NCBI GenBank assembly: GCA_021813435.1
Contig: JAKAKR010000014.1
Span: 34,889-98,888 of the forward strand
DNA length: 64,000 bases
Direction: 5' to 3'
From: Nanobdellota archaeon
GTDB lineage: Archaea > Nanobdellota > Nanobdellia > Woesearchaeales > UBA9642
Position numbers and translations under genes: made by a program. The notes below the pieces were generated by a model, which worked only from the letters and a program-made list of their open reading frames with translations, was not told where the DNA came from and did no database searches. Positions 1 through 64,000 of the stretch are shown in pieces. Position 1 is the first letter of the stretch, and the number at the start of each line of letters is the position of its first letter.

Positions 1-962
1 TCTTCATCTATTTTTCTAGAACCAATTAATTTTTTACCTCGTGGTATAACGAAATAAGTGTATTCATGTGAGTAAGAAAAGTTTGTTCCTTGAACTCCTC
101 TAGGATTATGCACTATCGTAACACAATGCTTCTCATATTCATCAAATATTTCATCCAAAAGAACTCCTAAATACGCCTGTTCATTATCATCAATAGCAAC
201 AATTAGAACGCCGTTTTCTGAAAGCAATTGTTTGGCTACCTCTAATCTATTTTTCATAAATGTTAACCAAGACGAATGCTTGAAATTATTATTGTAAGTA
301 AATGTATCTCCCATTCCACCACTATTATATGGGGGATCAATATAGATGCACTTAATTTTTTTCTGAAATTCTTTTTTTAAAGAATGCAATGTAAGAAGAT
401 TATTTCCTTTTATTACGAGATTCTCTCTAATATTTCCTTCGGTATCTCTTTTTAAATCTGTAACTTTCTCAACACCTTTTGCAGTGAATTTTTTGAAGCC
501 AGTTAAAACCTTCGGATCAAATAATCTATCAATTTCGTCTTGTGCTAGTATTTCATTAAAAAATATTTCATTTCTTTTTTGATCTTCTAAAGTCATTCCT
601 CCTTCCAGAACACAATCCTTGAAAGGCCATACCAATGCAACTTCTTTTCTTTCATTTAAGAATTTACCATCGATGTTTAACCCGATTTTATTTTTAAATT
701 TAGTATATGAATCACTGAGGAAGTTTTTATCTTGAATGTAATCTATGAATTTATTGATCTCGAAAACCCAATGATTTTTTATTTCTGTAAAGAATTTCTC
801 TTTGATATCTTTATCATCCAAAAGTGCTTCAATTAATTTTTTATCAATTTTAAGTGCTTCATTGATAACTTCGCTTCGTAATAATTCGCCTGATTCTTCA
901 TCAACGAAACGTAAGTCTTTTTTTAATAAGGTGGTAAGCTTTTTGTTAAAATCTTGTGTCAT
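1..962 (-). CDS. Site-specific DNA methyltransferase, type III Mod-like (partial, runs off the left edge)
   Basis: Minus-strand reading frame from ATG at 962 with MTQDFNKKLTTLLKKDLRFVDEESGELL..., containing KIKCIYIDPPYNSGG (DPPY motif IV) and a downstream AIDDNE segment typical of type III Mod proteins; absent from the ORF track because it is truncated. Confidence 0.88.
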   Translation of the reverse strand, partial: MTQDFNKKLTTLLKKDLRFVDEESGELLRSEVINEALKIDKKLIEALLDDKDIKEKFFTEIKNHWVFEINKFIDYIQDKNFLSDSYTKFKNKIGLNIDGKFLNERKEVALVWPFKDCVLEGGMTLEDQKRNEIFFNEILAQDEIDRLFDPKVLTGFKKFTAKGVEKVTDLKRDTEGNIRENLVIKGNNLLTLHSLKKEFQKKIKCIYIDPPYNSGGMGDTFTYNNNFKHSSWLTFMKNRLEVAKQLLSENGVLIVAIDDNEQAYLGVLLDEIFDEYEKHCVTIVHNPRGVQGTNFSYSHEYTYFVIPRGKKLIGSRKIDE

Positions 963-1013
963 TTTTATACCCCGCAATGTTTCAATATGCTGTCTTTTTA
1001 ATGTTTTCTTTTT

Positions 1014-1523
1014 TTATCTTAATCCAGATAGAACCATCGCTGCGAATTCGTGGCTTTGATTTAGTTGAGATTCATCGCCGTACAGATTCATATCTATAGT
1101 GGTATTTTTCCATTCCGTCAAATCTTCTCTTTTATCTAAATTTGACACTAATGTATGTGCTAAGTGATTTCTTATATTATTTATTCTATATAAGTGTTTT
1201 ATCAACTCGCTAATTTTAAAGGATTTTCCTTCTGTTATTTCTACATTTACTATTGATTTTTTATTATTAAATATGAATTTGTTAGAGTATATCTTTGTTA
1301 AGAATTGATTATATCTTGATTCCTTAAAGATATCTTCTATTATGTGGATCTTCCTTCCAAAATCCATGTTGTCTAAAATTAGTGCATTGAGAAATGAACC
1401 TCCAGAATATGTTTCAGAAGCAGTTTTAAAGATGAAATGTGATATTATCATATCCATATAATTGTCTATATTCAAATGGCAGTGTATTGCTCTAAGTCTA
1501 AATGAATTAACATCGTCACCCAT
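1014..1523 (-). CDS. HEPN-like protein (candidate RNase/toxin or accessory defence protein)
   Basis: 169 aa helical protein; RNHLAH matches the R-X4-H HEPN motif; tightly packed between a PD-(D/E)XK gene and mod. Confidence 0.5.
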   Translation of the reverse strand: MGDDVNSFRLRAIHCHLNIDNYMDMIISHFIFKTASETYSGGSFLNALILDNMDFGRKIHIIEDIFKESRYNQFLTKIYSNKFIFNNKKSIVNVEITEGKSFKISELIKHLYRINNIRNHLAHTLVSNLDKREDLTEWKNTTIDMNLYGDESQLNQSHEFAAMVLSGLR

Positions 1524-1525
1524 GA

Positions 1526-2716
1526 TTATTCTCCGTCATTCTTTCCCAAACTTATTCTATGATTCTTCTCAATCTCGAAGTATTTTTCAACTTTTCGTCG
1601 TATATCCGAAGGCCAATCATCGACCGCTTTCTTTAGTGCGTTCGTGTCCAATCCAGATACTTCTTGCCACTTCTTTAATTTATGTAATAACTCTTCTAAT
1701 TCTGTACGTTCAGGAGTACCTTTCGAAGGAACAGATACCGATTCATACTCCTTCACAGAGACTTTTTTATCTGAACCAAATATAGTATTTACTTCATGGT
1801 CTTTAGAATACTTAATCAACGCCTCTTTCAGGTCTTCTAGTTCTTTATCGAGTTCTTGTTCAACTTTCTTCTTTTGAGCATAGACTTCAGCGTATTTATT
1901 GACTAATTTTACGCCGTCTTCCTTTAGATATTTATTTGCCGGCAATTCCATTGTTTTGTATTTATGTTTCCATGCAGGACAGATCTGCTGATATTCACAC
2001 CAATTACATAGACCGCTAACTGTTGGCTCGAACTTCTTCTCTTTCTCAACTTGAGAGATTACCCCCAATATCTCTTTCTTTAACTCTTTTAATTCGGAAA
2101 CAGTCCTCTCAGTAGTGAGTTCTTTGTCAAACACTACTAGATGCCACACTAGCTTAACTTTCTTGGCATCCTTGAAATTCTCTCTAACCCATATAGAATA
2201 TAGTGCTAATTGTCTATCCTCTTCGAGCTTTGATTGTACCGGCATCTTAGAATACGTCTTATAATCATGTATCTCATAATGACCTTTGGATTTTTCTAAT
2301 AATAAGTCAATTCTTACATGATACCAATAATCCGGCTTCAATTCTAGCTTATATTCAGTCTCAACACCTATTATTCGCCCTTGATTGAATGGATGATATG
2401 TTTTATAATAGTCTCGGATGAATCTTTCTCCTTGCTTCTTATAATGCTCCTGCTTAAAGCCAGGATCCATCTTAACATCTTTATGCCATGTCTTATCCCA
2501 CAAATCATTATAGAAATCAATGAGTTCATCAACAGTATCAAGCTTTTCCTTCAACAAATCTCGGTAAAGCTTCTCAAACACTTCGTGAACACGCTTACCG
2601 AGAAAAAGACTAATCGCTTCAGGCAATTCGATATCCTCTTTATCCACATATTTAAATTTATACTTAAGTTTACAATCTTCAAAACATGTTAATTTGGAGT
2701 GAGAGTAGTCGGTCAT
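1526..2716 (-). CDS. PD-(D/E)XK nuclease family protein (RecB/AddB/Cas4-like, probable Fe-S cluster)
   Basis: SKLTCFEDCKLKYKF N-term, VRIDLLLE...YEIHDYKTY nuclease motifs, C-terminal CNWCEYQQICP cysteines. Confidence 0.85.
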   Translation of the reverse strand: MTDYSHSKLTCFEDCKLKYKFKYVDKEDIELPEAISLFLGKRVHEVFEKLYRDLLKEKLDTVDELIDFYNDLWDKTWHKDVKMDPGFKQEHYKKQGERFIRDYYKTYHPFNQGRIIGVETEYKLELKPDYWYHVRIDLLLEKSKGHYEIHDYKTYSKMPVQSKLEEDRQLALYSIWVRENFKDAKKVKLVWHLVVFDKELTTERTVSELKELKKEILGVISQVEKEKKFEPTVSGLCNWCEYQQICPAWKHKYKTMELPANKYLKEDGVKLVNKYAEVYAQKKKVEQELDKELEDLKEALIKYSKDHEVNTIFGSDKKVSVKEYESVSVPSKGTPERTELEELLHKLKKWQEVSGLDTNALKKAVDDWPSDIRRKVEKYFEIEKNHRISLGKNDGE

Positions 2717-2720
2717 TTTT

Positions 2721-3194
2721 TTATTTACTCGAGTGTTTGCTAAACTTGTGTGTTGTTTTATTATTGAATTCTGGAAGTCTTCGGAACTTATCTAAATATT
2801 TTGCAATCATAACATATTCATGTTTAGCCACTTCCCCCATTTTTTTCCAATCCCCTGTTTTTGGATTGGTGGTATCTGCATCGATGTACGAAACGGACGT
2901 GTATAATTTGCTTATTAATTTATTATACTGCGGGTACTTATATCTTACGCGATCAGCACCGCCATGTTGTAATTTTCCTTTGATAGTATTATCAAATTGC
3001 TTTAATCGCGCTTTTAGTCCACCTTTGGAATTAGTCATCCCTATATATATTATCTCTTTTATTAGGGAAAATTTTTTCCCTGTAATATTTTTATCGGTTT
3101 TTGCAATAATATATACCCCGGGATAATTGATTTGGGGGATATTGTCTCTGTTGTTCCAATCGGTCCATCTTGAAAATGGCATCACTTTTATCAC
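2721..3194 (-). CDS. GIY-YIG nuclease-like protein
   Basis: GVYIIA...EIIYIGMTNSKGGLKARLKQF matches GIY-YIG N-terminal motifs. Confidence 0.65.
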   Translation of the reverse strand: MIKVMPFSRWTDWNNRDNIPQINYPGVYIIAKTDKNITGKKFSLIKEIIYIGMTNSKGGLKARLKQFDNTIKGKLQHGGADRVRYKYPQYNKLISKLYTSVSYIDADTTNPKTGDWKKMGEVAKHEYVMIAKYLDKFRRLPEFNNKTTHKFSKHSSK

Positions 3195-3207
3195 CGCGCA
3201 ATTTTTT

Positions 3208-3621
3208 TCACGTTTTATCTTCTCTTTGTATCTTATCCAATACGAGGTTAATTATAACTAAAACTATTGTAAACAAAAGAATAAAAAGACCGCTTCCTCT
3301 GAATCCACGAAGACTTATAATGACACTCATAATTACCCCAATAGATACTGGGGCGAGTATGGCTGCTATAACTAATTTTTGGGCGCCCTCTTTTCTGTTC
3401 GACATATGTCTGAACTTATTAAACTCTTCTTCTATCTGTGTGAAATATTTAGCACGTTCCTTTTTGATTAGCTTATTGAAAATTATTTTTACACTAAAAA
3501 ATATAAATAAGATTGGATACGTGATATAAATAACAAACCAGAATAGGAGATGGAGAAGTATCGCTAATTGACCGATTCTTTTAAAAAAATTAATAATATC
3601 GTGATCTTGGTTTGTATTCAT
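3208..3621 (-). CDS. Hypothetical membrane protein
   Basis: 137 aa with several hydrophobic segments. Confidence 0.6.
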   Translation of the reverse strand: MNTNQDHDIINFFKRIGQLAILLHLLFWFVIYITYPILFIFFSVKIIFNKLIKKERAKYFTQIEEEFNKFRHMSNRKEGAQKLVIAAILAPVSIGVIMSVIISLRGFRGSGLFILLFTIVLVIINLVLDKIQREDKT

Positions 3622-3633
3622 TCTGTGTGGTCT

Positions 3634-3825
3634 CTAAACATGTTTTCTTTCACAGTATCCATTGCCGCATTTAGGGCACTTGCTAAAAAAACAAATATTA
3701 CATCCTACATAGCCGCATTTTTTGCAAATGTTTTCTGTTGTAGTATATCTCTTACAACTTTTACAGCTTTTGCTCATAGTCACACCTCGTGTTGTGTCGG
3801 CGTTTATGTATTTATCTTCTCCCAT
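3634..3825 (-). CDS. Small zinc-ribbon protein (likely start at internal MSKSCKSC)
   Basis: Multiple CxxC pairs: CKSC, CKKC, CNIC, CPKC. Confidence 0.55.
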   Translation of the reverse strand: MGEDKYINADTTRGVTMSKSCKSCKRYTTTENICKKCGYVGCNICFFSKCPKCGNGYCERKHV

Positions 3826-4295
3826 TCATCTAATTTCTTCTTGAACGGCGTAGCGTTCGCAGATGATGTTGAAGGCATAATGAAGTACTTAACTCCATCG
3901 AATCGTTCGATATGCTTATCGTACTCCTCAGCAGATTTTTTTCCGTTGAAAACAATCGTATTGATAGATAGATAATTATCTAATAATTTACCAATCTCGT
4001 TTGGTGTACCATCAGTTATTGCAGAATCTGAACTCCCCTTTCGTTCACACGATTCTAAAGAATCCCACAGTCCGACATGATTCCTAAGCAATTGCTCAAC
4101 GCGCGCAGCATAACTGATCGTGGGATCAAAATCATATAATTGTCCCATGATCTTCCAGAATTGGTTTCTGGGATTCGCGTAATATTCCTGTTTTTTTATT
4201 GACTCATCGCTCGGCATTGATCCTAATATGAGAATTTCTGTCTTATCATTGACTACGGGTTCTAATGACTTTTTCATGAATCCCCCAGTATCCAT
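3804..4295 (-). CDS. DNA-deoxyinosine (hypoxanthine) glycosylase, UDG superfamily family 6-like
   Basis: LILGSMPSDESIKKQEYYANPRNQFWKIMG and MPSTSSANA motifs. Confidence 0.8.
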   Translation of the reverse strand: MDTGGFMKKSLEPVVNDKTEILILGSMPSDESIKKQEYYANPRNQFWKIMGQLYDFDPTISYAARVEQLLRNHVGLWDSLESCERKGSSDSAITDGTPNEIGKLLDNYLSINTIVFNGKKSAEEYDKHIERFDGVKYFIMPSTSSANATPFKKKLDEWEKINT

Positions 4296-4499
4296 TTCTA
4301 TATCTTCCTTTATATAGTTAACGCAAATATTCTATATGTTTTGTGCTCACTCCCCGCACGAAAAAATCCGACTTGCGGATTTTAGCGTCCTAAAAATTCG
4401 CTTTTCTGGGCAGAATCCTCTTTGCGAATTTTTTTGACTCTCCACTGCTGCATAAACTATATAAGGAGTGTATTGTTCTTTATAGTTGGAGCGAGAGCT

Positions 4500-7400
4500 A
4501 TGACGATTAGCTTTATGGATAAGCCCTATGCGGAAGATGAAACGTTAGAGATATTCATACCGCTCGTAAAAACCTGGTTTCAGAGCAAATTCGGCCATTT
4601 CTCCCCGCCGCAGACATTCTCGGTCAATCATATCCATAAAAAAAAGAACACCTTGATCTCAAGCCCCACAGGCTCTGGCAAGACGCTTTCTGCGTTTGCA
4701 GCAATCCTGAATGAACTCATCGCTTTATCGTCTAAAGACCAATTGGAGAACAGGGTCTATTGCATCTATATCTCTCCATTAAAGGCCCTTGCAAACGACA
4801 TTGAACGAAACCTTAACACGCCATTAGAAGAGATCAAGTCCTTAGCAGAAGAAAAGGTCAAGGGCGCTTCAAAAAAGATCAATCTCAAAGTCGCCATCAG
4901 GACAGGCGACACCACTACCTCTGAAAAAGCGGCAATGCTCAAAAAGACCCCGCACATACTGATAACGACCCCGGAATCATTCACGATCATGCTCACCAGC
5001 CAAAAATTTCGTGAAAAGATGCGCGCAGTCGACTGGGTCATTGTCGACGAGATCCATGCATTAGCATCCTCCAAGCGGGGAACACAATTAATGGTCGGGC
5101 TTGAACGATTGCACGCATTAGTACAACAAAACACCCCGGAAAAGGCATTCACGCGCATAGGACTATCAGCAACTGTTTCACCACTGGAAAAGATTGCGCA
5201 ATTTCTTGTCGGAATGGAACACGCAGGGTTAGGACAGTTCCGTGACTGCGACATCATTGATGTCCAGGCAATAAAAAAATTAGACCTCAAGGTCTTAAGC
5301 CCAGTGCCTGACCTTATCGCTTCAGACTATACCACGACCTCAACAGCACTCTACAAACTTCTGGACTCACTCATCCAAAGCCATAAGACCACACTCATAT
5401 TTACCAATACCCGGTCAGCAACAGAGCGCATAGTCCACCACTTAAAGGACCGGTTCCCCCAGAATTATACTAAACTTGAAGAGGGAGAGGATGTCAGGAC
5501 CGCTAAGGACGCAACTGATATTGATGAACTCCAGAAGATCACTGCGCAATCCTATATCGGCGCGCACCATTCATCATTAAGCAAGGAACACCGGCTCAAT
5601 ATCGAGAGGCGATTGAAAGAAGGCAAACTCAAATGCGTAGTCTCAAGTACAAGCCTCGAACTCGGAATAGACATCGGCTACATTGACCTTGTCATTCTTT
5701 TAGGAAGCCCGAAGAGTGTCGCGCGCGCATTGCAGCGCATCGGACGATCAGGACATAAACTCCATGATGTCAGCAAGGGACGCATCATAGTCCAGGACCG
5801 GGATGATCTTGTCGAATGCGCAGTACTCCTGAAGGCAGCGATTGAAAAAAAGATCGACAAGGTGTCAATCCCAGAAAATGCTCTTGACGTACTCGCGCAG
5901 GAAATCTACGGCATGGCAATAGAGGATCCCAAGCATATCGACGAGATATTTCGCATCATCACTGCAGCATACCCTTACCGCAATCTCAAACGCGAATCAT
6001 TCACCGGAATCATCAACTACCTTGCAGGACAATACGTCTCTTTAGAAGAGCGTCACGTCTACGCCAAGATCTGGTTTGACCCGGATACTGGAATGATCGG
6101 CAAGAAAGGAAAACTTGCACGCATGCTCTACCTGACAAACCTGGGCACAATCCCTGACGAATCATTCGTCACAGTAAAATTGCAAGGGTCAGGAACTGAT
6201 GAGAAAGGAGCATTCATCGGAAAGATCGACGAACAATTCCTGGAACGATTAAAAAAAGGTGACGTATTCGTTTTAGGAGGAAACACGTACGAGTATATCC
6301 ACAGCCAGGGCATGACTGCATTCGTCAAATCATCAATCAATCGCCCGCCCACTGTTCCAAGTTGGGTCTCAGAGACACTCCCACTCTCATTTGATCTTGC
6401 CCATGAGATCGGAAGATTTCGCAGGTACATGAATGAATACTTTGAGAAAGACGCCCCGCGAATAGAGATCGAGCGATTCATCAACACCTACCTTTATGTC
6501 GACGAATACGGTGCAAAGGCAATCTATAATTATTTTCGTGACCAATACGCATTCTCAAAGATCCCGACAGACAAAAGACTGCTCATAGAATACTTCAATG
6601 ACGGGCAGCATAAATACATCCTCTTCCACGCATTATACGGCAGAAGGGTCAATGATGTCTTAAGCCGCGCGCTCGGCTATGTCATCAGCAGGATGCAGCA
6701 CAAGGATGTAGAGATCAATATCAATGACAATGGATTCTATATCAGAACGCAGGACACCATCCAGGCGTCACGCGCATTCAAACTCATCAAATCACAGGAC
6801 TTGCGCAAGATTGCAGAATTATCCTTAGACAAGACTGAAGTTCTTGCGCGAAGATTCAGGCATTGCGCTGCGCGCTCACTCATGATCCTGCGCAGTTATA
6901 TGGGCAAACGAAAGACTGTCAGCCGCCAGCAGTTGAACTCAAAATTCTTAATCAGCAGTGTTCGAAGGATAAGCGAAGATTTCCCTATCCTTAAAGAGGC
7001 AAAGCGCGAAGTCCTTGAGGACTTGATGGATATTGCGCATGCAACACAGGTCTTTGCAGAGATAGAATCAGGACGGATACACATCGAAGAATATTCAACA
7101 GACATCCCCAGTCCCTTTGCATTCAACCTCATCACCATGGGCTATACTGACATCATGAAAATAGAGGATCGGATAGCATTCGTAAAGCGCATGCATGAGA
7201 TGGTCCAGGCAAAGATCTCACTAAAAAATGGTCGGGAAAAACCCTTGACCATAACACCGCAAGAATTTGATTATGACACCTTCTGGAAGGATGAGACTGC
7301 GCAGCGTGAAGAACTCGAATCCGAGAAACTTGAACAATTAAAGCGCATGGCGTGGTCGCTTGAAAACATTCCTTATCCCCTGCGCGAGCACATGGTTGAA

Positions 7401-7565
7401 ATCCTTGAAGGAAAGACTGCGGTGCGCGAGGACTTTATCAGCGCATTGAAACTTCTGAAACAGGACATCATGCAGCACTGGCCAAAAGAACTCTGGAAGG
7501 CGCTCTACGCGCGGCTCATTGCATTAGGGGAACTTGAGAAAGATTTTCTGGACAATCACTCATGA
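4500..7565 (+). CDS. lhr: Lhr-type ATP-dependent helicase
   Basis: SSPTGSGKT, DEIHAL, LSATVSP, SLELGIDIG, QRIGRSGH helicase motifs; start reset to MTISFMDKPY at 4500. Confidence 0.92.
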   Translation: MTISFMDKPYAEDETLEIFIPLVKTWFQSKFGHFSPPQTFSVNHIHKKKNTLISSPTGSGKTLSAFAAILNELIALSSKDQLENRVYCIYISPLKALANDIERNLNTPLEEIKSLAEEKVKGASKKINLKVAIRTGDTTTSEKAAMLKKTPHILITTPESFTIMLTSQKFREKMRAVDWVIVDEIHALASSKRGTQLMVGLERLHALVQQNTPEKAFTRIGLSATVSPLEKIAQFLVGMEHAGLGQFRDCDIIDVQAIKKLDLKVLSPVPDLIASDYTTTSTALYKLLDSLIQSHKTTLIFTNTRSATERIVHHLKDRFPQNYTKLEEGEDVRTAKDATDIDELQKITAQSYIGAHHSSLSKEHRLNIERRLKEGKLKCVVSSTSLELGIDIGYIDLVILLGSPKSVARALQRIGRSGHKLHDVSKGRIIVQDRDDLVECAVLLKAAIEKKIDKVSIPENALDVLAQEIYGMAIEDPKHIDEIFRIITAAYPYRNLKRESFTGIINYLAGQYVSLEERHVYAKIWFDPDTGMIGKKGKLARMLYLTNLGTIPDESFVTVKLQGSGTDEKGAFIGKIDEQFLERLKKGDVFVLGGNTYEYIHSQGMTAFVKSSINRPPTVPSWVSETLPLSFDLAHEIGRFRRYMNEYFEKDAPRIEIERFINTYLYVDEYGAKAIYNYFRDQYAFSKIPTDKRLLIEYFNDGQHKYILFHALYGRRVNDVLSRALGYVISRMQHKDVEININDNGFYIRTQDTIQASRAFKLIKSQDLRKIAELSLDKTEVLARRFRHCAARSLMILRSYMGKRKTVSRQQLNSKFLISSVRRISEDFPILKEAKREVLEDLMDIAHATQVFAEIESGRIHIEEYSTDIPSPFAFNLITMGYTDIMKIEDRIAFVKRMHEMVQAKISLKNGREKPLTITPQEFDYDTFWKDETAQREELESEKLEQLKRMAWSLENIPYPLREHMVEILEGKTAVREDFISALKLLKQDIMQHWPKELWKALYARLIALGELEKDFLDNHS

Positions 7566-7880
7566 TTGCGATGCTTGCCGTTGAGAGACTGCAATATAAT
7601 GCGTGATGCGCTCATCAATAGAAGGACGCTTCTGCTGTAGGGTATCCTCGATTTTTGCGCATAATGACTGCACTTCAGCGCTTAACCGTCGGGGGAACTG
7701 ATTACGTATCTTTGTGATGCTGCTATACAGTTCATCCGCGGCATAATAATCCATCCCCGGATCATATGCGTTCTGGAATGATTCCAATTGTGCGCGCGCC
7801 TTTTTCTCGTGATGAGTCTGGTACGCCTTGCGAAGAAAATATCCTGCACCAATGAGCACAGGAATGCCAATCCAGTTCAT
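7560..7880 (-). CDS. Hypothetical small membrane-anchored protein
   Basis: N-terminal hydrophobic segment; TATA-like TTTATATA upstream. Confidence 0.5.
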   Translation of the reverse strand: MNWIGIPVLIGAGYFLRKAYQTHHEKKARAQLESFQNAYDPGMDYYAADELYSSITKIRNQFPRRLSAEVQSLCAKIEDTLQQKRPSIDERITHYIAVSQRQASQS

Positions 7881-7952
7881 GCACTACCCGAGACATGTAG
7901 ATATATAAAATTTACGCTTTACTGCGGTGTCACGTTGAGAATTTTTGCATTG

Positions 7953-8044
7953 CAATGCCGCGCTCACATCGCGTAGAGTATCGCGTTTGATGACGAGTCA
8001 TTTGGAGCATGTATGGTTATCAGAAAGTTCGCTGGGCGGCATTG
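7953..8044. ncRNA. Structured element A, candidate ncRNA; homologous to 53511-53588
   Basis: Closed by 9-bp inverted repeat CAATGCCGC/GCGGCATTG; shared collinear blocks with element B in opposite orientation. Confidence 0.5.
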
Positions 8045-8068
8045 TTGCTGTGGTTGACATAATCCGTT

Positions 8069-8410
8069 TTACCACTTATCAACACTTGCATTCACTGATT
8101 CATACCAGGATCTTACAATATCCTTGATCTTTTGCTTGAGCAGTTCCTTGTTGCGCAGTTTATAGGTAAAGATGTATCCGCCGCCATCAAGATTTTCCTG
8201 GTAGCGCTCGACAAGCTCTTTGGAAAAGAATCGCTTCATCATCTTCTGGACTGTAGTGCGGTCAAGACTGAGCTTTTTGGAGATGTCCTGGATTGTGATC
8301 GGCTGCTTTTCCTTGATCATGAACTCGATCAGTTTATACTCTGACTTGCGCAAATCAAGACTGCAGCGTATGACTTCCTCGATCTTGATCGGTTTGCAGG
8401 CAAATTCCAT
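8069..8410 (-). CDS. HTH transcriptional regulator (TrmB/MarR-like)
   Basis: SEYKLIEFMIKEKQPITIQDISKKLSLDRTTVQKMMKRFFSKELVER winged-helix pattern; 4 nt downstream of thioredoxin. Confidence 0.75.
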   Translation of the reverse strand: MEFACKPIKIEEVIRCSLDLRKSEYKLIEFMIKEKQPITIQDISKKLSLDRTTVQKMMKRFFSKELVERYQENLDGGGYIFTYKLRNKELLKQKIKDIVRSWYESVNASVDKW

Positions 8411-8414
8411 AGGT

Positions 8415-8741
8415 TCACTTCAATAGCGATGATATCTTGGCTTTCATCACTGGCTTTGGCGCAAATCCTACAATACGGTTCACTTCCTTGCCGCCCTTGA
8501 TAAGGATCAGGCAGGGGATTCCCTGGACATTGAACTCCTCAGCATATTCCGGGTAATCTTCAGTATTGATCTTTCCAAAGCGCAGTTTTCCCTCAAAATC
8601 CTTATCTTTGGATAATTCCTCAAAGATTGGCTTGAGCATCATGCAAGGCCCGCACCAGTTCGCATAGAAATCAACAATGATCGGGACCTTGGCGTCTGTA
8701 GTTTCTTTCTTGAATGTTTGTGCAGTAAGTTCAGTAACCAT
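8415..8741 (-). CDS. trxA: Thioredoxin
   Basis: FYANWCGPCMMLKP active site; GIPCLILIKGG. Confidence 0.95.
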   Translation of the reverse strand: MVTELTAQTFKKETTDAKVPIIVDFYANWCGPCMMLKPIFEELSKDKDFEGKLRFGKINTEDYPEYAEEFNVQGIPCLILIKGGKEVNRIVGFAPKPVMKAKISSLLK

Positions 8742-8766
8742 ACGATTTCCTCCTGTGAATGTTTAG

Positions 8767-8778
8767 TTCACTAGTGAA
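8767..8778. promoter_or_regulatory. Perfect 12-nt palindrome TTCACTAGTGAA, candidate operator of the trx-HTH operon
   Basis: Lies between the minus-strand TATA-like TTTATATATTT and the GGAGG/ATG of thioredoxin. Confidence 0.5.
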
Positions 8779-8861
8779 GAAACGCTGCACAAATATATAA
8801 ACCTTGTGGAGGTGTGATTCAGAACAAAAGAAAAAGGCACTACCAAGAATATAACGTGGAT

Positions 8862-9023
8862 CTATACAAAGACATCTTCCTCAAAATCATCATCAGAATC
8901 CTTCTTCTCCTCTTTCTTGTGCTGGAATATCTTGGTATCGCGACGCGCAGGGATGGGCTCGTCATCTCTATCTTCATCGCCTAAATCAATGTCATCCGGG
9001 TCATCAGTGCTCCCTTTCGGCAT
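8862..9023 (-). CDS. Small acidic protein (53 aa)
   Basis: MPKGSTDDPDDIDLGDEDRDDEPIPARRDTKIFQHKKEEKKDSDDDFEEDVFV*; promoter-like TTTAAAAA upstream. Confidence 0.55.
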   Translation of the reverse strand: MPKGSTDDPDDIDLGDEDRDDEPIPARRDTKIFQHKKEEKKDSDDDFEEDVFV

Positions 9024-9092
9024 GATACTCTTGTAGAATAGACATTTAAAAAGGTTGTTATTTTAGTGGTGATACGTTAAAATTTCTGTGGA

Positions 9093-9353
9093 TTATAACC
9101 CGCATTTTCTTATGCAATTAACTAGGCATGTCTGATCTTCTGTACCTCTACCGCCACATTCATTATTTCTGCAATCTAATGCGCACTGCCATTTTGGTGG
9201 TAATCTCTTAGCGTCTCCTGATATATCGTTTAAGTTAGCAGCATTCACTGCTGTTGTCTGAACATGTTTTTCATTGATTACAACATATGTTAAGAATACT
9301 ATGGCTATTATCCCCATTATCGCAACTATAGTCAGCGTGAAACTTTCTTTCAT
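9093..9353 (-). CDS. Small secreted/membrane-anchored cysteine-rich protein
   Basis: N-terminal TM segment, C-terminal CALDCRNNECGGRGTEDQTCLVNCIRKCGL. Confidence 0.55.
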   Translation of the reverse strand: MKESFTLTIVAIMGIIAIVFLTYVVINEKHVQTTAVNAANLNDISGDAKRLPPKWQCALDCRNNECGGRGTEDQTCLVNCIRKCGL

Positions 9354-9410
9354 CTTTTACTCTATAATTATCCTTTTGAGCGGTTTAGAATATTTCAGGG
9401 TGAAATCTGT

Positions 9411-9501
9411 TCATTTCAGTTTGTTCATGACAGTTATCCCGACATTCTAGCGGTCTTCATCAAGCTCCATCCGGATCACTACCTTCAGGCAAATGATCCA
9501 T
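9411..9501 (-). pseudogene. Decayed paralogue remnant related to the 10104-10310 gene
   Basis: Translated remnant ...DEDR*NVGITVMNKLK* versus DDDRQSVEMNVMNKLR* of the intact gene. Confidence 0.4.
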
Positions 9502-9601
9502 TAGAATTTAAATTTAAAAAGGTTGTTATTTTTTGAGCACCCTCTTTTCATGCTATGCCTTTTTATCGCAGTGCAAAGCTTTAAATAATCAAGGATTGTT
9601 T

Positions 9602-10078
9602 ATGATAGCAATGACAGATTTATCGTTCAAAGAAGCGTTCTTTACACGCGACACATTCAATTTTAATAAACAGATACTCCTGGGCGAGATCGGTGCAGTC
9701 ATCGGCGCCCCACTCTCCGGGCATATCGCTTCACTCTTCACGCATGCGTCATACATTATTTCAAGTGTTGCAGTCATCGGCGCAATCGTCGGATCAGGGA
9801 TAGTGTTTCTGGGAACGCGCGCGTACGATAAGGCAAAACAGAACGCACTCTCAAAAAAAGAGTTTGCACGCGACCTCCTGTTCTTCACGCCAGTTGCATT
9901 TGCAATCGCCTGCTGCATCTCATACCCGACACTCTATTTCCTCTCAAAACACCTCATATCCTATTATCCGGTCGCTCTTGCCATAGCTGTCTCTGAAATT
10001 GCAGCATTCATGCTCTTTCTTATCGCAATAAATTACTACCGCTACCTTCTCATGAAACATCACGGCAAAGTGCTTTAA
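9602..10078 (+). CDS. Hypothetical membrane protein
   Basis: About 158 aa, four hydrophobic segments; ORF extends to 9533 but start at MIAMTDLSFKEAFF is likelier. Confidence 0.6.
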   Translation: MIAMTDLSFKEAFFTRDTFNFNKQILLGEIGAVIGAPLSGHIASLFTHASYIISSVAVIGAIVGSGIVFLGTRAYDKAKQNALSKKEFARDLLFFTPVAFAIACCISYPTLYFLSKHLISYYPVALAIAVSEIAAFMLFLIAINYYRYLLMKHHGKVL

Positions 10079-10103
10079 GGAAAAGATGCAGTAGAGAAAA
10101 AAA

Positions 10104-10310
10104 TTATCTCAGCTTATTCATGACATTCATCTCGACTGATTGCCGGTCATCATCAGCCTCATCCTCTTTGCGCAGATCCTCAATAGTGTCACGGGCTTGC
10201 TTGATCTTCTCAAGCGCAGCAGCATACTTTTTTGCTTCGAGTGCTTCTTCTGCTTCTGCAAGGACTTCGTCTAATTCCATGATACAGTCAATCAAGTCTT
10301 CGTCAGTCAT
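10104..10310 (-). CDS. Small acidic coiled-coil protein
   Basis: 68 aa, heptad-like MELDEVLAEAEEALEAKKYAAALEKIKQA. Confidence 0.6.
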   Translation of the reverse strand: MTDEDLIDCIMELDEVLAEAEEALEAKKYAAALEKIKQARDTIEDLRKEDEADDDRQSVEMNVMNKLR

Positions 10311-10336
10311 GTGAAAAAAGAGAAAAAAAGGTATGC

Positions 10337-10489
10337 TTATTTCTTTGCAATACCCAAGATTTTATACATTCCTGTACCGCACTTCTTACACTTGCCTTTC
10401 ATTGCTTTGCGGCCATTCTTCATCGTGACTTCTTTTGCGTCAATCATCTCTGCCTTAGATTTGCATTTTACACAATATCCTTCTGCCAT
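10337..10489 (-). CDS. DUF5679-like zinc-ribbon protein (50 aa)
   Basis: MAEGYCVKCKSKAEMIDAKEVTMKNGRKAMKGKCKKCGTGMYKILGIAKK*; two CxxC pairs. Confidence 0.8.
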   Translation of the reverse strand: MAEGYCVKCKSKAEMIDAKEVTMKNGRKAMKGKCKKCGTGMYKILGIAKK

Positions 10490-10504
10490 GTTGTATCACC
10501 TGCA

Positions 10505-11035
10505 TTATTTTTTTCCAAAATAAAACATCTTATCGATCGCGACATCACTGGTTTCATAATTGCCGGTACGCTGATTAGTGGCGTACTCATCCTGCTTAGG
10601 CGCAGGTTTCTGTACTGGCTCTGTTCTTGATTCTTCATGCACGCTTAGCGTTTCACGCTTGGGTTCCTCACGCACAACCTGCCGTTCAATCACGCGTTCA
10701 GCCGGTCTGTTCTTGATATCCTTTAACCGCGCATCAAGATCATTGATTGCAGTGATGATCTCATTCATCTTCTTGGTAAGTGTATCAATATTTTCAGTCA
10801 ATTGCTGGATCTTAGGGTGCTCTTGCGGCATCGCTGCCTCTGCTGCATTGGTAATCCGCTCATGCGGACTATTCCTGATGACTCCGTGCTTGACATCGGC
10901 AGACACTTCATCCTCGCCATAAATCTGATTTGCCTGCTGGATTGCTTCAAGGCTGGATTCCGCAAAACCATGGGATTTCAACTCCTTGGTCAGATCATTC
11001 AATCGTCTCATCTTTTCAATAGAATCCATAATCAA
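10505..11035 (-). CDS. Hypothetical coiled-coil protein
   Basis: 176 aa with QLTENIDTLTKKMNEIITAINDLDARL coiled-coil segment. Confidence 0.6.
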   Translation of the reverse strand: MIMDSIEKMRRLNDLTKELKSHGFAESSLEAIQQANQIYGEDEVSADVKHGVIRNSPHERITNAAEAAMPQEHPKIQQLTENIDTLTKKMNEIITAINDLDARLKDIKNRPAERVIERQVVREEPKRETLSVHEESRTEPVQKPAPKQDEYATNQRTGNYETSDVAIDKMFYFGKK

Positions 11036-11244
11036 TCACCATATCTTCTATATGCCACTCTATAATCACTACTCCCGGGCATGCTTATTTATAAAATTTA
11101 TGGTTTTTTGTGCGGGAGCAGTCTATGTTTGTGTGGAAATTGCGCGATAACACCCTATTTTTCCAGCAATTCAAACCTTTTTGATACTATTATATAGTAA
11201 TCAATTATGGTAAACTTTATAAATATCTTGCGCTGCGACACTGC

Positions 11245-12108
11245 ATGCTGTTCAAGAAAAAAACCTATGATGAAACACTTGTAGAGACGCTCAATCTCTC
11301 TGAACATGCAGACACAATGCATGGAGCACCAATCAATACCTATTTTCGAAATCTTGCACCGGATATTGCATTATGTATGAATTACTGTTGGCGTGTACAC
11401 TACGATTACAGTAGGGATTTTTGGCATGGTACAGAAGGGAATTATGCGCAGGTACGTGTCAAAGAGATATCTTTTCGCGCAAAGAATCATGCAAGTACTA
11501 AAACTACCCCGCTCACTGCAGAAAACACACTGGTGCTTGTACACCCGTTTTTCCTGCATCTTTCGAATTGGGATTATATGCATCCATTCATCGCCCCTCA
11601 CGCCACAAATTACATCCTTGCGCTCACCACAGTATTTAACCACCGGGCAAAAAACAATGCCTTGGATATTGTTGTTTTTGATACAGCACACCATTATACT
11701 TCGATAAGCAGTATCTTTGTAGAACGTGGAGCTATTAATAAGGTGATGTTTACCCATGCTAATGCAGGGTCATTAATCGATTATGATGCTCTCAAGATGC
11801 TTGATGCAAAAAATATTTTTGTTGCAGGAATGTATAATAGCACAGAAACCATGTATGGAAATGATAATGGTTGTCTTTCCGGAGCGCTGAGCGCCATAGT
11901 CCGTGATGTAAAGGATCGCAAAAATCTTTATGTTATCCGCGACCTCTGTCTTGACTCTCCGCAGGGCATCAATCGATTAAAGCCGCTGGTGCACTCACTT
12001 CAGCCGCAGGATATCTATTATTGGGAGAATGATTCACGCACAGTATGGCCGCAGGAACAGACCATCAATCTCAAACAATTTATAGAACTCACCACAAATC
12101 GCTCATAA
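11245..12108 (+). CDS. Hypothetical protein (287 aa)
   Basis: Long ORF with TATA-like TTTATAAATA upstream; no family recognised. Confidence 0.65.
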   Translation: MLFKKKTYDETLVETLNLSEHADTMHGAPINTYFRNLAPDIALCMNYCWRVHYDYSRDFWHGTEGNYAQVRVKEISFRAKNHASTKTTPLTAENTLVLVHPFFLHLSNWDYMHPFIAPHATNYILALTTVFNHRAKNNALDIVVFDTAHHYTSISSIFVERGAINKVMFTHANAGSLIDYDALKMLDAKNIFVAGMYNSTETMYGNDNGCLSGALSAIVRDVKDRKNLYVIRDLCLDSPQGINRLKPLVHSLQPQDIYYWENDSRTVWPQEQTINLKQFIELTTNRS

Positions 12109-12126
12109 ACAGGATATTATAGCGTC

Positions 12127-13212
12127 TTATTTCTTCGGGAGAATCCTGATAAGTACAATCTCATTCTGCGAGCCAAGGCGCATGGGCGGGCCCCACCAAC
12201 CTGTACCCTGGGACACATACAAGGTCATATTCCCATACGTGTGCAATCCCGTAAGCGGCTGGACAAATGCTCCAGTAATATAATGGAATGGCCAGATCTG
12301 CCCATTATGCGTATGACCAGAAAGCATCAGGTCAATACCGCTGCGTGCAGCATCATCATGTCCTGTGGGCCTATGATACATGAGGATAGTATACTTGGAT
12401 TTGTTCACTGGAATGTTTGCGAGCACTCCTGCTACCTGATTCCTGTTTTCAGCATCATCAATAGCGATAAGATCAACCCCAAGGCCTCGCAATGATTGTT
12501 TCTCATTTGAAAGCAGCGTGATTGCAGTCTGTTTCAGCAATCGGTCAACAAGCGATCTTCCCGCATACTCTTCATGATTGCCAATACTCACATACATCGG
12601 CACCTTTATGGCATCAAGTTTGGAGAGCGCATCATCAGGATACTTGTGCGGTCCATCAATAAGATCACCGGTGATGAGCACAATATCCGGCTGCAATGCA
12701 TTGGTCTTTGCCGCAACCTTATCAAGAAACTGCGGTCCCTGGGTTGAGCCGATATGCAAGTCTGATAAGTGTGCAATCCGTAATTCCTCAGTGACCTTAT
12801 CAGAATGGAGCGTGATGGTCTTGGTCGTGATATGATTTACCGTATATATTGAGAAGATAGTCACCAGTACGACCGCGATAATAAAACCGAATAATATATT
12901 CGCAGATCCCATGCCCAGGGTCCAGCGGAGAAGGTCATAGACTGCAAATGCAATAGTAAAAAGAAACACCATCCCCATCCAGAGACTTGCAAAAAGCATG
13001 AATCCTTCAGTGAATCCATTATAATATTTTCCTGAAAAGTATGATGCGATGATATAGGAGAATGTTGCAAGCGCCCAGAGGATATAGAGATTATAATACT
13101 TGTTCTTGTTGAACTCAAAGGTCTTATACACTTTATTCAGTACATAGTGGTTCATTGCGCCGTATAAGAGCACAAACACCACTAAGAATAATATCATTCC
13201 CCAATTAGCCAT
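12127..13212 (-). CDS. Membrane-anchored metallophosphoesterase (YkuE-like)
   Basis: LSDLHIGS, GDLIDG, GNHEEY, LSGHTHNGQIWPF motifs; N-terminal TM segments. Confidence 0.9.
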   Translation of the reverse strand: MANWGMILFLVVFVLLYGAMNHYVLNKVYKTFEFNKNKYYNLYILWALATFSYIIASYFSGKYYNGFTEGFMLFASLWMGMVFLFTIAFAVYDLLRWTLGMGSANILFGFIIAVVLVTIFSIYTVNHITTKTITLHSDKVTEELRIAHLSDLHIGSTQGPQFLDKVAAKTNALQPDIVLITGDLIDGPHKYPDDALSKLDAIKVPMYVSIGNHEEYAGRSLVDRLLKQTAITLLSNEKQSLRGLGVDLIAIDDAENRNQVAGVLANIPVNKSKYTILMYHRPTGHDDAARSGIDLMLSGHTHNGQIWPFHYITGAFVQPLTGLHTYGNMTLYVSQGTGWWGPPMRLGSQNEIVLIRILPKK

Positions 13213-13214
13213 AG

Positions 13215-13943
13215 TTATCCCGCCGGTACTGTTTCTGGAATCCTAAAATAGATTCTTCTGCGATCCTTGCCCTTATTCTCCAGTTCATAGATTTCAATAT
13301 GCCCTATCTCGCGGGTATTTTTCAGGTGCGTTCCACCGCATGCCTGATGATCAAAATCCCCGATATCAACAATCCGTATTGCCGTGATTGATTCAGGAAA
13401 TGCCTTGCGTAATTTTACCAGTTGCGGGATCTTGAATGCCTCCTCGCGTTCAAGAATTCTGAATGATACTGCAAGATTCTGGTCTATGATTGCATTGACC
13501 TTGTCCTGGAAGCTGTTCATGAGCGATCGGTCAAATTGTTCAAGACTAAAATCCACGCGCGCCTTATCCAGATACAATTGATTGCCAGTGATCTCTGCGC
13601 TAGTCTCATTATGGATGAGTGTTGCAAGAATGTGCGATGCAGTATGATAGCGCATGAGCCGGTATCTGCGATCCCAATCAACACTGCATAAGACCTTTGC
13701 GCCAACCTTCAATCCGGGCCTCTCAACAATATGGCCAATAGCGCCGTCTTTCTTGACTACATCAGTGACTGCGAATACCTCAACGCCGCTTGCGATTGTA
13801 CCGTAATCATTCGGTTGGCCGCCAGAAGTTGGATAGAAATAAGTCGTATCAAGCATGATGATTGTTCCTGTCTCATCAACATGCACAACCATTGCCTCAA
13901 ACTCTTTTGTATAACAGTCAAGAAGATATGCGGCATTACCCAT
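13215..13943 (-). CDS. alaX: Alanyl-tRNA editing protein AlaX
   Basis: DTTYFYPTSGGQPNDYG, HTASHIL, CGGTHLKNTREIG. Confidence 0.92.
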   Translation of the reverse strand: MGNAAYLLDCYTKEFEAMVVHVDETGTIIMLDTTYFYPTSGGQPNDYGTIASGVEVFAVTDVVKKDGAIGHIVERPGLKVGAKVLCSVDWDRRYRLMRYHTASHILATLIHNETSAEITGNQLYLDKARVDFSLEQFDRSLMNSFQDKVNAIIDQNLAVSFRILEREEAFKIPQLVKLRKAFPESITAIRIVDIGDFDHQACGGTHLKNTREIGHIEIYELENKGKDRRRIYFRIPETVPAG

Positions 13944-13961
13944 GAGTACAGATAAAAACCG

Positions 13962-14573
13962 CTATTTAAGAATTTTGTTTTTTTCTGCTAATACATTCCG
14001 TTCATTCCACAGAAAATCCTTTACGCTTGCTGATTTGAAATCAGGATAGGTCCATGCAAAATCCTGCGGTCCATCCTTCTTGAACATTAGGGTCAGTTCT
14101 GCATAGATTCCCTTGCCCAGATAGATGCGGTGCGTAAAATTTTTTGTGCTCACCAGTATCACGTTGGTGATAGTAAGATATCCGGGGTCAAGATTGATCT
14201 GGCGTTTGCTATTAATGCTAAACCCTTTCTCAAGCGTATTGGTGTATATCTTGATTGCAGCAATGTCTTCAGGGTTGATCAATCGCTCAAACACCACAAT
14301 CTGTTTGTACACCTTGCCCTGCATCTCTGCATCATAATACTTCGTATACGCAGAAAATTCGTATTCTGGAAAAATATCTTTTACCGGACCATACTGCATG
14401 CAGAGCGCATTCTGCGCTTCAAGCGCAAAGCTTCTGGATTTTTCTGTATACATGATACTGACAAACAATCGCGCCTTTCGGTCCGCATGAAGATGTGATT
14501 GCGACATATTATACCCCAAAGAATGCTTCTGTATCATCATACACTGATTTACACTGATTCTACTCTTTGACAA
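13962..14573 (-). CDS. DUF4416 family protein
   Basis: LDPGYLTITNVILVSTKNFTHRIYLGKGIYAELTLMFKK...WTYPDF signature. Confidence 0.8.
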   Translation of the reverse strand: MSKSRISVNQCMMIQKHSLGYNMSQSHLHADRKARLFVSIMYTEKSRSFALEAQNALCMQYGPVKDIFPEYEFSAYTKYYDAEMQGKVYKQIVVFERLINPEDIAAIKIYTNTLEKGFSINSKRQINLDPGYLTITNVILVSTKNFTHRIYLGKGIYAELTLMFKKDGPQDFAWTYPDFKSASVKDFLWNERNVLAEKNKILK

Positions 14574-15252
14574 ATACTAGTATATTCCCGCGTCCTTTCT
14601 TGATCTTTTTGATCTTTCCTTCATGTTCAAGATGCGAGACAATAAGGCTTATCTTTCCTTCGGAGAGTGGGATTTGTTTGCGCAGATCCTTTTGGGTCAT
14701 GCGCTTCTCTTTCTTGATAAGATGCAATACTTTTTTACCATACTCGTCACTGATCTGTTCTTCATGATGATGCGCGTGTTGTCTGGATTTTTTATGCTTG
14801 AAAAGATAGAACGCGGCAACACCTACTGCAATGATTGCAATAACTCCTAGGAGGATGCTTAGCCAATTGATCGGATTTTCTTTCGGCTCAATTGCAGGTT
14901 CAGTGAAGTTTGTCTCAATAATGACTGGCTTATGGATTGATGGCGCAAGAACCATATCAATAATGTACTCTCCATTATTATCTGTGACTGTAATGTTCTC
15001 TTCAGCATAACCTTCTTGCGCGTACGCCTTTAGCGCGTATTCACCAGGCGGCACATTGAATCCATAGGTGCCATTCTTTGCAATAAATATTTGGTTAGGC
15101 ACAGTATTGATCTCTATACGTACATCATTCACTTTTTGCAACGCAAGATCATATACTGCCCCATGGATGAGTGCTGCATGGACTGCAGGGGTCATGAATA
15201 GCGCCAGAACAAGCAATACACTAATTATCCCCTTTAGTCCCGAATAACGCAT
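14560..15252 (-). CDS. Membrane-spanning regulator: extracellular carboxypeptidase-regulatory-like domain + TM + cytoplasmic winged HTH
   Basis: Signal segment, GAVYDLALQKVNDVRIEINTVPNQIFIAKNGTYGFNVPPGEYALKAYA, TM WLSILLGVIAIIAVGVAAFYLF, then wHTH VLHLIKKEKRMTQKDLRKQIPLSEGKISLIVSHLEHEGKIKKIKKGRGNILVFVKE. Confidence 0.75.
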   Translation of the reverse strand: MRYSGLKGIISVLLVLALFMTPAVHAALIHGAVYDLALQKVNDVRIEINTVPNQIFIAKNGTYGFNVPPGEYALKAYAQEGYAEENITVTDNNGEYIIDMVLAPSIHKPVIIETNFTEPAIEPKENPINWLSILLGVIAIIAVGVAAFYLFKHKKSRQHAHHHEEQISDEYGKKVLHLIKKEKRMTQKDLRKQIPLSEGKISLIVSHLEHEGKIKKIKKGRGNILVFVKE

Positions 15253-15584
15253 GGGTGCATGAATGATGCTCTATTTATATATTTTCTTAAATAATATTCG
15301 CGACTACTGTAGGAATGATGACGCGTTTATTTTGTAAAATAATAAAAATACGCATTTGAAACAAAGATGTGTTAATATCTCCCCTGGAAAAGTAAAAAGA
15401 GTTCAAATTAAGCGTCGTAAAGCTTTAAAAGGATTAATAAACTTTTAAAAAAAACGTTCTGGAAGTATGTTTATAAATAAGATGCACGTTAGTGGCAGTA
15501 TTGCGTATCAACACTGATGTTGCAAGAGATTGTTAAGTGGGTGGGGAAACCCCGATAAGTTAAAACAAAAAACAGAGGAAACCA

Positions 15585-16718
15585 ATGAAAACAAACGATT
15601 TGTTGAAAACAACAATGCTCGCATTCGTGGTGATGCTTGCATTGGTAAGTGTCGGATTTGTACGTGCAGACAATAATAGCACTGATCCGGTCAATACCAC
15701 ACTCAATCAGGCATTGAATGTCCGCCACGACCATCTTGCTTGTAAGGTTGACTATTCTAACACCCAACTCGACCTTATCCAGAAATATGTGACTGTGGAT
15801 CCCGCATTTGATGCTGCAAAAACGCAACTTGATGCAGACATGACCACATTAAAGACGTATCTTGACGCAGGGAACCAGACTGCATTCGATGCATTCGTGT
15901 CAACAACACTGCGCAAGGATATCCAGGATGCAAACAGCAAGGCGCAGGATGTCAAGAAGAATTTCAAGAATTACAATATCACTGATGATGCGCGCGCTAG
16001 ATTCAGGACAGATTTGAAGGCCGCAGTTGCAAACTACAACGATTGCATCAGCGACAAGGAAAAGAAGATGTCTGAAGTCATGCTGAACCATTATGAAAAT
16101 GTAGAGTCAAAGTGGGCAAAGGACACTGCAAACCTTGAGGCCAAAAATATCAGCACTGATGACATGAACGCAGTGAACGCTGAATTCCAGACAAAGCTTG
16201 ATACATTAAAAGGACTTATCGATGCAGGCAACTGGAGCGGCGCTAAAGACTATCTTGAGACATTGCGCCAGGATCATCTCCATTTCTGGGCGAGATTTGA
16301 AGAAGGACGATTGAAAGGGTACATCCAGAAGGTCGAGCCGCTTGCAGAAAAATACAACCAAACGCAAAACATCGATGATATGAAAGAGCGACTCTCTGAA
16401 ATCGAGAATTATACTGCGCCCGAATACCAATTCCAGGAAGGGGATCAGGACAGGGTCTGGGACACATTAAAGAATACTACCAAAGAACTCCAGAACACCA
16501 ACAAGGAGCTTCTCAAGCAGCAGCGCGAGCAGGAACGCGAGGATCGTAAGGACCAGCAGGAAGAAGTAAAGCAGCAGCGCGAACAGCAACGTGAGGCGGC
16601 AAAGCAACAGCAGGAAGAAGTAGAACAGCAGCGTGAACAAAACAAGGAAGCAAATGGCAATGGTTCTGAACCGCAAGGACAGGGCAATGGTTCGAATGGT
16701 TCGCGATCTGAAGAATAA
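15585..16718 (+). CDS. Secreted coiled-coil protein with Q/E/R-rich C-terminal tail
   Basis: Signal peptide MKTNDLLKTTMLAFVVMLALVSVGFVRA; tail KQQREQEREDRKDQQEEVKQQREQQREAAKQQQEEVEQQREQ. Confidence 0.75.
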   Translation: MKTNDLLKTTMLAFVVMLALVSVGFVRADNNSTDPVNTTLNQALNVRHDHLACKVDYSNTQLDLIQKYVTVDPAFDAAKTQLDADMTTLKTYLDAGNQTAFDAFVSTTLRKDIQDANSKAQDVKKNFKNYNITDDARARFRTDLKAAVANYNDCISDKEKKMSEVMLNHYENVESKWAKDTANLEAKNISTDDMNAVNAEFQTKLDTLKGLIDAGNWSGAKDYLETLRQDHLHFWARFEEGRLKGYIQKVEPLAEKYNQTQNIDDMKERLSEIENYTAPEYQFQEGDQDRVWDTLKNTTKELQNTNKELLKQQREQEREDRKDQQEEVKQQREQQREAAKQQQEEVEQQREQNKEANGNGSEPQGQGNGSNGSRSEE

Positions 16719-16726
16719 GAGGTGCA

Positions 16727-16975
16727 ATGAACATGAAAACCGCAACAACACTCTTCGTTATCGGCATCTTTGCCCTCGCAATCCTGGTATCTGCATGCAG
16801 CAAGGCTACACCGCCTGCAACAAACGGAAATACTGCAGCTTCCGGAAACGCTGCAACCGCAACCGGCAATGGCAACACATCTACCCTTGATGCCGGCGCA
16901 GATTCGCAGGCAAATGCCCCGTCTGACCCCGGAACACTCGACAATACCTCTGTATCGACGAGCGTTCCGCAATAA
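16727..16975 (+). CDS. Putative lipoprotein, low complexity
   Basis: Signal peptide ending LVSAC (lipobox-like) then S/T/N/A-rich tail; follows the secreted coiled-coil gene. Confidence 0.6.
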   Translation: MNMKTATTLFVIGIFALAILVSACSKATPPATNGNTAASGNAATATGNGNTSTLDAGADSQANAPSDPGTLDNTSVSTSVPQ

Positions 16976-17060
16976 ACACCAGAATTTTTTCTTTTTATCT
17001 TTTTATTCTTTCATTCTTTCTTTCCACTACTTTTTTATATGCATGCATGTTGCAGGGTTC

Positions 17061-17507
17061 ATGGTCAAGGGAAAATTCGGGCGATTCTGGACTCATGCAG
17101 TCGAGCGATTGTTTGACCTTGACAAGATCACTTTCGAGGATATCCTCATCAGGGAATCAGTGATCGGAGATATCATGGATTTTGCGCAGGAAAACCATCC
17201 CAAAGAATTTGTCGCATTCTTCCATGGCATCATCAGAAAAAAGCAGCTCATCATCGATGCTCTGGTCTATAATGAATTCTCTGCCTCAGAGAATTCTGCA
17301 GCGCCGATCTTCCACTTTGCAGACAAGAGCTTTTATGGCAGTGTCCACAGCCATCCTGGCCCGAGCAACAGGCCTTCGCGCGCAGACATCAGTTTTTTTC
17401 ACAAGACCGGAATAATCCATGCCATTATCTGCAGGCCTTACACGCGCGAATCAGTGCGATTCTACACGCAAAATGGCGAACCAGTAACTATTAAAACAAT
17501 CCCTTAA
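17061..17507 (+). CDS. JAB/MPN (JAMM) domain metalloprotease-like protein
   Basis: VHSHPGPSNRPSRAD fits the HxHx7SxxD JAMM motif; TATA-like TTTTTATAT ~25 nt upstream of the chosen start. Confidence 0.82.
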   Translation: MVKGKFGRFWTHAVERLFDLDKITFEDILIRESVIGDIMDFAQENHPKEFVAFFHGIIRKKQLIIDALVYNEFSASENSAAPIFHFADKSFYGSVHSHPGPSNRPSRADISFFHKTGIIHAIICRPYTRESVRFYTQNGEPVTIKTIP

Positions 17508-17520
17508 TCGGTACGGTATC

Positions 17521-18807
17521 ATGAAACAAAAAACCCGTGCATCCCTGCAATCCTGTCCGAAGATTCTTGCGCCTGCCGGGGATTTCATTGCACTGCAGGC
17601 AGCACTTGCCGCAGGTGCTGACGAGATCTATTTTGGCATCAAGGGACTCAATATGCGTGCAGGCGCAAAAAATTTCTCATTGCAGGATATGAAGACCATT
17701 GCAGCGCAATGCCATGCGCGAGGGGCAAAAGCGCTTCTTGCGCTCAACACCATTGTCTACGAACATGAGGAACGCATGGTCGCAAAAATATTGCGCGCAG
17801 CAAAATCTGCAGGAATCGATGCAGTGATCGCCTGGGACCAAAGCGTCATCCAGGAATGTGTCGCGCGCAAAATCCCTGTCCATCTCTCGACGCAAAACAG
17901 CATCAGCAATTACGCATCCCTTGCATTTGCAAAAAAGAACATCCGAACGCTCAGACGAGTGGTGCTTGCGCGCGAATGCAACCTTAAGGATATTAAATCC
18001 ATCATCGCAAAGATCAGGAAGAACAGGCTCAATGTCGAGATCGAGGTCTTTATCCATGGCGCGATGTGCATTGCAGTATCCGGGCGATGTTTCATGAGTC
18101 ACGAACTGTTCAACAAAAGCGCAAACCGCGGGGAATGCCTGCAACCCTGCAGGAGAAAATACACTGTCACGCTCCATGATCGTGAAGAGCAGCACGCGAT
18201 CGAACTCGGCGATGATTATGTCATGAGCCCTAAGGATCTTTGCACCATTGATTTTATCGATCAGTTGATCGATGCAGGAATCGAGGTCTTCAAGATCGAG
18301 GGCAGAAACCGCAGCCCGGAATATGTCGCGACAACAGTTGAAGAATACCGCAGAATCATCGAGTATTATCTTGCGCATCGCGCAGAAATAAAACGCAACG
18401 CAGATGCGCGTCGCGCGTTTACTGCGCTCAAGAAATCCGCGCGTATGCAGCTGGAAACTGTCTATCATCGCGGCTTTTCATCAGGATTTTATCTGGGAAA
18501 ACCCGTCGATGAATACACGAAAGAATATGGGAGCAGCGCTGCAGAGAAAAAAGATTATGTCGGAAAAATCATCAATTACTATGCAAAACCCGGTGTTGCG
18601 CTTGTCAAGATAGAATCTACATCCATTGCTGCAGGGGATGCAGTGATGATTCAAGGAACAACAACTGGCGTTTTCCGGCAGAAATTAGGAACAGTGCTCC
18701 ATGATGCTGTGGCAGTGCCCAAAGCAGTGAAGGGTATGGAGGTCAGTTTCAAGACTGAAAAACTCGCGCGCAAGAATGATCTCGTCTATAAGATCAGCAG
18801 ACGATAA
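17521..18807 (+). CDS. Peptidase U32 family protein
   Basis: ILAPAGDFIALQAALAAGADEIYFGIKGLNMRA; RCFMSHELFNKSANRGECLQPCRRKY. Confidence 0.92.
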   Translation: MKQKTRASLQSCPKILAPAGDFIALQAALAAGADEIYFGIKGLNMRAGAKNFSLQDMKTIAAQCHARGAKALLALNTIVYEHEERMVAKILRAAKSAGIDAVIAWDQSVIQECVARKIPVHLSTQNSISNYASLAFAKKNIRTLRRVVLARECNLKDIKSIIAKIRKNRLNVEIEVFIHGAMCIAVSGRCFMSHELFNKSANRGECLQPCRRKYTVTLHDREEQHAIELGDDYVMSPKDLCTIDFIDQLIDAGIEVFKIEGRNRSPEYVATTVEEYRRIIEYYLAHRAEIKRNADARRAFTALKKSARMQLETVYHRGFSSGFYLGKPVDEYTKEYGSSAAEKKDYVGKIINYYAKPGVALVKIESTSIAAGDAVMIQGTTTGVFRQKLGTVLHDAVAVPKAVKGMEVSFKTEKLARKNDLVYKISRR

Positions 18808-18857
18808 TTGCAAAAGAACTATGCCGTATGCGTTTGATCCCCACGTTTGTTATGGCA

Positions 18858-19217
18858 TTATTGCCGTTTCTCGACAAGATGCTGGTATCCCTTGATAACT
18901 ATTTTTGTGCCTTCGTGGGTGATAAAGATTTCCTCGAGATCATTGACGACAATATCATTGCCCTCAAGATAATAGGATACATTGAGTCCGATGATGCGGA
19001 TCTTTTCAGTATTAGTGAATTCATAGGTGAGTGCCGGAAATTCCCCTGTCTTGTGGGGGTTATTGACAGTGTAGAGCCTGATGGTTGCAGTCTTGTATTC
19101 TGCGCCATCGGCCGAGGGAGTCCTGCTGATAAGAACGCTTGTTGTTTTCTGTTTGATAACAGGATCTTTTGGATTTTTGATAATTTTTAATTTTGGTCCG
19201 AATAATTTTTTGAGCAT
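18858..19217 (-). CDS. Hypothetical protein (119 aa)
   Basis: Complete ORF with a TATA-like element upstream. Confidence 0.55.
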   Translation of the reverse strand: MLKKLFGPKLKIIKNPKDPVIKQKTTSVLISRTPSADGAEYKTATIRLYTVNNPHKTGEFPALTYEFTNTEKIRIIGLNVSYYLEGNDIVVNDLEEIFITHEGTKIVIKGYQHLVEKRQ

Positions 19218-19261
19218 AACATCTTCATATAAACTTTGTTTAAATAGTTTATGATTATTCG

Positions 19262-19412
19262 ACAGCTATGAAGTGGTGGTGGCAGTAAGGAAATAATGCT
19301 GTGAAACCAGAGTATGACAGATATCGCAGTAGAGATAGTGTAAACGGAATGGAAAGGCCCGGACTTAGTTGTATGAGCAATTCTCAAGTATGTTCCAAGT
19401 ATCTTCTTGGTG
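19262..19412 (+). ncRNA. Candidate non-coding transcript in the intergenic gap
   Basis: TATA-like TTTAAATA at 19239-19246 and 3' hairpin CCAAG-TATCTT-CTTGG followed by a T8 run (19396-19422). Confidence 0.3.
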
Positions 19413-19421
19413 AAATTTTTT

Positions 19422-21248
19422 TTATCTACGTGATTTTCCTATCTGCTCATTCCATAATCGCGCGTAGAGTCCGCTTTTGCGGATAAGTTTCTGATGGGTC
19501 CCTATTTCACAAATTTTCCCATGCTCAAGAACGTGGATAGTGTCTGCATGCGCAATCGTTGATAAGCGATGCGCAATCATGATAATAATGATGTGCGGTC
19601 GCTCCTTTCTGATCCGCTCGATTGTTCTTGTGATGGTACGTTCAGTGATTGAATCTAGACTGCTTGTCGCTTCGTCAAAGATGAGAATGTCAGGATTTCT
19701 TAAGAGTGCTCGGGCGATTGCAAGGCGTTGACGTTCTCCGCCGGAAATCTTAATGCCGCCCTCACCAATTTTAGTGTTTAATCCTTTGCCTCCCCGTTCA
19801 ATGATTGAAGTGATTGATGCAAGCCTTAACGCTTCAAGACACGCCGCATCTGTCGCATCAGGCTGGATAAATAATAGGTTTTCCCTGATGGTTCCTGCAA
19901 AAAGTTGCGTATCCTGTGATACAATACCGACATGCTTTCTGAACGCATCATAATCAATGGTTTTGGCATCAATCGCATTGATAAGGATTTTTCCACTGTT
20001 TGGCGTATAGAGTCCGATGAGTAATTTGATAATAGTGCTCTTGCCTGACCCGGATTGTCCTGCAAACGCAACAGTTGTCCCGCGCTTGATGGTAAATGTC
20101 ACATGAGTGATTGACGCATCAAGACTGCTCGGATAATGGAATGAAACATCCTTGAATACAATCTCATCTGCGCTGGAAAGGATCCTTGCATTCTTTGGTT
20201 TTCGTTCTGGGGGTATACGTAATGTCTCTTCAAGTTGGTCATAACTTGCACGCGCTTCCTGATATTGTTGCAGAACATCGCCAAGATTTCCGAGCGGCCC
20301 GAATACAAAAAAGGAGTAGATCATGAGCGTAAAGAACGCGCCGATTGTGATCCCGTGGTAATAGATCAGTGCAAGCATAATCAGGAGGATGACTGATCGC
20401 GTAAGATTCACGATTGTTCCTTGGATGAAACTGAGTTTGCGTACAAGTTTTATCTTTTTCAATTCGAGATGCATGATCTTGTCATTGCTGCTGTTGAGAC
20501 GATGGATCTCTTGAGTTTCAAGCCCTAAGCTTTTTACAAGCTCTACATTACGTAATGTTTCAGTCGTCATTCCTGCAAGTTCACGCGATTCGGCAAGGAT
20601 GCTTTTTTGCGCTTCGCGGATGCGTTTGCTGATGACAATTGACGCGATCGCGATAATTGGGATGCTGCACAAAAATGCGACTCCGATGACCCAATGGGTT
20701 GCAAATGAATAGATGAGAACAAAAATCACGCCGATCATTGAGAAAAAAACTACATTGATGAGTCCAGTAATCGCGTTTTGCATGTCAAGCTTTGCTTTCT
20801 GGAGTATCTGGAGCAATTCTCCGGACCGTTGATCCTCAAAGATCGCGTAGGGCAATGAAAGCACATGATGCACACTTTTTGCGTAGAGCGATGTCCCAAC
20901 TTTTTGGCTCATGACATTGACATAATAGTCCTGAAAATTTTTTGCGATACGGGACACTAATGCTGCCCCAACTGCTGCAAGGAGCAGTAACATGACGCCT
21001 CGAAAGAACGCTGATCGGGTAAGATTTGCAAAATTAGTCGCATAATTATCGACGATTATTCGTAGGATGAGCGGGTCAAGTAATGAGAATACCTGATTTA
21101 TCGTCGCAAGAAGTAACGCAAGAGCTAATAGCCAGCGGTATTCTTTCAGATATGAAAAAATTTTTCGTAAATGACTCTGCTTTTGGTCTGGTCGGGTTTT
21201 CAGATTTTTCTGAGTTTTTTGGTCCTTCGAGGTTTTGCGGTCTTGCAT
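19422..21248 (-). CDS. ABC transporter, fused permease/ATPase (MsbA-like exporter)
   Basis: Walker A GQSGSGKST, signature ISGGERQRLAIARALL, Walker B ILIFDEATSSLDS. Confidence 0.92.
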   Translation of the reverse strand: MQDRKTSKDQKTQKNLKTRPDQKQSHLRKIFSYLKEYRWLLALALLLATINQVFSLLDPLILRIIVDNYATNFANLTRSAFFRGVMLLLLAAVGAALVSRIAKNFQDYYVNVMSQKVGTSLYAKSVHHVLSLPYAIFEDQRSGELLQILQKAKLDMQNAITGLINVVFFSMIGVIFVLIYSFATHWVIGVAFLCSIPIIAIASIVISKRIREAQKSILAESRELAGMTTETLRNVELVKSLGLETQEIHRLNSSNDKIMHLELKKIKLVRKLSFIQGTIVNLTRSVILLIMLALIYYHGITIGAFFTLMIYSFFVFGPLGNLGDVLQQYQEARASYDQLEETLRIPPERKPKNARILSSADEIVFKDVSFHYPSSLDASITHVTFTIKRGTTVAFAGQSGSGKSTIIKLLIGLYTPNSGKILINAIDAKTIDYDAFRKHVGIVSQDTQLFAGTIRENLLFIQPDATDAACLEALRLASITSIIERGGKGLNTKIGEGGIKISGGERQRLAIARALLRNPDILIFDEATSSLDSITERTITRTIERIRKERPHIIIIMIAHRLSTIAHADTIHVLEHGKICEIGTHQKLIRKSGLYARLWNEQIGKSRR

Positions 21249-21457
21249 AGAGTTACGATTTTTTTATGATTTTATTGAATTTTTTGTTTTACAGATTTTT
21301 TCCCCTAAGAGGATACTTGCGATAGTTGGTATCTTTTATATAGTTTTTCATAAGATTTAAAAAACATACAGAATTTACCATACTATAACAGCAGCATCAC
21401 AAAAAATAGACCCCAAAAAAGATAGAATAGGTTCAATAAAAGACAAGTTCAAAAAAG

Positions 21458-22234
21458 ATGACAAAACTCATTTCATGGAATGTGAATGGACTGCGCGCAG
21501 TGCTCCAGAAAGGATTTCTTAAATATCTTGAGAAAGAGGACGCGGATATCGTCTGCCTGCAGGAGACAAAACTGGACCATGAAAAAACCATCCCCTTCAA
21601 GGATTATCCCTATGTCTATTGGAGCTGTGCAGACAAGAAAGGATACAGCGGGACTGCCGTACTCTCGAAGATAAAACCGCTCCACGCGTATTACGGGATA
21701 ACACTGCAGGACCATGATCATGATGATCCTGATGATCCTGAAGGACGCATCATCACCCTTGAGTTTGCAGCATATTTTCTCGTCACAGTCTATACGCCGA
21801 ACTCGCAGCGCGGGCTTTTGCGCCTTGCATACCGCAAGAAATGGGACAAGGAATTCCTGGCGTTTCTCAAACAGCTGGAAAAGAAAAAACCCATCATCTT
21901 TTGCGGTGATCTGAATGTTGCGCATCAACCGATCGATCTTGCGCATCCTGCGTCAAACTATAACAAGACCGCAGGGTACACCCAGACAGAGATCGACGGC
22001 TTTGATCAGCTCATCGCTGCCGGATTCATCGATACATTCCGCGTGTTCCACAAAGAATCCGGACAGTACTCTTGGTGGAGTTATATGTTCAATGCGCGGC
22101 AGAAGAATGTCGGGTGGCGGATTGACTATTTTTGCGTCTCAAAAACGCTTAAGCCAAAACTTGTCGACGCATTTATTCGTCCTGAGATCATGGGCTCGGA
22201 TCATGCGCCTGTCGGACTCATACTCAAAGATTAA
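21458..22234 (+). CDS. xth: Exodeoxyribonuclease III / AP endonuclease
   Basis: SWNVNGLRAVLQKGF, LQETKL, GDLNVAH, GSDHAPVGL. Confidence 0.95.
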   Translation: MTKLISWNVNGLRAVLQKGFLKYLEKEDADIVCLQETKLDHEKTIPFKDYPYVYWSCADKKGYSGTAVLSKIKPLHAYYGITLQDHDHDDPDDPEGRIITLEFAAYFLVTVYTPNSQRGLLRLAYRKKWDKEFLAFLKQLEKKKPIIFCGDLNVAHQPIDLAHPASNYNKTAGYTQTEIDGFDQLIAAGFIDTFRVFHKESGQYSWWSYMFNARQKNVGWRIDYFCVSKTLKPKLVDAFIRPEIMGSDHAPVGLILKD

Positions 22235-22282
22235 CTCTCTTTCTTTCTCTTTCCTTCTTGTTATTTTTCTTTATCCTTCCTG

Positions 22283-22849
22283 TTATTTTCGATTTTTTGT
22301 TTTCAGACTTTTGGGACGCACTGAGACATGCTGGAATTGTTTTTTTAGTTTCTCGTGGAGTGCAAGGAATTTTTTTCTGTTGATTGCGACACGCTTCCAG
22401 CGTTCGATCTCAATATGGTCCTTTGCGTCACGCGGGATGATATGGAAATGTGCGTGAAAGACGTATTGTCCTGCGCTCTTCCCATTATTGAGCAGAACAT
22501 TGCACCCGCCGTGGGTCTTGGTGATAATGCGCGCTGCAAGCTGCACGTGGTCAATAACATCATGCAGTACTTCTGGTGGCATGTTTGTCAGTTCAGGATA
22601 ATGCGCTTTGGGAATGACAAGAATATGCGCGTCCTTGCCCTGGGGCAAATCCTCGGATTGGAATGCGATCGAGTGTCTGGTCCTGTGCAGTGTGAGAAAG
22701 GGGAGTCCGTTGGCGTGCGTCTGGCTCTTTCCTTTCACGAATCTGCAGAATTTGCAGGTGGTTTGCTTGTTTTTTGGCAGCATCTTTTTACCTCTTCTCT
22801 TCATTATTTGCGGTATTATTATTTTCTTGATACGCGCCAATATGCGCAA
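22283..22849 (-). CDS. HIT family protein
   Basis: CKFCRFVKG...LVIPKAHY...QYVFHAHFHIIPR histidine triad. Confidence 0.9.
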   Translation of the reverse strand: MRILARIKKIIIPQIMKRRGKKMLPKNKQTTCKFCRFVKGKSQTHANGLPFLTLHRTRHSIAFQSEDLPQGKDAHILVIPKAHYPELTNMPPEVLHDVIDHVQLAARIITKTHGGCNVLLNNGKSAGQYVFHAHFHIIPRDAKDHIEIERWKRVAINRKKFLALHEKLKKQFQHVSVRPKSLKTKNRK

Positions 22850-23297
22850 AAAATGCCGGCATAGCGTCGTTGATATATGTCACGGTTTTTTGCAGATGCG
22901 CCTGGCGTTTCGGGATGTTGGTGTTCGGGTCGTCCATGACATCTCCTAAATCCAATACTGATGTTTCGGTGTTATAACAGATCTTATTGAATAGTGGCGC
23001 GTGGATTCCGAATTCTTCTTTGAGCAGTTCCTGATGATAGGACGCCATTGCAACGACAATATCGGCGGCATGCACTATTTCTGCAGTGATCTGGCGTTGG
23101 ATATGGTCTGTCGGGTCGATATCAAATGTATGAAGAGTCGCAAGCGTTGTAGGATCTATGGGTTCAGGAGTTGCGATAGTTCCTGCAGAACTTATGGAGA
23201 ATTCGTTGAGATGATGCGCGGTGCAGTAGTGTTTTGCGCAGTACTCAGCGCTCATGCTCCGGAATATGTTTCCCGTGCAGATAAAAAGAATATTCAT
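22788..23297 (-). CDS. Low-molecular-weight protein-tyrosine phosphatase-like
   Basis: MNILFICTGNIFRSMSAEY (CX5RS) and late DPN motif region. Confidence 0.88.
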   Translation of the reverse strand: MNILFICTGNIFRSMSAEYCAKHYCTAHHLNEFSISSAGTIATPEPIDPTTLATLHTFDIDPTDHIQRQITAEIVHAADIVVAMASYHQELLKEEFGIHAPLFNKICYNTETSVLDLGDVMDDPNTNIPKRQAHLQKTVTYINDAMPAFFAHIGAYQENNNTANNEEKR

Positions 23298-23417
23298 ATC
23301 CGATTATTCTATGCAACTTTTATAAAGGTATTCTTTTGGTTCTGGATTTTTTGCGGGAAAGAATGCGATGATCAAATGCACCAGAATCGCGTTATTGCGC
23401 TATGAAGATGATTCTCA

Positions 23418-23594
23418 TCAATGCCTGCCGCAGGAACAGACACCATATTTCTGGCAGGTTCCCCTACAGAGTTGCGGACTTTCTTCGCTATATCCGACGA
23501 CTGTACTTTGATAGATGGAGCTACTGCTTGCATGGCTAGCATGATAGCTTGATTGCTGATATACTCCACTGCCGCTGCGTTGGTATTCGACCAT
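23418..23594 (-). CDS. Small Cys/Ser/Tyr-rich protein (58 aa)
   Basis: MVEYQRSGSGVYQQSSYHASHASSSSIYQSTVVGYSEESPQLCRGTCQKYGVCSCGRH*; strong TATA (ATTTATAAA) and palindrome immediately upstream. Confidence 0.45.
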   Translation of the reverse strand: MVEYQRSGSGVYQQSSYHASHASSSSIYQSTVVGYSEESPQLCRGTCQKYGVCSCGRH

Positions 23595-23600
23595 GCTGAA

Positions 23601-23616
23601 GTTAACAATTGTTAAT
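23601..23616. promoter_or_regulatory. Palindromic operator candidate GTTAACAATTGTTAAT
   Basis: Perfect TTAACAATTGTTAA palindrome directly downstream of the minus-strand TATA; near-identical site at 30351. Confidence 0.5.
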
Positions 23617-23701
23617 TTATAAATGTTGTGGTGCTGTTGCAATATACTATCCTTTACCCCACTCAAAACCCTCAGGGATACCGCAGTGATGCCGATCCTA
23701 T

Positions 23702-24196
23702 TCAATCAAAATGATCCTCGTAAGAAAAATTCTTGCGGAATCCCTCAAAAGTGCAACCCTGCTTTTTCTCGATGATATTTCCGTCGAGAAAATCACGGTA
23801 GCGATTGACGAGATTGCAGCAGTCGGTGCATCGCCGGAAATCTGTTCCGATCTCGATCTGGAATTCCTTCTCATTGATCTTGACCAATCGCGTCGGTGTT
23901 GTCGATTCCTGCGTGAAGTAATTATGGATATTTTCGACAAACCGATTGTCAGTGATGGCCTCAGAAAGCGTCAAATGCAGGATGCATCTTTTCGGCGCAG
24001 TCATCTGCACGAATTCCTTGGTGGCATGCATGCACCTTCCAGTCTTCATCTTCCGGATATTCTCTTCTTTTGCCTGCAAAGCGGATTTTGATATCTTGAG
24101 GCTCCCGTCAGGATTGAATGCAAACATCATGGACGCGAGCAGTGGTCCTATAAAAGTGTTTTGGATCTGACGCAAGCTATTATCGCAAGGCGTCAA
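23702..24196 (-). CDS. Hypothetical protein (164 aa)
   Basis: Complete ORF ending next to the 23.6 kb gene; no family recognised. Confidence 0.6.
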   Translation of the reverse strand: MTPCDNSLRQIQNTFIGPLLASMMFAFNPDGSLKISKSALQAKEENIRKMKTGRCMHATKEFVQMTAPKRCILHLTLSEAITDNRFVENIHNYFTQESTTPTRLVKINEKEFQIEIGTDFRRCTDCCNLVNRYRDFLDGNIIEKKQGCTFEGFRKNFSYEDHFD

Positions 24197-24657
24197 TCAC
24201 TGCGGCATGATTCGCGCGCATCATAATGCGCAGTGGTGTTGCGATAGATCTCAGTTGCGGTATGCACAAGAATTGTGGTCGCATTCATATCGATGATGTA
24301 GCGGTGCGTCGTAGTGTCGTTTGCAAGACAGGCCCGCAGTATCAGGATCGGATGATTCTCTTCATTTGCAAGCGTCAATTTTTTGGAGAATGTAGTATTG
24401 TAATGAGTGATATTGTCCCCGGATTGCTGCAATGCCTGCGCGATAAGCGCTCTTGCAGCATCCAATTGGACCGCAGTCGGAGGGATTGCTTTGGATTCAG
24501 TGTAGGATTCCCGGATAAGATCAAGACCGATGATGACAATGAATATCATGACAATGATGATGGATGTTACCTTCAAGAGCTTACTTCGGGAAGGATTTTT
24601 TGCAGAAGCTGCCGGTGCAGTCCTCATGCGCTTTTTTTGTGCAGTGCTCTTGTTCAT
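24193..24657 (-). CDS. Hypothetical single-TM protein
   Basis: TM SIIIVMIFIVIIGLDLI; overlaps neighbours by 4 nt (operon-like). Confidence 0.6.
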   Translation of the reverse strand: MNKSTAQKKRMRTAPAASAKNPSRSKLLKVTSIIIVMIFIVIIGLDLIRESYTESKAIPPTAVQLDAARALIAQALQQSGDNITHYNTTFSKKLTLANEENHPILILRACLANDTTTHRYIIDMNATTILVHTATEIYRNTTAHYDARESCRSD

Positions 24658-25310
24658 GTTCTCCTCGTTGTTTTTTGTTTTCTTCTTATCTTTTGGTCTT
24701 TTCCGCTGAATAAGGGATGGCCGATCATGAAAATGCCATAGGTGATAAAGTATGCACTGGCGACATCAATCGAGTAGTGGACATGCATGAAAAGGACTGT
24801 TATTGCAAGAATGATCGACGCTGCAAGCATGAAGTATCGTATCCTGCTCTCCCGGAATACCAGAAATCCGAGAAAGGGAAGACCGGCGTGTCCGGAAAAG
24901 AATAAGTCATTGGAGTATGTCAGGAATTGGAGAAATCCCTGCGCAGCAACAGGTATTGCGCCGATTGGCGCCTTAAGATGTGTAAGGATGATGAATGCAG
25001 ACCTGACGAGCACAAAAAGGCTGAGCATACCGAGCGCGTAATGGAATTTTTTAGGATTGAATAATAAGGGGTATATGAGATATACCGCAAGGACAAGCAG
25101 GATTCCCCAGACAAAAAGAAAACTTAAATCAATGGTCGGGATTGCGTCAAGGATAAGATCCGGTACTGACACTGCATTGACCTCGTCAACATACCTGCTC
25201 GAGACAGTGAGCGCCACAAAGGATATTGCAAGAAAGAGCATTGCAAGCAGGATCTTACTCTTGTGCTCGATGATATCTTTTTTCCATTCGCTGAATCGTG
25301 TCACGTGCAA
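24654..25310 (-). CDS. PAP2-type membrane phosphatase-like (sphingomyelin synthase/PAP2_C-like)
   Basis: FSGHAGLPFLGFLVF...HVHYSIDVASAYFITYGIF. Confidence 0.75.
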   Translation of the reverse strand: MHVTRFSEWKKDIIEHKSKILLAMLFLAISFVALTVSSRYVDEVNAVSVPDLILDAIPTIDLSFLFVWGILLVLAVYLIYPLLFNPKKFHYALGMLSLFVLVRSAFIILTHLKAPIGAIPVAAQGFLQFLTYSNDLFFSGHAGLPFLGFLVFRESRIRYFMLAASIILAITVLFMHVHYSIDVASAYFITYGIFMIGHPLFSGKDQKIRRKQKTTRRT

Positions 25311-25372
25311 TCCTCTTGCACAGTCATATCCGGGTCATCATGATAGGCGTTCATTGTTCTTTGCAGTGGGGT

Positions 25373-26683
25373 TTATACTGCGGATTCTATCCGCGAACCC
25401 TTGGCGTAGATTATGGGCTTTGGCATCTGTGTTCTGATGGTATCGACGAGTTTCCAGGCGCTTGCAAGTTCTGGTTCTGTGATGAAGAGTGTCTTTTGTC
25501 CCTTGATGCATTCTTCAAGGATGATTTCATAACTCTCCGGGCTGTTTGCGCTGAATGCGCATTCCTTGCAGAAGTTCATGTTGACATGAGCGATGTCCAT
25601 ATTGCTTGCAGGAACAAGCGTATTCATGTGAAAAGTGATGTCCTGCGTCGGCTGCACATGCAACACCAATCGGTTCGGGTTTGTCTTGATATCGCAGTAG
25701 ATAGTGCAGGGCTCTTTCTTGTAATTGATCTCAATCAATGCATAGCGCTCTGCAAGGTTTTTTCCAGTCATGAGAATGATCTTTGTTCCTTTCCAGCGTT
25801 TTGATTTTGATGCAAGTTCAAGTTTGACAAGTGTCTCCGTATCTGAATGGGTTTTTCCATATTTCTGTATCTCATCAAGATACCCGGCGTATTGCCCCAC
25901 GCTGATTTTTGCAAGCGACAATGCCTTGAGTGCATTGCGTTTTTTCTCATGGACATCCTCAGGCGTAATGCTTTGCGGCGCGTCCATGATGACTAGAGAG
26001 AGCATCTGGAGGAGATGGTTTTGGATCATGTCCCGCACTGCCCCGGAATTATCATAATATTCTATCCGATCGCCGACCCCCATATTCTCGCTGACAATGA
26101 TCTTGATGGAGTCAATGAACGCAGAATTCCAGGTTCGCTCAAAGAAGGGATTGGCGAGTCGCAATGCAAGAATATTCTGCACAGTCTCCTTGCCCAAGTA
26201 ATGATCGACCCTAAAGATGTCTTTCTCATCAAAATATTTGGTGAGGGATTTGTTTAATTGCTGTGATGATTTAAGGTCATAGCCGAAAGGCTTTTCAATC
26301 ATAATCCTGTTGAATACTGCAGTATCAGTGCAGCAGTGCGAGATCTTTTTTGCGACATCCTTGAAATAGGACGGGCTGATGGCAAGATAGAACAATCTTC
26401 CGACAGTATCCGCGTCCTCGATTTGCGCAAGCAGCGGCCCAAGATCAGTAAGGCTCTTTTTTTGCGTGAAATCTGCCTGGAGATAATGGAGCGTGATATG
26501 CGCATTTGCCTCGAATCCGACAATTTCAGCATATGCTTTTGCGTCAAGCGGCCTTCTGCCGGTCGCGATGACCTGCACTCGGTCAATGACCTTGCGTTGG
26601 GTGAGCGCGAGGATTGCAGGCAGAAGCTTTTTTTTGGCAAGATCGCCCGTCCCGCCGAGTATGACAATAGTGATGTTTTTCAT
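25373..26683 (-). CDS. zwf: Glucose-6-phosphate 1-dehydrogenase
   Basis: VILGGTGDLAKKKLLPA; FRVDHYLGKETVQNILALRLANPFFERTWN; start at MKNITIVILGG. Confidence 0.94.
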   Translation of the reverse strand: MKNITIVILGGTGDLAKKKLLPAILALTQRKVIDRVQVIATGRRPLDAKAYAEIVGFEANAHITLHYLQADFTQKKSLTDLGPLLAQIEDADTVGRLFYLAISPSYFKDVAKKISHCCTDTAVFNRIMIEKPFGYDLKSSQQLNKSLTKYFDEKDIFRVDHYLGKETVQNILALRLANPFFERTWNSAFIDSIKIIVSENMGVGDRIEYYDNSGAVRDMIQNHLLQMLSLVIMDAPQSITPEDVHEKKRNALKALSLAKISVGQYAGYLDEIQKYGKTHSDTETLVKLELASKSKRWKGTKIILMTGKNLAERYALIEINYKKEPCTIYCDIKTNPNRLVLHVQPTQDITFHMNTLVPASNMDIAHVNMNFCKECAFSANSPESYEIILEECIKGQKTLFITEPELASAWKLVDTIRTQMPKPIIYAKGSRIESAV

Positions 26684-27399
26684 GTGTCCACCAACAGATT
26701 CGTATAGATAACCGCGTTTTTCGCTTTTCCTGCAATCTTTGCAGGACAATCAATGATTGCAACAGTCTTATCATTAAATTTATGGAATGCTGCCTGTTTT
26801 CCATCACCGATAAATAAGAGCACGATGAATGCGTTTGCGATAAGTTCGACGCTTGCAGTCATCCGGTCCTGCGGGGGCTTTGGACTGTCATGCAGGGTGA
26901 TGAATCTTCTTCCGGAAACGCTGAGCGCATGGTGATGCGGGTATAATGCGCCGATATGCCCGTCTTCGCCGCTCGAGACAAGGACAATATCAAACATCCC
27001 GCCATATGCTTCAAGAAGTTTTTGGTATTTTCCGCTGCCCTGATCATCAGTGTTTTTGTCTGTGATGAATGGGTGCAGGTTTTCCTGCGGCAATATCTTG
27101 CGCACGACAAGCTTTGCGGCAAATGACCCTTTGATGAGACGAAAATTGCTTTCAGGATCACTTGTCTCGACCAGGCGTTCATCGACAAGAAAGATGTGGA
27201 TTTTTTTCCAAACCGGATCTGTGCTTTGAGAGAATTCTTCGTAAACTCCGCTCACGCTTCTCCCGCCAGGAAGCGCCATGATAACTCTTTCTTTTTGTTC
27301 TGCGATGATTCTTGCCTGCGCAAGTATTGTTTCTGCTGTTTTTTTTGCAAGCGTCTTCTCGTCCTGTTCAAAGATGATGTTCATGATGGAATCCTGCAT
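26680..27399 (-). CDS. pgl: 6-phosphogluconolactonase
   Basis: LPGGRSVSGVYEEF, IFLVDERLVETSDPESNFRLIK, SSGEDGHIGALYPHH. Confidence 0.93.
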   Translation of the reverse strand: MQDSIMNIIFEQDEKTLAKKTAETILAQARIIAEQKERVIMALPGGRSVSGVYEEFSQSTDPVWKKIHIFLVDERLVETSDPESNFRLIKGSFAAKLVVRKILPQENLHPFITDKNTDDQGSGKYQKLLEAYGGMFDIVLVSSGEDGHIGALYPHHHALSVSGRRFITLHDSPKPPQDRMTASVELIANAFIVLLFIGDGKQAAFHKFNDKTVAIIDCPAKIAGKAKNAVIYTNLLVDT

Positions 27400-27424
27400 A
27401 ATACTCTGCAGTCAGAGGATATTG

Positions 27425-28324
27425 TCATTTTTTCTGGACTGCGTGGCCGCCGAATTCATTGCGGACTGCTGCAATGGTCCGTTTGCCGAGTGTGAATTTA
27501 TTTGACTTGTCCCTTCTGATCCTTACTGCAACATCAAATGCTGGTGCGTAACCCTGCACGCTCTTCTTGGTTGCTTCAAGTTCCTCGATGGTGACACTGC
27601 CGATGGCTGTTCCGATATGCTTGAAATCCGGCCGCTCCAATGCCTTGGTCGTAAGTTCCAAAAGCCAGCTGCGTACGACTGACGCAGGCTCCCAGACTTT
27701 TGTAGCCTTTGCAATCTTGATGGGATGCTTGAATTTGCTTAAGAGTTCAACCCCTTCTGCAAGTCCCTGCAGGTAGGTATACTCGACGATATTATGTACG
27801 CTCTTGACAAAGTGTCCGCTGCCTGTAGGACCGAAATATCCATATCCATTCTTTGGCGCAAGCGCCTTGCATAATGGCTCAATGGTCTTGAATTCTTCTT
27901 TTGGCCCGCCGACCATGAGTGTGTATCCATTCTTGAGTCCCCATACTCCTCCAGAGACTCCGCAATCAAAAAAATGTATCCCGGGTTTCTTGCACCATGC
28001 CGCGTGTTTTTCTGCATTCTTATAGAAATCGTTTGCCCCATCGATGATGATATCGCCTTTTCGTAATTGGGGGAGTAATTCCTTGATCATGTCATCAGTA
28101 GGTTTTCCTGCAGGAAGCATGAGCCAGATGATCTTTCGCGCAGGAAGTTTTGCAATAAATTCGCTCGGGGTTGCGGCGCCTATTGCGCCTTTTTTTACTG
28201 CCTCTTTGACTTTATCCTGCGACCGATTGTATGCTACGACCTGTATGCCGTGTTTGAGCAGTCGCTGGGTCATGGGCGCGCCCATGCGTCCAAGTCCGAT
28301 GAATCCGATCTTCATAGTATCCAC
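27425..28324 (-). CDS. gnd: 6-phosphogluconate dehydrogenase (decarboxylating, short ~300 aa form)
   Basis: IGFIGLGRMGAPMTQRLLKHG; DGANDFYKN; DCGVSGGVWGLKNGYTLMVGG. Confidence 0.93.
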   Translation of the reverse strand: MDTMKIGFIGLGRMGAPMTQRLLKHGIQVVAYNRSQDKVKEAVKKGAIGAATPSEFIAKLPARKIIWLMLPAGKPTDDMIKELLPQLRKGDIIIDGANDFYKNAEKHAAWCKKPGIHFFDCGVSGGVWGLKNGYTLMVGGPKEEFKTIEPLCKALAPKNGYGYFGPTGSGHFVKSVHNIVEYTYLQGLAEGVELLSKFKHPIKIAKATKVWEPASVVRSWLLELTTKALERPDFKHIGTAIGSVTIEELEATKKSVQGYAPAFDVAVRIRRDKSNKFTLGKRTIAAVRNEFGGHAVQKK

Positions 28325-28410
28325 CTGCCATAATCCTTTTCTTTCTTGACATCACGATTATTTATAAAACTAATGAAAGAACAGTCCTACGCGTTGCACT
28401 AGGTATACGC

Positions 28411-28656
28411 TTATTTCTCGATAAAGCAATAGAGCGCGTACACGACTGCAAGATATGCAAGTATCCTGATAATGATGAGGACTGTCGTGAGTCCTAGGCT
28501 AAGGATTGTTGCAAGATGCGAAAGTCCGAAAAACCCGAATGCAATCGCGATAAACAGCGGCACCTTATCCTTGCGTTTTGCATACCCCACGAACCCTAGT
28601 ATCACGATAATGATACAGAGTACAAGATTTACCAAAGAGACTGGATCCCAGTTCAT
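28411..28656 (-). CDS. Hypothetical small membrane protein
   Basis: 81 aa, three hydrophobic helices. Confidence 0.6.
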   Translation of the reverse strand: MNWDPVSLVNLVLCIIIVILGFVGYAKRKDKVPLFIAIAFGFFGLSHLATILSLGLTTVLIIIRILAYLAVVYALYCFIEK

Positions 28657-28810
28657 GATAACACCCCCACGATATACTATGGTATGTCACTTCTGGAAGC
28701 GCCGATATATAAATTTACTGATGAAAAAGAAGAACAACTATTTTTTAGGGTCAGCGCATTACTGCACCGGTTTTGTGTGCGGGCAATATGTACTTGAACA
28801 GATGTTCATT

Positions 28811-29299
28811 TCATTTTCCAGAATATGCGCGTTTCAGTTTTGCAATATCAATCTTCTTCATTTGAAGCAATGCCTGTGTTACACGCTGTGCCTTTTTTGG
28901 ATCCTTATCAGACGTGAGCTTTTCCACTATTTCAGGGACGATCTGCCATGATAGACCATATTTATCCTTTAGCCAGCCGCACTGCTCTGCTTCAGGTGCT
29001 GCCGAGAGTTTCGTCCAATAATAGTCTATCTCCTTTTGTGTCTTGCAAGATATGACGAACGATACTGCTTTGTTTAATTTGAAGAATGGTCCTGCACTCA
29101 TCAGTGTTAATCGCTGTCCCAATAGTTCCATGGTAACGATCTCCACTGTACCTGAGGGGGTATTATGCAGTTTTCTCGTGCTTACTATTTCTGAGCCTGA
29201 GAATATCGATGCATAGAAGCGTGCAATCTTGCCTGCATCTTTGTCAAACCAGAGAAATGGCGTTATTGTAGATTTCATGTTCCACCTCGTGTTTTTCAT
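28811..29299 (-). CDS. VOC family (PhnB-like) protein
   Basis: ITPFLWFDKDAGKIARFYASIFSGSEI...QCGWLKDKYGLSWQIVPEI. Confidence 0.88.
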   Translation of the reverse strand: MKNTRWNMKSTITPFLWFDKDAGKIARFYASIFSGSEIVSTRKLHNTPSGTVEIVTMELLGQRLTLMSAGPFFKLNKAVSFVISCKTQKEIDYYWTKLSAAPEAEQCGWLKDKYGLSWQIVPEIVEKLTSDKDPKKAQRVTQALLQMKKIDIAKLKRAYSGK

Positions 29300-29865
29300 C
29301 TTTGGTATGTTCTTTGCGCCGTATAGGTAAGCAGCACATTCCCATTGCCAAAAGTTCTTATATCAACCAATTCTAATTGCAGATATTTTTGTATGCCATG
29401 AAATAAGGATGTGCCTCTCCCTAAGACTAGCGGATTCACCAGTATTCTGAACTCATCAATCAGATTGTGTTTGATGAATGATAACGCAAGATCCGAGCTC
29501 CCGAATATGGAGATATACTTCCCTGATTGTTTTTTTAGTTTTATAATCTCTTTTGGATCGACTTCTCTTCGTATCTGTGTATGTTCCCAGTCTGCACTAC
29601 GCAATGTTTTTGAGAATACAATCTTATCAGTATTGGTCATTAATTCTGCGGTGACAGGGTCTATCTTTTTTGCGTGCGTTGAACGCCAGAAGCGAGCCAT
29701 CATCTCGTATGTTGTCTTTCCGAAAAGTATGAAATCTATCTCTTTCAACTGGGCTATTGCAAATTTTTGGAATTCTTCATCGACGTTATGCCAGCTCAGG
29801 TCGTGATTCTCTCCTTCGAAATATCCATCTACACTGATGAGCATAAAAAAAATAAGTTTTTTCAT
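29296..29865 (-). CDS. Dihydrofolate reductase family (RibD C-terminal-like) protein
   Basis: MISVDGYFEG...DFILFGKTTYEMMARFW...IFGSSDLALSFIKHNLIDEFRILVNPLVLGRGTSLF. Confidence 0.9.
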   Translation of the reverse strand: MKKLIFFMLISVDGYFEGENHDLSWHNVDEEFQKFAIAQLKEIDFILFGKTTYEMMARFWRSTHAKKIDPVTAELMTNTDKIVFSKTLRSADWEHTQIRREVDPKEIIKLKKQSGKYISIFGSSDLALSFIKHNLIDEFRILVNPLVLGRGTSLFHGIQKYLQLELVDIRTFGNGNVLLTYTAQRTYQR

Positions 29866-29869
29866 GTTT

Positions 29870-30313
29870 CTATGATTGCGTCATAGGATTCGGTTGCAGC
29901 ATGCTCACCCTATTGCCTTCAGTGTCCATGATTGATATCCATAATCCGACGCCCGGGATCTCTGCAGGTTCCATGCTATGTTTTCCTGATTGGTCCATGC
30001 TGCCAAGGATCTTTCCGCCATGCGCAACAACCTGTTTTATGGACGCGGCGATATCGTCAACTGCAATGACAATAGAAGGCGCGTGCGACAATGGATCAGG
30101 TATCTTCTGGTAAAATCCGCCATTGATTGCGCCAGGAGTTTTTGGCCGCTTGGTCTTCTGATCGACTTCTGTTGTTGTTACCACAACATAATTTCCCATT
30201 TCAGGGCCGAGTTCATCAGCTTTCCACCTGAAAACTTTTTTGTAGAAGTCCACCATGCGTTTCTTGTCGTGATAGCCCATCTCAAAATGTACGACTGGAT
30301 TTTGTTTTCCCAT
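29870..30313 (-). CDS. VOC family glyoxalase-like protein
   Basis: VVHFEMGYHDKKRMVDFYKKVFRWKADELG...GVGLWISIMDTEGNRVSMLQP. Confidence 0.88.
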   Translation of the reverse strand: MGKQNPVVHFEMGYHDKKRMVDFYKKVFRWKADELGPEMGNYVVVTTTEVDQKTKRPKTPGAINGGFYQKIPDPLSHAPSIVIAVDDIAASIKQVVAHGGKILGSMDQSGKHSMEPAEIPGVGLWISIMDTEGNRVSMLQPNPMTQS

Positions 30314-30350
30314 AGTATCAGCCCCTCGTTTTTTACACTATTCGCATAAA

Positions 30351-30366
30351 GTTAACAATAGTTAAT
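30351..30366. promoter_or_regulatory. Palindromic operator candidate GTTAACAATAGTTAAT
   Basis: 15/16 identical to 23601-23616; just downstream of the minus-strand TATA for the VOC/DHFR/VOC cluster. Confidence 0.5.
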
Positions 30367-30511
30367 ACTTCTCTTTTTATAAATATTATGATAGAAAACA
30401 TGTGCGCATCAAGCGATATGAATACCATCATCAGGAGAATAGGGCAGTAATCGCAAACATAATTGCAAAGATAATCACAAACTATATGAATGCCTTGAAT
30501 AGATTTATCAT

Positions 30512-31249
30512 GTGGATACGCAACAAATCATTGTCCAATGCAGGAAATTACGCGACGCATATGTTCAAGGTAGATTAGGATATATGAAAATGCCCGAGGA
30601 TTCCCATCCCGAATTTTCTAACGAAGATGAACGATTAACATATTTCACCCTGCCCATGAGCCTCAATTACCAGCGTGACAGTTATAAACTCTGGGAAGCA
30701 GCATTACAAACATATACTGATGCAGACACGCGCATAGTTTTTGACATCGCGGCTTCAGCGACCATCCCCGAAGAAGAGCTCCGCGCAAAATTAGTAGTGC
30801 ATAAAGTCGCGTTGCAGCCGCATAAGCACATTGCCACCTGGAGAACCATTGCGCAGACAATCTATACCCATTGGAAAACCATTAAAGGATTACTGGCGTT
30901 TGTTGATTATGACTATCTCACATTGCGTAAAATCGTGCAAGAGACGTACAAGAAAGGATTTCCCTATATCTCTGGCCCTAAGATATTCAATTATTGGTGC
31001 TTTATCCTCCAGGCATATGGCGGCGTCACACTCAAGAATGTGGAATACATCGAGATCGCTCCGGACACGCACATCATCCAATGCTCTGTACGATTGGGCG
31101 TTATCTCGCAGGAAGAATCAGAATCATTATCACGGGATGCCATCGCTATGCGATGGCGTGGTATTCTTCAAGGATCAGGGATAAATCCTATTGACATGCA
31201 CCCGCCGTTATGGTTCTGGAGCAGGAATAACTTCAAGTACGAACTGTGA
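30512..31249 (+). CDS. Hypothetical protein with HhH-GPD DNA glycosylase-like pattern
   Basis: ISGPKIFNYWCFILQAYGG...IEIAPDTHIIQCSVRLGVI resembles the GPK...DTH...RLG arrangement. Confidence 0.45.
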   Translation: MDTQQIIVQCRKLRDAYVQGRLGYMKMPEDSHPEFSNEDERLTYFTLPMSLNYQRDSYKLWEAALQTYTDADTRIVFDIAASATIPEEELRAKLVVHKVALQPHKHIATWRTIAQTIYTHWKTIKGLLAFVDYDYLTLRKIVQETYKKGFPYISGPKIFNYWCFILQAYGGVTLKNVEYIEIAPDTHIIQCSVRLGVISQEESESLSRDAIAMRWRGILQGSGINPIDMHPPLWFWSRNNFKYEL

Positions 31250-31397
31250 ATCTCTGTGTTGGATGTATTCTTCAAATGTAGTTTTACTCTGAATATCTCT
31301 TGAGCTGATGTTTTTTGAATAGCACACATCCTGCATTTGCCAGTGCCTTGAACTCATTTAATCCAGAAGAATTTTCTTTTCGCATTATCTCTCCAAA

Positions 31398-31493
31398 TAG
31401 CCCCGCCCAGATTCGAACTGGGGTCCCAGGCTTTCTTTCATTCAGTGTTGAATGACCAAAGGCCTGTATGATTGACCGCTACACTACGGGGCT
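31398..31493 (-). tRNA. tRNA-Gln(TTG) with intron
   Basis: AGCCCCGTAGTGTAGCGG...CAGGC-CTTTG[intron]-GCCTG...GGGACCCCAGTTCGAATCTGGGCGGGGCT-A; intron contains TCATTC-aacact-GAATGA hairpin. Confidence 0.88.
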
Positions 31494-31573
31494 GTTATGA
31501 TGCAGAAATGCGGCGGCTTTAAAAATATTGTTTTTCAATAAAACATATAAAGAGCCCTGCTGTTCCAGAAGGT

Positions 31574-33970
31574 ATGCTCTTAAGATCGCTGCGGCTCAAA
31601 AACATTCGATCGTATATTGATGAAACAATCGATTTTTCTGAGGGGACAACTCTTCTCACCGGCGATATCGGTGCAGGAAAGACGACCATACTTCTTGCGA
31701 TAGAATTCGCATTCTTCGGTCTTCTCAAGGGTGATATCTCTGGCGCAACACTTTTGCGTCATGGCGCAGCAGAAGGGATTGTTGAATTGTCCTGCACCAT
31801 CAATGATGTGCCGCTGGTGATTGCGCGCAGGCTCAAACGCAAGAATACCACTGTCGCGCAGGATTCCGGGTATCTTATCCTGCATGATACAAAGACAGAA
31901 TTGACTCCTGTTGAACTCAAGTCTAAGATCATTGAACTCTTCGGCTACCCTCAGGACCTGCTTACCAGAAATCCTTCCATCATCTACCGCTACACGGTCT
32001 ATACGCCGCAGGAGGAGATGAAGACGATTCTTTACGAATCACCTGAAGAACGCATGGATATCCTGCGCAAGATATTCAACATCGACCGTTACAAGCGTAT
32101 CCGGGAGAATGCACTCGCGTACGCCAAAGAACTGCGCAATCAGCGTAAAGCGCTCGAATCAACGATCACTGATCTTGGCGCGCAAGAAGCAATGCATGCA
32201 GATAAGAGTGCACGTCAAGAGGATATGCAGGCAGGCATCACGCGCGCTGCCGCGCAGCTCGAGGACCAGAAGCGACGCGCGAAAGGGGACGAGGAAAAAC
32301 TTGCCGCAGTCACTCAAGGTATGGACGGACTGCGCGCATTACGACAACAATATGATATCGCACTATTGAACCTGCGCAATGCGCAATCAGAATCAGATCG
32401 GCTCCAGAAAGAATCCAACATGAATGATTTTCGCATTGCAGACTACACCAAACGCATCGCAGAACTCGGATCAGTGGATATCAATGAAGAGGATATCCGC
32501 AATGAACTTTCTGCTGCAGAAGAGAAACTGACCAAGGTCACAAGCGCCAAAGAGACCATCACGAGCAGGATTGCAAGCAAGATGGATGACTTGAAAAACA
32601 TTATTATCGAAAGCAGCGCTACGCTTGCAAGTCGTCATGGCACGCTCACTAAAAAGCTTGAAGGAAAAGAGCAGGCAATACAGACGCTTGACCAGATGAC
32701 CCGCGAGCATACGGCATTGCAGCTTGAACGTGCAGGACTTCTCACTGCCCAGACCAGCGCGCAGAAAATCATCGACCAGATAAAAGACTTAAGCACCTGT
32801 CCGGTCTGCCTGCAGACTGTTGATTTTGCCCATAAGGTAAAGATCACCGATCGCGAAGGGTCCTCTATCAGTGACGCTACGCGCAGGCTTGCAGAGATCG
32901 AGCGCAAGATAGAGTCACTTGCAAAAACCATTGCCGCGCAGCGCAAACTCATCGATGCATTGCACGAGGACGAACTGGAACTTGCGGAAATCAACCATCG
33001 CATCGGAACACTCAACGAGAAGATAACACAGAAAACAGCCCTGGAAAAAGAGATTGAAGAATTGCGTGAAAAACAGCAGAAACTGGACGCTATGCCAGTG
33101 GACAAACTTATCGATCTCATCTCCAAGCATCGAAAGATCTTAGGAAGCTTCCAATTGCGCAGGCACCTTCAGGAATCATTGCAGGAAAAAGGGGCGCAGC
33201 AAAAAGAGCTTGCCGCACGCTTGACAAGCATCACTGCAACGCTTGCAGCGCTCAGCGCAGAGAAAATACACCTTGAAGAATCCATCGCCGCAGAATCGCA
33301 TCTCGAGGAGGAATACCTCGCCGCAAAGCGCGCATGCGACGAATCGACACGAAACGTGAACACCCTGGCGCTATCCCTACTCGCGCAGCAGAAGGATTGC
33401 GAAGCATTGCAGATAGAACTCTCCCATATCGCTGAAGAGATCGCGCGCAAACGTTCCGCAAAAGCAAAAATTGCATACATGGGAGAACTCAACCATTGGA
33501 TCACCGAGCAATTCGTCGGCATCGTCGCAACTATCGAAAAGGCCATCATGCAAAAGATCCATCTCGAATTCGATGAACTCTTCCAGACCTGGTTTGAAAT
33601 GCTTCTTGACGACGAAAACATCACTATCACGATCGATGAGGAATTCACTCCAGTCATCACCCAGAACAATTATACGACCGCACTCGAGAACCTTTCGGGC
33701 GGCGAGAAGACTGCAGTTGCCCTTGCCTATCGCCTCGCACTCAACAAGGCCATCAATGACTTTATCACGACAATCACGACCAAAGACCTCTTGATCCTGG
33801 ACGAGCCGACAGACGGCTTTAGCAGCGAGCAACTCGACAAGATGAAAGAAGTGCTGACTGAAATGCGCTGCAGACAATTATTGATCGTAAGCCATGAAGC
33901 AAAGATGGAAAGCTACGCTGAACACATCATCCGCATCAATAAACACGAACATATCAGCAGCAAACTATAA
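31574..33970 (+). CDS. rad50: Rad50-like SMC family ATPase
   Basis: Walker A TGDIGAGKTT, zinc hook STCPVCLQTV, signature LSGGEKTAVALAYRLALNKAI, Walker B LLILDEPTDGFSSEQ. Confidence 0.93.
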   Translation: MLLRSLRLKNIRSYIDETIDFSEGTTLLTGDIGAGKTTILLAIEFAFFGLLKGDISGATLLRHGAAEGIVELSCTINDVPLVIARRLKRKNTTVAQDSGYLILHDTKTELTPVELKSKIIELFGYPQDLLTRNPSIIYRYTVYTPQEEMKTILYESPEERMDILRKIFNIDRYKRIRENALAYAKELRNQRKALESTITDLGAQEAMHADKSARQEDMQAGITRAAAQLEDQKRRAKGDEEKLAAVTQGMDGLRALRQQYDIALLNLRNAQSESDRLQKESNMNDFRIADYTKRIAELGSVDINEEDIRNELSAAEEKLTKVTSAKETITSRIASKMDDLKNIIIESSATLASRHGTLTKKLEGKEQAIQTLDQMTREHTALQLERAGLLTAQTSAQKIIDQIKDLSTCPVCLQTVDFAHKVKITDREGSSISDATRRLAEIERKIESLAKTIAAQRKLIDALHEDELELAEINHRIGTLNEKITQKTALEKEIEELREKQQKLDAMPVDKLIDLISKHRKILGSFQLRRHLQESLQEKGAQQKELAARLTSITATLAALSAEKIHLEESIAAESHLEEEYLAAKRACDESTRNVNTLALSLLAQQKDCEALQIELSHIAEEIARKRSAKAKIAYMGELNHWITEQFVGIVATIEKAIMQKIHLEFDELFQTWFEMLLDDENITITIDEEFTPVITQNNYTTALENLSGGEKTAVALAYRLALNKAINDFITTITTKDLLILDEPTDGFSSEQLDKMKEVLTEMRCRQLLIVSHEAKMESYAEHIIRINKHEHISSKL

Positions 33971-34005
33971 GATTTTTAAATAAGAACAATTCTCAATACA
34001 CTAAT

Positions 34006-34078
34006 GGGGCTGTGGGGTAGCTTGGTATCCTTCGCGGATGGGGTCCGCGCGACCCGGGTTCGAATCCTGGCAGCCCCA
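34006..34078 (+). tRNA. tRNA-Pro(GGG)
   Basis: GGGGCTG...CGCGG-ATGGGGT-CCGCG...GGGTTCGAATCCTGG-CAGCCCC-A. Confidence 0.93.
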
Positions 34079-34102
34079 ATAGATTATACATCACTATATG
34101 TA

Positions 34103-34176
34103 GGGGTCGTGGGGTAACCTGGTTAGCCTACAAGGTTCGGGGCCTTGTGATCCGAGTCCGAATCTCGGCGACCCCA
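34103..34176 (+). tRNA. tRNA-Pro(CGG)
   Basis: GGGGTCG...CAAGG-TTCGGGG-CCTTG...GAGTCCGAATCTC-GGCGACCCC-A. Confidence 0.92.
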
Positions 34177-34260
34177 TTGTTTTTCGAATGCTGCAACAGT
34201 GTTGCACATTCACTTTTTACGAGATTTTTTGTAAAAATCTCGGACGTATCTCGGCGACCC
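34162..34260 (+). mobile_element. tRNA-Pro-associated ~86-bp element, copy 1 (between duplicated tRNA 3' ends)
   Basis: ATCTCGGCGACCC at 34162-34174 repeated at 34248-34260; between them hairpin GAATGC-TGCAAC-AGT-GTTGCA-CATTC and the 36-nt core (34206-34241) shared with 53292-53327. Confidence 0.6.
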
Positions 34261-34263
34261 TTA

Positions 34264-34386
34264 TTTGCTTTACGTTACTGTCGCTCGCATCCGAATCAGT
34301 GTTTGATTGAAATTTTTGTCACTTGCAATCCTACAAAAATTTCTCGAAGTATCATTGAAAGATGCTCGCACATTGACGGTAACGCT
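34264..34386 (+). ncRNA. Candidate multi-stem structured element
   Basis: Outer arms CGTTACTGTC.../...GACGGTAACG, inner hairpin AATCA-GTGTT-TGATT, 11-bp stem GAAATTTTTGT/ACAAAAATTTC. Confidence 0.35.
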
Positions 34387-34476
34387 TTGTTCAACTCAGT
34401 CGATTCTTTTTATCGCAAGATTTATAAATACCTCAAAAATCCTTGTATCATATTTAGACGATGATTAGAGGGCTAT

Positions 34477-34716
34477 ATGGCAGAATCAATAAAGCATAGT
34501 AAGGCAGTTCGACGCTACGGCGTGCGGTATGGCCGCAGAAATAGGGATAAGGTCGCAAAGCTCGAGGTAGAGCAACGCAAAAAACATCCCTGCCCCAACT
34601 GTAATTATCCTGCAGTCAGCCGCGTATCGCTCGGAATCTGGGAATGCCGGAAATGCCACACGAAATTCACGAGCAGGGCATATACTGTCGGGAAAACAGC
34701 AACTGTTGCTGAATAA
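34477..34716 (+). CDS. rpl37ae: 50S ribosomal protein L37Ae (eL43)
   Basis: RRYGVRYGRRNRDKV...CPNCNYPAVSRVSLGIWECRKC. Confidence 0.95.
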   Translation: MAESIKHSKAVRRYGVRYGRRNRDKVAKLEVEQRKKHPCPNCNYPAVSRVSLGIWECRKCHTKFTSRAYTVGKTATVAE

Positions 34717-34728
34717 TTCGAGGTCACT

Positions 34729-34866
34729 ATGGTAGATTATAAATGCTTCTCCTGTAAAAAAATCGTTTCAGACACGTATATTAAAAAGAAGGTGCGCTGC
34801 CCCTATTGTGGTTCACGGCTCATCTTCAAACCACGCATATCAACGACGAAAGTCAAGGCAGCATAA
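34729..34866 (+). CDS. rpoP: DNA-directed RNA polymerase subunit P
   Basis: MVDYKCFSCKKIVSDTYIKKKVRCPYCGSRLIFKPRISTTKVKAA* (45 aa). Confidence 0.9.
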   Translation: MVDYKCFSCKKIVSDTYIKKKVRCPYCGSRLIFKPRISTTKVKAA

Positions 34867-34867
34867 G

Positions 34868-35092
34868 ATGTATACCGTAACGGTTACAATCGACCATGAT
34901 GTACCAGCGCTCAAGAAACTCTTTATGGCAGAAGAAAAGGTATTCAATCGTTCTTCTTACACTCTTACGACGCGTGGCGGAAAACTCTACTGCACAATCA
35001 CCGCAGCTGATGCGACGGCGTTCAAGGTCGCGACAAGTACGCTCACCAAGATATTCATGATTTGGGAAAAAACCCACGCAATCGGTGCATGA
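34868..35092 (+). CDS. pcc1: KEOPS complex subunit Pcc1-like
   Basis: MYTVTVTIDHDVPALKKLFMAEEKVFNRSSYTLTTRGGKLYCTITAADATAFKVATSTLTK; position between rpoP and prefoldin. Confidence 0.8.
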   Translation: MYTVTVTIDHDVPALKKLFMAEEKVFNRSSYTLTTRGGKLYCTITAADATAFKVATSTLTKIFMIWEKTHAIGA

Positions 35093-35469
35093 TGGAACAA
35101 GACATCCAGGAAAAAATCGGACAGATACAGCTCATCCAGCAGAACCTGCAGAATCTTGCAACACAGCGGCAGCAATTCCAGTTGCAGCAAAGCGAACTTG
35201 AGACTGCACTCAAAGAGCTCAGGCAGGCAAAGACATCATATCGCATCATCGGAAACATCATGGTTGCGCAGGACTCTGCAGCACTCATCCGCGAACTTTC
35301 TGAAAAACAGGAAACCGTCGGTGTGCGCGTTACAACAATCGAGAAACAGGAGGCAAAACTCAAAGAGAAGGTCGAGGAAATCCAAAAGGAAGTCCTTGCA
35401 ACGCTCGAAGAGTCAAAGCCCGCAAAGAAACACAAGGAATCTACGCATGACGTCAAAAAAACTTCTTGA
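35092..35469 (+). CDS. pfdB: Prefoldin subunit beta
   Basis: MEQDIQEKIGQIQLIQQNLQNLATQRQQFQLQQSELETALKELRQA. Confidence 0.9.
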   Translation: MEQDIQEKIGQIQLIQQNLQNLATQRQQFQLQQSELETALKELRQAKTSYRIIGNIMVAQDSAALIRELSEKQETVGVRVTTIEKQEAKLKEKVEEIQKEVLATLEESKPAKKHKESTHDVKKTS

Positions 35470-35710
35470 AGAAATCGCAAAGATCATCGAAGCATTAACC
35501 GCATTGAAGGATGATGAGTCAGTGCCGAAGAATGTACGCGCAAAAATCGAGTCAATCATCGCAGAGATCCAGGATGATTCTGACCTTTCGCTCAAGGTCG
35601 GCAAGTCGCTGCACAGTCTTGATGAGATATCTGAGGATATGAACCTTCAGCCGTTCATCCGGACCCAGGTCTGGAATGTCTCGAGCATGCTGGAGAAATT
35701 GAACAAGTAA
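35447..35710 (+). CDS. UPF0147 family protein
   Basis: SVPKNVRAKIESIIAEIQDDSDLSLKVGKSLHSLDEISEDMNLQPFIRTQVW. Confidence 0.9.
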   Translation: MTSKKLLEEIAKIIEALTALKDDESVPKNVRAKIESIIAEIQDDSDLSLKVGKSLHSLDEISEDMNLQPFIRTQVWNVSSMLEKLNK

Positions 35711-35757
35711 TCCTGCAGTGCAGATGATTCTATAACTATTACTGTTGACACAATCTT

Positions 35758-36363
35758 CTATTCTTTTTTTGCCCGATTCTTCACTTTGACGATTGCAGAA
35801 TGCATGACTGCAATAAACGGGACATAGACCATCTCGTCCTTGCCGGTCTCTACACGGATATTGACAAGCGTCATCCCAATAATATGTCCCTCGATCCGCT
35901 TATCCTTTATTTTGACATAATCGCCGACATGCAGATCATTGCGCAATCGCACATAGAACCCTGCAAAGAAATTCCCGAAGAGATCATTGAGTCCGAAGAC
36001 CAGAAACAGGATGAATACGACGATGAGCAGGATCATGATGGTCGTGATGACTTTTGTGGTTATTGCAAGCCGATTCAATGCCATAATGATGCTGATCACA
36101 TAAACAAAATAGGCGATCAATGCGGCAATAGCCTTCTCAAGCGAAAATCTGATGTGCAGGCGTTTGCGCATGATGCGGTCAAGCTCCACAAGGCTGAGCA
36201 GTTTTGCAATGATGCTCTTGAGGATGCGTCCTACAATGAATCCGATAAGTACGATAATGATTGCAGTGATGATATTGGTGATGATGGGGTTTACTGCAGC
36301 AACTGCCTCATTCATCTCTGCAATGGATCCGATACTATTGTTGGTAACCTCTGCTGCGGCCAT
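35758..36363 (-). CDS. Small-conductance mechanosensitive channel (MscS) family protein
   Basis: TM helices then FGLNDLFGNFFAGFYVRLRNDLHVGDYVKIKDKRIEGHIIGMTLVNIRVET. Confidence 0.85.
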   Translation of the reverse strand: MAAAEVTNNSIGSIAEMNEAVAAVNPIITNIITAIIIVLIGFIVGRILKSIIAKLLSLVELDRIMRKRLHIRFSLEKAIAALIAYFVYVISIIMALNRLAITTKVITTIMILLIVVFILFLVFGLNDLFGNFFAGFYVRLRNDLHVGDYVKIKDKRIEGHIIGMTLVNIRVETGKDEMVYVPFIAVMHSAIVKVKNRAKKE

Positions 36364-36490
36364 GGACTTTCGAATACCGCAGGGTTTATAAATGTTTATG
36401 CAGGGGAGGAGTGTCGAGACCATCCTCGTATCGTGCATGATAATTAGCAAAATATATAAAGCAGGCAATAACACAGCAAGTGGTGATATT

Positions 36491-36775
36491 ATGAAAAAGA
36501 CTGAAACTACTCCTAAAACAAAAAAGACTGCCGGTACGCCATCGTCAAGTAAGGATGAGCAGATCGGATTCCATAAGGGATCACTTTCTACACTTGCAAA
36601 AGAGCGTGCAGAACTTGCACGGATCCTCCAGATTGTTGAGCAGCTCATGCAGATGCATGTCGCAGCACTCAATGAGCTTGGTGTCGATCTCCAAAAAGAG
36701 GTTGAACAATTGAAATCTGCGCCTGCACAAGGGGCAAGCCCGGGAAAGAAAAAGCCTATCGAGGATGTATTATAA
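36491..36775 (+). CDS. Hypothetical small coiled-coil protein
   Basis: 94 aa from MKKTETTPKTKKT; TATA upstream. Confidence 0.6.
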   Translation: MKKTETTPKTKKTAGTPSSSKDEQIGFHKGSLSTLAKERAELARILQIVEQLMQMHVAALNELGVDLQKEVEQLKSAPAQGASPGKKKPIEDVL

Positions 36776-36799
36776 GCAGCAACGCTTTAAAGATCGCCC

Positions 36800-37411
36800 A
36801 TGAAACAGAACCGTGAAGAAAAACGGCGAAGAAATCTCGTCCTTATTATGGGAGGAATCATCATACTCTCTATGATCGTGAGTATCTTTGCAGTCTATGT
36901 CGATAATGCATCGCAGGACTCCCTGCGCTATGGCTCGCAGGATTTCAAGATCACTGATAACGGATATCTTACAAAGATCAATGGAACGGCGATGGCGTTC
37001 TATTATTACCCTGCTGAACTTGAGCGCATCAATATCAGCGCTGCAACAATCCAGAAGATGCATGATTCTACATTCTATGTATTTCTTTTCAGTCCTAATG
37101 CGTCCAGTGATGATCTTGCATTCATCGATGTCATGCGCTATGACCTTTCAACACAATTGAATAAGCAGATCTATTTTGCAAAGACTACTGATTCAGAAAA
37201 TTATCCGGGTCTTCCAGTTCTGAGTTGCGCAAACGCCAGTAAAGAAGCGCTCTTCTTTGTTATCGATACCAATACGAGCACTGCAGACACCCGGATCAGT
37301 GATCCTTCACCTACAGAAAATCCTTATTGCATCACCATGCAGGCGCGGCTCAAGGAATTGCTTGCGCTCAAAGACCGATTGGTCTATACGAATTATGGTA
37401 TCATGAAATGA
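36800..37411 (+). CDS. Hypothetical membrane-anchored extracytoplasmic protein (paralogue 1)
   Basis: N-terminal TM; ...FYYYPAELERINIS...LPVLSCANASKEALFFVIDTNTS. Confidence 0.65.
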   Translation: MKQNREEKRRRNLVLIMGGIIILSMIVSIFAVYVDNASQDSLRYGSQDFKITDNGYLTKINGTAMAFYYYPAELERINISAATIQKMHDSTFYVFLFSPNASSDDLAFIDVMRYDLSTQLNKQIYFAKTTDSENYPGLPVLSCANASKEALFFVIDTNTSTADTRISDPSPTENPYCITMQARLKELLALKDRLVYTNYGIMK

Positions 37412-37445
37412 TTTCCTCTCGCAGAAATGAATCTCTGCGTATCTT

Positions 37446-38207
37446 TTGGTGACTATGATGAAAAACGATCAGAAAACGAATCATGTAACACACAAAAAGA
37501 CTAGTACGCATCAGGATGCAGCACAGCAACCCGCGCATACGCCGCCCTCATCATCACGTTCATTATGGACGACAATCATTATTCTTGCAGTCATACTCCT
37601 CATTATGGCATTGATTTTTTTCGGTGTGCGGTATGCAACCCGGGAGATCAATAAGAAAAAACTTGCAGAACATATGCTTGATTATCATAATTTTACTTTT
37701 GCCAAGGCAGATGACAACAAATGGTATACCCGCATCATTATTAAGGGAGCGCCTTACGACATCCCATTCTATTACAATCCTGTAGAAGCAGAGAATGTCA
37801 GTGTCGCAAGTGGACTTGATATTGGCCGCACTATCTGGAATTTTTATCTTCTCCAAACGCCAAAACAGGTTTTTATCACCCTTGACCCGAATACGCCAGG
37901 ACCGCAGATCGTGATTGCAGGCGTTGAATTATCGCGACTCCTCGGCAAGCAGTACAATATCTATAACTTTGATACCCATGTTGCAATCACCAACCAGCCT
38001 TTCAACCAGACCCTGGATTATCCGCTTATCACCTGCGCGAACGCGTCAGCAAATACTACAGTGATCCATCTGGTGATCAACACCAGCGCGCCGCAGGATC
38101 GCATCACTGCGCAGGGAAACTGCTACACTCTTGAAGCGACAACAGTAAATGAATCAATCCGTGTCGCTGACGCATTCAGCTACCGCCTCCTCCATATTAT
38201 GGGATGA
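37446..38207 (+). CDS. Hypothetical membrane-anchored extracytoplasmic protein (paralogue 2)
   Basis: N-terminal TM; ...PFYYNPVEAENVSVA...YPLITCANASANTTVIHLVINTSA resembles the upstream protein. Confidence 0.65.
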   Translation: MVTMMKNDQKTNHVTHKKTSTHQDAAQQPAHTPPSSSRSLWTTIIILAVILLIMALIFFGVRYATREINKKKLAEHMLDYHNFTFAKADDNKWYTRIIIKGAPYDIPFYYNPVEAENVSVASGLDIGRTIWNFYLLQTPKQVFITLDPNTPGPQIVIAGVELSRLLGKQYNIYNFDTHVAITNQPFNQTLDYPLITCANASANTTVIHLVINTSAPQDRITAQGNCYTLEATTVNESIRVADAFSYRLLHIMG

Positions 38208-38221
38208 TTCGCTCCACTGCC

Positions 38222-38830
38222 ATGACTGAACACTATTTTAGCGAGAAACCTTCTGTACCATTCCGGAAAGAATCATTTGTTGCAAGAATATTCGACGGTG
38301 AAGATATCACGATCCAGTCCGGAAGCGGGATATTCTCCCTCAAAGAACTCGATTTTGGGACAAAACTGCTCATTGCGCACGCAAAAATACCCAAGACCTC
38401 CTGTACTGTTCTTGACTTAGGATGCGGGTATGGAATCGTGGGCATTGCACTCAAGAAACATTATCCCCAGATCATTTTGACCATGAGCGATATCAATGAA
38501 CGCGCCGTACAATGCGCAGCAGAGAATGTTAAGACGAACAATACTGATGCGACAGTTCTCAAAAGCGACATGTTCTCCCATCCTGAACTGCAACAGAAGA
38601 CATTTGATGTTATCCTTACCAATCCGCCGTTCTCTGCAGGGAAAAAAGTCTGCATTGCATTCATCAGGCAGAGCGCCATGCATCTCAATAAGAATGGATT
38701 ATTCCAGCTTGTCGCGCCGCATAACAAGGGCGGGGAAAGCCTGAAGCGGATCATGCTTGAAGTATTCGGCAATGCCGGAGAACTCGTGAAAAAGAGCGGA
38801 TTTCGCGTCTATATCAGCATAAAAAAATAA
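38222..38830 (+). CDS. Class I SAM-dependent methyltransferase (RsmC/small-domain type)
   Basis: VLDLGCGYGIVGIALKKHYP...DVILTNPPFSAGKKV. Confidence 0.88.
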   Translation: MTEHYFSEKPSVPFRKESFVARIFDGEDITIQSGSGIFSLKELDFGTKLLIAHAKIPKTSCTVLDLGCGYGIVGIALKKHYPQIILTMSDINERAVQCAAENVKTNNTDATVLKSDMFSHPELQQKTFDVILTNPPFSAGKKVCIAFIRQSAMHLNKNGLFQLVAPHNKGGESLKRIMLEVFGNAGELVKKSGFRVYISIKK

Positions 38831-38881
38831 GCACCTGCCCACTATGATGCGGCAAGGTATGCGCTATTGTTTTGGTGAATC

Positions 38882-39532
38882 ATGATGCCTTCAAATATCC
38901 CGCGCGATAATCATAATCTTGAACCGCTTGAATTGATGGATCTTGTTGCGCATGAGAGCAGGTACGATGGGTGCAAATGGCTTGAGGGATACATTGTAGG
39001 GTTTGAGCGGCCAAAAAACATTTTTGATGTCAGAAACACCCTAGTCCATATCTGGAGCGAATACCACGGTGAATATTATTTTGACGTCCAGCACATTGAT
39101 GATGTCATTTTGCAAGAAAAATATCCGATTACACTCCCTGATGAGATCAGTCAATTCGCAGATTTCACAATCCAGAACATTCTTGTAAATTATAGCATCC
39201 CCAGCATCAAGAACACTGACAAACCCCAAGAATCAAGTGGAATCATCAAGAAAGTCTTTATTGACCATGATCTTTCTACACTCTATCTCTCAATCTTTGA
39301 TCTCTCGCGTCATACATTTTTCTACAGAAACATTGTTGAATCTGCAAAGATGCGATTCCAGATCCTGCACGGATTTGGTCCGTACGAAGATGGGTATATG
39401 AATGCGTGGGTCCAGGAAGAGATTGCACGTAACCTCGTCCTCCCTCAACACTACACGCTGCTTCAGGAAGTATTCAATGCAGCTACATTCCCCATAGTCA
39501 GTTCAGAAATTCCATTATCCCCTCAGGGATAA
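38882..39532 (+). CDS. Hypothetical protein (216 aa)
   Basis: Complete ORF, no family recognised. Confidence 0.6.
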   Translation: MMPSNIPRDNHNLEPLELMDLVAHESRYDGCKWLEGYIVGFERPKNIFDVRNTLVHIWSEYHGEYYFDVQHIDDVILQEKYPITLPDEISQFADFTIQNILVNYSIPSIKNTDKPQESSGIIKKVFIDHDLSTLYLSIFDLSRHTFFYRNIVESAKMRFQILHGFGPYEDGYMNAWVQEEIARNLVLPQHYTLLQEVFNAATFPIVSSEIPLSPQG

Positions 39533-39545
39533 ATGCTGCGCGTGA

Positions 39546-40226
39546 TTAATGCTTATGCCCGCAACCGCAGGAATCATTCTCCGAGTCATCCCCTTCGCCG
39601 CATCCACAATCATCACCGCATGAATCATCGCCACAACCGCATGCTTCTTTCGGAGCATCAGCTGAGATATCAACAATCTTGATCTTGAATGTCAAATCCT
39701 TTCCTGCAAGCGGATGATTCATATCAAGCGTCACCTTATCCTTATCCATCTTGACAACCTTTGAAGGGATCTGCTGACCAGTCGGCGCCTGCAATACCAA
39801 GAATCCGCCGACCTTCAATTGCGACTTGATATGCTCAGGAATAACATTGAGCGGGAAATCCTTCTGCAATTCTGGATTAATATCGCCGTATGCTTCCTGT
39901 TTTGCGATCCGGAATGTCTTTTCCTCACCGACCTTCATATTGCGCACTGCGTCATCAAATCCCTTGATGACCTGCGCTGAGCCGACAACAAACTGTATAG
40001 GACCATTATTCTTTGAGGAGTCAAACTCCTCGCCATTGTCGAGTGTACCGGTGTATTCGACTGCGATATAATGCCCTTCCTTGACCAGACTAGGTTTTGC
40101 TGATGAATCTTTTGTGTCTTTTTTTGTTGGAGCCGCTTGTTTTTTTGCAAATTTCTCTATCTTCTTAACAGGAACAGCGTCTTTAGACACAGAACTTTTA
40201 GCTTTAGATTTTTCTTTCGTTGCCAT
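39546..40226 (-). CDS. FKBP/SlyD-like peptidyl-prolyl isomerase with Cys/His/Asp-rich tail
   Basis: YTGTLDNGEEFDSSKNNGPIQFVVGSAQVIKGFDDAVRNM; tail ACGCGDDSCGDDCGCGEGDDSENDSCGCGHKH. Confidence 0.92.
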   Translation of the reverse strand: MATKEKSKAKSSVSKDAVPVKKIEKFAKKQAAPTKKDTKDSSAKPSLVKEGHYIAVEYTGTLDNGEEFDSSKNNGPIQFVVGSAQVIKGFDDAVRNMKVGEEKTFRIAKQEAYGDINPELQKDFPLNVIPEHIKSQLKVGGFLVLQAPTGQQIPSKVVKMDKDKVTLDMNHPLAGKDLTFKIKIVDISADAPKEACGCGDDSCGDDCGCGEGDDSENDSCGCGHKH

Positions 40227-40313
40227 AACATCACCTACCCGCACAGAATAATGGTGTATTTATAAATTTTAGGAAAGTAGGTCGGGTTATGATTTATCTC
40301 TGCTGTGCGGTAT

Positions 40314-40907
40314 TCAATTTTTACGGATGATTGCTACATACGAGTTTTTATCTATTTTATGCCCTGTTTTGTCTATGTTTGTATAGAATAATCCGATATT
40401 GCTGGTGATAAAGTCGATATGCGTCTTATTTATCTGTGATCTATCTGAAATGCTCCAGAGTACCTCTAGTTCTGCAGATGGCGGGATGAGTGTTTGGAGT
40501 TGGGGCAGTGTGTGTTTTTCAGGTGTTCGCGTTTCACCGATATATATCATACCATCCTTTTTTACAATGCGTACTGCTTCTTCGACAATCTCCTTTTTAG
40601 CGTGAACATAATACGCGCTTAATACATTATAGATATGTACTTCATCAACGCTACAGTCCTTGAGATTTATATTCGTGATGTCTGCTTTGAAATATTTGAC
40701 AAGATCCTTGATGCACTGATGCCTGTAGTTATACGTTCCCAATGCAAAAGCCCCTTCAGCCTCTTTTCCACGATCAAAACATAGATATATTGCGTTGGGG
40801 TTCAAATATGGCCCATACTCATTACCTGGAGGGCAATACCCCGGACCAAAATATGCTTTGATTAATTTATCACTCATGAAGGACGGTAATTTTGTGGTAT
40901 TTATCAA
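40314..40907 (-). CDS. Hypothetical protein, possible SAM-methyltransferase-like
   Basis: VDEVHIYNVLSAYYVHAKKEIVEEAVRIVKKDGMIYIGE. Confidence 0.45.
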   Translation of the reverse strand: MINTTKLPSFMSDKLIKAYFGPGYCPPGNEYGPYLNPNAIYLCFDRGKEAEGAFALGTYNYRHQCIKDLVKYFKADITNINLKDCSVDEVHIYNVLSAYYVHAKKEIVEEAVRIVKKDGMIYIGETRTPEKHTLPQLQTLIPPSAELEVLWSISDRSQINKTHIDFITSNIGLFYTNIDKTGHKIDKNSYVAIIRKN

Positions 40908-40993
40908 TATTACGGATACTGCAAATCATATCACTAAAGAATACATTCAGATTAAAGAATGATAAAAAAATAAAAAAGAACGCTTAAGCGTAT

Positions 40994-41431
40994 TTATTTA
41001 CGCGCCTTCTCAATCTTGCCATGCAAGAGTGCATTGAGCGATTGGCTGTTGACCTTGATGACTTGCCATCTGATACCGGAAAGGTCTCCTTTGGTCTTGC
41101 CCATTTTTCCGCCGATGCACTCGATAACGACCTCATCGTGCTCATCAATGAGCTTTATTGCACCATCGCCTGGAGCAAATGCCGTGACCTGCTTTCCGTT
41201 CTTGATCAATTGGACACGGACGCACTTACGCATTGCTGAGTTCGGCTGCTTTGCCTCGATCTGCGTCTTTTCAAGGACTATCCCTGATGCCTGTGATGCA
41301 CCCTCGAGCGGGTCTGATCGCTTCTTGTAATTAGTGACGCGCTTGACAAACCATTTATCATTGTAGCGGAATTGCTTTCTTCGCTTGCTTAATTTTTTTG
41401 CACTGTTCAATCCTGATGATTTCTTGCTCAT
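40994..41431 (-). CDS. rps12: 30S ribosomal protein S12
   Basis: [42 protein letters not shown]. Confidence 0.97.
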
Positions 41432-41494
41432 TTTTCCTCCAGTATCCTTGTTGAAATGTGTTTTTCGTGTTTAGTATATGCTTTCAAGGATGGA

Positions 41495-41944
41495 TTATAC
41501 CACCTTGATCTCTTCAATATCAAAATATTTTTTTACAATACCCTCATATGCCCGCAGGTTCTGCGCCCGCGCGCCGATGATAAGTCCCTTGGTCTTCTGA
41601 TCCGGGTCTGTGATGGTGACAATATGCCCGTCCTGTTTGATGTCCTGGACCTTGTACGGGTAGAGCAGGTTTGCGATGAATTTGACGATATCCGGATGAT
41701 ACTCAACAATCTTGATCTTACGCTGCAAAAGTCCTTCGACCCGGTGCAGGTTGGAAAGGTTTTTTCCGAGCGCCTTGAACATGTCACCTTCGAAAACCAC
41801 AAAGGTGAGCACCTCCTTCAAATAAAATGCGTCCTTGACCCGTGCATGCGTGATGTTCTCAAACAAATTGATGAGTTTAATCATCTCAACATCATACACG
41901 GTCTTTGTCGCACCGGATTTTTGCTTAAGCGTTATTTCAGGCAT
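41495..41944 (-). CDS. nusA: NusA-like transcription factor (KH domains)
   Basis: Archaeal NusA pattern, KTKGLIIGARAQNLRAYEGIVKKYFDIEEIKVV; syntenic position. Confidence 0.92.
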   Translation of the reverse strand: MPEITLKQKSGATKTVYDVEMIKLINLFENITHARVKDAFYLKEVLTFVVFEGDMFKALGKNLSNLHRVEGLLQRKIKIVEYHPDIVKFIANLLYPYKVQDIKQDGHIVTITDPDQKTKGLIIGARAQNLRAYEGIVKKYFDIEEIKVV

Positions 41945-41960
41945 ACGTTGGACCTTTGCA

Positions 41961-42221
41961 TCACTTCTTCAATGCAAGAACCGATATTGAAAACGGTTTT
42001 TTACATACTGCGCCCAGTTCATCGTTCGGAACCTTGGTTGCAAGCACCTCGAAACCTGAAATCTTACTATATGCAGTGAGATCATCAAGCAGGTCCTTGG
42101 GACAGTTTGCTGCAATATATACCTTTGCGATAAGGCCTTTGCGTATATTCTTCAACACTTCATCCCTTCCAATAAGCAATTTTTCTGAAGTGATAGATTT
42201 TCGTATTTCTTCTTCGTACAT
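41961..42221 (-). CDS. rpl30e: 50S ribosomal protein L30e
   Basis: AKVYIAANCPKDLLDDLTAYSKISGFEVLATKVPNDELGAVCKKPFSISVLALKK. Confidence 0.92.
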   Translation of the reverse strand: MYEEEIRKSITSEKLLIGRDEVLKNIRKGLIAKVYIAANCPKDLLDDLTAYSKISGFEVLATKVPNDELGAVCKKPFSISVLALKK

Positions 42222-42235
42222 TTTTACCTCAACGA

Positions 42236-43396
42236 TTAATTCTTCGCCTTCTTTCCAGTCTTGACCACAAGCTTGGGGATGCCCGTACCTGTAGGGACGA
42301 CCTGATTGATCATCACATTTTCAATGACACTGCGTAGGTAATCCGTCTCTCCGCTGATTGCAGAGTTGATGACGTGTTTGATGGGTGTCTCGAATGATGC
42401 GCGTGCAAGAACCGATGGCTTTTCCTTGACAATACCATAACGATTGATGCCAAGGACTGTTCCTGAGCCGCTCATAGTGTCTGCAACCAGCATGATGTGG
42501 CGGGGATCAACATTCAAACCCTGCTCATCAATGACTTTCAGCACTTCATTGATGATTGCCTGACGCGCTGCCTCGATGCCGAGCACCCGTTCAATCTCAA
42601 AGATGTCATTGGTCACTGTCTTATCAAAATTGACAAATTCAAGCTTTGCAACATCTTTAAGGTTTGATCCTGCAGTGACCACAATGTATTCATCGCCACG
42701 CTTGACCGGAAGCACCTGCGTGATGCCCTTGATCCCATTGATATAGACATCCTGGACCTTTTCCTTGAGCTTGTAAAGATTATTCAAATCATCCTCTTTG
42801 GAAGTGGACTTGAGCATGATGGTGTGATCATCATCCTTTGAAGGCCTGAATTGATACCCTTTCGGGAAACTTTTTTCAAGGACCTTGATGATCTGCCCGG
42901 GCTTGATATCAACACGTGCAAGCTTTTCTGCTTTAAGTGTCATACTCATCTGCGCTTCTGCAACATCAATACTGATTTCCTGGATATATTCGCGCAATGT
43001 TGTCTCCTTGATGCTCTCTGCGATCTTCTTGATATCTTTTCCTTCACTATACGGCTTTTTGAAATAGATCTGCATCATCTTAGTGGAGATCTCTGCGCGA
43101 CCATCAAGGACCTCGATGATTCGGGGAAGTCCAGTGGTGACGTTCATTTCAGAAACCCCTGCAAAGTGGAATGTGTTCAGCGTCATTTGCGTACTGGGCT
43201 CACCAATGGATTCTGCAGCGACAAGTCCGACGCTCTCTCCAGGCTCTGCAAGTGAATTCACATATTCCTCGCGTGCAAGTTCAAGCACTTTCTTGAGCTT
43301 TGATTCTGAGAATTTCTCCGGAACTGCTTCCTTGATATCCTCAATAATCCTCTTCGGGAGTTGATTCTCATATTCCTTGAATAATTTGCTTTCCAT
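42236..43396 (-). CDS. rpoA2: RNA polymerase subunit A''
   Basis: EPGESVGLVAAESIGEPSTQMTLNTFHFAGVSEMNVTTGLPRIIEV. Confidence 0.97.
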   Translation of the reverse strand: MESKLFKEYENQLPKRIIEDIKEAVPEKFSESKLKKVLELAREEYVNSLAEPGESVGLVAAESIGEPSTQMTLNTFHFAGVSEMNVTTGLPRIIEVLDGRAEISTKMMQIYFKKPYSEGKDIKKIAESIKETTLREYIQEISIDVAEAQMSMTLKAEKLARVDIKPGQIIKVLEKSFPKGYQFRPSKDDDHTIMLKSTSKEDDLNNLYKLKEKVQDVYINGIKGITQVLPVKRGDEYIVVTAGSNLKDVAKLEFVNFDKTVTNDIFEIERVLGIEAARQAIINEVLKVIDEQGLNVDPRHIMLVADTMSGSGTVLGINRYGIVKEKPSVLARASFETPIKHVINSAISGETDYLRSVIENVMINQVVPTGTGIPKLVVKTGKKAKN

Positions 43397-43413
43397 TTTG
43401 TTACACCCTTGAT

Positions 43414-46014
43414 TTAATCCTCTGCAAGGACCTTGTCGATGATCCTTTTGACATTGATGCGCCCATTCTCGCTCTTGGTGACATCGACACCATCCTCTCC
43501 ATACATGAACTGGATGATCTTATTGCTCGCGTCGCGGACCGTAAAGTCATTGTCGATCTTCAAGTCCTGCAATGCATTTGCAAGCCTGCGATAGAGGTAT
43601 CCTGATTTTGGAGTACGCAATGCAGTATCCATCAGGCTGTCTCTTCCTGTCATACTCATGAAGAAGAGTTCATGCGGTTTAAGGCCGTCCTTGAATCCTT
43701 CCTTGATGAATCCGCGCGCTGCAGGGCTTAAGTCATCTTTCTTGAATACTGAGAGTGTACGCTTATTATATCCCTTGCTGATACGTCCACCACGCATGGC
43801 CTGTTGCCCGACGCATGCAGACATCTGTGCAAGATTCAAAAGATTTCCTGCGCCGCCTGACTGGATCATGACCATGATCTCCCGGTCAGGATTTGCATTA
43901 TCTGCAACAATCTTACCTGAACGGTTACGCGCCTTGTTCAGCTTTTCAAGAATCTTGAGCTCAAGCGTCTCTTTCATGTTACGACCCGGAAGAGTCTCAA
44001 GTGTTCCTTCCTTATACTCTTTGATGAGTTGGTCGACTTCTGCATACGTCTGATCAATAATATCCTTGATCTTTTGCTTGATATCACTGGGGACATCAAT
44101 ATCTGCAATGCCTGTCGTGAACCCGGTAAATGCAAGGACTGCGTTTCCCAACCTGAATATTCGGCCTAAGAATTCAGAGGCAAAATCAGGACCATACTGC
44201 TTATAGATTGTCCTGAGCAGTAATCCTTGTCCTTCACCAAGATTTGCATTATCCAGAACACCGGATTTGAGATGTCCCTTCTCGATCTTGACTATTGCAT
44301 CCGGATCTTCCTTATTCTCCTTATACTTCTTGCTGTATCCTGTAAAATTGAAATCCTTTGGGAGAAGTACAGAAATGACATCTCTTCCAGTCACAATCTC
44401 CTTGTCCGGCAATCGTGAGAATTCAGTGATGCCGATACTGGAAAGCAAGTCTATTGCCTCTTCACGCGTGAGCTTGAAATCCTTTTTGGAAAGGACAAAC
44501 ATTCCTGTCTGCGCGTCCTTATTGCATCCGATAATACTTAAGCCGTAACGTGGGCTGATGATCTGTGTCGGGACATGCATGAGGATTTCTGCCTCAGCGC
44601 GCGCCTCTTCAGTCTGCGGGATATGCAGGTTCATCTCGTCACCGTCAAAGTCTGCGTTGTACGGCTCGCAAACACAGGGGTTAAGCCTGAATGTGAGTCC
44701 GGGCAGGACTTTAATCTTATGGCACATCATACTCATGCGGTGCAGTGAAGGCTGACGGTTGAAGATTGCAATATCACCATCCATAAGGTGCCTCTCGACA
44801 ATAAAGCCAGGCTGGATCTCTTCAAGGAGCTGCTCTTTGGTTTCACTGGTGATGCGCTTGCGCTTACCATCAGGTCTAATCACATAGTTTGCGCCAGGAT
44901 AATTTTCCGGGCCGCGCGAGACATACTGCTTCAAGTATTCCATATTCCATTCAGTGACCCGTTCAGGAACAGTGAGCTTCATTGCAATGATCTTTGGGAC
45001 ACCAACCTCATTGATCTCAAGCTTCGGGTCAGGACTGATGACTGTACGTGCAGAGAAGTTGACACGCTTACCGGCAAGGTTATGCCTGATGCGTCCTTCC
45101 TTACTCTTGATACGCGCAGTGAGTGTCTTGAGCGGCTGGCCTGAACGATGACGTGCAGGCGGAAGCTGTGATACCTCGTTATCGAAAAATGTCGTGATAT
45201 GGTACTGGAGGAGATCCCATAAGTCTTCAATAATGATTTCTGGCGCTCCGGCATTGATGTTTTCGAACAATCGTTGGTTGATTCTGACAATATCACCGAG
45301 CTTATGCGTCAAGTCATCTTCTGAACGCTCGCCGCTCTCTAATGTTATGGAGGGGCGCATTGTCACTGAAGGGATGGGCATGACTGTAAGGATAGTCCAT
45401 TCTGGTCGCAGTGCAGCAGGGTTGACTCCGAAGACTTTGAGATCATCATCAGGGACTTTTTCAAGTCGCATGCGCACTTCGATAGGTGAGACTTTCTTTT
45501 CCTCTTCCATGAATGTGGTTGGTTTCTCAAGATGGATCTTGAACTGCTTTGCCTTGCAATACGGGCATTGGTTGACTGTCTTTAGTTCGACAATAATCTC
45601 TTTAATCTTGTCGCGTCGCGCATTAAGACCGCCTTCAAGCTCTGCATGATCCAAATCTTCCATGCATTTGTCAATCTTCTGCTTCGGGATAAGGATTCTG
45701 CCGCAATCCCTGCAGGTGCATCGCAAGAGGTCATAGATGAGCGAAATGAACTTGATATGGACGACTGGTCGTGCAAGTTCCATGTACCCAAAGTGTCCAG
45801 GACATTCCTTGAGTTTTGAGCCGCAGGTCTTGCATTTGAGTCCAGGATCAATGACGCCAAGCCGGATATCCATGAGTCCACCATCGACAGGATATCCTTC
45901 CTTATCATATAATTCCGGGGTTACGATTTTTGCAGATGCCATCTCTTTGATGGCCTTTGGGCTCATGAACCCGAATTCGATCCGGTCAACCCGTTTATGA
46001 ATATAGTCTTCCAT
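43414..46014 (-). CDS. rpoA1: RNA polymerase subunit A'
   Basis: NADFDGDEMNLHIPQ catalytic motif. Confidence 0.98.
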   Translation of the reverse strand: MEDYIHKRVDRIEFGFMSPKAIKEMASAKIVTPELYDKEGYPVDGGLMDIRLGVIDPGLKCKTCGSKLKECPGHFGYMELARPVVHIKFISLIYDLLRCTCRDCGRILIPKQKIDKCMEDLDHAELEGGLNARRDKIKEIIVELKTVNQCPYCKAKQFKIHLEKPTTFMEEEKKVSPIEVRMRLEKVPDDDLKVFGVNPAALRPEWTILTVMPIPSVTMRPSITLESGERSEDDLTHKLGDIVRINQRLFENINAGAPEIIIEDLWDLLQYHITTFFDNEVSQLPPARHRSGQPLKTLTARIKSKEGRIRHNLAGKRVNFSARTVISPDPKLEINEVGVPKIIAMKLTVPERVTEWNMEYLKQYVSRGPENYPGANYVIRPDGKRKRITSETKEQLLEEIQPGFIVERHLMDGDIAIFNRQPSLHRMSMMCHKIKVLPGLTFRLNPCVCEPYNADFDGDEMNLHIPQTEEARAEAEILMHVPTQIISPRYGLSIIGCNKDAQTGMFVLSKKDFKLTREEAIDLLSSIGITEFSRLPDKEIVTGRDVISVLLPKDFNFTGYSKKYKENKEDPDAIVKIEKGHLKSGVLDNANLGEGQGLLLRTIYKQYGPDFASEFLGRIFRLGNAVLAFTGFTTGIADIDVPSDIKQKIKDIIDQTYAEVDQLIKEYKEGTLETLPGRNMKETLELKILEKLNKARNRSGKIVADNANPDREIMVMIQSGGAGNLLNLAQMSACVGQQAMRGGRISKGYNKRTLSVFKKDDLSPAARGFIKEGFKDGLKPHELFFMSMTGRDSLMDTALRTPKSGYLYRRLANALQDLKIDNDFTVRDASNKIIQFMYGEDGVDVTKSENGRINVKRIIDKVLAED

Positions 46015-46025
46015 TTTTTTGCACC

Positions 46026-47840
46026 TTATTCGTATTCGCTCTTCAATAACATTTTTGGATAAATGCCGAATGATTTCAATTCATCCATGAATAATTTGAA
46101 TGCATAGCTGAGTTCGACATTATTGATCTCGACATTATCGCCGCAGATAGGACAATAGGATTTGTTCTTGCGTGAATCATAGACGCCGATCATGCCGCAT
46201 TTCTCGCAGATAGGAACTACAGTCTTGTCAGAATCGAATCGTTCCTTAAGGAGCAGGCTTGCGCCATGCGCAACAAAAGTATCCTTCTCCATTTCTCCCA
46301 GTCGCAATCCTCCTTCCTTAGCGCGTCCCTCTGTAGGCTGGCGGGTAAGAAGCTGGATCGGTCCGCGTGCACGCGAGTGGACCTTATTTGCGACCATGTG
46401 TTTTAATCGTTGATAGTACATGTTTCCGATATAGATGCGTGCAGTGTATGCTCTTCCAGTGATTGCAGAGTACATGACTTCAGTTCCGTCCTCCTTGAAT
46501 CCGAGCGATTCCAGGGCTGCGCGCAAATCAGACTCTTTTTCAGAGCCGAATGTTGTTCCATCAATATATCGTCCTTCAAGTGCGCCGACTTTTCCACCAA
46601 TCATTTCAATGAGGTGCGCAACAGTCATACGCTTCGGCAGGCCGTGCGGGTTAAAAATGATGTCCGGGCGCATGCCGTTCTCTGAGAATGGGATGTCCTG
46701 CTCTGGGACAACCATGCCAATGACTCCTTTCTGTCCATGACGTGAAATGAATTTGTCCCCGATCTCTGGGATGCGCTGCTCGCGCAGTCGTACTTGGATG
46801 AGGCGATTTCCTTCCTCATTTTCTGAGAGAAGAACCAAGTCAACGACTCCTTTCTCTCCATGCTCGAGTGCCATGGAGCTTTCACGTCTGATATTACTGG
46901 TCAAATTGTATTCATCTCCGGAATTGAGGAATCGGGGCGGGCTGGTCTTTCCGATGATGACATCACCCTCCTTCACTTTTGATTCTGCAGAGACAATGCC
47001 GTCCTCTTCGAGGAATCGATAATCCTTTTCAGTGCGATAACCCTTCACATCCTTGTTCGGAACAACAATCTCATCCATAAGACCGCCCGGATAGCGGAGC
47101 TCTTCAGAGACGACTGGCCTAAAATATGTGCTGCGGCCAAGTCCGCGATCAACAGATCCACGGTTGATGACAACAGCATCCTCCATATTGTACCCGTCAT
47201 AGGGCATGACTGCAATCACGACGTTCTGTCCTGAGGGATGCTGCTCATAATTGGAAATATCGTGCATGATAGTCTTGACAATCGGGACCTGCGGATAATG
47301 GAGCAAGTTGACATCCATGTCAATCCTGTTGAAAAAATTCGTTGCGTAAAATCCTACTGCCTGTTTCTGGTTCTTTGAACCCTGGGAGAGACGGACGCCC
47401 TGGTTGAACTGGCCGAAAGGAATAAGGCTCGTACAAAGACCAAGAATGTCAAGAGGGCTGATCTCCAGATGTGTATGCTCTGCCGTGAGATCCTCTTCAG
47501 TAAATGCGATATATGCGTTTTCCTCTTCAGCAGGATCAAGATACTCGATGATTCCCTGCTTGATAAGGTCAGTCCAGGATATCTCGTTTTTCTGCAATTG
47601 CTCAAGATGTTTTGCAGTAATCGTGGATTTTGCGTCCTTAACTACGATTACCGGCCTGATGGTTCTTCCCCGTGATGTTTCGACAAAGACCTGATCAGTA
47701 TCTTCCTGATACAGGATGTTCATCTCAAGCGGGAATTTTCCCTCGCGGCGCTGCGCGATGATATCCTCGCTGAATTTTTTTCCGTCAGTAACGGTTCCAA
47801 TGAATTTATTGTCCATAAACACTTCGACCATTTTTTTCAC
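46026..47840 (-). CDS. rpoB1: RNA polymerase subunit B'
   Basis: GYNMEDAVVINRGS; GDKFISRHGQKGVIG; GGLRLGEMEKD. Confidence 0.97.
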   Translation of the reverse strand: MKKMVEVFMDNKFIGTVTDGKKFSEDIIAQRREGKFPLEMNILYQEDTDQVFVETSRGRTIRPVIVVKDAKSTITAKHLEQLQKNEISWTDLIKQGIIEYLDPAEEENAYIAFTEEDLTAEHTHLEISPLDILGLCTSLIPFGQFNQGVRLSQGSKNQKQAVGFYATNFFNRIDMDVNLLHYPQVPIVKTIMHDISNYEQHPSGQNVVIAVMPYDGYNMEDAVVINRGSVDRGLGRSTYFRPVVSEELRYPGGLMDEIVVPNKDVKGYRTEKDYRFLEEDGIVSAESKVKEGDVIIGKTSPPRFLNSGDEYNLTSNIRRESSMALEHGEKGVVDLVLLSENEEGNRLIQVRLREQRIPEIGDKFISRHGQKGVIGMVVPEQDIPFSENGMRPDIIFNPHGLPKRMTVAHLIEMIGGKVGALEGRYIDGTTFGSEKESDLRAALESLGFKEDGTEVMYSAITGRAYTARIYIGNMYYQRLKHMVANKVHSRARGPIQLLTRQPTEGRAKEGGLRLGEMEKDTFVAHGASLLLKERFDSDKTVVPICEKCGMIGVYDSRKNKSYCPICGDNVEINNVELSYAFKLFMDELKSFGIYPKMLLKSEYE

Positions 47841-47861
47841 CTTGAAGCATAATGTTTCTGA

Positions 47862-49349
47862 TTATTGTTTTGCAATCTCCAATCCCAGACCCTTGAGTCC
47901 GCGAAGCACTGCTTCCTCATCGACTTCCTGAGTAATGCTGGAAAGCAAAGCAAGATTCTTGCGCAATCCGATGTTTGTACCTTCAGGAGTCTCTGCAGGG
48001 CATAACCGTCCGAGATGCGTCGGATGGAGTGTACGTGCTTCGAAATTTTCCTGTGACGCACTTAGCGGGCTGATCACTCGTTGCAATGTGGACTGGACCT
48101 GCAGGTAATTGAGCCGTTCCATACGCTGGCTGATACCTTTCCTGCCGCCGACCCATGAGCCGGTTGCCATGCTGCTGTAAATGCGCTGTGTCAGGAGTTT
48201 ATCACGGATAATGACCTTCAGGTTTGGGAATTTTCCACGCTTGACAATGCGTTGGAAATTATAGAGCATATCGCCGATAAGTATCTTCAGGTTTGCGCGG
48301 ACAAGATCTGCAAGAAGATCGCCAGACATCTTGAGCCGCTTATTCATGTAGTGGTCCTTGTCATCTTCAGGCAGGGATCCATTAGCGACCAGAAGATATT
48401 TCTTGATCATCTTGCACAGGTTCTGCGCCTTTGCATTGCGGAATTGCTCTTCAAGACCGATATGCGGGAGCAGGTACTTGTCAAGAATCTCCCGGGTGCG
48501 TTCCATACGGATCTCCTTGGTCTGGGTGATACCGATTTTCTTTGCGATATAATCGACGGCATCATCAGCGGTCTTGATGTCGACAAATTCATACAGGTTG
48601 ATGAAAACTTCAGAGCTTTCCTCAAGCGCGATGAGTCGCATGATCTCCTCATCCTTGACAATGCCAAGTGCCTTGATGACTGCGATAATAGGAATCTTCT
48701 TGACACGGGTAAATGAGAGATTGATGATCTCGTCTTTCTGCTTCTCGATGAGATGGGGAATCTTGTAGGATCCGCGTTCAGAAAATATTTTTCCCTCGTG
48801 GGTGTTTTTTGCGCCGCTCGATTTGGTGACGAGGAACTTGTTTGCCGCAAGGTCTTCGATCTTGACGAGCGCCTTTTCAGTCCCGTTGATGATGAAATAT
48901 CCCCCGGGATCATTCGGGTCCTCGCCCTTCTCGATGAGTTCGTCTTTGGAGAGTCCGTTCAAGTGGCAATACTTCGACTTGAGCATGATCGGGATGTGGC
49001 CGATCTGTGTGCGGAATGCTTCACGCTGCACACCATTGATGTGGCTTGAGATCTCGATGAATACCGGTGCAGAATATGAGAGTTTGCGCAGGCGCGCTTC
49101 GACAGGGTAGATGACCCGTTTTGAACCGTCGGCTTCAGTGATCTCAGGCTTTGTGATTGAGATCTTGTCCAGAACAATCTTGTATTCCTCGACATTGCTC
49201 GGGATGATGGTTGGCTCGATAGTCTTGTTCTCTTCGATGATGCGCTGCAATTCGACGTCGATGAAATTATTGAATGATTTGATGTCTGCGCTGATCATCG
49301 TGTTTTCTTCGAAATATTTTTTGATGAGTATTTTAGCGTATTCAGTCAT
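47862..49349 (-). CDS. rpoB2: RNA polymerase subunit B''
   Basis: IGHIPIMLKSKYCHL; GGYFIINGTEKALV; LCPAETPEGTNIGLRKNLAL. Confidence 0.97.
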   Translation of the reverse strand: MTEYAKILIKKYFEENTMISADIKSFNNFIDVELQRIIEENKTIEPTIIPSNVEEYKIVLDKISITKPEITEADGSKRVIYPVEARLRKLSYSAPVFIEISSHINGVQREAFRTQIGHIPIMLKSKYCHLNGLSKDELIEKGEDPNDPGGYFIINGTEKALVKIEDLAANKFLVTKSSGAKNTHEGKIFSERGSYKIPHLIEKQKDEIINLSFTRVKKIPIIAVIKALGIVKDEEIMRLIALEESSEVFINLYEFVDIKTADDAVDYIAKKIGITQTKEIRMERTREILDKYLLPHIGLEEQFRNAKAQNLCKMIKKYLLVANGSLPEDDKDHYMNKRLKMSGDLLADLVRANLKILIGDMLYNFQRIVKRGKFPNLKVIIRDKLLTQRIYSSMATGSWVGGRKGISQRMERLNYLQVQSTLQRVISPLSASQENFEARTLHPTHLGRLCPAETPEGTNIGLRKNLALLSSITQEVDEEAVLRGLKGLGLEIAKQ

Positions 49350-49363
49350 AGTTTCACCTGCAT

Positions 49364-49633
49364 CTATTGGATCTCGATCACCACGCGGTAAAAGACAGTC
49401 TTGCCTGCAGTCTGGCTTTCACGGGTAATCTTGATTAAATCCCCGGGCGCTGCCTCGAGCGTATAGAGCGCGGGATCATTGATGGATATCTTCGGGAAAT
49501 CCTTGAGGTCTGCAGCGTATTTCTCAAGGACGCGTTTCTTTTCTGCCTCTGAACATTTCTCGTGTTTGGGGACAAAAACATGATTTTTGATTTCTATCTG
49601 TTCTTTTGATCTGGTCTTTTTTTTCCTTGCCAT
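49364..49633 (-). CDS. rpoH: RNA polymerase subunit H
   Basis: HVFVPKHEKCSEAEKKRVLEKY...LPKISINDP-like segment; first gene of the rpo cluster. Confidence 0.93.
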   Translation of the reverse strand: MARKKKTRSKEQIEIKNHVFVPKHEKCSEAEKKRVLEKYAADLKDFPKISINDPALYTLEAAPGDLIKITRESQTAGKTVFYRVVIEIQ

Positions 49634-49655
49634 GGTGCCACCTTCGAACTATAAA

Positions 49656-49772
49656 CGGGTCGGACGAGATTTGAACTCGCGGCCACTGCATTGCTTTCAA
49701 AGTTTTTGAGATTTCAAAAACCCTGTTTTTTGTTAAAAGTGCAGTGCTCTAACCAGGCTGAGCTACCGACCC
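49656..49772 (-). tRNA. tRNA-Lys(TTT) with ~42-nt intron
   Basis: GGGTCGGTAGCTCAGCCTGGTTAGAGC-A-CTGCA-CTTTTA[intron]A-TGCAG...CGAGTTCAAATCTCG-TCCGACCC-G; intron has GTTTTTGA-AATC-TCAAAAAC hairpin. Confidence 0.9.
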
Positions 49773-49808
49773 ACAAACCCTGCTCGCCTGCATCTGGTGT
49801 ATACTGAA

Positions 49809-49910
49809 CGCCCTGGCCGGGATTCGAACCCGGGTCGAAGCCTTACTATGATGATTGTTTTTGGCAATCTCTCGACAGGGCTTCATGATAGGCCACTACA
49901 CTACCAAGGC
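49809..49910 (-). tRNA. tRNA-Asp(GTC) with ~29-nt intron
   Basis: GCCTTGGTAGTGTAGTGGCCTATCATG-AAGCC-CTGTCG[intron]A-GGCTT...CCGGGTTCGAATCCCGG-CCAGGGC-G. Confidence 0.9.
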
Positions 49911-49920
49911 ATAATCGCCT

Positions 49921-50023
49921 AGGAATATCTTGTGGTGTATTGCGGTAGCTATCGCTTTACTCAAATAGTATGAGAACCATAGCCTTGCTCTGATAAAAAC
50001 AATACACGCATATTAATATTCCT
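49921..50023. ncRNA. Candidate structured leader/ncRNA upstream of tRNA-Asp
   Basis: Nested inverted repeats AGGAATAT/ATATTCCT and GTGTATTG/CAATACAC enclosing ~57 nt. Confidence 0.35.
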
Positions 50024-50346
50024 CGTGACGTTACGTCAGTCTCAATATTCTCGCGCGTTGCAAATACGTAGTGTCATAAGCTCTTCTTGTCATTGATGAA
50101 CTTGCAAGCACCAAAACAGCTAAAGGAATTAGGAACCATTTATAAAAGTATTGGTTTTTTCCACATAACACCGCACAGAACTTATAAAGTAGTATGCGCT
50201 ATTCGTATGCGATAGACCGCGTTCATTGATGCAATGATGATGCAATATTTTTGATATACTGGTCTTTCTAAAATATAAAAATGCGTTTTTTGAAATTAAA
50301 AATATTTATAAACAATCACAATTCTCTCCAATGATTGTTCTACGAT

Positions 50347-50471
50347 CCCTTCGTAGCTCAATGGTTAGAGCGCATGGCTGTAGAAGTCGCACGACGAGGC
50401 CCTACAGGGCTATGGATGAATTGCGATCAGCCGTAACCATGAGGTTCCCGGTTCGAGTCTGGGCGAAGGGA
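50347..50471 (+). tRNA. tRNA-Tyr(GTA) with ~50-nt intron
   Basis: CCCTTCG-TA-GCTC...CATGG-CTGTAG[intron]A-CCATG...CCGGTTCGAGTCTGG-CGAAGGG-A; TTTATAAAC TATA ~20-30 nt upstream. Confidence 0.9.
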
Positions 50472-50584
50472 TTTTATTTTCTTCCTGATAGTCTGCTATT
50501 GAATAATTGATGTAAAGAATTATTGATTAAAAAGATTAAAAAAATTGTGGCGCGCTGGAGTGCGTGTGCTTAAGAATAATTCTA

Positions 50585-52042
50585 TTATTCGTCTGTCTCG
50601 GTGATCGCATGATGACTGCGGTGCAATAATTTTACACCGTTGGATAATTGCGTGCGCTCACCTGCCTTGGTCTGGAACCGGATCTTTGCGCTGGGCAGAT
50701 GCACGTTCCCGACGATATTGAGTTTGCTCTTCAGGCGGTAGCTGACGAGCCGCTCTTCGTATGGCTCGAGCAATTCAAGATTCCACATCAGGACTGAATG
50801 TTTCTTGTCTGCAGAGACCATCTTAGTCGGCTTGAGGCTGCCAAGAACTGATTCATCCTCGATATCGACGATCTTGGGATAGCGATCAATGATCTTGATA
50901 TTGCGAATGATGCGTCCTGAACGGTTCTTGATGTGCAATTTCACCTTGAGTTCTGAGACGCCCTGATCTGTCTCTGTTGTTATTTTTGCGCGTTTATAGA
51001 TGAGGACTGGGCTTCTGAACAAATAATAAAGTATGATACATACAATGATAATCACTGCGATAATAAAGAGGATGCTGTAATTTGTTGTGGCAACAATCTG
51101 CACTTTCTGCTCAGGTTTGAGCGGGACGTTCCATGCAATATAACTGACTCCATCCTCATTGAGCGTGAAATACTTGTCTGATGAAGAGGTAAAGATGCGC
51201 TGAAAGAAATTACTGCGCGTCTTAACTTGTTTTGTGACGTCATAATTTCCCTTGTTGATGAGGACGAATCGTTCCGTGGTCGTAAAAAGCGTCTTGGTGA
51301 GCGTCTCTTCAATGGAGATATCTGAATATTCTTTGATATAGACATCCTTGCTGACATCATTGATGGTCTGGTTGCCGACCATGATATGGATATTGACACT
51401 ATAGGTTCCGGGGCGCTGGAGCGGGTTGATCTCGAAAATGACTTGGTTTGTCTTCTCCTCGAGCGGACCGAGTGTTGTCGTGTATGATTTGTGGAAGAGT
51501 TCAGAGTCAATTGCGATATCGAGTTGCGTGATATTGAGCGGGTTTCTGTTGCGCAGATAAATCTCGATAGGGAATACATTGCGGGGATCAATCTCATTGG
51601 TCAAGTGCACTTCTGAAGCAATGTTCGGGGAATACGTCCGACGGGTTTCGTTGCTGGATTTGACATAAACGTACAGGTTCTCGTTCTGTACTGTTCCTGC
51701 CTGGAGTGATTTGATGGTCAGCGGTACAAGTTGCGGGCCATAGAATGCATCGCTGAGCGCGCTCACTTCAAGCGTGAAACTTGCAGTGCTGTTGGCGTCG
51801 ACTGTAATAAGTGTCGGGCTGACATCCCAATACGAGCTGATGGTATAAATCTGGATGCGATCAGATGTTGTTGCAGCATTCGTGATATTAAACGTGTATT
51901 GCGCAGTCTCATTTGTATAGATGCTCTCTTTGATTGGCGAATACGCAAGTTCAAATGGCAATGCGGTCGCAATCACTGTCCCTACAATGATGAGAAGGAG
52001 TATATATAGTGTTGTTCGTTTAATTGGCGCTAACATCATCAC
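50585..52042 (-). CDS. Secreted/membrane protein with Ig-like extracellular domains
   Basis: Signal peptide, NEW3/COG1470-like beta segments, TM LFIIAVIIIVCIILYYLF. Confidence 0.75.
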   Translation of the reverse strand: MMMLAPIKRTTLYILLLIIVGTVIATALPFELAYSPIKESIYTNETAQYTFNITNAATTSDRIQIYTISSYWDVSPTLITVDANSTASFTLEVSALSDAFYGPQLVPLTIKSLQAGTVQNENLYVYVKSSNETRRTYSPNIASEVHLTNEIDPRNVFPIEIYLRNRNPLNITQLDIAIDSELFHKSYTTTLGPLEEKTNQVIFEINPLQRPGTYSVNIHIMVGNQTINDVSKDVYIKEYSDISIEETLTKTLFTTTERFVLINKGNYDVTKQVKTRSNFFQRIFTSSSDKYFTLNEDGVSYIAWNVPLKPEQKVQIVATTNYSILFIIAVIIIVCIILYYLFRSPVLIYKRAKITTETDQGVSELKVKLHIKNRSGRIIRNIKIIDRYPKIVDIEDESVLGSLKPTKMVSADKKHSVLMWNLELLEPYEERLVSYRLKSKLNIVGNVHLPSAKIRFQTKAGERTQLSNGVKLLHRSHHAITETDE

Positions 52043-52250
52043 TCACCCGAGACCCTATGTTTCGTGCAGTGCACGATTTTTTTTACCGAATGATTATCGG
52101 ATACGCTGAAATAGTCTCTACTATCCTCATTCATTTATATACTTTGTGGTTTGCTCGTACGCATGAATTATTCATAATTTGGCATATCTTTTATATATAC
52201 CACTTGATAATAAAAACAATATTTATAAATTTCGTTATGCTTGCGGTGTT

Positions 52251-53264
52251 ATGCAAGAAGGGTTTGATCGTAAGAGCCGCAAGCAGGAACAGTTCCGGCT
52301 ACGTGAAAATTATTTTGCAACATTAAAGGAAACCGCAGATATTGTTAATGCTTTTTTCTTCACATACATTGAGGATAAATTCAAACTTACGCCACAACTT
52401 AAATTTGATCTTACCGAACGTTACACTCAAGGAAAGACACAATTACGTGCAGCGCAGGTACGCTTTGCATATGAACTTGCAGGAGGAACGGATTGGAAAC
52501 AGATTGTTCCTGCCTGCGCGGCATCCACATTAAAAGAAGCAGCGTATTACTGCATCGATGATATATTCGATAAACATATCGACATACACCGCGTTCCACT
52601 GATAGGTATACCTTTTATTTCGTTATCCTACGCGATGATTAGCACATTAGATGATTCTTTTTCTCGAGAGGAAGTGCAGGAAGTAATCCATGAACTCTTT
52701 CGTCTTGACGAACTCAATGGACAGGGATTTATACTTGATTGCAAATTAACAACCCCTAATGAATACGCGTATTCAAAGAAGGTTGAGGGATATAATTTTT
52801 GGGAGCAAACAATGCGTATTGGTGCAATACTCGGTCATGCCGCACGTTCAGATATTGATCGGTTTGGGGAGATAGGAAAACATATCGGAAGCGCGTATAT
52901 CATCGCAAATGACACATGGGATTTTGCAAAAGACCTAGAAGATTTTCGCGCAGGAAAATACACTCTTCCGATACACTATGCGTTCGAGCACCTCACCGGT
53001 GCCGATAAAGAAACGTTTGTACGCTTATTCGCAAAAACCAATCTCTCCACTCAAGAAATGGACGCTATCCGTACAATTGTGGTGAATAATGATATTATTG
53101 CATACGGGCGAACGCATGCAAGAGTGCACTGCGATCATGCCATACAATTACTTGCAGTGTATCCAGATTCTAACGCAAAACAGATGATCACATTCGCAAC
53201 GACAATGACTCAGAAAAATAAACATTATACATTCCTTGATTCATATATGCAAACGAAGAAATAA
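52251..53264 (+). CDS. Polyprenyl synthetase (isoprenyl diphosphate synthase) family protein
   Basis: YYCIDDIFDKHID (DDxxD-like first motif) and NDTWDFAKD second motif; start at MQEGFDRK. Confidence 0.72.
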   Translation: MQEGFDRKSRKQEQFRLRENYFATLKETADIVNAFFFTYIEDKFKLTPQLKFDLTERYTQGKTQLRAAQVRFAYELAGGTDWKQIVPACAASTLKEAAYYCIDDIFDKHIDIHRVPLIGIPFISLSYAMISTLDDSFSREEVQEVIHELFRLDELNGQGFILDCKLTTPNEYAYSKKVEGYNFWEQTMRIGAILGHAARSDIDRFGEIGKHIGSAYIIANDTWDFAKDLEDFRAGKYTLPIHYAFEHLTGADKETFVRLFAKTNLSTQEMDAIRTIVVNNDIIAYGRTHARVHCDHAIQLLAVYPDSNAKQMITFATTMTQKNKHYTFLDSYMQTKK

Positions 53265-53265
53265 C

Positions 53266-53375
53266 TAGGGCTACCCGAATTCGGACCAGAAGAGATTTTT
53301 ACAAAAAATCTCGTAAAAAGTGAATGTTCGACTTCGTCGAAGCATTCTTCTATGGGGCTACCCGGATTCGAACCG
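53266..53375 (-). mobile_element. tRNA-Pro-associated ~87-bp element, copy 2
   Basis: Tail TAGGGCTACCCGAATTCGGACCA (53266-53288) is 19/23 identical to the tRNA-Pro(TGG) 3' end starting at 53353; 36-nt core 53292-53327 is identical (reverse complement) to 34206-34241; hairpin at 53322-53347. Confidence 0.6.
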
Positions 53376-53426
53376 GGATCGCAAGGTCCCAAACCTCGAA
53401 GGCTAACCAGGTTACCCCATAGCCCC
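53353..53426 (-). tRNA. tRNA-Pro(TGG)
   Basis: GGGGCTATGGGGTAACCTGGTTAGCCT-TCGAGG-TTTGGGA-CCTTG...CCGGTTCGAATCCGGG-TAGCCCC-A. Confidence 0.93.
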
Positions 53427-53482
53427 ATCATCGCAAAAGAAAAGGTGTTTATTTTTAAATCTTTTGAAAGCGCAGAGAGATG

Positions 53483-53628
53483 AGGCTCCTTTCAAAAAGT
53501 CTCTTTTATTGCCTTGCGAACACTCAAATGACTATGGCGATTGCAAATAGCTCGTCATACAATGATACATTATTGCGATGTGAGCGGCAAAAAAAGTCGA
53601 GCCGAAGACGAGATTTTGAAAGGAGCCT
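53483..53628. ncRNA. Structured element B, candidate ncRNA; homologous core also at 7953-8044
   Basis: 15-bp perfect inverted repeat AGGCTCCTTTCAAAA/TTTTGAAAGGAGCCT flanks a core sharing GCTCACATCGC, GTATC, ATGACGAG, ATTTG, GTTCGC with element A. Confidence 0.5.
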
Positions 53629-53692
53629 GAGCGATTAATAAAATTTATAAATTTCATCACCCCTCATGGGGTTTTTGTACCGGGGGATTCAT

Positions 53693-53866
53693 ATGGCAAA
53701 AATCACAAAAAAAGAGGAATATGACGTTTCAGGAATCATCGAGATTGACGACAATAAGAAGAAACGTGATGAATATGACCTTGGCCGCGAGGATCAAGAC
53801 AGCGACACTGATGATGATGAACTCGATTTCGATGGCGACTTTGATTTTGACGACGGCGGGGATTAA
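53693..53866 (+). CDS. Small acidic protein (57 aa)
   Basis: MAKITKKEEYDVSGIIEIDDNKKKRDEYDLGREDQDSDTDDDELDFDGDFDFDDGGD; TTTATAAATT promoter-like sequence upstream. Confidence 0.6.
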   Translation: MAKITKKEEYDVSGIIEIDDNKKKRDEYDLGREDQDSDTDDDELDFDGDFDFDDGGD

Positions 53867-53937
53867 ACGCGATTACCCGTACACATGATTGTTCTATAAC
53901 AGAAATAAATAAAACGCCAATCCACTTGCGCAGGCGC

Positions 53938-56376
53938 CTATCTTTTCTTTACAGTCTTCTTCTTTTTCGGAAGATTATTCTCCTTGAGTTCAAGTTCAGT
54001 TGAGGTGATTGTTGCGGTCTCTGATTTTTTCGGGGAAGCGGTCTTTGAAGATTTCTTTGCAGTACTTTTTTTGGAAATAGATGTCGCAGCCGTCTTTTTT
54101 GCACTCTTACTTTTAGCCTGCGTGATGTCCGCATCTTTTTTTGCAGCAGCGTCTTTTTGCGCGTGCTTGCGCGCAGGACCGCCGATGCGCTCGATATGCC
54201 TGCATTTGGGGAATGCCGAGCACCCAAGGAATTGCCCGTACATTGATTTGCGCAGGACCAATGGTTTTGCGCACTTCGGGCAGGTCTTGGTGAGTGTTCC
54301 TGCCTCAAGCTCCTCGATCTCTTTTCGCAGCGCCTCATCCTCGACTTTTTTTGAGGGGCAATTGACATTGATGCAGGTTTCCTTTGTCTTTCTGCCATTC
54401 AGAATCTTAATAATGGGAAATTGGCATTGCGGACAAATCTTATCAGTCTTTTTGGGAATGCCGAACACCGGCAGGTTGAAGAGTGCAGTGCACGTCGGAT
54501 AATTGGTGCATCCGATGAATTTTCTCTTGCTAATCTTTGAGTAGCGTATAGCAAGTTTTCCCTCCTTGCAGAGCGGGCATGTGGAAAGTTCGCTCTCCTG
54601 GCGCATGCTCTCCTTGTGGGATTCTGTAAGTGCTTCGCCGATGGGCTTTTCATTTTTCTTGAATTTGGTGAGAATAGTTGTGAGTGTTGATTCTGCCTCT
54701 GCAAGAACCTTCTCTTCAGTGAATTTTTTTTCACGGATACCGTCCATCTCCTGCTCAAAATGGCGGGTGAGTCCCTCATCAAGAATTTCCGGACAATATT
54801 TTTCCAGTGTCTGGACTGTCTTGATCCCGAGTTCTGTAGCCTCGATTGACTCATTCTTGATATAATTGCGATCATACAATGAATCAACGATTGCAGCGCG
54901 CGTCGCCTTTGTCCCGAGTTCCTGCCGTTCCAGTTCCTTGATGATTGATGCAGGGGTATAACGCCTTGGCGGCTGGGTCTCCTTGTCGTGGACAATGACT
55001 TCCTGATGGTGTACCACATCTTTTTCCTGCGCAAGAGGGAGATCCTCCTCTTCAAGTTTGACATAGGGCGCGTAGAGCGCATGCCATCCCTTCTCAACTG
55101 TTCGCGTACCTTTTGCCTGGAATGGTTCATTGACGATATTGATCGTAAGAGTTACAGTCTCGCGGGTCGCATCGCTTCCAAAACAGGAGAGGAACCGCTT
55201 GACGATAAGATCATAGATTTTGAATTGCCAATCCTTGAGCTTTGGCGCAGCGCCAGTCGGATAGATTGCAGGATGCGCAGGATCAGTCTTTTTACCCTCG
55301 CTGGGGATAAGCGGACCGCGTGATGCGATTGCAACCAGCGGCGTATATGATGGTTGTTTTGCAAGTGCATCCATGATTTTTTTATAATTGATCTCTTTAG
55401 GAAGTTTTTGAGATGATGTTCTGGGGTAGGAGATGAATCCGCCGGTGTAGAGTTCCTGGGCGATATCAAGCGTCTGTCGTGGCTTGATGCCAAAGAGCCG
55501 GTACGACTCCATTTGCAGCGTCGTAAGATCAAAAGGCACGGGCGCTTTTTGGATAAACCTATTTTTCTGGACTCCGGAAATAACGCCATCTTTTCCCTGA
55601 ACTTTCTCTGCGATTGCGCGCGCCTCTTTCTCGTCACTGAATTTGCCTTTGGTGTGCCAGGACTGCACAAGTTCCGGATGTTTTCCGATAGTGACGTTTG
55701 CCTGGACTTCCCAGTAGGGTTCAGGCTTAAATGCTGCAATCTCTTCCTCTTTATCGACGATAAGTTTGAGCGCAGGACCCTGGACACGCCCGGATGAGAG
55801 TATCTTGAATATGCCGGCATTTTTCATCGCAAGAGTCAGTGCCCGGCTTAGATTAATACCATACATCCAATCCAGATAGTGGCGCGTCTCTCCGGCGATT
55901 GCCTGACCCCAGTCCAGCGTTTTTGATTTATGCGCGTAGGATTCAATGAGATCGTCTTTGGTGAGCGTTGAGAATTTCATGCGCGCAGCATCTTTCTGCT
56001 TGCAGATATAGCGCACACAGTTCAGGCCGATGACTTCGCCTTCAATATCATAATCTGTCGCGACAGTGTAAGCGCTTGCGCCTTTCGCGAGTTTTTTTAA
56101 TGCTGCAACATATTTTTTGGTGAAGCTTTTTGCATCAATCTCTCCGGATTCCTTCCATTGCAGATCAAAAACAGGATATTTGAATGATTTTTCCTTCTCG
56201 GCGACTGTGTAGAGGTGTCCCACGGCGCAGCCGATGACAATATCATTCTTGCCATGCGTCACTTTATAATACGGGACGCCCTGGTAGGATTCTTTTATGG
56301 GCTTTCCGTCGGCAAGTGCGGCAGCGATCATTTTTGCCGCGTTCGGTTTTTCAGTGATGATCAGTTCATATCCCAT
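53938..56376 (-). CDS. topA: DNA topoisomerase I (type IA) with C-terminal zinc fingers
   Basis: MGYELIITEKPNAAKMIAAAL, GFISYPRTSSQ, EIDYKGLV-like core, multiple C-terminal CPxC fingers. Confidence 0.95.
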   Translation of the reverse strand: MGYELIITEKPNAAKMIAAALADGKPIKESYQGVPYYKVTHGKNDIVIGCAVGHLYTVAEKEKSFKYPVFDLQWKESGEIDAKSFTKKYVAALKKLAKGASAYTVATDYDIEGEVIGLNCVRYICKQKDAARMKFSTLTKDDLIESYAHKSKTLDWGQAIAGETRHYLDWMYGINLSRALTLAMKNAGIFKILSSGRVQGPALKLIVDKEEEIAAFKPEPYWEVQANVTIGKHPELVQSWHTKGKFSDEKEARAIAEKVQGKDGVISGVQKNRFIQKAPVPFDLTTLQMESYRLFGIKPRQTLDIAQELYTGGFISYPRTSSQKLPKEINYKKIMDALAKQPSYTPLVAIASRGPLIPSEGKKTDPAHPAIYPTGAAPKLKDWQFKIYDLIVKRFLSCFGSDATRETVTLTINIVNEPFQAKGTRTVEKGWHALYAPYVKLEEEDLPLAQEKDVVHHQEVIVHDKETQPPRRYTPASIIKELERQELGTKATRAAIVDSLYDRNYIKNESIEATELGIKTVQTLEKYCPEILDEGLTRHFEQEMDGIREKKFTEEKVLAEAESTLTTILTKFKKNEKPIGEALTESHKESMRQESELSTCPLCKEGKLAIRYSKISKRKFIGCTNYPTCTALFNLPVFGIPKKTDKICPQCQFPIIKILNGRKTKETCINVNCPSKKVEDEALRKEIEELEAGTLTKTCPKCAKPLVLRKSMYGQFLGCSAFPKCRHIERIGGPARKHAQKDAAAKKDADITQAKSKSAKKTAATSISKKSTAKKSSKTASPKKSETATITSTELELKENNLPKKKKTVKKR

Positions 56377-56568
56377 GTTATCGTCGGAAAAATGCAGATT
56401 GTGTTGTTGTTTCATCTGCAAATTTTTTTAAGAATAATCTAGCGACTATATAAAAATTGTGATTTGTGAAAAAAATGCCGCATTTTTATCGACGAGAAAT
56501 CTTGTTCGTATTTGTGCAAGTGATGTGCGAGCATAGAACAGTCTGCTGCAAAGGATGAACTTGCGGTA

Positions 56569-56694
56569 TTATTTGAGTCGGCATTCAATGACGTTTTGCG
56601 CGAATAGCGTGTAGGTGTATCGGTTCATCAGTATTACCGCGCCTGTCGTTATTTCTTCTTCCAGTTCCTCTTCAGTCCAATAATCCTTGTCCAT
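56569..56694 (-). CDS. Small hypothetical protein (41 aa)
   Basis: MDKDYWTEEELEEEITTGAVILMNRYTYTLFAQNVIECRLK*; AGGTGAAAC immediately upstream. Confidence 0.4.
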   Translation of the reverse strand: MDKDYWTEEELEEEITTGAVILMNRYTYTLFAQNVIECRLK

Positions 56695-56802
56695 TGTTTC
56701 ACCTGTGCTGTTTGTTTGATGTTATGTGGCGTATGGTATTGTTACGTACGGCATAAATACTACAAAGAGTTGTAATCATTATGAGTTTTATTGACAAAAA
56801 AT

Positions 56803-57720
56803 ATGTATCAGCGTTGCAGTAGGATTAAATTTTTAAAGAACGACCTCTTTGTCCCTTGCATGCTTGACGCTGAGACAACCAAAAAGATTCTTGATTTTGT
56901 CTATAGCAAGCCGCGCTCCATCCAGGAGATTGCCCAGCATATCGGCAAGAACTGGAGGACTGCAGATACCTATACAGAAAAGATCCATAAAGAACAGGGT
57001 GTTCTTGCATTCCGGACATTTCGCGGGGGGACACGCGGGGCCTTAAAGATTGTCTATTGGAACAATGTCGAGAAGATCCATTCCTCGGATTTTCAGGAGC
57101 GGCTCTTCAAGCGCATTGAATCCAGTCGCACAAAAGAGGATTTCAGCCCCTTTGACATCTATCAGTATGTCGATGAAAAAAAACGTTCGGCATTCCTTGA
57201 GGAACAATCAGAATATCATATCACTGAAACGCAGAATCTTATCGGAAGCCTGCGCAGTGCAGCATCGCAGGTCATGATCTTTTCAGGAAATCTTTCCTGG
57301 GTCAATGCGCAGCAGGGAAGAAAGAGGATTATTGACGTCTTTGAAGAACTCGCTGATCGCAATGTCGTCATCAAGATCCTCTGTCGGGTCGATATGGATT
57401 CCATGGGTAATGTCGAGAAAATGCTTGCAATAAACCATAAGCTCAAAAAAGAGATGATTGAGATCCGTCACAGCGAGCAGCCGTTCCGCGCGTTCATCAT
57501 TGATGATACCTTTGCGCGATTCAAGGAGGTGCAATGGACGACAAAACAGACCCGGGCAGGTCCTGAAAAACGCCAGCACTATATATTCTATGAGATCCGT
57601 GATGAAGACTGGATTGAGTGGCTGGAAAAAGTGTTCTGGTCAATCTTTCGGACAAGCATTAGTGCGCAGAAGCGGATAGGGGACATCAACAGTATCCGGG
57701 CAATCAAGAACAAGAAATAA
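56803..57720 (+). CDS. HTH (TrmB-like) regulator with PLD-like C-terminal domain
   Basis: N-terminal wHTH ILDFVYSKPRSIQEIAQHIGKNWRTADTYTEKI; C-terminal ASQVMIFSGNLSWVN...RAFIIDDTFARF. Confidence 0.7.
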   Translation: MYQRCSRIKFLKNDLFVPCMLDAETTKKILDFVYSKPRSIQEIAQHIGKNWRTADTYTEKIHKEQGVLAFRTFRGGTRGALKIVYWNNVEKIHSSDFQERLFKRIESSRTKEDFSPFDIYQYVDEKKRSAFLEEQSEYHITETQNLIGSLRSAASQVMIFSGNLSWVNAQQGRKRIIDVFEELADRNVVIKILCRVDMDSMGNVEKMLAINHKLKKEMIEIRHSEQPFRAFIIDDTFARFKEVQWTTKQTRAGPEKRQHYIFYEIRDEDWIEWLEKVFWSIFRTSISAQKRIGDINSIRAIKNKK

Positions 57721-57811
57721 TACTCCGGTATCCACGATATCAGCAGAAAATCTTCCTAAATATCAATAAAAAAAGAGAAGTATCAATAAGAAAAAATAAG
57801 AAAGAAAAAAT

Positions 57812-58645
57812 TTATTCTTCGTCTTCTGCAGCGGTTTCGGCGTCTGCCTCGTTCGAGTCATCTGCATCTTCACGTGCAGATTCATCAACCGGTTCGTCGT
57901 CATCGCTGGTTTCTTCGCTTTCCTCACTGGATTGCTTAGGCGCTTCCTGTTCAGTTGCCTCAAGCTTCTCCTGATCTTTTCGCTTTTGCGCCTGCTTCAT
58001 ACGCATAAGCAGCTCTTCTTCGACAGTCTCCTTCTTCTTTTTGGACTCGATTGCAAATGATCGAATCTCAAGATTACGCAAAGGATATGTCTGATGCAGT
58101 GCCTCACGGACCTGTTTCTGGAAGCGATATTCGACAAGATCGACCACGATCTGCTCAAAATTAGTACGGTTCACTATCTCTTTACAGACTGCGCGGCAAT
58201 TCTTGATGAGTGATGCGAGTGCTGAGCCATTGGTCTTACTGTTAGTCACCATGACTGGCTTGATCCTGACGAGCTTTCCATCGCTTGTCTTGACGACAAA
58301 ACTGTCGGAGAGCTTGTCTTTTTCGCGTTTTGCAAGTCGTTTGAGTGAGGAGGGTGAGAGTTCATACTTGACGAGAGTCGTGTATCCCTTGCCTTCCTTG
58401 ACATCAGTGACCTTGAACATCAGGTTGATGTGCTGCTTTTTCATGTCGCCCACAAGCTGCATCATGTTTGCGGTGATTGCCTTGCCCATGAGGAATGATG
58501 CATCATCGACGAATGATTCTCCGATAATGCGACTGCCAAATAATTCTGGTGCAACAATCGGGCACCACTTCTTCTTTTTCTGCTTTTTTATATCTGCAGC
58601 TGCCTTTGCGGCATTCTTTGCTGCGGTCTTGTTATCATCAGCCAT
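57812..58645 (-). CDS. rps3ae: 30S ribosomal protein S3Ae (eS1)
   Basis: KKKWCPIVAPELFGSRIIGES...RNLEIRSFAIESKK; acidic C-terminal extension. Confidence 0.94.
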   Translation of the reverse strand: MADDNKTAAKNAAKAAADIKKQKKKKWCPIVAPELFGSRIIGESFVDDASFLMGKAITANMMQLVGDMKKQHINLMFKVTDVKEGKGYTTLVKYELSPSSLKRLAKREKDKLSDSFVVKTSDGKLVRIKPVMVTNSKTNGSALASLIKNCRAVCKEIVNRTNFEQIVVDLVEYRFQKQVREALHQTYPLRNLEIRSFAIESKKKKETVEEELLMRMKQAQKRKDQEKLEATEQEAPKQSSEESEETSDDDEPVDESAREDADDSNEADAETAAEDEE

Positions 58646-58776
58646 TTTTCATATCCCTCAGATTGAGATGCACGCTACGTGAAAATCCATGCACCTGATA
58701 AGCGTTTAAGAACGCCTGAATACGCTTTGGAACAAGAAAGTGTTTATAAAGGTTATTGTCCTGATAATGAATGATT

Positions 58777-59169
58777 TTATTTTCTGTGGATATACTCTTT
58801 GATATGATCCACATACCATTGCTGCACCTTGGTGAGAATGATCGTCGTGTCATCGTCGGATGGTTTGTTTGCATGATAGTTCACGGTGTTGCTGATTTTT
58901 TTGGTATCACCCAATATCACCAGGTCTTTGTTATCCATGCGTCTCCAATACCCGTTGCGTGCATGGAATTCGAGCGCAACTGGATTATGATCTGAAAATA
59001 CAATGAGCAGAGGATACTGTTTGTCATGACGGGAAGATACGCCAAGCGTCTTTGCGCAGTCCCTGTTGATTGTCTGCTGCTCTGCGATGGATAATGGCGG
59101 GTAATGGAGAAGTTCTTTTATTACTGCACTATCAATTGATGCGGGTGCATTCTGTTTTTGCGCAAGCAT
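58777..59169 (-). CDS. Hypothetical protein (130 aa)
   Basis: ORF from MLAQKQNAPASIDS; no family recognised. Confidence 0.55.
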   Translation of the reverse strand: MLAQKQNAPASIDSAVIKELLHYPPLSIAEQQTINRDCAKTLGVSSRHDKQYPLLIVFSDHNPVALEFHARNGYWRRMDNKDLVILGDTKKISNTVNYHANKPSDDDTTIILTKVQQWYVDHIKEYIHRK

Positions 59170-59307
59170 GATGTAGATACATAGTGTGCTGTTTAAATGT
59201 ATTATGATTTTATATCCGGTATATGATGTATACCGGTATATTCTGAACCATGATTGCAAGATTAAAAAAATAATGTCAGAGAAAAATTGATGACGCTCCT
59301 GATAGGA

Positions 59308-60429
59308 TTATACGAATTCTATCCCGAGAACATCCTGCATTCCAGGCTTTCCGCTCTTCTTTTCAACCACACTGCGACCAGTGATCTGACTACTCTTGAC
59401 GCCGGTCACGATGAGCATGACCTTGACTGATCCTTCAAGATCCTCAGAGATCTGCGCGCCCCAGATGATGCGTGCATCCTCATCAAGCTTTACCGATATT
59501 GCCTCGACAATCTTTTTTGCCTCGTTGAGTGTCAGGTCTGTTCCGCCGCAGACATTGATGAGCGCGCCATTGGCGCCTGCAATATCCACATCGAGAAGCG
59601 GGTTATGGATTGCCTTCTCAACTGCTTCCATTGCGCGATTATCAGTGTCGCTTTCGCCGATACCGATGAGTGCGACTCCGCCATTGCCCATGACTGCCTT
59701 GACATCTGCAAAGTCAAGATTGACAAGCCCGGTCCGGGTGATGAGTTCAGCAATGCCCTTGACTGCGTTCGTGAGTATCTCGTCAGCGACCTTGAATGCC
59801 GTGTGCAGTGGAAGGTCTGGTGCAAGTTCAATCAATTTATCATTCGGGATAACAATGAGCGTATCAACACTCTTTTCAAGATTATCAAGCCCGTACATTG
59901 CATTCTCGTAACGCCTATGGCCTTCCATGGCAAAGGGAATTGTGACGATACCGACCGTGAGTGAGCCGAGTTTCTTTGCAATCTCTGCGACCACTGCAAC
60001 ACTGCCTGTTCCTGTCCCGCCGCCAAGCCCGCAGGTCAAAAAGACCATGTCTGCGCCGGTAATAATATTTTTGATCTCGTGTTCCTGCTCATGCGCTGCA
60101 TCCTCGCCGATCTTTGGGATTCCGCCTGCGCCAAGCCCCTTGGTGAGTTCTTTTCCGATAAGAATCTTCTTGTCTGCAGAGGTGTAAAGCAGGTCCTGCG
60201 CATCCGTATTGATCGCAATGGTCTCTGCGCCGACGACACCGACTTCAGAAATCCTGTTGATAGTATTATTGCCTGCGCCGCCGCAACCCACGACCTTGAT
60301 GCTCGCTTTCTGTTTTGCAAGCATCTCTTCGAGTTCTGCATCAAGAATGTTTCGCTGGCTGGGATCTTTAGCAGTCAATTTGGGATCGAATTGTTGATGA
60401 ATCTTATCCATGTTCCACGCCTCACACAA
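59308..60429 (-). CDS. ftsZ: Cell division protein FtsZ
   Basis: VGCGGAGNNTINRI, GLGGGTGTGSVAVVAE tubulin signature. Confidence 0.97.
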   Translation of the reverse strand: MCEAWNMDKIHQQFDPKLTAKDPSQRNILDAELEEMLAKQKASIKVVGCGGAGNNTINRISEVGVVGAETIAINTDAQDLLYTSADKKILIGKELTKGLGAGGIPKIGEDAAHEQEHEIKNIITGADMVFLTCGLGGGTGTGSVAVVAEIAKKLGSLTVGIVTIPFAMEGHRRYENAMYGLDNLEKSVDTLIVIPNDKLIELAPDLPLHTAFKVADEILTNAVKGIAELITRTGLVNLDFADVKAVMGNGGVALIGIGESDTDNRAMEAVEKAIHNPLLDVDIAGANGALINVCGGTDLTLNEAKKIVEAISVKLDEDARIIWGAQISEDLEGSVKVMLIVTGVKSSQITGRSVVEKKSGKPGMQDVLGIEFV

Positions 60430-60491
60430 TTGTCTTAATTGTCCAATTAAAAATCCTGGACTTTAAAAAAGTTTCTAAAAGTTCTCTGATA

Positions 60492-61232
60492 TTACTGGAA
60501 TAGGATATCTGCGACTCCAGTGAGCCGGATGAATTCCTTTTTGAGGGTATCGGTGAGTTCAGCAGGGATCGGCGTTGCAAGCGCGATAGTTGCTACATTA
60601 TTTTCCAGTTTGACGCTCTTGAATGGGAGCTGGAACATGCCAAGGACTGCCTCGACTTTCATTGCAGTGTCAGCGATAACGCCGTTGACTGTGAGATCAT
60701 AGCTGATGTCCTGCGAGGAAAGCGGATGGTTGAAATCGACTATGACACGCCCGCCATTGACAGTGCGCACAATGCCGCGCCTTCCATCAAGCTCGACTTC
60801 AAGTCCGGGCTGCGGTGCAATCTCATGCTTGCGGAATTCCCCGATTGATATGAGTCGGAGGAGTTTTGCATCCTTCTTGCCGAATGCGAGTTCTGCAGGA
60901 AGGTCAAGATGGTAATTTCCGGATTTTTTTCCGACAAGAAAATCATCGAGCGCTTTGAGAAGTTGCCCTTCGCCGATCTTGATGATGAGAGGCTTGTAGG
61001 TTGCGCGCTCAGTGTTGAATCCATGCGCTTTTGCAACATCCTCTTTAGTGGTGTCAAAAACCGTGTCTGTGCTCTTGAGTATCCCGACAAAATCGAGTGA
61101 GACAAAATCTCCTGCCTTGATTGCAGTTGTCGTATCAAGCTGCGCCTGTACAGTCTCACTAATGTCTTTTTTCTCGTCTTTTTCGCTTGCGTTCTTCTTT
61201 ATATTCTTTTTTTCAGTATGCTCTTCTGTCAT
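60492..61232 (-). CDS. FKBP-type (SlyD-like) peptidyl-prolyl isomerase
   Basis: AGDFVSLDFVGILKSTDTVFDTT...GRRGIVRTVNGGRVIVDFNHPLSSQDISYDLTV. Confidence 0.88.
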   Translation of the reverse strand: MTEEHTEKKNIKKNASEKDEKKDISETVQAQLDTTTAIKAGDFVSLDFVGILKSTDTVFDTTKEDVAKAHGFNTERATYKPLIIKIGEGQLLKALDDFLVGKKSGNYHLDLPAELAFGKKDAKLLRLISIGEFRKHEIAPQPGLEVELDGRRGIVRTVNGGRVIVDFNHPLSSQDISYDLTVNGVIADTAMKVEAVLGMFQLPFKSVKLENNVATIALATPIPAELTDTLKKEFIRLTGVADILFQ

Positions 61233-61275
61233 GCAATCCCCTCGTTGATAGGTAATGCGAGAAACCCCGATTCAT

Positions 61276-61863
61276 TTAAAAAGTTTTAGAATGTTCGTGC
61301 AGGCGCTCTGCGTGCGTTGCGATAAAATCAATGATCTTCTGGACATTTGCCTCGACATTATCCTCGCCTGTCGTATCAATGATAAGGTCATAATTTTTCG
61401 GATCAGCAAAATTCCCGATACCATAAACCTTTTTGTATCTGATGATATCACTGGAATCCCGATCGATACATAATTGCTGTATCTCTGCAAGTGTTGCATG
61501 TTTTGACTTGCTGTTGCGTTCAGGATTCGACTGGTCTTTCATGACGCGTTCTGCAGCCTTCCAGGGCGCAACATTCAGGTATACCTTAAGTGATTGCGGG
61601 ATAAAATAATAGCCGAGGCGTCCCTGCATCACGAAATCTTTTTTGGTCTTTGCAAGTTGTATCGTGAAATTATCGGCATCCTTATCAGTGAATGATTCTG
61701 TCTCCCCCAATTTATTAAATTCTTCGATAGTCATCCCGCGCTCTGCCGCCATCTGTTTGCGCAGTGTGCCGATATCGTAGAATTCATAACCGAGTCTTTT
61801 TGCAAGCGCCTTGCCGATGGTTGTTTTTCCTGATCCGGCCTGCCCGGAAATCGTGATAATCAT
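61276..61863 (-). CDS. cmk: Cytidylate kinase (archaeal type)
   Basis: MIITISGQAGSGKTTIGKALAKRLGYEFYDIGTLRKQMA. Confidence 0.88.
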   Translation of the reverse strand: MIITISGQAGSGKTTIGKALAKRLGYEFYDIGTLRKQMAAERGMTIEEFNKLGETESFTDKDADNFTIQLAKTKKDFVMQGRLGYYFIPQSLKVYLNVAPWKAAERVMKDQSNPERNSKSKHATLAEIQQLCIDRDSSDIIRYKKVYGIGNFADPKNYDLIIDTTGEDNVEANVQKIIDFIATHAERLHEHSKTF

Positions 61864-62018
61864 TGCAGTGCAAACGTGAAGTTATATAAAAAATTTTTGG
61901 ATACCACGCCGCCTCATGCCCGCGCGGGTTGCATATCAGGCGCGCTACGCGCTCTGTGACATAATATTTATAAACTTCTTCTTATTTCATCAATCATTGA
62001 TACCAAGTGGGGGAGATT

Positions 62019-63671
62019 ATGGCAAAAGATATCCAACCAATATTTATACTACCAGAACACACGCAGCGCACAACCGGAAAGAATGCGCAGCGCAATAATA
62101 TCATGGCTGCAAAACTCGTCAGCGATATTGTACGGACAACACTCGGCCCGAAGGGCATGGACAAGATGATTGTCGATTCTATGGGCGATGTCATCATCAC
62201 CAATGATGGTGTAACTATCCTGCGGGAGATGTCTATCGAGCATCCTGCGGCAAAGATGCTTGTCGAGATCGCAAAGACTCAGGAACAGGAAGTCGGCGAC
62301 GGGACAACCACGGCAGTGGTTCTTGCCGGAGAATTATTGAAGAATGCCGAAGCGCTCCTGGACCAAAACATTCATCCGACAGTCATCGCCAAGGGTTACC
62401 GGATCGCAGCTGAAAAGGCCAATCACATCCTTGAGGGTATGGGCAAGCCGATCAAGGAATCAGACCATGAATTATTGAAGAAGATCGCGATTACTGCAAT
62501 CACTGGCAAAGAGGCAGAGCATGCAAAAGAATCATTATCAAACCTTCTTGTCAAGGCAGTCAGTTCAGTACTTGAGAAAAAGACAGTGAACGGCAAGGAG
62601 TATATCGTCATTGACAAGAATGATATCAAGATCGAGAAGAATGTCGGTGGAAGCGTCGAGGATTCAGAGCTTATCGAAGGCATTGTGCTGGACAAGGAAA
62701 AGATTCACCCAAGCATGCCATCACAGATTGCGAATGCAAAGATTGCACTTATCGATTCTGCAATTGAGGTCAAGAACACTGAGATTGATGCAAAGATCCA
62801 GATCACTGATCCTGAAAAGATGCAGGCATTTCTCCAGATGGAAGAGAACATGCTTCGCGCCATGGTTACAAAGATTGTCGAGGCAGGAGCAAATGTTGTC
62901 CTCTGCCAGAAAGGCATTGATGATTTAGCGCAGCATTTCCTTGCAAAAAAAGGGATCTATGCCTGTAGGCGTGTCAAGAAATCAGACATGGAAAAGCTTT
63001 CGCGCGCAACAGGGGCAACAATCGTCACTGATATTGATGATCTTACTGCAAAGGACTTAGGCACTGCAGGAATGATCGAGGAAGTCAAGGTCAAGGACGA
63101 GGGCATGACTTATGTGAAAAAATGCAGGAACGCAAAGGCAGTCACTATCCTTGTCAAAGGCGGAACAGAGCATGTCATTGCAGAGATCGAGCGCGCAATG
63201 GAAGACGCTATCGGGGATCTGATCTCAGCGTTGAAGAACGGCAAGATTGTTGCAGGTGCAGGAAGCTGTGAGATAGAGCTTTCACGACAACTGCGCGAAT
63301 ATTCCAATTCATTGTCCGGGCGAGAGCAGCTTGCAGTCAAGGCATTTGCAGACTCCATGGAAGTCATCCCTAAGACTCTTGCAGAGAATGCAGGACTCGA
63401 CCCGATTGATATTCTTGTCGCACTCAAATCTGCGCATGATAAAAAACAGGTCTGGGCAGGTGTTGATGTATTCTCCGGCAAGGTCATTGATGCATGGGAT
63501 GAAGGAATCATCGAGCCGCTCAGGATAAAGACCCAGGCAGTGAGTTCAGCTTCTGAGGTCGCGGTCATGATCCTGCGCATCGATGATGTGATTGCAGGAA
63601 ATCAGGGATCAGCAGGCAGTGGCGGCGGTCAGGGAATGGGCGGAATGCCGCAAGGCATGCCAGAATATTAG
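62019..63671 (+). CDS. thsA: Thermosome subunit (group II chaperonin)
   Basis: [46 protein letters not shown]-terminal [16 protein letters not shown]. Confidence 0.97.
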
Positions 63672-63704
63672 TGATGACATTATTTTTTATATTATTTTCT
63701 TACC

Positions 63705-63971
63705 ATGGACTTTGACAAGTGGTCTTTTGAAAAGCGAAAGATGTTTCTGAAATCATTGCGCCATAAGGATGATGATGCGTTATATCATGCATTCAAAAAA
63801 GAGGGTTTTGAGGTCTTCAAATCCGGCGAGGGCAGCGACTTTTATGCCATGACCCCTTCAGGTGTGCAATATTATTTTGCCGTAAAACCAGAGAAGGCAA
63901 AACGCACTGCACTGCAAAATGAGATGAAAAAGAAATTCATGCATCGGTATGTACTGATAGTTCGGGATTGA
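63705..63971 (+). CDS. Hypothetical protein (88 aa)
   Basis: Complete ORF after the thermosome gene. Confidence 0.55.
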   Translation: MDFDKWSFEKRKMFLKSLRHKDDDALYHAFKKEGFEVFKSGEGSDFYAMTPSGVQYYFAVKPEKAKRTALQNEMKKKFMHRYVLIVRD

Positions 63972-64000
63972 TTCTTATTGCGCGGCATGACAAAAATTTT

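Follow-up and report, generated by a model that had tools for sequence, protein, structure and literature searches.

The 64,000-nucleotide stretch of DNA analysed here (the window) forms part of the 1.41-Mb assembly of a Woesearchaeales archaeon (genome G000). An intact tRNA-Pro(CGG) gene in the window is followed by a short unit that runs from a hairpin with a bulged C (HP1) through a T-run spacer to a T5/A5 hairpin (HP2) and then to a tail that repeats part of the tRNA. A preliminary description of this DNA had reported the exact recurrence of ATCTCGGCGACCC, and this proved right to the base: the first copy, in the 3′ end of tRNA-Pro(CGG), occupies 34162–34174 and the second 34248–34260. The two hairpins and the 36-nt block at 34206–34241 are likewise present as it stated. 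Its further claim, that the block recurs near 53.3 kb behind a different tRNA-Pro, holds for the minus strand, where the host is tRNA-Pro(TGG). The features of the two units, with the evidence for each, are as follows.

34103–34176, plus strand: tRNA-Pro(CGG), host gene, intact (ARAGORN; Rfam RF00005, 51.6 bits)
34186–34211, plus strand: HP1, GAATG-C(bulge)-TGCAAC-AGT-GTTGCA-CATTC (sequence; covariation, 0/500 shuffles; fold)
34212–34220, plus strand: spacer ACTTTTTAC, a T-run followed by AC (sequence)
34221–34241, plus strand: HP2, GAGATTTTT-TGT-AAAAATCTC, 10 bp with C34220/G34242 (sequence; HP2 covariation)
34248–34260, plus strand: tail, second copy of the tRNA-Pro(CGG) 3′ end, ATCTCGGCGACCC (sequence; repeat test)
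53352–53427, minus strand: tRNA-Pro(TGG), host gene of the second copy, intact (ARAGORN; Rfam)
53322–53347, minus strand: HP1 of the second copy, GAATG-C-TTCGAC-GAA-GTCGAA-CATTC (sequence; covariation)
53313–53321, minus strand: spacer of the second copy, ACTTTTTAC (sequence)
53292–53312, minus strand: HP2 of the second copy (sequence; HP2 covariation)
53268–53287, minus strand: tail of the second copy, GGTCCGAATTCGGGTAGCCC, the tRNA-Pro(TGG) 3′ end with 2 mismatches (sequence; shuffle test)

The tail match at tRNA-Pro(CGG) scored 27, compared with a maximum of 22 among 200 shuffles, and a separate repeat test over all units gave p = 0.003. HP1 and HP2 of this unit together fold as DNA with −17 kcal/mol (z = −6.3). 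The unit at tRNA-Pro(TGG) (53292–53347) carries a 20-nt tail from its own host, GGTCCGAATTCGGGTAGCCC compared with GGTTCGAATCCGGGTAGCCC in the gene (score 30, shuffle maximum 24), which the preliminary description had missed. The third proline tRNA, tRNA-Pro(GGG) at 34005–34079, is without a unit. Rfam searches of the window and 18 loci at the gathering score returned tRNAs only, and the units match no family. Rfam also detected three long-intron tRNA genes in the window (49656–49772, 49809–49910 and 50347–50471) that ARAGORN did not call.

A family of hairpin units in Woesearchaeales

A search of the own and related genomes for the shared core, as proposed in the preliminary description, uncovered a family, and 64 distinct units were collected in the Woesearchaeales, an order of DPANN archaea. 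With MAFFT, the HP1 types together aligned too poorly to support a covariance model, and the family search used a generic HP2 scan instead. Units are usually 55–90 bp long, reach about 190 bp and contain no gene. The earlier term 'cargo-free' suits both copies in the window; it does not extend to those other members that attain ~190 bp or flank a whole tRNA gene.

Structure is kept in the family while hairpin sequence is free to differ between units. In eight units of the own genome, pairing holds in 98.8% of stem cells, the bulged C never varies, and 12 of 20 pairs are altered on both sides; none of 500 shuffles reached the covariation score. HP2 covaries likewise across 19 distinct spacer–HP2 forms. 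In nearly all units, a T4–6 run and a final (T/G)A(C/T) make up the spacer. The last spacer base and the base at position 3 of HP2 covary, C going with G and T with A. Spacer and HP2 5′ arm also show near mirror symmetry (T-run / xAY / NN / RAc / T-run, as at 34213–34241 of the window), for which a T.A-T triple helix or a guide-and-cleavage pairing is possible.

The commonest core, allowing three or fewer mismatches, has a patchy distribution and was found in 22 of 359 genomes of the order, which are draft assemblies of many contigs and probably mostly metagenome-derived. The reversed pattern gave no match in the same 359 genomes, and the core was absent from 178 genomes of other orders of the class. 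Two scans of viral contigs for the core yielded no relative.

The own genome was sampled as 360 kb of contigs C7 and C9, 20 kb of C15 and the window. In this genome, the core occurs four times exactly and once with three mismatches. Two of the exact copies form a tandem of 87-nt units downstream of tRNA-Leu(CAG), with GAATCCTCTCCCTCGCAGTTTTCT closing each unit. The variant copy lies behind a protein gene ending ...FDGQRNKKILIKIIGE-stop, and after this copy comes ...FDGQKNKKVLIKIIGE-stop. With other HP2 sequences, the genome has the same architecture behind tRNA-Met(CAT), where three units stand in tandem, and behind a tRNA-Arg and tRNA-Ala(CGC); a tRNA-Leu has such a unit in antisense. Genome G346 holds five copies. 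In G282, an 18-kb interval between two inverted cores was considered as a candidate composite element, and the HP2 scan of it detected only the two end copies.

Several further loci resemble the family in part. Longer units of ~160–240 bp, with an extra conserved segment left of HP1, lie at tRNA 5′ ends in G048 (L174, L218–L220), one pair of them near a tyrosine integrase on contig C20. Inserts of 34 and 42 nt, lacking HP1 and HP2, stand behind tRNA genes of the own genome (L007, G000:C1:55576; L013, G000:C15:20042) and are followed by an 11–12 nt copy of the tRNA 3′ end; perhaps they are remnants or another family. At L085 (G100:C47:43900–45900), an orphan unit with no tRNA gene before it is followed by a copy of a tRNA 3′ end.

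Targets, introns and empty sites

In 25 of the 64 units, the target's end is significantly repeated in direct orientation, and the repeat begins no more than 20 nt from HP2. Copies tend to bear the tail of the gene that hosts them, a point that the preliminary description had proposed to tabulate. The repeated ends come from the 3′ side of tRNA genes (Leu, Pro, Met, His, Thr, Ser, Arg and others) and, in G048, from the 5′ side; among protein genes, rpoA2 and others are repeated at the 3′ end, and CDC48 and a GH57-like gene at the 5′ end. The protein genes bear putative names assigned from their translations. The start of the GH57-like gene is present three times, and these copies enclose two units whose cores differ. 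The repeats measure 11–61 nt, whereas a target-site duplication would have a fixed length. Within tRNA genes, the target sites are the T-loop, the anticodon stem and the exact 5′ or 3′ end. The HP2 scan was also run over 420 kb of whole stretches, comprising the 360 kb of the own genome and other stretches, without regard to where tRNAs lie inside them. Every match adjoins either a tRNA gene or the one GH57-like gene, and there were 0 matches in an 800-kb Markov control.

In a second group, the unit lies antisense inside a tRNA gene and HP2 abuts the 5′ exon, e.g. ...GGTTCGAA. The antisense segment ends ...CGAAAG and is followed by TCC, so that the junctions (TTCGAA, then the segment to CGAAAG, then TCC) fit splicing at a bulge–helix–bulge (BHB) motif. 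In-silico removal of the segment produced clean calls of tRNA-Val(TAC) and tRNA-Lys(CTT). Six more loci (L040, L044, L064, L067, L076 and L087) were called after removal with a further intron or an uncertain isotype, and L047, L059, L062, L068, L086 and L089 gave no tRNA call using a simple join. In the folded tRNA-Val precursor RNA, a 4-bp UUCG/CGAA helix is bordered on one side by a 3-nt bulge and on the second by a larger internal loop; the helix and bulge are as expected near a BHB motif, and the second side is looser. The antisense segments may be spliced out in vivo. In their junctions, the antisense units resemble archaeal BHB tRNA introns, from which they differ in that the intron holds an element also found outside introns. 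A third group has HP2 exactly at the tRNA terminus, and about 15 of the 64 units have neither a repeat nor a clear tRNA junction.

The preliminary description had also called for a comparison of related tRNA loci, and empty sites exist. In G239, a sister species of G058, the tRNA runs directly into the next gene without an insert; in G058, a 99% identical tRNA is followed by 35 nt, HP1, spacer, HP2, an exact 32-nt copy of the tRNA end and the same next gene. No tail copy follows tRNA-Pro(TGG) in any of four relatives (G001 to G004), and among the loci compared between G000 and G001 only tRNA-Ala(CGC) is occupied in both. The block is probably an insertion, not an ancient structure. Chance assembly joins seem unlikely, as both flanks are the end of the same gene.

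At four protein loci, the two copies of the gene end differ at 37 sites, of which 28 are third codon positions (p = 1.7e-7), and 26 of the 31 changed codons are synonymous. One protein-gene copy thus probably derives from a diverged homologue, because the differences fall mainly at third codon positions. Drift of a useless target-site duplicate as the source of the protein-gene tails is ruled out by this codon-position bias. At CDC48, each copy keeps its own upstream Shine–Dalgarno-like sequence, and relatives of the same family start MA- or MP-, weakly nearer to the remnant copy than to the gene.

The composite tRNA-Ala(CGC) locus of G000 (L010, C7, about 194.4–194.9 kb) gives the clearest example of copies that would stem from different lineages. 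The native gene is split in the anticodon stem by 247 nt, and its halves, GGGCAAG...GTTCC and GTTCGC...CTTGTCCA, give a tRNA-Ala call when rejoined; the insertion point is uncertain by a few bases, and ARAGORN calls an Ala tRNA from some neighbouring joins too. The insert contains a divergent inverted element, a complete tRNA-Ala (GGGCTGG...CCAGTCCA) and a sense element. This inner tRNA-Ala is of a different acceptor type, that found in G003. The locus is thus a composite with inverted copies.

Candidate mechanisms and known systems

Anatomy, covariation and recurrence, together with the repeats, the tRNA association, the empty sites and the divergence of the two copies, are probably best explained if the block is a copy of a non-autonomous, gene-free, hairpin-ended insertion element of Woesearchaeales that leaves its target gene intact. 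The HP2 end would meet the target at the junction, and the targets are mostly tRNA genes and some ends of essential protein genes. An insertion would be kept where the target still works: the distal part of the gene may be doubled, intact on the HP1 side and a leftover past HP2; the element may lie antisense in a BHB-type tRNA intron and be cut out by the splicing endonuclease; or it may abut the gene end. A carried replacement tRNA may be a further route to a surviving insertion. The element would move as DNA, its folded strand recognised by an enzyme supplied in trans, and recombination inside a homologous gene end would bring in one copy from another lineage. This scheme postulates the enzyme, the strand and the sequence of events, as well as an intermediate that may be circular or linear. 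Neither movement, nor a circular form, nor an autonomous relative was seen. PF00589, Cas1, Y1_Tnp and reverse transcriptase were searched in carrier genomes: no family is present in all, and G346 has no match to any of the four. Cas1 was found in three of 12 genomes tested and in neither G000 nor G346; PF01797 (Y1) was found in seven of the 12 and is absent from five carriers (G346, G001, G004, G281 and G058).

The units might instead be trans-mobilised att cassettes of tyrosine-integrase elements of the SSV/pNOB8 type, in which the tail would be an attP with the gene end and integration would swap that end. Such an origin seems unlikely to us, even with the direct repeat of the gene end, the diverged copies expected for attP and attB, and real integrases beside two own-genome tRNAs in its favour. 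Sugahara et al. proposed, from one locus, that tRNA introns are gained via the att sites of an integrating element (PMC3293823), which also speaks for it. As in SSV/pNOB8-type elements, the gene end, a tRNA 3′ end in their case, is restored and a partial copy remains at the far side; those elements, however, have an integrase and one tRNA-specific att, whereas here one hairpin unit meets many unrelated targets. Specificity does not reside in the tail, because an identical HP2 serves unrelated target sequences. No integrase lies in the unit, and G346 has its five copies with no PF00589 match. The two integrase-linked tRNA loci of G000, read downstream, show no such unit; at these loci (G000:C15:111936 and G000:C7:205950), the integrase genes directly downstream of the tRNAs appear to belong to ordinary integrated elements. 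From the preliminary description's proposal of tRNA-gene integration, a recurrent tRNA-tied insert with own-host tails and empty sites survives. The tyrosine-recombinase element that such integration implies is unsupported because the units are gene-free, G346 lacks PF00589 and no viral relative was found, and the proposal is too narrow for an element also at protein-gene ends and antisense in spliceable tRNA introns.

A Cas1/casposase-like reaction is improbable on the present evidence. The target, towards the 3′ end of a tRNA or protein gene, would be duplicated by a staggered cut, and the unit would be a mini-casposon bounded by ends of its own. Casposons of family 2 integrate into tRNA genes and those of family 1 into 3′-distal parts of protein genes, and the A. 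boonei casposase uses a tRNA-Pro 3′ end, requires TCAAATC (T-loop) and makes a 14–15 bp duplication (PMC6614799). This target preference matches the units, as does the direct target repeat, and repeated insertion at one site would yield the tandem arrays at tRNA-Met, tRNA-Leu and the GH57-like gene. Casposons, however, carry casposase and polymerase genes and should leave a duplication of fixed length, whereas the 55–190 bp units are gene-free, with no cas1 inside, and have repeats of variable length. The sparse occurrence of Cas1, with its absence from G000 and G346, and protein-gene copies that are diverged homologues rather than drifted duplicates also count against a casposase.

That the unit is not mobile at all is equally improbable. 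It would then be a structured RNA, or an element that processes or terminates tRNA transcripts, copied locally along with the gene end; HP1 with the T-run looks like an intrinsic terminator, and the strong tRNA association and the presence in transcribed introns would suit such a role. Units occur, however, in both orientations and at protein-gene 5′ ends, most tRNAs of the same genome are without one, relatives have empty sites, copies have diverged, and a foreign-type tRNA lies inside a split tRNA.

IS200/IS605-like single-strand transposition, with HP1 and HP2 as end hairpins and the spacer end (TTTAC, TTGAT) as a cleavage site read by the HP2 arm, would fit the bulged hairpins, the spacer ending (T/G)A(C/T) and its covariation with HP2, but it is very improbable given that Y1_Tnp is missing from the five carriers named above and that the flanks of four Y1 loci examined have no HP1–spacer–HP2. 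Members of that family are not known to duplicate a gene end.

Other systems share single traits with the units. MITEs and IS200/605-derived palindromic elements are also short, non-coding, structured, multi-copy and patchy; the units differ in having two unlike hairpins rather than terminal inverted repeats, variable gene-end duplications rather than a short fixed target-site duplication, and no known autonomous partner. Integron attC cassettes likewise place a folded bulged hairpin beside a gene end and form tandem units, but here no conserved R box is discernible by eye, the outer stems vary freely, and the gene ends on either side are homologous copies from a single gene. IStrons (PMC4227781) and eukaryotic introners are mobile elements made harmless through splicing, as the present element may be; here there is neither a self-splicing ribozyme nor a spliceosome, and the antisense copies fit an archaeal BHB intron. 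None of the known systems compared from the open-access literature has the anatomy found here; an earlier description elsewhere is possible.

Implications for tRNA introns and split tRNAs

Tentatively, the insertion element may represent a new class of minimal archaeal mobile element that targets essential genes and survives by rescuing them, a wider claim that we hold as a possibility. Rescue would take the form of a replacement gene end or a whole tRNA brought in, or of the element turned spliceable tRNA intron. If this were true, archaea would have their own equivalent of introners, and tRNA introns and split tRNAs would have a concrete source.

The origin of archaeal tRNA introns and split tRNAs is an open question, and the published proposal found that connects an integrating element with intron gain draws on one locus (PMC3293823). 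In the present family, a single recognisable DNA unit is seen outside tRNAs, at their ends, within introns and flanking a replaced tRNA, across many species, and gain events would therefore be datable and testable. A parasite of ~60 bp might thereby afford to land in indispensable genes.
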